Origin: a virus
DNA length: 28,270 nucleotides
Reading direction: 5' to 3' (one strand)
IMG/VR virus record: IMGVR_UViG_3300030101_004594
Coordinates: 59,905 to 88,174 of that record
Each line of letters begins with the position of its first letter. Positions within the stretch are counted from its first letter, which is position 1. This document shows, piece after piece, positions 1-28,270 of this stretch. Made by a program: the position numbers and the translations under genes. Below the pieces are notes generated by a model that was given only the letters and a program-made list of their open reading frames with translations, did not search any database and was not told the origin of the DNA.

Positions 1-49
1 AAGTGACTATTAAACTCTTCCTATTGAAGTGACAGCTGCTTGCAATTTT

Positions 50-256
50 TTAATCTTTTTTTAAGTCTACGTAGAGATCTATTTTTCTATCTAAAGCCCT
101 AACAGTTCTTCCTATTTGCACTATGTCATCCCACATATTATGCTGATGTTTATAAAGACTGCTGTAATTACTTTCTTGATTTTTACCTATCTCCATTAGT
201 AGAATAAAATTCATCACTAATGATATACATGTTATTATTAATATTGCTATAATCAT
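50..256 (-). CDS. Small membrane-anchored protein, function unknown
   Basis: A 68-aa protein. Residues 1-22 form one strongly hydrophobic helix with very few charges (MIIAILIITCISLVMNFILL), followed by a polar, charged tail of about 45 residues that could form a helix. This fits a type II or signal-anchor inner-membrane protein with the tail either in the cytoplasm or periplasm. It is the last gene of the leftward arm in this window and follows a folded non-coding segment (257-510). No known family is recognised. Small membrane proteins of this kind in phages can act in host takeover, superinfection exclusion or lysis control, but nothing here decides among those. Confidence 0.6.
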   Translation of the reverse strand: MIIAILIITCISLVMNFILLMEIGKNQESNYSSLYKHQHNMWDDIVQIGRTVRALDRKIDLYVDLKKD

Positions 257-510
257 TTCTTTTTGTTTTAAGTGAATAAAATAAACAAGGTGCGCTAGAT
301 GTCTTAGTAGGCTTTATTCACGCGATGATGACACCATACCTTGTTAGTCTGCTTAACATCACTGACTTTACAGTGCCCAACATAATCCTATTAGAGGTTG
401 GCTTTTAAAATATATTTAGTATTGCTTTGATAATATACAGGTCATTCGCAATCAGTACAGCACTGAGTAAATAAATACTCAGTACTATACATTCTAACCT
501 GTGTTCTTTC
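257..510 (-). ncRNA. Folded non-coding segment between two small membrane-protein genes
   Basis: No ORF explains this 254-nt gap. It contains strong inverted repeats: an 8-bp stem 462-469/476-483 with a 6-nt loop, enclosed by 437-442/497-502 (6 bp), and an 8-bp stem 84-91 offset from the line start, i.e. 284-291/338-345. On the minus strand the last stem is followed by a U-rich stretch (UAUUUUAUU), so it could terminate transcription of the upstream 135-aa gene. A CACTG/CAGTG hairpin lies around 355-373. It may be a small RNA or a structured 3' UTR; no Rfam family is recognised. Confidence 0.4.
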
Positions 511-918
511 CTAAACATACTTGTATTTTTCTTTAGGATCCATAGCAAGATAAAATATACCTAATACTAAAGCTAGAACTAAATAAACAGCTGACATCAT
601 AGTCAATGCATTTGCATTAGCACTTGTTAGTGCATCATATGCTGAATACAATGATATTCCTGTTGCTGTAAAAGCTAGTAAACTAAGACATCCAACAAAT
701 TTAGCCATAAATGTCTTTTTTTTCTTATATAAATCTTTCTTTACTACTTTTTCTTTAATAGTAGTTCTTGTTTGTAATTCTATTACAAAGCATAAGATTA
801 ACAGTTGATACTGACGAGTTCTTATTTCTGATTTACCCCAAGAATCGTAACCTACTGCAAGGCCGATTACTTTTTCAAATTGTAAATCTAAATTGATTCT
901 TTTGTCTAATAATTGCAT
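511..918 (-). CDS. Two-helix membrane protein, function unknown
   Basis: A 135-aa protein. The first 65 residues are mostly polar and basic, ending in a lysine-rich stretch (KKDLYKKKKTF) just before the membrane. Two hydrophobic segments follow, at about residues 72-93 (FVGCLSLLAFTATGISLY) and 105-125 (MMSAVYLVLALVLGIFYLAM), and then a short charged tail. By the positive-inside rule the lysine cluster should sit in the cytoplasm, giving a hairpin with both ends inside. The ATG at 918 is the only early start in frame. It is read leftward with its neighbours and is separated by about 80 bp from the tRNA-like element upstream. No family is recognised. Confidence 0.6.
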   Translation of the reverse strand: MQLLDKRINLDLQFEKVIGLAVGYDSWGKSEIRTRQYQLLILCFVIELQTRTTIKEKVVKKDLYKKKKTFMAKFVGCLSLLAFTATGISLYSAYDALTSANANALTMMSAVYLVLALVLGIFYLAMDPKEKYKYV

Positions 919-1001
919 GATTTTATGGTATTAGTTTATAAATAAATAAAAGCAGTTTGTCTACATGCTTAGGTATACGACGAATATCACGTCTTTTCTT
1001 T

Positions 1002-1076
1002 TGGTGGCAGTAATAGGATTCGAACCTATACATTCCAGGGCCATCATAAGAGCTATCATTCCTATGTGGTACTGCC
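1002..1076 (-). tRNA. tRNA-like element with encoded CCA, non-canonical body
   Basis: On the minus strand the ends are those of a tRNA: a perfect 7-bp acceptor stem (GGCAGTA with TACTGCC), discriminator A, encoded 3' CCA, and a perfect T arm with the invariant loop (ATAGG-TTCGAAT-CCTAT). Total length is 75 nt, as expected. The middle 40 nt do not form normal D and anticodon arms: I find no 5-bp/7-nt anticodon arm with U33 and good pairing. The best fold is instead one long hairpin of about 10 bp (CCACATAGGA with TCTTATGATGG, one bulged A, 8-nt loop). A weak alternative places anticodon GGC (Ala) in an arm with a mismatch. It may be a degenerate tRNA, a D-armless tRNA, or a tRNA mimic. Confidence 0.6.
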
Positions 1077-1085
1077 ATATTACTC

Positions 1086-1274
1086 TTAGCAATCACAATA
1101 GTGATCGCCAGAATGTTCATTTAAACAATTTTCATAGCCAAGATTATGTATAAAATTATACAATTGAGGTTCATTAAGTCTTAATTGTTGGGCTAATGCC
1201 ATCATAAGATCTTGAACTTTGTCTATATTGTTTAAACTTTCAGGAGTAACTTCTAATTCTATTTCAATTTTCAT
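1086..1274 (-). CDS. Small acidic protein with cysteine/histidine tail
   Basis: A 62-aa protein starting MKIEIELEVTPE. An upstream in-frame ATG at 1319 would add 15 residues (MVYKNKLLLTIK...), but it lies right after the U-tract of the terminator at 1331-1358. The start at 1274 sits in a typical A/T-rich Bacteroidota context, so I prefer it. The body is probably alpha-helical (residues 14-45), and the C-terminus carries C-x5-H-x3-H-x-C-x-C (residues about 51-62), which could bind a metal. It ends 9 bp before the tRNA-like element. No family is recognised. Confidence 0.55.
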   Translation of the reverse strand: MKIEIELEVTPESLNNIDKVQDLMMALAQQLRLNEPQLYNFIHNLGYENCLNEHSGDHYCDC

Positions 1275-1330
1275 AATAAAAAATTTAATGGTTAATAATA
1301 ATTTGTTTTTGTACACCATTATAGAATTAA

Positions 1331-1358
1331 TAAAAAGAGCTGAGAGCTTGACTCTTTA
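1331..1358 (-). terminator. Intrinsic terminator of the large left-arm RNA
   Basis: Reading the minus strand, AAAGAG (1357-1352) pairs with CTCTTT (1339-1334) around a 12-nt loop that can pair further internally (AGAG/CTCT), and five U residues then AUU follow. It would end a leftward transcript covering 1359-2333. Confidence 0.6.
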
Positions 1359-2333
1359 CGTACAGATTAATTAGGATTTCTCCAACTATCTCACATAGAC
1401 TATTTCTAATCTATACTGTACATGTTCACGAATTAAGATGTTCGCCATCACTACTTGTTGTGGTCATAAGTTCATATTCATACCGCATGCCTTACGAGCC
1501 TAAGAGGGTGTCCCCTCACTACAGATACTACTAAATCCCTTCAGAGCAAGCCTTGCGAGCTATCTCTGTCCCCATATTACAGAGGAATAAGAACATTGTT
1601 GCCTTTAATGGGCTCACAACAGTCTCAGAGTTAATTTTGCTTTTAATTAATTAATTCTTGGTTTTAATTTTTTGCCAATCCAATGGCTTTAAAAACGGTT
1701 CAGGTAATTGACAGAAGACACTCAGAGTTTATATGTCCATGCTTCCTTTTGGGAAGTTTAGGTCATTACTCCTATCTGCTTTTGCTTGTCACGGCTACTA
1801 ACTAAATCATTATTTATGCGAACACGTAATTTCTTACAGCATTCTAAACAAATCATCTAATATCAGCTCTAAGTGCGACAACACTATAGTACCAATACTT
1901 ATCACAATTCTTATTGCCTTTTAAGCTCAAGAGCACGCCTGTCGTACTCTCTATATAACTCACGCACCCGAAGGGATTTGACGTTGCCATTATATAGATA
2001 TTGTAATACCTTTCTGTGAAATACGTACAACCGAAGTTGTAAATATCCCCAATGAGTTCCAAGTCATTTGGGTTTATACCATTACTGGTTTATCCTATGC
2101 TCCGAAGGCGAGCTAATACATTCTATAGACACTAATACTCAGTCAAGCTGAGATATAAGCCACGGTATGTATCAAACGTTATATGGATTCTCACCATATT
2201 ATGACTCACGGGTACTTGATAAAGAATGAATTCTATGTATCTTCTTTCAATCAAGGTAGAGACTTATGCGCAACTCTGTCCCCGTGGCCTATAAACTAGT
2301 GATCAGTTAATTTATAGGACTTTTTAATATTTT
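1359..2333 (-). ncRNA. Candidate large structured RNA (about 1 kb)
   Basis: No convincing gene lies here, yet inverted repeats are dense and look like RNA on the minus strand. Examples: ACAAC-UUCG-GUUGU (2027-2040); CCC-UUCG-GGG region (1967-1975) enclosed by a 9-bp stem 1950-1958/1990-1998; ACCA-GUAA-UGGU with a GNRA loop (2078-2089); an 8-bp stem 2288-2295/2311-2318; a long-range stem GCCACGG/CCGUGGC (2282-2288 with 2159-2165) closing about 115 nt; CUUCC/GGAAG near 1742-1756; CUCUGU/ACAGAG near 1564-1584. Both boundaries are terminators. The size, neighbouring tRNA-like gene and phage setting resemble giant ornate RNAs such as GOLLD or ROOL, but I cannot match their consensus by eye. Exact 5' end is unknown. 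Confidence 0.5.
1485..1560 (-). repeat. Pair of near-identical 15-mers inside the large RNA
   Basis: Plus-strand GCATGCCTTACGAGC at 1485-1499 and GCAAGCCTTGCGAGC at 1546-1560 match at 13 of 15 positions and are 61 nt apart. Each is nearly self-complementary, which suits loop-loop or dimer contacts in a folded RNA. A GAGGG-GACA-CCCTC hairpin lies between them. Confidence 0.45.
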
Positions 2334-2399
2334 AAAAAAGAGAGGCGCAAGCCTATTAGGAGCTACCTAATCGACTGTAACCTAGGATAGCCTCTCTTT
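2334..2399 (-). terminator. Intrinsic terminator overlapping the end of the 37-aa ORF
   Basis: On the minus strand AAAGAGAGGC (2399-2390) pairs perfectly with GCCTCTCTTT (2346-2337), and a run of six U residues overlaps the 3' arm (2339-2334). The apical part is 43 nt long with internal CCUA/UAGG pairings, and it contains the stop codon of the small ORF at 2382-2384. It separates the two structured blocks of the left arm. Confidence 0.7.
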
Positions 2400-2495
2400 A
2401 TGCTTTTTCTTGCGATAGTACTTAGACTTATCACGATGGATCTGCTTTTTACAAGCTTCCTGAATTTCTTGTTGTGTTACTACGATTTTTTTCAT
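2382..2495 (-). CDS. 37-aa highly basic peptide
   Basis: ATG at 2495-2493 opens a 37-codon frame ending in TAG at 2384-2382. The product starts MKKIVVTQQEIQEACKK and ends in a run of lysines, arginines and histidines (YYRKKKHKERLS). The N-terminal half could be a helix and the tail a nucleic-acid-binding patch. The start context is A/T-rich (TTTACATTATTATG), as for other starts in this genome. It is flanked by folded RNA on both sides and its 3' end lies in a terminator. It could be an RNA- or DNA-binding micro-protein or a leader peptide. No family is recognised, and chance occurrence of a 37-codon frame cannot be excluded. Confidence 0.5.
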   Translation of the reverse strand: MKKIVVTQQEIQEACKKQIHRDKSKYYRKKKHKERLS

Positions 2496-2793
2496 AATAA
2501 TGTAAATTTAGCTATAAACTGTGCAACCTATGTGCACACAATTAATTCTCTTACAAGGTTGCAACCCTTGATCACATAACCCTTAGTTTTCAGGTAGAAT
2601 TATACCGACATTGATATAATTATCTTAATAACTTTACTGCAATTGGATAAGAGAATAAAGAAAGTCAGAGTCAACAGAATCGTATTCGGGTAACTTAAAT
2701 CAAACATAACATACTGCAGATACATTATGCTATTCATCAAGGAATGGTGACCATTCATAACTTTCAACCCATCAACTCTTTATTATATAAAAC

Positions 2794-2817
2794 AATAAAG
2801 AGGCTAGACTGCCTCTT
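2794..2817 (-). terminator. Possible terminator with competing hairpin
   Basis: Minus-strand AAGAGGC (2817-2811) pairs with GCCTCTT (2804-2798) around a 6-nt loop and is followed by UAUUGUUUUAU. The 3' arm can instead pair as CTCTTTATT (2802-2794) with AATAAAGAG (2784-2776). The two folds exclude each other, as in attenuators. Confidence 0.4.
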
Positions 2818-3124
2818 GCCCTCTGACTTAATATTATAAAGGCAATTATCAAGATTTACACCACTATTAACTTACGCTATCTAGTTTTATATTCTAGATA
2901 TTAAAATAGCCTATGATTGCTTATCTTAGAAGCCGAAGCAACTAAAACAATTACAAATGATTAAGGTTGCAATGACATATTGCCTTTATAAAAAATTAAG
3001 CCATAACAATTAAATGCTACGACTTATCAATGCTTTAAGCATTAGGATTCACGATGGAATCTAGCGTGGTCAACACGCCATCAATAATTACGAAAGTATT
3101 CATGATTATTCATTAAAGTGCACA

Positions 3125-3151
3125 GAAAAGAAACCTGCATCACGGAGCAGG
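3125..3151 (-). terminator. Possible intrinsic terminator
   Basis: Minus-strand CCTGC (3151-3147) pairs with GCAGG (3138-3134) around an 8-nt loop, directly followed by UUUCUUUUC. The stem is short, so this is tentative. It would end a transcript coming from the 101-aa gene. Confidence 0.4.
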
Positions 3152-3253
3152 AGCCGACCTTTTTAGTAGGATTTACGTAACGCTTTGTATATAATGCTAG
3201 CTTGTACGTCCACAGCGCTATCACCTGCGTGGAGGTTTACTATATTATATACA

Positions 3254-3285
3254 CGAGCACGTCTCGAAGGCCGAAGGCCTGCTCG
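3254..3285 (-). promoter_or_regulatory. Strong hairpin directly after the 101-aa gene
   Basis: CGAGCA (3254-3259) pairs with TGCTCG (3280-3285), and within it AGGCC/GGCCT (3268-3280) forms a 5-bp stem with a 3-nt loop. The hairpin starts at the base next to the stop codon. There is no U-tract, so it more likely protects or processes the mRNA 3' end than terminates. Confidence 0.5.
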
Positions 3286-3591
3286 TTAGAGCAAGTCCTT
3301 CACAGCAACCCACGTGCTCGCGCCTACTGTTAACTTCGTGCGAGCCTCGCCATCGTTGTTAGTAGTGTGACACACGCTGAACTTCTTGAGCTCCTCATTA
3401 GAGAGAACTTGTCCTGCCTCAAACTGCTCGGCAGTAGATTTAGACATGTAGATGTTCTCGCTCTTGTTAGCACCGTCAATGATGCGAATCATTGTGATGA
3501 ACTTGTAGCCGTTCTCGTTAGCACGTACTGTAGGTACGATGTCAGTAATTTTTTCGTCTGTGCAAAATTTTGCAATGTTAATGTATTCCAT
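3286..3591 (-). CDS. Conserved-looking 101-aa protein, first gene of the leftward arm
   Basis: A 101-aa protein (MEYINIAKFCTDEK...) with alternating beta-type segments: residues 16-22, 28-38 (YKFITMIRIID), 43-50 (SENIYMSKS) and 85-96 (KLTVGASTWVAV). This reads as a small beta-rich fold. Its DNA is visibly richer in G and C than the rest of the window and uses C-ending codons, which suggests high expression. It is the first gene transcribed leftward from the divergent region, with a long structured leader (3592-3660) and a hairpin at its 3' end. From memory, similar short proteins with an 'ENIYxSKS'-type motif occur in crAss-like genomes, but I know no function. Confidence 0.75.
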   Translation of the reverse strand: MEYINIAKFCTDEKITDIVPTVRANENGYKFITMIRIIDGANKSENIYMSKSTAEQFEAGQVLSNEELKKFSVCHTTNNDGEARTKLTVGASTWVAVKDLL

Positions 3592-3614
3592 TTTCGTATG
3601 ATTTTCGTTAGGTA

Positions 3615-3651
3615 GGGTCTACGTTGACCCACCCAAAGTATAGGGCGGGTC
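3615..3651 (-). promoter_or_regulatory. Competing hairpins in the leader of the 101-aa gene
   Basis: GACCCACCC (3626-3634) pairs with GGGCGGGTC (3643-3651), one G-T pair, 8-nt loop. The same GACCC (3626-3630) can instead pair with GGGTC (3615-3619) around a 6-nt loop. Both folds cannot exist together, as in riboswitches, attenuators or protein-bound leaders. Confidence 0.5.
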
Positions 3652-3822
3652 GTTGTCTTTGTTACTTCTCACTCAATCGAAATCTTATGCACGCATATAA
3701 AAAATATATATGGGGGGTATATTTACTAATTAAAAAAAGAAGATACTAAATAAGAATAAGTGTAAAAAATAAAATATCAGGCTATAGACTAGACTACTAT
3801 TGACATACAGTCAAAATACACT

Positions 3823-3840
3823 GGTACTAAAAATAGTACC
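3823..3840. promoter_or_regulatory. Operator-like dyad, copy 1
   Basis: A perfect inverted repeat, GGTACTA-AAAA-TAGTACC, with 7-bp arms. A second copy lies 32 bp downstream, about three helical turns away, just upstream of the gene for a winged-helix protein at 3915. Likely a dimer-binding operator or an initiator-binding repeat. Confidence 0.65.
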
Positions 3841-3854
3841 TATAATGCCTTTTA

Positions 3855-3872
3855 GGTACTAAAAATAGTACT
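3855..3872. promoter_or_regulatory. Operator-like dyad, copy 2
   Basis: GGTACTA-AAAA-TAGTACT, identical to copy 1 except the last base. It lies 31 bp before the promoter-like TATCTTTG at 3903, so a bound protein would overlap the RNA polymerase site at about -33. Confidence 0.65.
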
Positions 3873-3902
3873 TATGCATTAGTTATTGTAACATAATTAT
3901 AA

Positions 3903-3910
3903 TATCTTTG
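3903..3910 (+). promoter_or_regulatory. Bacteroidota-type -7 box (TATCTTTG)
   Basis: Matches the Bacteroidota -7 consensus TAnnTTTG. It ends only 4 bp before the ATG at 3915, so transcription would begin at or next to the start codon and give a leaderless mRNA. A TTG at 3886-3888 is too close (14 bp) for the usual 19-21 bp spacing, so an activator may be needed. Confidence 0.5.
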
Positions 3911-3914
3911 TACT

Positions 3915-4430
3915 ATGGGAAACCGAATAATTAAGAAGCGCAGTACTAAAAAGCAACAGTTTGATGTAGGCAAATATGTAAATACTGAAACAGGAGAAAT
4001 GCTGGCATCTGAGTTAGGCAAAGATAAGATGTCTGTAAATATAACAGAAGAAGGAGAGTGTGTTATCATTACTTCTGACGATTATATAGTTCTCGATTCT
4101 AAAACAGTTAAGTATCTGTCAACTGAATTGTCTAGAACTGAAATAAATTCTATGATTATGATGGCAACTGATTTGAAAACACCACTTAATATCGTGTACA
4201 ACGGACCACAACCTCACACTAATCAATCATTACAAAAATTTTTAGGCTATAGTTCTAAGGCAATGTTTTTAAAATTACTTAGTAAGCTTATGAAAGTAGG
4301 AGTTATCTACCAACTTAAAGGTAGAATAAGAGATGAGGTTAGAGTAATCTATATGTTAAACCCATTTATCGCACGTAAACGTAAAACCATAGACAAAGAA
4401 GTATTTAACGTATTTCATCCTTTTGTATAA
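3915..4430 (+). CDS. Winged-helix DNA-binding protein (RepL-like), first gene of the right arm
   Basis: A 171-aa protein. The N-terminus is basic (MGNRIIKKRSTKKQQ), and a segment 'NTETGEMLASE' (about residues 24-34) resembles the start of plasmid RepL-type initiators ('dxetGEil'). Residues about 75-150 look like a winged helix-turn-helix: a helix run (ELSRTEINSMIMMATD), then QSLQKFLGYSSKAMFLKLLSK as the recognition part, then a wing (VGVIYQLKGRIRDEVRVIYMLNP). It lies directly behind two dyads, which suggests it binds them as autoregulator or replication initiator. It is separated from the next gene by 60 bp with its own promoter. RepL similarity is from memory of the motif layout. Confidence 0.7.
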   Translation: MGNRIIKKRSTKKQQFDVGKYVNTETGEMLASELGKDKMSVNITEEGECVIITSDDYIVLDSKTVKYLSTELSRTEINSMIMMATDLKTPLNIVYNGPQPHTNQSLQKFLGYSSKAMFLKLLSKLMKVGVIYQLKGRIRDEVRVIYMLNPFIARKRKTIDKEVFNVFHPFV

Positions 4431-4453
4431 ATATTATAATAATTAAATAATTA

Positions 4454-4483
4454 TTGCTAGTTGTTATAATATTATTATATTTG
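4454..4483 (+). promoter_or_regulatory. Bacteroidota-type promoter (TTG-19-TATATTTG)
   Basis: TTG at 4454-4456, exactly 19 bp spacer, then TATATTTG at 4476-4483, a full match to TTG-n19-TAnnTTTG. The ATG of the next gene is at 4491, 7 bp after the -7 box, so the transcript should have no or almost no leader. Confidence 0.65.
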
Positions 4484-4490
4484 CCATAAT

Positions 4491-4763
4491 ATGATATGTG
4501 TTTCACTAGATACTAATGATAGCATTCTTTTAAAATCAAAAGATAAAAGCTTTCATGCGTTGTTTTATATTATAAGACAAATACCTGATACTACAAACGT
4601 GTGGTATAGCGATAAGATAAATAAACAAATGGTCTGTAATGAGTTGTCTGTGTCTGGTCCTGCACTGGAAAAGATGTTGAGCTCATTGCGCGAGCGAGAG
4701 CTGCTTGTTAAAGTATCACGAGGTAAATACAAATTATCAGAATTACTACTAGAGGATTACTGA
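4491..4763 (+). CDS. Small winged-helix protein
   Basis: A 90-aa protein. Residues about 22-85 have the pattern of a single winged helix: a helix (FHALFYIIRQIP), a short second segment, then MVCNELSVSGPALEKMLSSLRERELLVKVSRGKYKL, in which the helix-turn-helix is followed by a basic wing. No other domain is present. It begins a cluster of overlapping genes (its stop TGA overlaps the next ATG as ACTGATGG) running to the terminase, and it has its own promoter-like sequence at 4454-4483. It probably regulates phage transcription, but the target is not known. Confidence 0.7.
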   Translation: MICVSLDTNDSILLKSKDKSFHALFYIIRQIPDTTNVWYSDKINKQMVCNELSVSGPALEKMLSSLRERELLVKVSRGKYKLSELLLEDY

Positions 4764-4957
4764 TGGAGATTGGAGAATTAGAATCAGATGATCTTGGAGA
4801 GATTATAGAAAAGTCTAGGGTCTTAGAAAAAAGATTTAAAAAATATTGCAGACAGCACAATAAAGTTTTTAAATCTACAATGTTCTTAGGCCCTGACAAA
4901 ATTATTTTAAAATGTTATTTAACAGATGAAGACAGCAGAACGATTAGCAATAGCTAA
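4763..4957 (+). CDS. Small acidic hypothetical protein
   Basis: A 64-aa protein whose ATG shares a base with the stop codon of the gene before (TGATGG), so it is probably translated by coupling. The first 20 residues are acidic (MEIGELESDDLGEIIEKS), followed by a basic helix (RVLEKRFKKYCRQHNK) and a short beta-like end. Its last 32 bp overlap the next gene in another frame. No family is recognised. The tight placement within an operon supports that it is real despite its size. Confidence 0.55.
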   Translation: MEIGELESDDLGEIIEKSRVLEKRFKKYCRQHNKVFKSTMFLGPDKIILKCYLTDEDSRTISNS

Positions 4958-5327
4958 AGAACTATTAGCCACAGCGTTTGTGGTAGCCTCAGAAAAATCA
5001 ACAGCAGAAGGACTCACTTTTAAATATAAATCCTATCCTGAAGAGATTCAAGAAGATAAGTTTATACTTAAAGCGTGGCATGTAGATATTATAGTTGCAG
5101 AACTAGGACATGGTGAAAAAGTTATTCAGCAGTTTAGATTACCTAGACCTAATAATATTGATGCTAAAAAAATGGAATACCATGCTATCATAGAAGTACT
5201 TGCTACTCTTACACAAGGAGCATTAGTTACTTGGTATGAAGTAGGAAAAATTCTAGCACAAGATAAAGAAATGCAAAAAGAAGTTATAAATGAAGCAAAG
5301 AAAAGTAATATCGCTGCCAACAAATAG
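4926..5327 (+). CDS. Hypothetical protein of the early operon
   Basis: A 133-aa protein with a mixed alpha/beta look: a first helix (MKTAERLAIAKELLATAFVVAS), beta-type segments around residues 28-75, including a likely strand pair (KAWHVDIIVAELGHG and VIQQFRLPRP), then a long helix from residue 80 to the end. Its start overlaps the 64-aa gene by 32 bp, and its end overlaps the next gene by 38 bp. No family or catalytic motif is recognised. Position between DNA-binding proteins suggests a role in early expression or DNA metabolism, which is inference only. Confidence 0.7.
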   Translation: MKTAERLAIAKELLATAFVVASEKSTAEGLTFKYKSYPEEIQEDKFILKAWHVDIIVAELGHGEKVIQQFRLPRPNNIDAKKMEYHAIIEVLATLTQGALVTWYEVGKILAQDKEMQKEVINEAKKSNIAANK

Positions 5328-5808
5328 TAATAAAATTTATCGACAGGTGTTAGCCTTTATGAATTTTATGTTAAACTTAACTCCGCAAGAAAGAGATGTT
5401 CTTGCAGAGCTTGTTAGTTTAAATAATGAATACGAAGCTTTACCAGAAGACAAGCGTGCAAAATTTATTTTATCTACTGATGTCAGAAAAGAAATAAGAG
5501 AAGATCTAGATATTCCTGAAAAACAATTTAATGTAATTATATCTAAGCTTCGTAAAAAAACTATGTTTGGTAAACCATTAATAAATGAAAACAACGTATT
5601 GCATTCTGAGTTACAATTTAAACCTGACAATGATGGTTTTAGAATAGAAGTTAATTTAGTAATGACTACTACGATTAAAAAAGAAGAAGTTAAAAAAGAA
5701 GTTAAAGAAGAAAAGCTTCCTCCTAAAGAATATAAACATGATGCAACTAAAGCACCTGTTATAGAAGAAAAAGAATTTGACTTTACTATTGATATACCTG
5801 ATGAGTAA
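5290..5808 (+). CDS. Winged-helix protein with acidic/basic tail
   Basis: A 172-aa protein. Residues about 15-120 look like a helix-turn-helix domain: FMLNLTPQERDVLAELVSL, a second helix group with STDVRKEIREDLDIPEKQFN, recognition helix NVIISKLRKK, and a wing region before the beta strand FRIEVNLVM. After residue 128 comes a low-complexity charged stretch of alternating K and E, then an acidic tail ending in DIPDE. The ATG at 5290 overlaps the previous gene by 38 bp. A later ATG at 5359 would cut into the first helix, so I keep 5290. From memory, crAss-like phages carry a similar protein; it may be a structural-gene regulator. Confidence 0.7.
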   Translation: MKQRKVISLPTNSNKIYRQVLAFMNFMLNLTPQERDVLAELVSLNNEYEALPEDKRAKFILSTDVRKEIREDLDIPEKQFNVIISKLRKKTMFGKPLINENNVLHSELQFKPDNDGFRIEVNLVMTTTIKKEEVKKEVKEEKLPPKEYKHDATKAPVIEEKEFDFTIDIPDE

Positions 5809-6061
5809 GCAAAAAGAAATTTTAAAAAAAATTGCAGACACTCACGGCATAAGTGTAGCCCAGGCAGAAGAAATATGGAAACTACTAGGAAATAAAATTG
5901 CTGATGTAATAAGTAGCGATCATAAAACAAATGGATTGTTTGATGAAACTAAATTTCCTATTATACATATAGATAGCTTTGGAAAATTTATACCTAATAA
6001 AAGAAAAATAAATCATGCAAATTATTGCATAAAAAAGAAAAAAGATGAATCTAACACTTGA
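5801..6061 (+). CDS. HU/IHF-like DNA-binding protein (candidate)
   Basis: An 86-aa protein starting MSKQKEILKKIADTHG. I use the ATG at 5801, which overlaps the previous stop by 8 bp (GATGAGTAA), rather than one 24 bp upstream. The N-terminal half is two helices (KEILKKIADTHG, SVAQAEEIWKLLGNKIADVIS), followed by FPIIHIDSFGKFIPNKRK. This 'I.I..FGkF' strand with basic residues is the hallmark of HU/IHF proteins just before the DNA-binding arm, and helix-helix-strand order also fits. The usual arm after it is short or altered. An IHF-like subunit is reported in this part of crAss-like genomes. It would bend DNA in packaging or transcription. Confidence 0.55.
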   Translation: MSKQKEILKKIADTHGISVAQAEEIWKLLGNKIADVISSDHKTNGLFDETKFPIIHIDSFGKFIPNKRKINHANYCIKKKKDESNT

Positions 6062-6236
6062 AGTAGCATATGATGACAGAGTAAGCCTAGTCACATTTTA
6101 TACTATTAATGCTTTGGCTAAAGCAGATGACGGAGCTTCTATTATATTTTTAAATGGTAAGGAATTTTATTGTGCCATTCCTTACGATGAAATGTGGAGT
6201 AAACTTAAAAAAATAAAAGATGAAAGCGCTATATGA
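6045..6236 (+). CDS. Small hypothetical protein
   Basis: A 63-aa protein with alternating strands and a central helix (MNLTLEVAYDDRVSLVTFYTINALAKA, then ASIIFLNGKEFYCAIPYDEM), and a charged end. It overlaps the gene before by 17 bp and the gene after by 17 bp, as expected in this compact operon. No family is recognised. The pattern strand-helix-strand suggests a small compact fold. Confidence 0.6.
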   Translation: MNLTLEVAYDDRVSLVTFYTINALAKADDGASIIFLNGKEFYCAIPYDEMWSKLKKIKDESAI

Positions 6237-6756
6237 AAATAATTTTTGGGACATACATCCTGAACTAAAAATCATAGAAGAGTTTAGTAAAGTCTACACC
6301 GCAGACAAATCAAAACAAAAGTCTAATAGCTCACGTACAATGTGGGCTATTGACTTTGCATACAATCCTGAATCTAGATTTTTTAATTTACCAGACAAAC
6401 TAGATGTTATAGCTAAAGACTTTTTAAAAGACCCTAAATTTAAATGGGAAAGTTTAGAAAATGTAATTAACATATATAAAAATATAGTGTTATCAGATGC
6501 AGAAAGAGCCTTAGTTAATTGGAACGAAATTATGGAAATGAGGGATAGGTCTTTAAAGAAATTATATAAAGAAGCTTTAAACGTACAACATATAGGCGAA
6601 GTTGACACAAAGATTTTAAAAGAAATAGATACTATGTTAGCTAATACAGCTAAACTATTTGATGATTATAAAAAGATTAAAAAAGATTACGAAGAAGATA
6701 AAATTAAAAAGAAAGGAAAAAGTATTGTATCTTTAACTGAATCAGGAGAAATATAA
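6220..6756 (+). CDS. Hypothetical protein upstream of terminase, possible small terminase
   Basis: A 178-aa, almost fully alpha-helical protein. A tryptophan-rich first part (NNFWDIHPELKIIEEF, SRTMWAIDFAYNP) is followed by helices and a long predicted coiled coil from about residue 95 to 165 (ERALVNWNEIMEMRDRSLKK and later), ending in a lysine-rich stretch. It lies two genes before the large terminase, where many phages have the small subunit, and coiled-coil content would suit a ring-forming packaging protein. No helix-turn-helix is obvious, so this role is only a possibility. The next gene starts immediately after its stop (TAAATGG). Confidence 0.65.
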   Translation: MKALYENNFWDIHPELKIIEEFSKVYTADKSKQKSNSSRTMWAIDFAYNPESRFFNLPDKLDVIAKDFLKDPKFKWESLENVINIYKNIVLSDAERALVNWNEIMEMRDRSLKKLYKEALNVQHIGEVDTKILKEIDTMLANTAKLFDDYKKIKKDYEEDKIKKKGKSIVSLTESGEI

Positions 6757-7011
6757 ATGGATAATATTTGGGAAAATAGAGGAAAGATCTTATCGGGAAT
6801 AAAAAATCTGTTACTTAAAAATGAATTTATTGAACAAATAGCTATAGATAGACAAAAAATTTGTGATGCGTGTAAGCATAGATCTACAGAATGTGCTGCA
6901 TTAATAACCGAATGCTGTTCAGTATGTGGTTGTTCTTTAAAGTTTAAAACAAGATCTTTAGAATCTTCTTGCCCAATAAATAAATGGCCTAGTATAAATG
7001 ATAAACAATAA
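6757..7011 (+). CDS. Zinc-binding (zinc-ribbon-like) small protein
   Basis: An 84-aa protein with eight cysteines in residues 36-72: C36-x2-C39, C46, C53-C54-x2-C57-x-C59, and C72 in 'SSCPINKW'. The paired C-x2-C motifs and the 'CP..KW' ending match small zinc-ribbon proteins found in Bacteroidota phages, often close to terminase genes. The first 33 residues form an amphipathic helix. It has no gap to the gene before and overlaps the terminase by 14 bp, so it is likely translated with it. It may take part in DNA packaging or transcription; this is inferred from position only. Confidence 0.7.
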   Translation: MDNIWENRGKILSGIKNLLLKNEFIEQIAIDRQKICDACKHRSTECAALITECCSVCGCSLKFKTRSLESSCPINKWPSINDKQ

Positions 7012-9169
7012 AAATTATAAATTAGATGAAATTCCAAAATTTCATCCTGTACTAGAACATTATGAAAGACTTTCATTTTGGAAAGCAGAAAAGCGTAAAT
7101 GTATAGAAGGATATTGGCAACAAGGTAAATGGATGCCTGGTCCATTATATTATTATGTAAATTTTCATAACATACAATTTGAAGACGAGTACTCTGTATC
7201 ACAAGCATTTGGTTTACCGTTCTTACGTGATATAGATTGGGAATTGTTTTTGCTTTACGAAGAGTGTAGAGGATTCTCAGGTTTTGCAAAAGATACGCAA
7301 TTTACATGTGATCGTAAATACGGACCCGAAAAAGAACTAGCTTTAAAACTTAAACGTATTACTAAAGAAGAAGCTAAACGATTAAAATATATTCCTGCAC
7401 GAGAGTATTTACGAAAAAATCATGGCAAAAACTTAGGCAAGCCTTTATATAAAAACTCAGCAAAACATTTTATAAGTATACAGTCTAGGGGTGGTGGTAA
7501 ATCATATGCTACATCAGGTATTGCAGAACATAACTTTTTATTCGACGGAGCTACAGATTATGATGATTATTTGTCTAGAAAGAAGAGTAGAAATTTTTTA
7601 GCATCAGATACTATTATAGGAGCAATTGATACAAAATATTCAATACCTCTTATGAAAAAAGTTACTACAGCTTATGAACTTCTTCCTGGAAGTTTTCAAT
7701 TAGGAGACGAATTTTATCCGTCGCCTTTATCGATATCTTATACAGGTTCTTTTATGGCTAACAGAGAAGCAACTACAAAAACAGGATCTGTAATGCGACA
7801 TCGTACGTTTAAAGATAATCCGCTAGCAGCTAATGGTACACGTCCTAACTTAGTAGCATTAGATGAGGTTGGTTTCATGTATAATATAAAAGAATCTTGG
7901 GGAGCAATTGAAGCAACACAAGCTTCTAAAGCAAAAAAGAATCTTGTTATATGGGCCCTTGGAACAGGAGGACTTGTATCTGGTCGAGCAGCATTATATG
8001 CAGAAAGTATATTTAGAAATCCTGACGATTATAATTGCATTACTTTTGACGATAATTTTGAAAACAGAGGCACTATAGGATATTTTGTTCCTTATTCTCT
8101 TACGTTAAACGAATTTAAAAAAGGCCCCAATCTTATAACAGACGAAAGTTTATCTAGATTATATATAGAAGACAAAAGAGAGACTGCAAAAAAATCTCCT
8201 GATCCCACAGTATATCAAACAGAAATAATTAACGGTCCTATGTTGCCGTCTGAAGCTTTCTTGGTTTTAGAAGGATCATTTTTTCCTACATTGCAATTAA
8301 AAGAACAGCTAGCAGAAGTAGAAGGAGGTAAATATGCAAAATTTACAGATGCTAGTTTTAAAGGAATACTAAGTTATGATAAAAATAACGAAGTAGAGTT
8401 TACTACTATACAAGATCTTAGGCCAATTAGAAAGTTTCCGTTAAACAAAAACGATGATAAAAGAGGATGTGTGGAAATATGGGTTAAGCCTCAAAAAAAC
8501 TCTGAAGGCGTAGTTCCTAGAAATGTTTACATAGCTGGAATAGATGTTGTAGATAAAGATAAATCTACTACTGACTCTTTACCTTCTATATTTATAATGA
8601 ATAGATTAACTAGACAACTAGTAGCAGAATATACAGGAAGATCTAATGAAGCTAAAGATTTTTATGAAATATGTAGAAAACTATTGTTATATTATAATGC
8701 AATAGGTATGTATGAAAAAAACCTTATCGGTTTATTTAATTATTTTGATAGAAATAAATGCACATATTTATTAGCAGATACGCCTTATCAACTTAGATCG
8801 TCTGATACATATAAGCAATCAGGAAACACTTCTAAAGGTATTAATGCATCAGCAACTGTAAACTCAGAAGGACGTAATATGGTTAAATCTTGGTTACAAG
8901 AAACTATATCTATTAAATCAGAGATTAAAGTGTATGAAACGTTATATTCAGCTGCATTAGTTACAGAGCTTGTAATGTGGAATCCACAAGGAAACTTTGA
9001 TAGAGTATCTGCGTTAATAATGTTAATGTGGTTAGATTCAACTATGTATAAAGAGACTAATAAACGTACAGAAGAAGTTAAAGGATTCTTAGACAATGAT
9101 TACTTCTCTAATATGGGTGTATTAAAAAAGAAAGTTGTAGGCACTATAGATTCAAATTATTATTCATAG
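6998..9169 (+). CDS. terL: Terminase large subunit (TerL)
   Basis: A 723-aa protein that packages DNA into proheads: an ATP-driven motor plus a nuclease that cuts concatemers, docking on the portal. The ATPase has a Walker A motif QSRGGGKS at residues 162-169 (K168) and a Walker B LVALDE at 285-290 (D289, catalytic E290). The C-terminal RNase H-like nuclease shows Asp516 (IAGIDVVD), Asp594 (LLADTPY) and probably Asp668 (NFDRVSALI). The first 160 residues are an N-terminal extension rich in aromatic residues (PGPLYYYVNFHNIQF), making it longer than most TerL proteins; crAss-like ones are similarly long. ATG at 6998 overlaps the zinc-protein gene by 14 bp. Confidence 0.95.
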   Translation: MINNKNYKLDEIPKFHPVLEHYERLSFWKAEKRKCIEGYWQQGKWMPGPLYYYVNFHNIQFEDEYSVSQAFGLPFLRDIDWELFLLYEECRGFSGFAKDTQFTCDRKYGPEKELALKLKRITKEEAKRLKYIPAREYLRKNHGKNLGKPLYKNSAKHFISIQSRGGGKSYATSGIAEHNFLFDGATDYDDYLSRKKSRNFLASDTIIGAIDTKYSIPLMKKVTTAYELLPGSFQLGDEFYPSPLSISYTGSFMANREATTKTGSVMRHRTFKDNPLAANGTRPNLVALDEVGFMYNIKESWGAIEATQASKAKKNLVIWALGTGGLVSGRAALYAESIFRNPDDYNCITFDDNFENRGTIGYFVPYSLTLNEFKKGPNLITDESLSRLYIEDKRETAKKSPDPTVYQTEIINGPMLPSEAFLVLEGSFFPTLQLKEQLAEVEGGKYAKFTDASFKGILSYDKNNEVEFTTIQDLRPIRKFPLNKNDDKRGCVEIWVKPQKNSEGVVPRNVYIAGIDVVDKDKSTTDSLPSIFIMNRLTRQLVAEYTGRSNEAKDFYEICRKLLLYYNAIGMYEKNLIGLFNYFDRNKCTYLLADTPYQLRSSDTYKQSGNTSKGINASATVNSEGRNMVKSWLQETISIKSEIKVYETLYSAALVTELVMWNPQGNFDRVSALIMLMWLDSTMYKETNKRTEEVKGFLDNDYFSNMGVLKKKVVGTIDSNYYS

Positions 9170-9198
9170 ATTTGTGTAAATAAAAAATTATTGTTATT

Positions 9199-11655
9199 AT
9201 GAGCAAAACATCTAGTTTAGAAGATCAAGGATTTATTAATTTTCCAAGACAAAAATTATCTGATGCTCAGAAAACAGATGCTTGGTATAAAAGAAATATA
9301 GATTACGCAGAAAATTTATTAACATCAGATGTTAATCTAAGAAACAGTTTTAAAAATAAAAGGATTAACTATAATCTAAGAGCTAATGTAATATCTCCTA
9401 GAGATTTTGAAAAATTTATTAATCCTGATAATCTAGACTTAGATTCTTTACCAGCTAGCTTCCAACATATAGGAATTGAAAACACAAAAATTAATTTACT
9501 TTTAGGAGAATACGCAAAACGTAAAAAAGAATTTAAAGCTTATATCTCATCAGGAGATCAAGAAGGCATATCTAGAAAAGAACAACAATTAATGGACCAA
9601 GTCACACAAGAAATGGTTCAAATTATTCAAACAGAATCTATAAGTTCTGAAGAAATACAAAAAAGATTACAAGATCTTGAAAAATATCAAAACTACAATT
9701 TTCAAGATATGAGCGAAATAGTTGCTAATAAAATTCTTAAAAAAGAATATAAAGAAGGTAACTTTGATTTTACATTTCTTAGAACATTTGAAGACTTACT
9801 TACAGCAGGTGAAGAAATAATGTATTGCGGAGTATTAGGAGGAGAGCCTGTTATGCGACGAGTTAATCCAATGAATATATATACTCTTGGAGGAAGTTCT
9901 ATGTTTATAGAAGATGCAGATATTATTGTAGAATATGGTTATAAATCTGTAGGAGGAGTTATAGACGATTACTGGGATACTCTTAAACCTAAAGATATAG
10001 ATTTTTTAGAAAAAGGAACTGTAGATACAAGTATGGACGGTGGAGGCGGAATAGGCCTTAACCGTGATATTTCTATATTTGATTTTTACGGAGAAGCTGG
10101 AGCATTAGATATATTTCATCCTAATGAAGCAGGTGTTAGAACATTTGCAGGAGCATTTGATTCTTATGGCAATGTAAGAGTTATGAAAGTATGTTGGAGA
10201 TCTAGACGTAAAATTGGAGAGCTTACTTATTTTGATGATGAAGGTGTAGAACAAAAAGATTGGGTTCCTGAAGATTATAGGCCAAATAAAGAACTTGGAG
10301 AAAAAGTAAAATGGATATGGGTAAATGAGTGGATGGAAGGTACTAAAATTGCTGACCATATTTATACTACTATGCGTCCTGTACCATTTGCTAGTAAATC
10401 ATTAGTTAATAAATCTAAAGGGACCCCTCCATATATTGGCTCCGTTAATTCTACTAACGATTATAAAGTCCAATCTCTTATGGACATAATGAAGCCTCTT
10501 GCATATTCCTATGATATTGCTTACTACAAACGAGAGCTTGAAATAGCCACGTATAAGGGGTCCTTTACTGCTATTAATTCTGCACTTGTTCCATCAGGAT
10601 GGGATCCAAAAGAATGGATGAGATATGTAACAGTAAATAAATTTGCTTGGTTAGACCCAACTAATGAAATACTTAAAGGTCCTGCACAAGGTAAATCTGC
10701 AGGTAATTTTAATCAACTTACTGCACAACAAGTAAATATAGGAGATCCTAATGCAATTGGTATGTATACTAATTTACTCGTAGATATAGAAAACACATTA
10801 GGTAAAATAGCAGGTGTTTCTGGAGCACGAGAAGGACAAATACAAAATAGAGAAGCAGTTAATAATGTAGAACGTGAAGTAGCTCAAACATCTCATATTA
10901 CAGAAAAATGGTTTGCTATAGATCAAAATTTTAGAAAAAGAGTTCTTACTAAATTTTTAGAATGTTGTAAATATGCATATAAAGCAAACCCTCAAAAAGG
11001 TCAATTTTTACTTGACGATCTCAGTCAACAATTTATTACTCATTTCGATGAATTTGCTTCAACAGAATATGATTTGCATTTATCTAATTCTACAAGTGAT
11101 ACACAATTGTACAATGATATTAAAGCGCTTTCACAAGCAGCTATACAAAATGGCCAAGCAACTATTTCAGATTTAGTAGCTATATCACAATCTGATTCTG
11201 TACAAGACATTGCTAAAAAGCTTGAAAACTCTGCTCAAAGAATTAAAGACGAAAATAATAAAATGCAAGAACAGCAGATGCAGCAACAACAGCAAATGCA
11301 ACAAGCTCAAATGCAAGCTGATAAAGAAGCTCAAGAAATTGATCTTAAAAAACATGACGATGATATAGCTGTTAAAAGAGAAAAAATTAAAGCTGATTTA
11401 GAAATAGCAGCTATGAAAGAAATAAATAATAATTATCGTACTGAATCTGGTTTATTAGATTCTGATCGTAATGGTATTGCAGATGAATTAGATCTTAGAA
11501 GAACAGAAGTAGAAGAAGAAAAGAATATTCAAAAAGCAGAACTAGATCAGGCTAAACTTCAAGAACAAATACGTTCTAATCAGGCTAAAGAAGATATTGC
11601 TAGAGAAAAAATGGGTCTTGAAAAAGAAAGAACTCAAGCAATTAAAAACAAATAA
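9199..11655 (+). CDS. Portal protein
   Basis: An 818-aa protein directly after TerL and before the scaffold and capsid genes, the usual portal place. Its length fits the large portals of crAss-like phages. A long N-terminal and central part (to about residue 640) has the mixed strands and a helix-rich middle expected for clip, stem and wing; 'INLLLGEYAKRKKEF' (residues about 97-112) is typical of this portal group. The C-terminus is a glutamine-rich coiled coil (about 690-815) that could line the inside of the head. It carries a calcium-loop-like motif at D754-x-D756-x-N758-G-x-x-D762. Portal dodecamers are the DNA entry and exit channel. TAGATTTG at 9167-9174 may be a promoter box. Confidence 0.88.
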   Translation: MSKTSSLEDQGFINFPRQKLSDAQKTDAWYKRNIDYAENLLTSDVNLRNSFKNKRINYNLRANVISPRDFEKFINPDNLDLDSLPASFQHIGIENTKINLLLGEYAKRKKEFKAYISSGDQEGISRKEQQLMDQVTQEMVQIIQTESISSEEIQKRLQDLEKYQNYNFQDMSEIVANKILKKEYKEGNFDFTFLRTFEDLLTAGEEIMYCGVLGGEPVMRRVNPMNIYTLGGSSMFIEDADIIVEYGYKSVGGVIDDYWDTLKPKDIDFLEKGTVDTSMDGGGGIGLNRDISIFDFYGEAGALDIFHPNEAGVRTFAGAFDSYGNVRVMKVCWRSRRKIGELTYFDDEGVEQKDWVPEDYRPNKELGEKVKWIWVNEWMEGTKIADHIYTTMRPVPFASKSLVNKSKGTPPYIGSVNSTNDYKVQSLMDIMKPLAYSYDIAYYKRELEIATYKGSFTAINSALVPSGWDPKEWMRYVTVNKFAWLDPTNEILKGPAQGKSAGNFNQLTAQQVNIGDPNAIGMYTNLLVDIENTLGKIAGVSGAREGQIQNREAVNNVEREVAQTSHITEKWFAIDQNFRKRVLTKFLECCKYAYKANPQKGQFLLDDLSQQFITHFDEFASTEYDLHLSNSTSDTQLYNDIKALSQAAIQNGQATISDLVAISQSDSVQDIAKKLENSAQRIKDENNKMQEQQMQQQQQMQQAQMQADKEAQEIDLKKHDDDIAVKREKIKADLEIAAMKEINNNYRTESGLLDSDRNGIADELDLRRTEVEEEKNIQKAELDQAKLQEQIRSNQAKEDIAREKMGLEKERTQAIKNK

Positions 11656-11746
11656 AGCTATAGCATTATAGAACATAGTTATAAATAGATTTAAGTTTAT
11701 TTATAAAAATAATTTTAATATTGTAACCAAATAAAGACAGCAAACA

Positions 11747-12910
11747 ATGAATGAAGAAAAAGAAGATTTATTTGAAGGACTTCAAATAATGTCCCCAGAA
11801 GAATTAAACGCAGTCGTGGAGTCTGAAGAAAATTCTGAAGAAGAAAAAAAAGAAACAACATCTGATAATGAATCAGAAGAATTGTTTAAACCTGTAGAAT
11901 CTGAAAAAGGTGAAGGTGCTTATGAAAACACTAAAAATCAGACAGATTCTAAAACAGCTACCTCAAACGAGAGGAGTGAAGAAATTTATAAAGGCTTAAT
12001 TAAAGAATTAGTAGAATCTAATATTATTACTGCTGCAGAAGCAGATAAGTTAGATGAATTAGAAGGTTCATTAGATACTATTAAAGAACTAATGAATAAA
12101 ACAGTTCAAACTAATTTTAAGGCTGCAGAAGAGCAATGGAAAGCTAACATGCCAGCTGCTAAAAAAAGATTTTTAGAAATTGAAGATGCATTTGATGAAA
12201 CTGATCAAGCTATTATGATGGCACAACGATTAGAATTTTTTGATCAAGTAGATGAAGAAACTATTAAATCAGATGAAAACCTTCAAAAAGAGATTTATTA
12301 CGATTTACTAAAATCTAAAAATTTTTCAGATGAACAAGCAGTAGAAGCAATACAAGATGCTATAGAAGTTAAAAAACTTGAAAGCAAAGCTTTAAAAGCT
12401 ATTCCTGAATTAAGAAACCAAGCTAATGCTGTAGTTACTCAAGCAAAAGAATATAAAGCTGAAAAAACAAAACAAGAAATTGCAAAGCAAAATAAAGCTT
12501 TTGAAAGTTTAATTTCTAATATAGACAACAGATCTTCTTTTGTAGATGGTATAAATCTTAATAAGATTAGCAAAGAAAAAATTAAGCAAAACATTTTAAA
12601 TCCTGTTTATAAAGATAAAAAAACAGGTACAGAATATAATAGTTTAATGTATAAACAAACTAGAAATCCTGTAGAGTTTGAAATGTTAATTAATTATTAT
12701 GATACATTAGGATTGTTTAATTTAGACAAAGAAGGAAAGTTTAAACCAGATATTTCTAAATTAAAACAAGTTGCAAAAACAAAAGCAATTAATGATCTAG
12801 ATAAAATTATTGCAAAAGAAGATAGAAACGTAGGTAGAAATACTTCAGTAGAAACTTCTGAAAAGACTGGAAACATATTAGATATGTTAGAACGGTCAAT
12901 GAAAAAGTAA
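11747..12910 (+). CDS. Acidic coiled-coil protein, probable capsid scaffold
   Basis: A 387-aa protein between portal and major capsid genes, the usual place for scaffolding. The first 85 residues are extremely acidic and low in complexity, with many E, S and D (SEENSEEEKKETTSD). The middle is a long chain of helices (residues about 90-260), and the C-terminus is basic and helical, ending LDMLERSMKK. Acidic start, coiled coil and basic end are common to phage scaffolds, whose basic end binds capsid protein. There is no protease motif, so removal by exit or by another protease would be needed. A 12-base leader motif (11733-11744) is shared with the gene at 14567. Confidence 0.7.
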   Translation: MNEEKEDLFEGLQIMSPEELNAVVESEENSEEEKKETTSDNESEELFKPVESEKGEGAYENTKNQTDSKTATSNERSEEIYKGLIKELVESNIITAAEADKLDELEGSLDTIKELMNKTVQTNFKAAEEQWKANMPAAKKRFLEIEDAFDETDQAIMMAQRLEFFDQVDEETIKSDENLQKEIYYDLLKSKNFSDEQAVEAIQDAIEVKKLESKALKAIPELRNQANAVVTQAKEYKAEKTKQEIAKQNKAFESLISNIDNRSSFVDGINLNKISKEKIKQNILNPVYKDKKTGTEYNSLMYKQTRNPVEFEMLINYYDTLGLFNLDKEGKFKPDISKLKQVAKTKAINDLDKIIAKEDRNVGRNTSVETSEKTGNILDMLERSMKK

Positions 12911-12957
12911 AAAAGTTATATAAATATATTCGTTAAACAAATAATACAAATCAAAAA

Positions 12958-14469
12958 ATGGCACAATTACTTCCATTACAAAAGTATGAAGCGAAGGATT
13001 ATAATGGTTTAGTCACTGACAACCATTTCCATGCTTTGTACCAACAAAAGCCTCAATTGATTAGTAACGTAATTCGTGAGATTTACAAAACTAATCTACA
13101 AGGTAAACTTCGTGAATTCGTAGATCGTTTCCCAACTAAAGAAGTGGAACAAGAAAACGGATTTTACAATTGGATGTTGCAAGGGCAACACGATAAAAAT
13201 CTTCCACTAGTTGATGCAGAAACTATAGGCGGAGAATCTATTTCTGCAGGAAATTTTCCAGCAAATGTAGGTGCTAACGGTGAGCGTTTCTACTTAATCT
13301 TTGACGAAGCTCTATTTGAAGAAACTAACGTTCTTCGTGGAGAAGTTGATGATTATCATCTATTAGTTAAAAAAGCGATGGACGCAGGTTCACGTTTCAA
13401 GTTTGAAGTTGAATTAGTAACAGACAGCTCTACTAAATCTGTTCCTTCTGAGGAATTAGCAATTGGTACACGTTGGTCTAAGTTTTACTCACTTTCTCCT
13501 TCAACTCTTTCTTACCAAGGTTCTAAACCTTACTTCACATCTCCTTGGAGAATGGAAAACCGTCCGTCTACGTTACGTATGGAATATGAAGTAGCTGGTA
13601 ACACAATCAACAAAGGTAAAAACGAACCACTTGAGTTTGGATTTAACTACAAAGGTCAAACAGAATCAATCTGGATTAACTATCAAGATATGGTTGCTCA
13701 TCACCAATGTGAAGAGATGTTTGCTCGTATGTTGATGTATGGTAAGAAAAACTGGACAGCTGATCACAAGTACTTGAACAAAGATGACAAAACTAAATAT
13801 GCAGTTGAGTCAGGTGCAGGTTTCTTTGATCAAATCGCTCCTTCTAACGTACATTACTACAACACTTACGATCTTGATTGGCATTTAGAATTGCTTCTTG
13901 ATATGGGAGTTGGTAAAATCGAAAGAGGTAAAAGAACTATTCACTTACTTACAGGTGAATTTGGTGCAATTGAAATCTCTAAGCAGATTCAAGAAAAAAG
14001 AGGCCAATTAAACGTAACTGTTATTCAGGATCGTTTTATTGATTCAAACTCTAAACCAGGTAACATTGGTGGTAATAACACTAAAGCTACACAAAAGCCA
14101 CAATACAACATTTATGAGTGGTATAACGGAGTTACTATTATGGTTGAAATCCTTGATTTCTTCGATGATGATGTATACTTCCCACAACGTCACCCAGATG
14201 GAAAAGGTATCGTAGAATCTCACAGAATTCTTGCGCTTGATTATGGTGATACTGCAGGTATCTACCGAGTTAAGCCAAAAGGAGTTCCAGATTATAACTG
14301 GGCATATATCCCAGGTATGAGAGATCCTTTCTCAGCAGGTGGTAAAGGTAGTCCTAAAATGGTTGCTTCACGAGTAGACGGTTATGAAGTTCACTTCCAA
14401 AAATGGGGAGGAATGATGATCGAAGATCCTACAAAAGTAGTTGACCTAAGATTACTAGTAGAACGATAG
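12958..14469 (+). CDS. Major capsid protein
   Basis: A 503-aa protein starting MAQLLPLQKYEAKDY. Place (after scaffold candidate), length and sequence character fit the HK97-fold capsid proteins of crAss-like phages. The gene is followed directly by a terminator, and its codons differ from its neighbours: C-ending codons (TTC, TAC, AAC, GAC, CGT) are common here while adjacent genes use T-ending ones. This points to selection for high expression. Typical segments are the N-terminal helix region, a central beta-rich part with aromatic residues (WRMENRPSTLRMEYEV), and a C-terminal part (GIYRVKPKGVPDYNWAYIPG). The upstream TATATTCG (12925-12932) is one base off the -7 consensus. Confidence 0.88.
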   Translation: MAQLLPLQKYEAKDYNGLVTDNHFHALYQQKPQLISNVIREIYKTNLQGKLREFVDRFPTKEVEQENGFYNWMLQGQHDKNLPLVDAETIGGESISAGNFPANVGANGERFYLIFDEALFEETNVLRGEVDDYHLLVKKAMDAGSRFKFEVELVTDSSTKSVPSEELAIGTRWSKFYSLSPSTLSYQGSKPYFTSPWRMENRPSTLRMEYEVAGNTINKGKNEPLEFGFNYKGQTESIWINYQDMVAHHQCEEMFARMLMYGKKNWTADHKYLNKDDKTKYAVESGAGFFDQIAPSNVHYYNTYDLDWHLELLLDMGVGKIERGKRTIHLLTGEFGAIEISKQIQEKRGQLNVTVIQDRFIDSNSKPGNIGGNNTKATQKPQYNIYEWYNGVTIMVEILDFFDDDVYFPQRHPDGKGIVESHRILALDYGDTAGIYRVKPKGVPDYNWAYIPGMRDPFSAGGKGSPKMVASRVDGYEVHFQKWGGMMIEDPTKVVDLRLLVER

Positions 14470-14497
14470 AATTTTTTCTAGTTCATAAGAAGATAAA

Positions 14498-14529
14498 GCT
14501 CCCTAGAGTTGATAGCCTAGGGGGCTTTT
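14498..14529 (+). terminator. Intrinsic terminator after the capsid gene
   Basis: GCTCCCTAG (14498-14506) pairs with CTAGGGGGC (14517-14525), 9 bp with one T-G pair and a 10-nt loop, followed by TTTTATT. It lies 29 bp after the capsid stop codon and should separate capsid mRNA from the next genes. Confidence 0.85.
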
Positions 14530-14566
14530 ATTAAGGAGAATTTAAAAGACAGCAAAAATTAATAAA

Positions 14567-15508
14567 ATGGCAAAAACAGCAGAAAAAGAAAAAGTAGTAT
14601 ACGGTACTTTTTTGCAAGACAGAGTGGTTTCAATTAAACCAGTAGAGTCTTCAGGAAAATGGAGTAACTTATTAGTAAAAGGACAAGATAAACAAAGAGA
14701 TCCTTTTTTATATAATAAAGTTAAACGTAGTTACCAAGTACCTCTAAATAGCCAAATAAGAGGAGGCGGAGTTAAAATGATTTTAGACGATCAACACAGA
14801 GTTAAGATCGAAAAATATAAAGAAAGTTATCCAAACGGGATGACACAAAAAGAGTTCTTTGAAACAGAGTTAGGGGCAAATTTAAATACTACCCTAAAAA
14901 CATCTGAAAACTTTTGGAGATCAGATAGACGAGGAAGAGTTATTCTTACAAAAGAAGGAACTACTCTACATCTAAATAGATCTTTAGATATGTTGAAGTA
15001 TTTAATTTTACTTTCTAATAAGACATTAATATCACCGTCTTATGATGAAAGAGTTTTAAAAGCAACATATGAATTTATGGTTGTAGATGAAGATAAAGTA
15101 ACTGTTAAGAAGTTAGCAGAAGCAACTGTTAAAGCAGATGCATTTGTTAAGTTTGCTGAAATTACAAACAGCAAATCTTCTATTACAGGATTTATTAAAT
15201 CATTAGGCCGTACAATTCCAGCAACTGCGTCATTAGATTGGCTAAAAAGTGAAGTATTAAATGTAGTTGAAAAAGACCCTAAATACTTTTTAGAAATAGT
15301 TAATCACCCTCAGTATAAAGATCGTATCTTTGTACAGGAAGCAACTGAAGCAGGAGCTATAATTAGAAAAGCAAATAAGCGTTATACTCTAGATAACGGA
15401 TCAGAGTTAGGAGATTTAACAGATACAATAATGTTTTTAAATAATCCTGACAACCAAGAAGTTAAGATGAGAGTAAAAGCTAAAATAGATTTAAAAAAAC
15501 GTAAATAA
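14567..15508 (+). CDS. Conserved head/neck-region protein, function unknown
   Basis: A 313-aa protein starting MAKTAEKEKVVYGTF. It is rich in lysine, with a first part of strands and loops (residues 1-70), a section with aromatic and charged residues (residues 75-130, FFETELGANLNTTLK), and a mostly helical second half. It starts 98 bp after the capsid gene, beyond the terminator, and shares a 12-base leader motif (14545-14556) with the scaffold candidate. It overlaps the next gene by one base (TAATG). From position it is probably a virion or assembly protein conserved in crAss-like phages. No motif gives a function. Confidence 0.7.
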   Translation: MAKTAEKEKVVYGTFLQDRVVSIKPVESSGKWSNLLVKGQDKQRDPFLYNKVKRSYQVPLNSQIRGGGVKMILDDQHRVKIEKYKESYPNGMTQKEFFETELGANLNTTLKTSENFWRSDRRGRVILTKEGTTLHLNRSLDMLKYLILLSNKTLISPSYDERVLKATYEFMVVDEDKVTVKKLAEATVKADAFVKFAEITNSKSSITGFIKSLGRTIPATASLDWLKSEVLNVVEKDPKYFLEIVNHPQYKDRIFVQEATEAGAIIRKANKRYTLDNGSELGDLTDTIMFLNNPDNQEVKMRVKAKIDLKKRK

Positions 15509-16272
15509 TGACTGCAAACGAAATGGCTGACATGTTAGAGGAGAAGCTAGACAGAGCTGATAGCTTTGGTTCTCCTGGATACGAAGATTTCGATCTTACA
15601 TCTGTATTAACAGAAGCGCAGGATTTGTATGTTAAAAAGTTTTTTGATGAAATGAATAATCGAAAGCAGAAAGGCTTCGAGGAAACAGAAATAAGAAACC
15701 AGGGGTTATCAGCTCTCGTTAAAGATGGCGATAACCTCACGGCTTCGGCCGATCAAACAGGTACAATTGTAAACAATAATGTTACAGGAACATTTTACGA
15801 TTTACCTAATGATCATATGTATACTATTTATGAAGAGTGTACAATTGATAAAAAAGAATGTGATACTGGAGCATTTATAATTGGATGGGTAGATGTAATA
15901 GCCCACAATGAAATGCAAAGGTATAACTGGAGTAAATATAAAAGACCATTCTACAGAGTCGACGGAAACTGTAGAGTTTGGCGTTCAGAGTTTAGCAGAG
16001 AAACTTCAGCGTTTAATCCTGCAGACACTGAAACAAAAAAACGGCATGAATTATTTACTGATGGGACTTTTAATGTAACTAACTATCATATTAGATATAT
16101 TAAAAATCCAAAAGAAATAAAGGTAGATAGAGCTGATTCTACCGCTCAAAGAAATTGCGAACTCGATACTAGCACTCATGTAGTAATAGTAGGAATAGCA
16201 ACAGATTTGATGTTACAACGTGTAAAAGAACAGAAAGTTCAAACAATTGAGAACTTTCGAGACTTAGAATAA
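15508..16272 (+). CDS. Probable neck/connector (ring) protein
   Basis: A 254-aa protein. The first 75 residues are helical with the pattern MADMLEEKLDRADSFGSPGYEDFDLTSVLTEAQ, an arrangement that I recall as conserved in crAss-like phages at this place, followed by 'KGFEETEIRNQGLSALVK'. From about residue 85 it changes to a beta-rich domain (GTFYDLPNDHMYTIYEECT, then RYIKNPKEIKV). A helical part plus a beta sandwich suits a head-tail connector that stacks as a ring under the portal, and the position after the capsid gene supports that. It shares one base with the preceding gene, so both are likely translated together. Short GC-rich patches near 15735-15750 stand out. Confidence 0.7.
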   Translation: MTANEMADMLEEKLDRADSFGSPGYEDFDLTSVLTEAQDLYVKKFFDEMNNRKQKGFEETEIRNQGLSALVKDGDNLTASADQTGTIVNNNVTGTFYDLPNDHMYTIYEECTIDKKECDTGAFIIGWVDVIAHNEMQRYNWSKYKRPFYRVDGNCRVWRSEFSRETSAFNPADTETKKRHELFTDGTFNVTNYHIRYIKNPKEIKVDRADSTAQRNCELDTSTHVVIVGIATDLMLQRVKEQKVQTIENFRDLE

Positions 16273-16307
16273 ATAAATAAAGTATAAATTTTTAAAACAA
16301 TTAAAAA

Positions 16308-17552
16308 ATGTTAAGAACCGCAGACAATGTATTTAGTGTCATATTAGACGCTGAAAGTGCCCTAGCAAGTGGATTACCTGGAGCAGGTACAGTGGTAACA
16401 GATGCTAACCTTGCAAAAGGAGCAATTTGTGTAGTCAATGCAGGAATGGAAAGACTAAACAAAACTGAATACGATAAAGTAGATCGTTACAAAATCGTAC
16501 AAGGAAAAGGAGTAGGAAAACCATTAATGATGTCTCCTATGATTACTAAAGCAACAGCTACTGTTTCTACAAGTAAGCACAGATTACCTTTGCAACAAGT
16601 ATCTATTGTAGGATTTAATGGGTCAACAGGCTCTCTTCCTGCAGCAAATGAAACAGATTTCTACATTAAAATTCGTAAAAATGATAATGATGCAGCTAAC
16701 CGTTCACAACCAATGAGTCTTTTTGCAGGACCTGTAAGAACAGATGCTACTGCTTCTCAAGAAGAATTAGCTTTTGCTCTTGTTAAAAACGGACAAACTA
16801 ATTTTGCAAAAGAACCAGCTAACAATTATTTAGCTTTTGATATCATATCTGATGGTACAACAGCAGCAATATCTGGGTCACCTACATTAGCAGCTACTAA
16901 AGGATCTGTAAGTTTAACTTATAATGGAAACCACAGTTTAGCAGGAGGTGATTTAGTATTTATTGCAGGAGCTACTTATAAAGTAGAATCTGCACCTACA
17001 GCTACTACAGTTACATTAACAACTCCTTTTGAAGGAGAAACAGTAACAGCTTTAGCATCAGGTACTACTTATGCAACTACACACGGTAAACTTACTGCCG
17101 CAGTAAACTTTGGTGTTAGATTAACAGGTGTTCAAGCTGACTTTGATGTTAACGCAATGCGTGATTATTATGTAAACAGATTTACTGTTACTTTCTCTGA
17201 TGCATCTACTTTAGTTACTACAACAGGAGCTCGAACAGGATCTGGTGTATGGCAACAAGTTGCTATGGACGAGTACATGAATTACGGATACGAAGGAATG
17301 GACGGAATGTTAGGTGTTCCACCACGAATGAGAGATCAAGAAGTTGTTGAAGGACAGAAGTACGGATGTATGGAAATCTCTTGGACAGAATCTATTCAAG
17401 GACTTGTTTCTTTGCAAGGAGGTAAAGGATCAGTACTAGTTTATTGTGCTCTAGACAAAGATGGTGATTTCCCAACTGGAGCTGATAAAACAACAGGCGA
17501 AGAGCTAGTTGTTACAACATTCGATAACGCTAAAGGCGATTTCGAACTATAG
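16308..17552 (+). CDS. Probable abundant virion protein (capsid accessory or tail), with inserted domain
   Basis: A 414-aa beta-rich protein. Residues 1-180 and 265-414 appear to form one continuous domain, with 'QVADMLG'-like ends absent and motifs such as GKPLMMSPMITKATATVSTSKHR early and 'VVEGQKYGCMEISWTES' late. Residues about 192-257 (TLAATKGSVSLTYNGNHSLAGG...) resemble a small Ig-like or beta-sandwich module with T, A and G repeats, as often inserted in phage surface proteins. The gene ends in the strongest terminator of the window, which together with fairly many C-ending codons suggests high expression. It may be an auxiliary capsid protein, a tail or sheath-like component; the sequence does not decide. 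Confidence 0.6.
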   Translation: MLRTADNVFSVILDAESALASGLPGAGTVVTDANLAKGAICVVNAGMERLNKTEYDKVDRYKIVQGKGVGKPLMMSPMITKATATVSTSKHRLPLQQVSIVGFNGSTGSLPAANETDFYIKIRKNDNDAANRSQPMSLFAGPVRTDATASQEELAFALVKNGQTNFAKEPANNYLAFDIISDGTTAAISGSPTLAATKGSVSLTYNGNHSLAGGDLVFIAGATYKVESAPTATTVTLTTPFEGETVTALASGTTYATTHGKLTAAVNFGVRLTGVQADFDVNAMRDYYVNRFTVTFSDASTLVTTTGARTGSGVWQQVAMDEYMNYGYEGMDGMLGVPPRMRDQEVVEGQKYGCMEISWTESIQGLVSLQGGKGSVLVYCALDKDGDFPTGADKTTGEELVVTTFDNAKGDFEL

Positions 17553-17573
17553 AAGAGTAAATTCTCCACCCAC

Positions 17574-17620
17574 AGTAGTCCCGCCATAAATTTTGCTGTC
17601 TATGGCGGGCTACTATATTT
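17574..17620 (+). terminator. Very strong intrinsic terminator
   Basis: AGTAG-(T)-CCCGCCATA (17574-17588) pairs with TATGGCGGGCTACT (17601-17614): 14 bp with one bulged T and a 12-nt loop, followed by ATATTTTTT. It lies 21 bp after the stop of the 414-aa gene and should insulate the head genes from the fibre genes. Confidence 0.92.
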
Positions 17621-17646
17621 TTTAATTTGATTTTTTTAAAAGTGTT

Positions 17647-18468
17647 ATGGCCCTAAAACCTAAAATTTCAGTATCGTTAAATAATAAGTGTAATAAGATT
17701 ACAATTGTAGAAGAAACTGGACCCTTTGTGATTACATCTAATGAGGGAGGATGGGGATTCCCAAACGGAGACACTGCAGGAATTGCAAATGCAGATGTTC
17801 AATTTTTTAATTCAAATCAGACTCCTGCTGTATTAGCGTCAGGAACAGGTACTATATCAGGTACTACGTTTACTGATACTACACACATATCAGGAACTTT
17901 TGCTATAGGCCAAACTCTCACGGGCGCGGGCGTAGCCGCAGGTACAACAATTACAGCATTAATTACAGGAACAGGAGCAAATAACGGAGGAACTTACGAA
18001 GTAAGTATTCCGCAAACAGTTGCTTCTACTACAATTAGCGGTAATTTAATTACACAAAATTACATTTTAAAAGATTCATCAGTAGATGTTTATGCAGGAG
18101 TTTCAGGAGCACCAACTCCAGGAAGATTTACTGCATTATCAGAAGTTCCTTGGTCAGGTACAGATGGTATATTTCAAATAGTATATACAATCAAAAACAA
18201 CAAAGGGCAAACATTTACTAATGATACTCAATATCAATTATTCTTATGTAATTTATGTAATTGTAAAAATGCATTAGTTACTATGTTAATTGATGCATGT
18301 GATGTTAAAACTGTCAAAAAACTAAAAACAGAAGTAGATCAAATGGAGATCTATATCTATGGAATTGAAACAGCATTTGCTTGTGGAGATTTTGATACTG
18401 CAGAAGCTATTCTTACTGCAGCAACAACATATTGTAATACTATAAAAGGTTGTGCAAGCAACTGTTAA
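17647..18468 (+). CDS. Virion surface protein with inserted repeat-type domain and cysteine-rich end
   Basis: A 273-aa protein. Residues 1-65 and 133-205 look like one beta-rich domain. Between them, residues about 66-132 form a module (GTGTISGTTF..., IGQTLTGAGVAAGTTITALITGTG, QTVASTTISG) known to me as a widespread domain in phage and viral structural proteins. Its DNA includes a GC-rich patch at 17917-17942 unlike the rest. The C-terminal 70 residues are helical and have cysteines (LFLCNLCNCKNALV, DACDVK, FACGDFD, YCNTIKGCASNC). Cysteines at both ends of helices might pair or bind metal. It starts a long fibre operon after the terminator. Probably a fibre base or adhesin component. Confidence 0.6.
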   Translation: MALKPKISVSLNNKCNKITIVEETGPFVITSNEGGWGFPNGDTAGIANADVQFFNSNQTPAVLASGTGTISGTTFTDTTHISGTFAIGQTLTGAGVAAGTTITALITGTGANNGGTYEVSIPQTVASTTISGNLITQNYILKDSSVDVYAGVSGAPTPGRFTALSEVPWSGTDGIFQIVYTIKNNKGQTFTNDTQYQLFLCNLCNCKNALVTMLIDACDVKTVKKLKTEVDQMEIYIYGIETAFACGDFDTAEAILTAATTYCNTIKGCASNC

Positions 18469-18487
18469 CTTTAAAAACTAAATAAAA

Positions 18488-20383
18488 ATGGGTTGTAAAA
18501 ATTGTAGCGACGTAACAGTACTAACAGGAGAGCCTGGAAATGGAGTTCAAACTGTTGTAGATAATGGAGATGGTACATTTACTTTTTTCTTTACAGATGG
18601 TAGTACGTTTACAACTCCTGATTTTAATGGAAGTGGAGGCACACCAGGTGCACCAGGAGCTGCTGCAACTATTAGTTTAGATAGTCCTCCTGCTCTTATA
18701 GGAGCACCTGGTACAGCACCTACTGTAACAAATACAGGTTCTTCTTCAGCAGCAGTTTTTCAATTTACTTTTCCAATTGGAATAGGACATGATAACACTT
18801 TATTTGTAGATCTTAACTTTGGAGAAACTGCAGGTGTACGTGAAAGAATAGATAAACCTTGGAATACAATTAATGCAGCAATTGCAGCAGCTGTAGCAGG
18901 AGACACTGTGCATATTAGAACAGGTTCTTATACAGAAAATATTACTTTAAAAGACGACGTTAATATTTATTGCGAAGAAGGTGTAATTATAAATGGTAAA
19001 ATAACTGACGGAGGTAACCCAGTAGTTTCTGTAGTATCAGGTAACGGAATATTACAAGATACCGCTAGTAGTGATCAGTGTATAGAAATAACAGGAAATG
19101 GTTCTGATGTAAAAATAAGATTAGAAAGAATTACTAATACAGGTTCTGGAATTATGCAAAGAGCTGATACAAGTCATTCTAGTAAATTAATAGTAGAAAC
19201 AGAAATTCTTTCAGGAAATATTGTTAATTACTTTGTAACAGTAGGAGGTAATGTAGATTGTACAGTTATAATTAATCAATATGCAGAAACTGGTGCATCT
19301 ACAGGAGGAAACCCTTTTTATGGAGTAGATGCTAGAGCTAGCCAAGGCGCTCCAGATGGATTTTCTGGAACATTAAATTTTTCATGCCCTAAAATGACTA
19401 TAGGTAACGGAACTGATCCTGTTGCAGGAATTGCTTTATTTATAGAAGCTTCTACTACAAATACAGCTAGAGTTTTTTTTAATGTAGATCAAATAATTAA
19501 TAATTACGATCAACCAACTTATGATTCTGTTATTGGTTCTCAAAATAATGTTGTAGGAACATTAAATTTAAATGGAAACGGAAAATATTTAATTAATGTA
19601 AAAGATTGCTATTCTAAAAGTAGAGTAGGATTAATGGTTGGAGCAGGAGATGCTATAGGAGGAAACGGACAATCAGGAACCCCTTCAACTGGAATAACTA
19701 TTTTTGAAGGAATGATTTTTTCATTAAAATCAGCAGCTTTAAGAATGTGCAATCTTAATGACCCTCAAAGTAAAGGAAGAGTTATTATTAAAAATTCTTC
19801 TTTATCTAGAGGAATAGATCCTGACGCGACAATTGCTTTGCCCGATAGAGATTCTGTAGTAATATTTGGGGACTCTGGACTTGGTACTCAACCATTAGGC
19901 GGTAGTTCAACTGCTTTTAGTTATATGTATGCAGAATTTATAAATACTCAAATTGTTAAAATTACAGATAATCCTACGAATGTACCTGCAAATGCTCTTG
20001 ACCCTGCAAATGCTACAACTGGTCCTCAAGGTATAATATGTATACAAAACGTAAATACATCTATTAGTGGTATAGGAAGTAGCATTTCAAATGTTATTAA
20101 TTTTAATGGATGTAATATAATTTCAGGAGGAATTAATTCTATTGGAAATAATAACACAATCGCAGTAGTTGGATATTTACAAGAAAATGTTTTAGTTCCA
20201 ATAGAAAATACATCTGCTGTGCCTCCAATTTATGATACTAGCGTTTATTTTAACAATACTGTTTCTAATGTACCATTATTGGCAACAGGTAATGCAGGAG
20301 CAATTCATGAAAGAAATGAAGCAGGAGGTTTTGTAGAAGAAAACGGTTATATTAAAACACTTAATTATTTACACATAGAATAA
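18488..20383 (+). CDS. Beta-helix fibre/tailspike-like protein with collagen-like stretch
   Basis: A 631-aa protein. Residues 1-45 form a beta-rich head with cysteines (MGCKNCSDVT), then a short collagen-like stretch GGTPGAPGAAA (about 49-60). Residues 100-145 (GVRERIDKPWNTINAAIAAAVAGDTVHIRTGSYTEN) are the classic start of a right-handed parallel beta-helix of the pectate-lyase type, and repeats of short strands with G, N, I and V continue to about residue 560. No catalytic residues are evident, though these are hard to see in this fold. It would form a trimer for binding or cleaving a host glycan. Its stop shares a base with the next ATG (TAATGG). Confidence 0.75.
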   Translation: MGCKNCSDVTVLTGEPGNGVQTVVDNGDGTFTFFFTDGSTFTTPDFNGSGGTPGAPGAAATISLDSPPALIGAPGTAPTVTNTGSSSAAVFQFTFPIGIGHDNTLFVDLNFGETAGVRERIDKPWNTINAAIAAAVAGDTVHIRTGSYTENITLKDDVNIYCEEGVIINGKITDGGNPVVSVVSGNGILQDTASSDQCIEITGNGSDVKIRLERITNTGSGIMQRADTSHSSKLIVETEILSGNIVNYFVTVGGNVDCTVIINQYAETGASTGGNPFYGVDARASQGAPDGFSGTLNFSCPKMTIGNGTDPVAGIALFIEASTTNTARVFFNVDQIINNYDQPTYDSVIGSQNNVVGTLNLNGNGKYLINVKDCYSKSRVGLMVGAGDAIGGNGQSGTPSTGITIFEGMIFSLKSAALRMCNLNDPQSKGRVIIKNSSLSRGIDPDATIALPDRDSVVIFGDSGLGTQPLGGSSTAFSYMYAEFINTQIVKITDNPTNVPANALDPANATTGPQGIICIQNVNTSISGIGSSISNVINFNGCNIISGGINSIGNNNTIAVVGYLQENVLVPIENTSAVPPIYDTSVYFNNTVSNVPLLATGNAGAIHERNEAGGFVEENGYIKTLNYLHIE

Positions 20384-20982
20384 TGGCAACTATATCAGGA
20401 ACTTGGACATATGATACAGGAATAGACGTTCCCTGGAAAGATAATGTTTTTTCTATTTTTGATATAGATACTCTTAATTTAGAAGTTAATCAAAGTATAA
20501 CATCTATTACTTATGCTAATCCTCCTACAGATGGAGGGTCATCAGGTTTTAGAATATTAGCATTAGTTTATAAAAATCTCACAGGTTTTCCTGCAGATGT
20601 TTTATTTAATCCTGCACCAGGTTATAGTTTAGCAGGTATTTTAATAAGAGATGCTGATAACAATATATTAATACCTGAAAATGCTTTAGGTAATAATGGA
20701 GATATTACATTTAATGACCCTACATTAACAGCAGATGAAAAAAATAAAAAGTGTTTTGATAAATTAGTTTGGGATAAACAATGTATCTTTGGAAAAGATG
20801 TTTTAAATTTTGTAAATGAAATATCTTTTGGGTATATTAAACCAGGAGCTTTAGACTGTTTAAAGAATAAAAAACGAGCATTAGAAATACTTAATGGTTA
20901 TGATACAAGAGATATCGAAAACGATACAACTGATTATAACGATATAACTTATACAACTATTAAAAAATTATTAGAATTATGA
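20383..20982 (+). CDS. Fibre-operon protein, function unknown
   Basis: A 199-aa protein. The first 100 residues look beta-rich (ISGTWTYDTGIDVPWKDNVF, then SITSITYANPPTDGG), while the second half is helical with a basic, charged end that includes cysteines (KKCFDKLVWDKQCIFGKDV; DCLKNKKRALEIL). The helical C-terminus resembles small attachment or assembly modules of fibre proteins. It overlaps the previous gene by one base and the next by 4 bp (TTATGATT), so it is in the same operon. No family is recognised. Confidence 0.6.
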   Translation: MATISGTWTYDTGIDVPWKDNVFSIFDIDTLNLEVNQSITSITYANPPTDGGSSGFRILALVYKNLTGFPADVLFNPAPGYSLAGILIRDADNNILIPENALGNNGDITFNDPTLTADEKNKKCFDKLVWDKQCIFGKDVLNFVNEISFGYIKPGALDCLKNKKRALEILNGYDTRDIENDTTDYNDITYTTIKKLLEL

Positions 20983-21620
20983 TTAATATTTTAAGAAAAT
21001 TTAGAAAAAATGCTGCTACTCAAAATAATCAAGGAGCAGAAATATTCTTAGATCAAGAAACAGAAGAAGTTTGTTATTTAGATAGAAACAGAAAAACACG
21101 TCGTTTTTTAACAGATGACGATCCTAGAAAAGTAGGTTTAGAATTAGGTACAGATGCTTCTAGTGCTTTAGAAAAATTAGATTTTACATATGAATTAGCA
21201 AATGTAGAATATGATGTATATAGATTTAGAAGTTGGGTTCCTCTAGGAAATCCTCCTAATGAGCCTATAAGTACTTTTTATGTAGCATCTTTAGGAATTA
21301 TTTATGTTTCTGATGGGGACATGTATACAATTAAAAATAGTACTAATGTAGAAGCTAACAACACTGGAGATCCTCTTAACGGTTATTTTAATAACCCAGC
21401 AACTCAAGGAGCAAATGTTTCAGGTACAGGTAATGTAACAAGAAATATTAATGGTATAATGGGAGTATTACAAGATAATCAAGGAATTGGTTTGCCTCAA
21501 GAATATAACGGAATGTACGTAATAGCTGCTGATACTGTAGGAGCTTTTGATTGCGATGTTTATGTAGATATTGAATTTATTGTTAATAAAGGAGTAGAAG
21601 TAGAATTTACAATAGCTTAA
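20979..21620 (+). CDS. Fibre-operon protein, function unknown
   Basis: A 213-aa protein. It has a basic start (MINILRKFRKNAATQNN), then a possible assembly motif in residues 20-75 with charged residues, and from about residue 75 a beta-rich part (YDVYRFRSWVPLGNPP; FYVASLGIIYVSDGDMYTIK) ending in a hydrophobic strand. The asparagine-rich middle (NNTGDPLNGYFNNPATQGAN) is typical of surface-exposed loops. Probably a fibre or baseplate component. It is 12 bp from the next gene. Confidence 0.6.
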   Translation: MINILRKFRKNAATQNNQGAEIFLDQETEEVCYLDRNRKTRRFLTDDDPRKVGLELGTDASSALEKLDFTYELANVEYDVYRFRSWVPLGNPPNEPISTFYVASLGIIYVSDGDMYTIKNSTNVEANNTGDPLNGYFNNPATQGANVSGTGNVTRNINGIMGVLQDNQGIGLPQEYNGMYVIAADTVGAFDCDVYVDIEFIVNKGVEVEFTIA

Positions 21621-21632
21621 AAAAATAAAAAA

Positions 21633-22604
21633 ATGCCAGAAGAAAATAACGTTGTAGAAACAAATTCTGTAAAATTATTTACAGTAGTAGATGAAAAAAA
21701 TGCACAAATAAAACCTTTAGAAGGAACTTATGAAGTTTATTATAAATATTCTGATAATCCAGAAGCAGTTAGAGTATTAGAAGGTGATGTTAAAAGAGGA
21801 CAAGGAATGTCTTCTACAGGAGTAACACAATTTCCTGCTGCTGAAAAAGAAAGAGAGTTAGAATTTTCTGAAATTAAAGTTACTCCCAAAGAAGGATGGG
21901 ATGCTTATGCAGCTGGTTCAAAAGTAGATCAAAAAAGAATTCCAGAAACTCAAAGAGAAGCTGTAATGCTAGAATCGCTTATTAAAAGAAAAGCTACTAA
22001 AAGAGAAATGATAGAAAGCATAGATGCTACCGCTAGAGTAAAACAACAACATCTTCAAGAAAAATATGGAGGAGAAATTCCTGCACCAAAATTCAGAGTT
22101 TGGCCAGAAGATCAAAAACCTGTAAAAGAAATTGAGCATATTTTACCAAATGGACAATATTTAGGAGTAATACAAGTTGATGAAAATACTTTTAAAATAG
22201 AAGCAAAAGTAACTCAAGATCAAAACAATGTTGCACAACTAATTATTCCAATTCCTGATTCTGCAGGTAAAAAAGACGATATATCAGGTTTATTTCCTGG
22301 AAATGCATTTTTAATTTGTTATAATGATAAGAAAAATAACTTTGAACTTTCTAATGAGAAAAAAGATAAAGTACTAACAAGCGCAGTTTGGAAAGATAAT
22401 ACACAATTAATTTATACAGGTCTTTCTGGTATTTACATGGAAAAAGAAGTTACTTTTACTCTAGGTATTGATTTTCAAGGAGTTCGATTTGACATGATGG
22501 ATCAAGTAGTTATGCCTAGTGGGTCAAAAGATTCTTCTTTATTATCAGAACAGTCAGCTATAGCTCAAGCAGGAGCAATACTAAACATTAAAAAAACAAA
22601 CTAA
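21633..22604 (+). CDS. Fibre-operon protein with charged N-terminal half
   Basis: A 323-aa protein. The first 150 residues are charged and helical (VMLESLIKRKATKREMIESID, RVKQQHLQEKYGG), with an early beta part (TYEVYYKYSDNPEAV). From residue 165 the protein becomes beta-rich, with a domain around ILPNGQYLGVIQVDENTFK and a glycine-rich finish. The charged half looks like an attachment or chaperone module, and the rest like a surface domain. The leader is the A-rich type (AAAAAATAAAAAAATG). One base separates it from the next gene. No family is recognised. Confidence 0.6.
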   Translation: MPEENNVVETNSVKLFTVVDEKNAQIKPLEGTYEVYYKYSDNPEAVRVLEGDVKRGQGMSSTGVTQFPAAEKERELEFSEIKVTPKEGWDAYAAGSKVDQKRIPETQREAVMLESLIKRKATKREMIESIDATARVKQQHLQEKYGGEIPAPKFRVWPEDQKPVKEIEHILPNGQYLGVIQVDENTFKIEAKVTQDQNNVAQLIIPIPDSAGKKDDISGLFPGNAFLICYNDKKNNFELSNEKKDKVLTSAVWKDNTQLIYTGLSGIYMEKEVTFTLGIDFQGVRFDMMDQVVMPSGSKDSSLLSEQSAIAQAGAILNIKKTN

Positions 22605-22605
22605 A

Positions 22606-22887
22606 ATGGGATTAGAAGTAAAAACAAAAGCTATAACTTTTCAGCCTACTTTAAAAAGAAGCCAAACTGATGAAATAATTGAATCAGGAGCATATTCTGT
22701 TTCTATTGCAAATGTTTCTTCTGCTAAAGTTTCTAAAATTACAGGAGCTGATGGAGTTGAAGCAGATTTAAAACCAGGAGAAGTAATAAATTTTTCTGCA
22801 TCAGAATCTAACGGAACTATCGGAAGAATATCTGTAGATAATACTACTGATAGTAGCGAAACTTTAATTATTGTTCTTAGAAAATAA
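22606..22887 (+). CDS. Small beta-rich fibre-operon protein
   Basis: A 93-aa protein made of short alternating strands (KTKAITFQPTLKRSQ, YSVSIANVSSAKVSKITG, EVINFSAS, TLIIVLRK), which looks like a compact beta-sandwich. Its stop and the next start are 8 bp apart. It could be a decoration or fibre-cap protein. No family is recognised, but the position between fibre genes suggests a virion part. Confidence 0.6.
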   Translation: MGLEVKTKAITFQPTLKRSQTDEIIESGAYSVSIANVSSAKVSKITGADGVEADLKPGEVINFSASESNGTIGRISVDNTTDSSETLIIVLRK

Positions 22888-22895
22888 TTTTAATT

Positions 22896-24320
22896 ATGCC
22901 TGCTAAAATAGAAAGGAATCTTCCTAATAATGCTTATGAAGCCGCAATTAATGCTGAAAATCCATCAGCTGCAAATCCTTTTGCAACTATTTTAGATACT
23001 AATGTTGGAAACGGAAATCAATTAATATCTGGAGGCGCATCTTATTCAGGTACTGGTTTAGATTTTAATGTAACTGCTTTAGAATATAGGATTGATGGAG
23101 TATTTTATAATTCAGCACCTACAACAGTAACATTAAATTCAGGCGATCCTAGTAATGGAAGATTTGATGCAATTGTTGCAGACGAAAATCTTGTAGTATC
23201 TGTAATTACAGGAACACCTTCCGCATCTCCAGCAACACCAGCAATTGGAGCAGAGCAAATTTTAGTTCAATATGTTTTAGTTGGGGCTAATGCAACTACA
23301 CCAAATGTTACTACTTCAAATGTATACTTAGAATCAAATAATGGCTGGATTTCAAAAGGTATAATGCCTGCATCAACCAATACAACTGCTGATTTTGCTT
23401 CATCTTTACCAAATCCTTTTCAAGGAGGTGAGTGTGCAAATATTAATTTTGGAAAATACAGCAGCAATAGAGGTATTTTCTTTTCTACAGGAACTCCTAT
23501 AAATAGAGCTGATTATGTTGTTTTAAGTGTTAGAGTTTATTTAACAGAAGACTTAACTGCATTACCTAGTTTTTCGGGTACAAGAAGACTTATTGTTAGA
23601 GTATATGGAGATAATACTGGAATAGCTACTCCAGGAAATCAGGTAGGTTTTGCTTATTTTGACGAACATGGTCTTGATCCAACTTTATTAAATACATGGC
23701 AATTAGTAACTATACCTGTCTCACAATTTATATCTAATCCTGCAACAGTGACTACAATGGGTATGTTAGTTATTGGGTTAACTTTAAATGCAACTGGGTT
23801 TCCAACTACTAATTTGGCTTTAGATGATATAAAATTTCAAACAGGTTTTGGCCCATCAACCAATTTATCAACAATTGATGTATTAGATCAAGGTACTGTT
23901 GTTGGTGATACAGCTAAACTTAATTTTTTACCAATAGCAGGAACAAAAAATCAAATTGAAGAAGATGTTCCAAATAATAAAGTTGATTTAAAAATAAATC
24001 AACCAGGAGTAATTGCTGTAGATTCAGCTGGTGCTGCATTAGATATAAATGTTCGTAATGCTTCAACTATAATATTAAATGGCCAAGCGGTTGATTTTAC
24101 TATTAATACTCCTACAGGAACTCCAACAGATGGTCAAAAACTTTTATTTAGAATAAAAGACAATGGAACATCGAGAAATATTACTTGGGGTGCAATATTT
24201 GAACCTATAGGCATAACTTTACCAACAACAACAACTGCTAGTAAACTTTTATATGTTGGTTGTATTTACAATGCTGACTCAGGTAAGTGGGATGTAATAG
24301 CAGTAACAGAAGAAGCGTAA
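22896..24320 (+). CDS. Large fibre protein with carbohydrate-binding-like domain
   Basis: A 474-aa protein. Residues 1-140 are of the kind found at the start of Bacteroidota phage fibre proteins (LEYRIDGVFYNSAPTTVTL; APATPAIGAEQILV-type region). Residues about 150-320 have the strand pattern of a jelly-roll like those of glycan-binding modules (GECANINFGKYSSNRGIFF, DYVVLSVRVYLTED, TWQLVTIPVSQFI, NLALDDIKF). The end (residues 400-474) contains 'FTINTPTGTPTDGQKLLFRIKDN', typical of tail fibre C-terminal parts. It would bind surface polysaccharide. Starts 8 bp after the previous gene and ends 1 bp before the next. Confidence 0.7.
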   Translation: MPAKIERNLPNNAYEAAINAENPSAANPFATILDTNVGNGNQLISGGASYSGTGLDFNVTALEYRIDGVFYNSAPTTVTLNSGDPSNGRFDAIVADENLVVSVITGTPSASPATPAIGAEQILVQYVLVGANATTPNVTTSNVYLESNNGWISKGIMPASTNTTADFASSLPNPFQGGECANINFGKYSSNRGIFFSTGTPINRADYVVLSVRVYLTEDLTALPSFSGTRRLIVRVYGDNTGIATPGNQVGFAYFDEHGLDPTLLNTWQLVTIPVSQFISNPATVTTMGMLVIGLTLNATGFPTTNLALDDIKFQTGFGPSTNLSTIDVLDQGTVVGDTAKLNFLPIAGTKNQIEEDVPNNKVDLKINQPGVIAVDSAGAALDINVRNASTIILNGQAVDFTINTPTGTPTDGQKLLFRIKDNGTSRNITWGAIFEPIGITLPTTTTASKLLYVGCIYNADSGKWDVIAVTEEA

Positions 24321-24321
24321 T

Positions 24322-24600
24322 ATGATAATTATTTCAAAAATAGAATTAGAGGGTACAGATAATTTAAAGTATACTGATATAGGATACACAGAAGATCCTG
24401 CTGTAGCTATTCAGATTAATGAAGATTATGATTCTACTCTTGGTAAATTCTTAGGAGAAAACAGAACTAAATTAGCAATAGGAGAAGCTAGCGTAAGTAC
24501 ATTTTTTGCTACAACTGATTCAGTAAATGAAGCTAGAACAGAAGTAGATACTATAGAAGGCTTAGATATTCCATTAATAACTAATGTAAATGAGTTATAA
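24322..24600 (+). CDS. Small fibre-operon protein
   Basis: A 92-aa protein starting MIIISKIELEGTDNLKY. Its sequence is acidic and mixed alpha/beta, with three helix-like stretches (VAIQINEDYDSTLG, RTKLAIGEASVSTFFAT, VNEARTEVDTIEG). It shares the last base of its stop with the next ATG (TAATGG). It may be a fibre-assembly or attachment subunit. No family is recognised. Confidence 0.55.
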   Translation: MIIISKIELEGTDNLKYTDIGYTEDPAVAIQINEDYDSTLGKFLGENRTKLAIGEASVSTFFATTDSVNEARTEVDTIEGLDIPLITNVNEL

Positions 24601-25268
24601 TGGCAACACCTACAAAAGGAAACACTACTAATGCTAACCCAACTCCTGGGTCTAATTCTCATTCTATAAATCATAATCAAAATGCTGGTACTAATAAATT
24701 ATTAGTTGTATTTGTTACCATGTCTAATGCTAATAATAGAACATTTACAGGTGCAACTTACAATGGTATACAAATGACACAGCTTTACCAAATTAACAGA
24801 AGCGGTCTTAGCCAAAGAATGGTTTGTTATCATTTAGAAAGTCCTGCTGATGGTAATAATACATTAAAAATTAATTTTAATGGTAATCAATTTAATCCTA
24901 TTAGCATACATATTAGAAGTTTTACAGGTTCTGGAGGTGTTGGTACACATGCTCTTGTAGGAGCACAATCTACACCTAATACTAAAAATTTAACTGTAGA
25001 AGAAGATTCTTTAATTATGACAACTTCATGCTCAGTAAATCAAATATTAACTCAACAAATACCAACTGGGACTAATAGAACTTTTACTACACACAATACT
25101 AATAGACAAGTAGCAACAGGTGCAATATCTGCAAACGCAGGACACAGTGCAGGCACTATAGACTTAAAAGCTACTTCAACATTTGGAACTTTAACTTTTG
25201 ATAGAGTAGAAATAAAAGGTCTTTCTGCAGCTTCTTCAACTCAAGGTAACTTTTTTAAAATGTTCTAA
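24600..25268 (+). CDS. Beta-sandwich surface protein
   Basis: A 222-aa protein with nearly only strands and polar loops. An early stretch of T, N and S (residues 1-30) is followed by NKLLVVFVTMSNANNRTFTGATYNG, a pattern I recognise from secreted and phage adhesin domains of Bacteroidota, and then RMVCYHLESPADGNNTLKI. It is rich in asparagine and threonine. It ends in a short hydrophobic tail (NFFKMF). Likely an adhesin or fibre tip. Tight linkage to both neighbours (1 bp overlap and 2 bp gap). Confidence 0.65.
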   Translation: MATPTKGNTTNANPTPGSNSHSINHNQNAGTNKLLVVFVTMSNANNRTFTGATYNGIQMTQLYQINRSGLSQRMVCYHLESPADGNNTLKINFNGNQFNPISIHIRSFTGSGGVGTHALVGAQSTPNTKNLTVEEDSLIMTTSCSVNQILTQQIPTGTNRTFTTHNTNRQVATGAISANAGHSAGTIDLKATSTFGTLTFDRVEIKGLSAASSTQGNFFKMF

Positions 25269-25270
25269 AT

Positions 25271-26119
25271 ATGGCAACAAGAATTAGTTTTGATAAAAAT
25301 TTAGGGAATTTTGGAAAAACAACTAATATAAAAATTCCTTCAGAAAATTTACTTCTTGATTTGTACCCTAATGCAGCTTTAGCTTATTCATTAAGAAAAT
25401 TATCATCTTTATTTAGTGGTAATCCTATTAGAGTTAGACGTTCAAATGATAATGCAGAACAAGATATACCTTTTAATAATGAAGATTTAGATACAGCAAA
25501 TTTACTTGCTTTTGTTGGGTCTAATGATGGTTATATAACTACATGGTATGATCAAAGTGGAAACGGTAATAATGCTGCCGTAACTAGTGCAGTGTGGCAA
25601 GCTAAAATTGTTTCATCAGGAGTTGTTGAGACTGATGATGTAAATGGCAAACCTACATCTGTTTGGGCAAGTAATAAATACGATTTTACAAATGTATTAA
25701 CAACTTTAGAATATTATTTAGCAGCTAAATTTAGAAGAGTAGATAGAAATACTAATTATATAACTACAATAGCAAGTTCTCAAACTTCTCCTCGTATATT
25801 AAGTTGGGCAACTAATGGATCAGGAAATCAATATGTTACTAATGTAGGACCACAACAAGCTTTTGGAACTTCTACAACTCAAGGAACTTTTATTATAGAA
25901 ACATATCGTAAAGATAATGGAGACATGTATCTTTTTAGAAATAATGTTCAACAAGGAGTAATTTTAAATACAACAACTGTTGGAGCTAATTTAAATAGAT
26001 TTGGAACAAGAGGAGCTACAAGAACTACAGGAGAATATCAAGAACTCATATACTGGCCTAATAATATGTTTATTAATAGAGAAGATATATATACTAATAT
26101 AGACACATATTATCAATAA
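25271..26119 (+). CDS. Arabinofuranosidase-B-like fibre protein
   Basis: A 282-aa protein. After about 35 residues comes AYSLRKLSSLFSGNPIRVRRS with SNDNAEQDIPF and, further on, TTWYDQSGNGNNA (residues about 38-104). This series is the signature of a concanavalin-like domain related to the catalytic part of alpha-L-arabinofuranosidase B, which is common in phage tail and fibre proteins. Residues 105-282 continue the beta-sandwich. In phages it mostly binds rather than cleaves glycans; catalytic residues cannot be assigned by eye. It is the last large gene of the fibre operon and 2 bp from the next gene. Confidence 0.8.
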   Translation: MATRISFDKNLGNFGKTTNIKIPSENLLLDLYPNAALAYSLRKLSSLFSGNPIRVRRSNDNAEQDIPFNNEDLDTANLLAFVGSNDGYITTWYDQSGNGNNAAVTSAVWQAKIVSSGVVETDDVNGKPTSVWASNKYDFTNVLTTLEYYLAAKFRRVDRNTNYITTIASSQTSPRILSWATNGSGNQYVTNVGPQQAFGTSTTQGTFIIETYRKDNGDMYLFRNNVQQGVILNTTTVGANLNRFGTRGATRTTGEYQELIYWPNNMFINREDIYTNIDTYYQ

Positions 26120-26121
26120 TT

Positions 26122-26361
26122 ATGGAAATTTTAGGATATAAATATAATACAGAAGAAGAAGCAATAACAGCACGAAAAGAATGTGCAGATTATTATGGTC
26201 TTCCTGTTACACCTAATGATATTACTAAATATTGGGTAGATTATTATGAAGCAATAAATAATACTCCTATTTTTTGGTATATTGAATTTTATGAAAGTAT
26301 ACGAACAATACTTGGAGAACCTACGACATTTAATGTAGAGGGAGAACCTCTCTTAAAATAA
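26122..26361 (+). CDS. Small hypothetical protein at the end of the fibre operon
   Basis: A 79-aa protein rich in tyrosine, tryptophan and acidic residues (ILGYKYNTEEEAITARKECADYYG; KYWVDYYEAINNTPIFWYIEFYES). Similar short proteins often follow fibre genes in Bacteroidota phages and may help fibre folding or fill a tip. It starts 2 bp after the fibre gene and is followed by a 61-bp gap with a possible -7 box (TATCTTTA at 26398-26405). No family is recognised. Confidence 0.6.
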   Translation: MEILGYKYNTEEEAITARKECADYYGLPVTPNDITKYWVDYYEAINNTPIFWYIEFYESIRTILGEPTTFNVEGEPLLK

Positions 26362-26397
26362 TCTAAGTATAAATACTTAAATAAAAAAAATAATTAA

Positions 26398-26405
26398 TAT
26401 CTTTA
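26398..26405 (+). promoter_or_regulatory. Weak -7 box before the lysis cassette
   Basis: TATCTTTA differs from TAnnTTTG by the last base and lies 17 bp before the ATG at 26423, within a 61-bp A/T-rich gap. No TTG lies at the proper distance, so it is a weak call. Confidence 0.3.
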
Positions 26406-26422
26406 CAAAAAAAGTAAAGAAA

Positions 26423-26740
26423 ATGACAGGGTTTCAGATTGGCTTTGATGCGTTAATATCATTAATCTCAGCAGTAGCAGGAGCTTTGACAGTTTGGTAT
26501 ACTTTAAAAGGTAAAGTAGAAATACAGCAAGTTGTTTTAGATAATCTTATTTCCGACGTGGCAGAAATAAAAACACATAAAAAAGAAGGACATACTCAAC
26601 TGCATAAACGTATAGACGACCTTAAAGGTCAGGTTGAACGAAATCGAGAAAAGAACGACGAATCTCTAGGAGAATTAAAAAAAGAGATGGGAGCGATGGA
26701 ATTAAGAATTATTCAAGCAATTCATGCGCTTAAAAAATAG
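26423..26740 (+). CDS. Membrane-anchored coiled-coil protein of the lysis cassette
   Basis: A 105-aa protein. A single hydrophobic segment at residues 5-28 (QIGFDALISLISAVAGALTVWY) is followed by a long charged helix from about residue 33 to the end (KVEIQQVVLDNLISDVAEIK; KRIDDLKGQVERNREKNDE), predicted to be a coiled coil. It is the first gene of a cassette that ends in a cell-wall amidase, so a role in lysis, for example as holin partner or antiholin, is likely. The next gene starts 17 bp before its end. A membrane chemosensory or tether-like function remains possible. Confidence 0.65.
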   Translation: MTGFQIGFDALISLISAVAGALTVWYTLKGKVEIQQVVLDNLISDVAEIKTHKKEGHTQLHKRIDDLKGQVERNREKNDESLGELKKEMGAMELRIIQAIHALKK

Positions 26741-27185
26741 TTGGTTATTAATAGTCTTGTTGCTCATAATCTCATGCACCCCGCAAAGAAGATTCACTAG
26801 ACTTATAGATAAATTTCCACATTTACTTACTACAGACACATTAACTGTGCACGATACTATTAAAGTAGAAGTGCCTAAAGTAATACATGATACAATTATT
26901 AATCAACATTTTTTTACACAAATAACTAGAGATACTTTAGTTTTACAAAAAGAAAGACTTACTGTAAAAATATTCCATGACACAATAAAAAAGAATGTAT
27001 ACATTAAAGGAGAATGCGATACTATTACAGTAGAAAAAATAGTAGAAAGAAAAATACCAATTAAATATTATGAAAAAACTCCTACTTGGAAAAAAATAAT
27101 AAATTGGAGTATGTTAGTTGTAATTATTCTTGCTATATTATATGGCCTATTTAGGCTGCTAAATTTTTTAAAAAAAAAGATATGA
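26724..27185 (+). CDS. Spanin-like protein with lipobox and C-terminal membrane helix (candidate u-spanin)
   Basis: A 153-aa protein. A signal peptide with lipobox (WLLIVLLLIISC) puts a lipid on Cys18. The middle (residues 20-120) is a charged periplasmic part with beta-type repeats of 'HDTI' (VHDTIKVEVPKVIHDTI, FHDTIKKNVYIKG). A transmembrane helix follows at about residues 127-147 (WSMLVVIILAILYGLFRLL), then KKK. A lipid anchor at one end and a membrane helix at the other in one chain is the layout of unimolecular spanins such as T1 gp11, which connect outer and inner membranes and fuse them at lysis. It overlaps the previous gene by 17 bp and the next by 4 bp. Confidence 0.7.
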   Translation: MRLKNSWLLIVLLLIISCTPQRRFTRLIDKFPHLLTTDTLTVHDTIKVEVPKVIHDTIINQHFFTQITRDTLVLQKERLTVKIFHDTIKKNVYIKGECDTITVEKIVERKIPIKYYEKTPTWKKIINWSMLVVIILAILYGLFRLLNFLKKKI

Positions 27186-27415
27186 AAAAGTTTTTAAAAG
27201 AATTATTAAGTGATGAAACAGGAGTTTATTCTTCTAAACGATTAGGCGGTTTACTTTGCGTATTAGCACTAGTTGTTTCACTAATAGCAAACACATTTAC
27301 TCATGGTGATATTAGACCAGCTGAGTATCTAGTAGATGCAGTAGCATTATTTGCATTTGGATCACTAGGATTAACTTCTATTGATAAATTAACACGAATT
27401 AGAAAGAAAAAATAA
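27182..27415 (+). CDS. Candidate holin (two membrane helices)
   Basis: A 77-aa protein. After a charged start (MKKFLKELLSDETGVYSSKR) there are two hydrophobic helices, at about residues 21-38 (LGGLLCVLALVVSLIANTF) and 48-67 (EYLVDAVALFAFGSLGLTSI), and then a basic end (RIRKKK). Size, topology and the neighbouring spanin and amidase genes fit a small class II holin, which makes the inner membrane permeable to start lysis. It overlaps the spanin-like gene by 4 bp. A further 29 codons remain open in the same frame after its TAA (see the next entry). Confidence 0.7.
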   Translation: MKKFLKELLSDETGVYSSKRLGGLLCVLALVVSLIANTFTHGDIRPAEYLVDAVALFAFGSLGLTSIDKLTRIRKKK

Positions 27416-27506
27416 AATGGGATAACTCCGCTACTTTTATTCTTATACTTTGCAGCTTTTTTTGTAATGCCTGCTATAATTAGAACGCTATGGAAAAAAT
27501 TATAAC
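27416..27506 (+). other. In-frame hydrophobic extension after the holin stop codon
   Basis: After the holin TAA (27413-27415) the same frame stays open for about 29 codons, reading NGITPLLLFLYFAAFFVM and a basic end (RTLWKKL) before TAA at 27504-27506. This is a membrane-helix-like peptide with positive end. An ATG at 27417 is in another frame and stops after two codons (ATG GGA TAA). So this could be a small membrane gene that lost its start by an indel, a readthrough product, or an ORF using a rare start. It overlaps the amidase gene start by 17 bp. Confidence 0.3.
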
Positions 27507-28179
27507 TTGTCCTCATTGTAAAACAGATTTTGATTTATCTATTACAGAACGTACAGAAGGATCTAAATATCTTTGGATATTAGATAATGGTCACGGAGGC
27601 ATGATAAGTGGAGTATATCAAACACCTGGTAAAAGATCTCCAGTATGGCCAGATGGTACTCAGCTATTTGAAGGTGAGTTTAATCGTGCTATTGTAGATA
27701 GATTAGTTAAAAAATGTGAAGCTAATAATATCGATTTTGTTAATCTTGTAGCTACTCCTAAAGATGTAAGTTTAAAAGAAAGAGTAGACACAGCTAATAG
27801 ATTAGCAAAGTCTTCACAAAAACCATGTATATATGTAAGCATACACGCAAATGGATTCACTGATGAGTCTGCAGACGGATGGTGTGTATATACTTCTGTA
27901 GGAGATACTAAATCTGATCATATAGCAACAGTATTATATGAAAAAGCTGATGCTGAGTTTCCTGAAAGAAGAATGAGGCCTGACAAATATAGAGATGGAG
28001 ATGCAGATCAAGAATCTAATTTTTATGTTCTTGCTAACACTACAATGCCTGCCATACTATCTGAAAACTTCTTTATGACAAACTATAAAGAGTGCCACGA
28101 AATACTTATGAGTGAGTCAGGCAGAGATAGAGTTGCTAAAATACATTTTCAAATGATACAACAGATAGAAAATGGCTAG
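27490..28179 (+). CDS. N-acetylmuramoyl-L-alanine amidase (endolysin)
   Basis: A 229-aa protein that cuts the bond between MurNAc and the L-Ala of the stem peptide. It belongs to the zinc amidase type 3 family: His35 (ILDNGHGG), Glu61 (or Glu63, in FEGEFNR) and His119 (VSIHAN) as zinc ligands, and Glu192 (ILSENFF) as catalytic base. An N-terminal segment has C7-x2-C10 (CPHC), suggesting a small zinc finger or hook not found in all members. There is no signal peptide, so it needs a holin to cross the membrane. It follows the holin candidate by 74 bp. The next gene overlaps its end by 8 bp. Confidence 0.93.
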   Translation: MEKIITCPHCKTDFDLSITERTEGSKYLWILDNGHGGMISGVYQTPGKRSPVWPDGTQLFEGEFNRAIVDRLVKKCEANNIDFVNLVATPKDVSLKERVDTANRLAKSSQKPCIYVSIHANGFTDESADGWCVYTSVGDTKSDHIATVLYEKADAEFPERRMRPDKYRDGDADQESNFYVLANTTMPAILSENFFMTNYKECHEILMSESGRDRVAKIHFQMIQQIENG

Positions 28180-28270
28180 ACTAGTAGAAAACGAAAAGAA
28201 GCAATCTAGAATTAAAAGACCATTAGTTCACGCTAAATCAAAGACTTCTAATTTAAAAACATCTAAGAAC
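28172..28270 (+). CDS. Start of a basic protein, cut by the window edge
   Basis: ATG at 28172 opens a frame running to the window end, 33 codons so far (MARLVENEKKQSRIKRPLVHAK...). It overlaps the amidase stop by 8 bp, as is common here. The visible part is very basic, with many lysines, serines and threonines, resembling the disordered start of a DNA- or RNA-binding or virion protein. Only the start is seen, so no further call is possible. Confidence 0.6.
   Translation, partial: MARLVENEKKQSRIKRPLVHAKSKTSNLKTSKN

Follow-up and report, generated by a model that had tools for sequence, protein, structure and literature searches.

Sequence comparison supports a divergent GOLLD RNA in a crAss-like phage

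INTRODUCTION

To our knowledge, GOLLD is among very few natural RNAs known to form protein-free cages. A tRNA close to the RNA is an arrangement known for this family. In an account that cites earlier work, the GOLLD RNA of a Lactobacillus brevis prophage is reported to accumulate in lytic infection and to be dispensable for phage production. For GOLLD env-38, cryo-EM revealed a closed 14-mer RNA-only cage, with the 5′ and 3′ domains as cap and ring (PMC12286853). ROOL is also a cage-forming large RNA located near tRNAs (PMC12286853). In addition, Vibrio phage ICP1 produces an abundant ~0.8 kb RNA, predicted to be non-coding, from a 1-kb gap without ORFs, and its authors likened it to GOLLD and ROOL on length only (PMC7567579).

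Here we describe an RNA in a 28,270-nt stretch of phage DNA (the window; positions 59,905 to 88,174 of IMG/VR record IMGVR_UViG_3300030101_004594), and coordinates below are those of the window. This RNA resembles GOLLD in its length of ~1 kb, its phage origin, a 3′ domain with the same helices, a variable AU-rich linker, a 3′-terminal CUCAG hairpin, a less conserved 5′ domain and tRNA or tRNA-like neighbours. It differs in scoring 52 bits against a family cut-off of 150, in belonging to a separate Crassvirales subclade, in the invariant UGAUCA loop of its clade's 5′-terminal hairpin, and probably in an L21a-like loop that reads GACA where GOLLD has a self-complementary dinucleotide. With ROOL it shares the character of a large ornate phage RNA, but positions 900-3300 gave no Rfam match to ROOL at E-values up to 5. 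Going by its published description, the ICP1 RNA is comparable in length and in its gene-free phage gap. Our reading of the whole, in which we have high confidence, is that of a divergent and accessory GOLLD that would be transcribed leftward as its own unit, form an RNA cage and spread by recombination.

RESULTS AND DISCUSSION

Gene content and folding of the locus

The original prediction placed a large structured RNA on the minus strand, between two terminators and in a region without a believable gene. The longest minus-strand ORF in 1331-2333 has 69 aa and a TTG start, and indels truncate or frameshift this frame in relatives, so that the region is indeed free of a credible gene and no conserved ORF was found across it. 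The minimum free energy was lower on the minus strand (−268.7 kcal/mol) than on the plus strand (−218 kcal/mol), and half-length pieces gave folding z-scores of −2.6 and −2.9 on the minus strand and −0.8 and −0.9 on the plus strand. However, control windows of the same phage reached −3.8 and −4.4, and folding energy was dropped as evidence because these controls scored equally well or better. The RNA is judged real because of its conservation and covariation, folding energy alone being weak. On these comparative grounds the ~1 kb element at 1334-2321 (−) is confirmed as a real structured RNA, and the predicted strand agrees with the lower folding energy. Both predicted terminators are likely as well. 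That at 1331-1358 doubles as the 3′-terminal hairpin of GOLLD, and it is also a likely intrinsic terminator because a U run comes after it (Table 1).

Table 1. Parts of the RNA and features around it in the window
Feature	Position	Strand	Basis
GOLLD RNA, ~988 nt (supported assignment)	1334..2321	−	Approximate ends set at the terminal hairpins; whole-length homologues, covariation
GOLLD 3′ domain	1337..1776	−	RF02032 model 1-416
Conserved 3′ core	1421..1597	−	R1 match
3′-terminal hairpin, loop with conserved CUCAG	1331..1358	−	Aligns with relatives' GGUCAA-CACUCAGCC and with the Rfam model end
Variable A+U-rich linker between 5′ and 3′ domains	1631..1672	−	Variable in relatives; corresponds to an AU-rich part of the RF02032 consensus
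5′-domain motif: covarying 4-bp hairpin, then GAUAA-ACCA-GURA-UGGU-AUAAA (GNRA hairpin)	2070..2118	−	20-mer, stem covariation
Long-range closing stem CACGGG (2281-2286)/CCCGUG (2207-2212)	2207..2286	−	6/6 paired; one G-C to A-U double change
5′-terminal hairpin, palindromic loop UGAUCA	2288..2318	−	Two-sided changes in 7/11 pairs; loop identical in 6/6
Upstream hairpin AAAGAGAGGC...GCCUCUCUUUUUU	2334..2399	−	Fold; probably terminates the small gene before it
Segment missing from close relatives	1082..2396		Empty site in L005, L012, L013, L015, L080
Gene of a 37-aa basic protein	2382..2495	−	Homologues near GOLLD in other phages
77-aa ORF within the indel	1086..1319	−	Homologue upstream of GOLLD in L109
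tRNA-like element, encoded CCA	about 1001..1076	−	Normal acceptor and T arms

Homologues of the RNA

A terminase search of viral contigs gave 79 loci, most of them without the RNA; among these loci, L011 has a partial copy (95% identical) and L025 has a copy 59% identical over 650 nt. The conserved 20-mer of the 5′ domain occurs in 29 viral stretches. Whole-length homologues were found in L091, L086, L087 and L082 with DNA identities of 74-81% (the first three about 79-80% over ~1 kb, L082 74%), L093, L108 and L109 are 83% identical over 780 nt, and a remoter set of 20-mer carriers is 57-61% identical. Further carriers were gathered by a core-pattern search. From 11 relatives of this remoter set, none of them from the window's clade, we built a covariance model, R1. 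Matches to R1 occur in contigs of 176-413 kb, and also in clostridial MAG contigs in which a tRNA lies immediately upstream of the core. Two further matches, of 98 bits, lie in unannotated records of Prevotella Lak megaphages, L167:1659-1848 (Lak-B1) and L168:1664-1853 (Lak-A1). The core-pattern scan of bacterial genome contigs returned 14 stretches, three of which have convincing R1 matches, and no host for the window's phage emerged from these 14. BLAST of the window's RNA and of two relatives against 50,697 named phages gave no match. By eye, L129:6570-7560 (−) has a 5′ part like that of the window's clade and a core like those of other groups, and may be a mosaic. A weak second match of the RNA, of 31 nt, lies in the phage's own genome.

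Relationship to GOLLD

An Rfam scan had been proposed together with the original prediction. In its ordinary form, cmscan of the window returned neither GOLLD nor any other Rfam match to the RNA. The GOLLD model RF02032, run on the window's own record, did match: 1337-1776 (−), which is 61241-61680 minus of the record, aligned with model positions 1-416, the full length, at 52.2 bits and E=3e-14, which is significant but below the gathering cut-off of 150 bits, a limit that governs reporting and does not describe structure. On control genomes the same model gave nothing above the cut-off. R1 matched the window at 1421-1597 (−) with 114.8 bits and E ~1e-22, and the next best match had 16 bits.

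At least six of the 11 R1 sequences match RF02032 themselves, two by direct scan (L100, L103) and four by record search (L083, L092, L102, L105). Among the others, L107, the core of which is identical to that of L090, was missed by RF02032; L088, L094, L097 and L110 complete the set. Individual E-values were 3e-31 for L102, 4e-31 for L103, 3e-26 for L100 and 5e-14 for L098, all of them at scores under the gathering score. In 30 carrier records, 21 matched RF02032 with E <1e-11, none above the gathering score and the best with 122.6 bits; several R1 carriers were missed, among them L107 and three members of the window's clade (L086, L091, L093). Since no collected sequence reaches 150 bits, the connection with GOLLD sequences above the threshold depends on E-values. 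In a tree of the core, the window falls in a subclade of eight rows with support of 91/98, and L098, a RF02032 match, groups with this clade. In sequence comparison the subclade has its own 5′ domain, which differs strongly from that of other GOLLD RNAs.

The empty window scans first gave the impression of a novel class of large RNA that has no relation to GOLLD and shares some helices by convergence; this idea was dropped once relatives, and then the window's own record, matched GOLLD. The strongly different 5′ domain, the score far under the gathering cut-off and the same-clade carriers that RF02032 misses would also suit such a class. Against it stand the full-length RF02032 match and the R1 match, the alignment of the RNA at ~59% identity across 650-800 nt with L100 and L102, which match GOLLD, and the place of the GOLLD-matching L098 in the core tree. 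We therefore regard an unrelated class as very improbable, and the comparisons support a divergent GOLLD of a Crassvirales phage. The original prediction had left a divergent GOLLD or ROOL member or a new class side by side, and the RF02032 and R1 matches favour the first, as a GOLLD. R1 reveals RNAs of the GOLLD type in several lineages of crAss-like phages as well as in Lak megaphages, including carriers that are negative with RF02032 (L086, L091).

Covariation and corrected helices

Covariation, suggested at the outset as a check, is strong. Across 43 distinct sequences of the core, 36 of the 45 pairs show two-sided compensatory changes, and 95.9% of core cells are paired against 73.9% in shuffles, with 0/500 shuffles as good, although this alignment leans towards the model because it was fitted to the model's structure. 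Within the window's clade (seven sequences), two-sided changes were seen in 52 of the 217 predicted pairs. A conserved 3′ domain with covarying helices, as in known GOLLD RNAs, is thus present in the R1 match and the core pairs, together with a length of >800 nt, a 5′ domain of lower conservation and an AU-rich linker that varies.

Individual helices of the original prediction were revised. The 9-bp stem described as enclosing a UUCG hairpin covaries (columns 129-137/167-175). Among the tetraloops, the GNRA hairpin stood, with ACCA-GUAA-UGGU invariant in the clade, but GCUCGCCUUCGGAGC closes a 7-nt loop with four base pairs and is not a UUCG tetraloop. The long-range stem GCCACGG/CCGUGGC is present, but an A-C mismatch breaks it in four of six relatives. 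As closing stem it was replaced by CACGGG/CCCGUG, which is better supported among relatives.

Phage, distribution and probable horizontal exchange

The major capsid protein matches PF23898 (Crass_capsid) with 289 bits at a cut-off of 27, in agreement with the predicted crAss-like phage, and its nearest named relatives are ~30% identical. The RNA is thus encoded, like known GOLLD, in a phage and near a tRNA-type element, the phage having a Crassvirales capsid and the neighbour being tRNA-like. In the open-access literature searched, with subscription journals mostly outside the search, we found no paper in which GOLLD is mentioned alongside crAss-like phages, or alongside either the pistol or the hatchet ribozyme; the family is known, and its occurrence in crAss-like phages is without a report found in that literature.

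Among 49 records of close relatives, many of them fragments, only one has an R1 match. In L005, L012, L013, L015 and L080, window position 1081 is joined straight to 2397 with 2 nt overlap. The empty site is flanked by a small gene and the tRNA-like element, hence no gene is interrupted. Such an intergenic empty site speaks against an intron, and no Rfam match to ROOL, OLE, HEARO or group I or II introns was found in 900-3300 at E-values up to 5. Despite the comparable size, the phage context and the precise insertion site, these other large RNAs were ruled out, and we give them almost no weight.

That nearly all close relatives lack the RNA, and that its RF02032 score is under that of other GOLLDs, could also be read as the sign of a degenerate GOLLD remnant without function. 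However, compensatory changes keep the pairing, even on the branch of the window itself, neither the GNRA hairpin nor the palindromic loop varies within the clade, and copies in distant phages keep the full length, so that we consider a remnant highly unlikely. A functional divergent GOLLD would probably add to fitness under some conditions without being essential, because most close relatives are without the RNA. The dispensability of the L. brevis GOLLD fits such an accessory element. Close relatives that either have or lack the RNA at one and the same site offer natural material for testing its function.

Carriers of the same subclade have terminases only 28-35% identical to that of the window, over part of the protein length, whereas their RNAs are 74-84% identical to the window's. 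A plain protein search found the window's capsid in one of eight carrier records, and the capsid profile found diverged Crassvirales capsids in several. In the stretches kept as loci, the DNA common to carriers and window consists mostly of RNA elements: GOLLD, the tRNA-like element (97% in L086) and a small RNA at about 2545-2658 (96% in L091), with further short pieces at 941-1001, 347-383 and 11267-11319. Because the RNAs are so much more alike than the terminases, GOLLD has probably moved horizontally between distantly related crAss-like phages, apparently in company with other small RNA elements. This movement would probably proceed by recombination, often near the tRNA-like element, small RNAs and the small basic gene.

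Predicted transcription and assembly

In our model the RNA would be transcribed leftward as a separate unit flanked by the two terminators, and the transcript would fold into 5′ and 3′ domains. By analogy with GOLLD env-38, copies may then self-assemble into a hollow particle made of RNA alone, in which the linkers point to the inside, and the window's RNA probably forms an RNA cage of this kind. As cargo, components of the ribosome or the phage's own tRNAs and tRNA-like elements would be candidates.

The contacts within such a cage may differ from the published ones. In the window's clade, the putative counterpart of the symmetric kissing loop L21a has the sequence GACA and is unable to pair with itself, so under this mapping one or more of the published contacts may be absent and quaternary contacts may differ. 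If this loop indeed lacks self-complementarity, the RNA might stay monomeric, or work together with a protein such as the 37-aa basic neighbour, instead of forming an RNA-only cage, and a small basic protein gene does recur beside GOLLD. Yet this gene is also present in relatives without GOLLD, one GOLLD assembles protein-free (PMC12286853), and the invariant palindromic loop UGAUCA of the 5′-terminal hairpin suggests self-contact. A monomer or protein complex is accordingly a serious but rather unlikely alternative to the RNA cage.

Neighbouring RNA elements and small genes

In several other phages, pistol ribozymes lie downstream of GOLLD, all on the same strand. They begin 5 nt past the GOLLD match in L103:2050-2111 and L084:3451-3512, ~170 nt past it in L152:603-664, ~280 nt in L083:4605-4666 and L099:1979-2040, and ~400 nt in L143:1434-1498. 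A record-wide search found four records with a pistol, exactly one each and beside GOLLD. Since L103 hardly differs from L084, and L083, L099 and L152 are closely related, these amount to about three independent cases. Separately, hatchet ribozymes precede GOLLD in the same orientation in L098:9177-9379 and L132:12676-12809.

The tRNA neighbourhood noted earlier holds in so far as an element at about 1001-1076 (−) is present, but it is an odd tRNA-like element, with a long hairpin instead of the D and anticodon arms, and not a tRNA island. This element is 94-97% identical in several phages, the distant L086 included, and in L129 it follows GOLLD directly, with ~9 nt between it and the 3′ hairpin. 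Where other phages have ribozymes or the tRNA-like element at the ends of GOLLD, the window has terminators. The recurrence of pistols and tRNA-like elements there suggests how a cage-forming RNA may acquire its ends. Tentatively, and with some doubt on our side, GOLLD in crAss-like and large phages could be part of an exchangeable set of RNAs with ends made by swappable processing elements, and the window's subclade could use its UGAUCA loop for subunit contacts, giving a cage unlike the 14-mer. Downstream, the swappable element would be a pistol or a tRNA-like substrate of RNase P, and upstream a hatchet; plain terminators could take their place, as they do in the window.

Homologues of the 37-aa protein are encoded near GOLLD in L086, L093, L108, L109, L097, L082, L091 and L090, and the gene lies on either side of GOLLD in distant crAss-like phages. 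A small structured RNA at 2546-2655 (−), UACUCUCAUCCAAGCAGG ... CAAGGGUUGCAACCUUGUGAGAGUA with a variable middle, has no Rfam match and is new. It was found in 13 copies from 12 sources, with compensatory changes in its outer stem and hairpin, in phages with and without GOLLD, and L065 has two copies.

Conserved non-coding stretches common to other crAss-like phages were also observed at 270-410 and 930-1003, both with ordinary folding energies. In the former, a AACAAGGU/ACCUUGUU stem encloses a variable part. At 2991-3050 (−), the conserved end of a small ORF is followed by a terminator-like hairpin, the stem of which varies with compensation among relatives.
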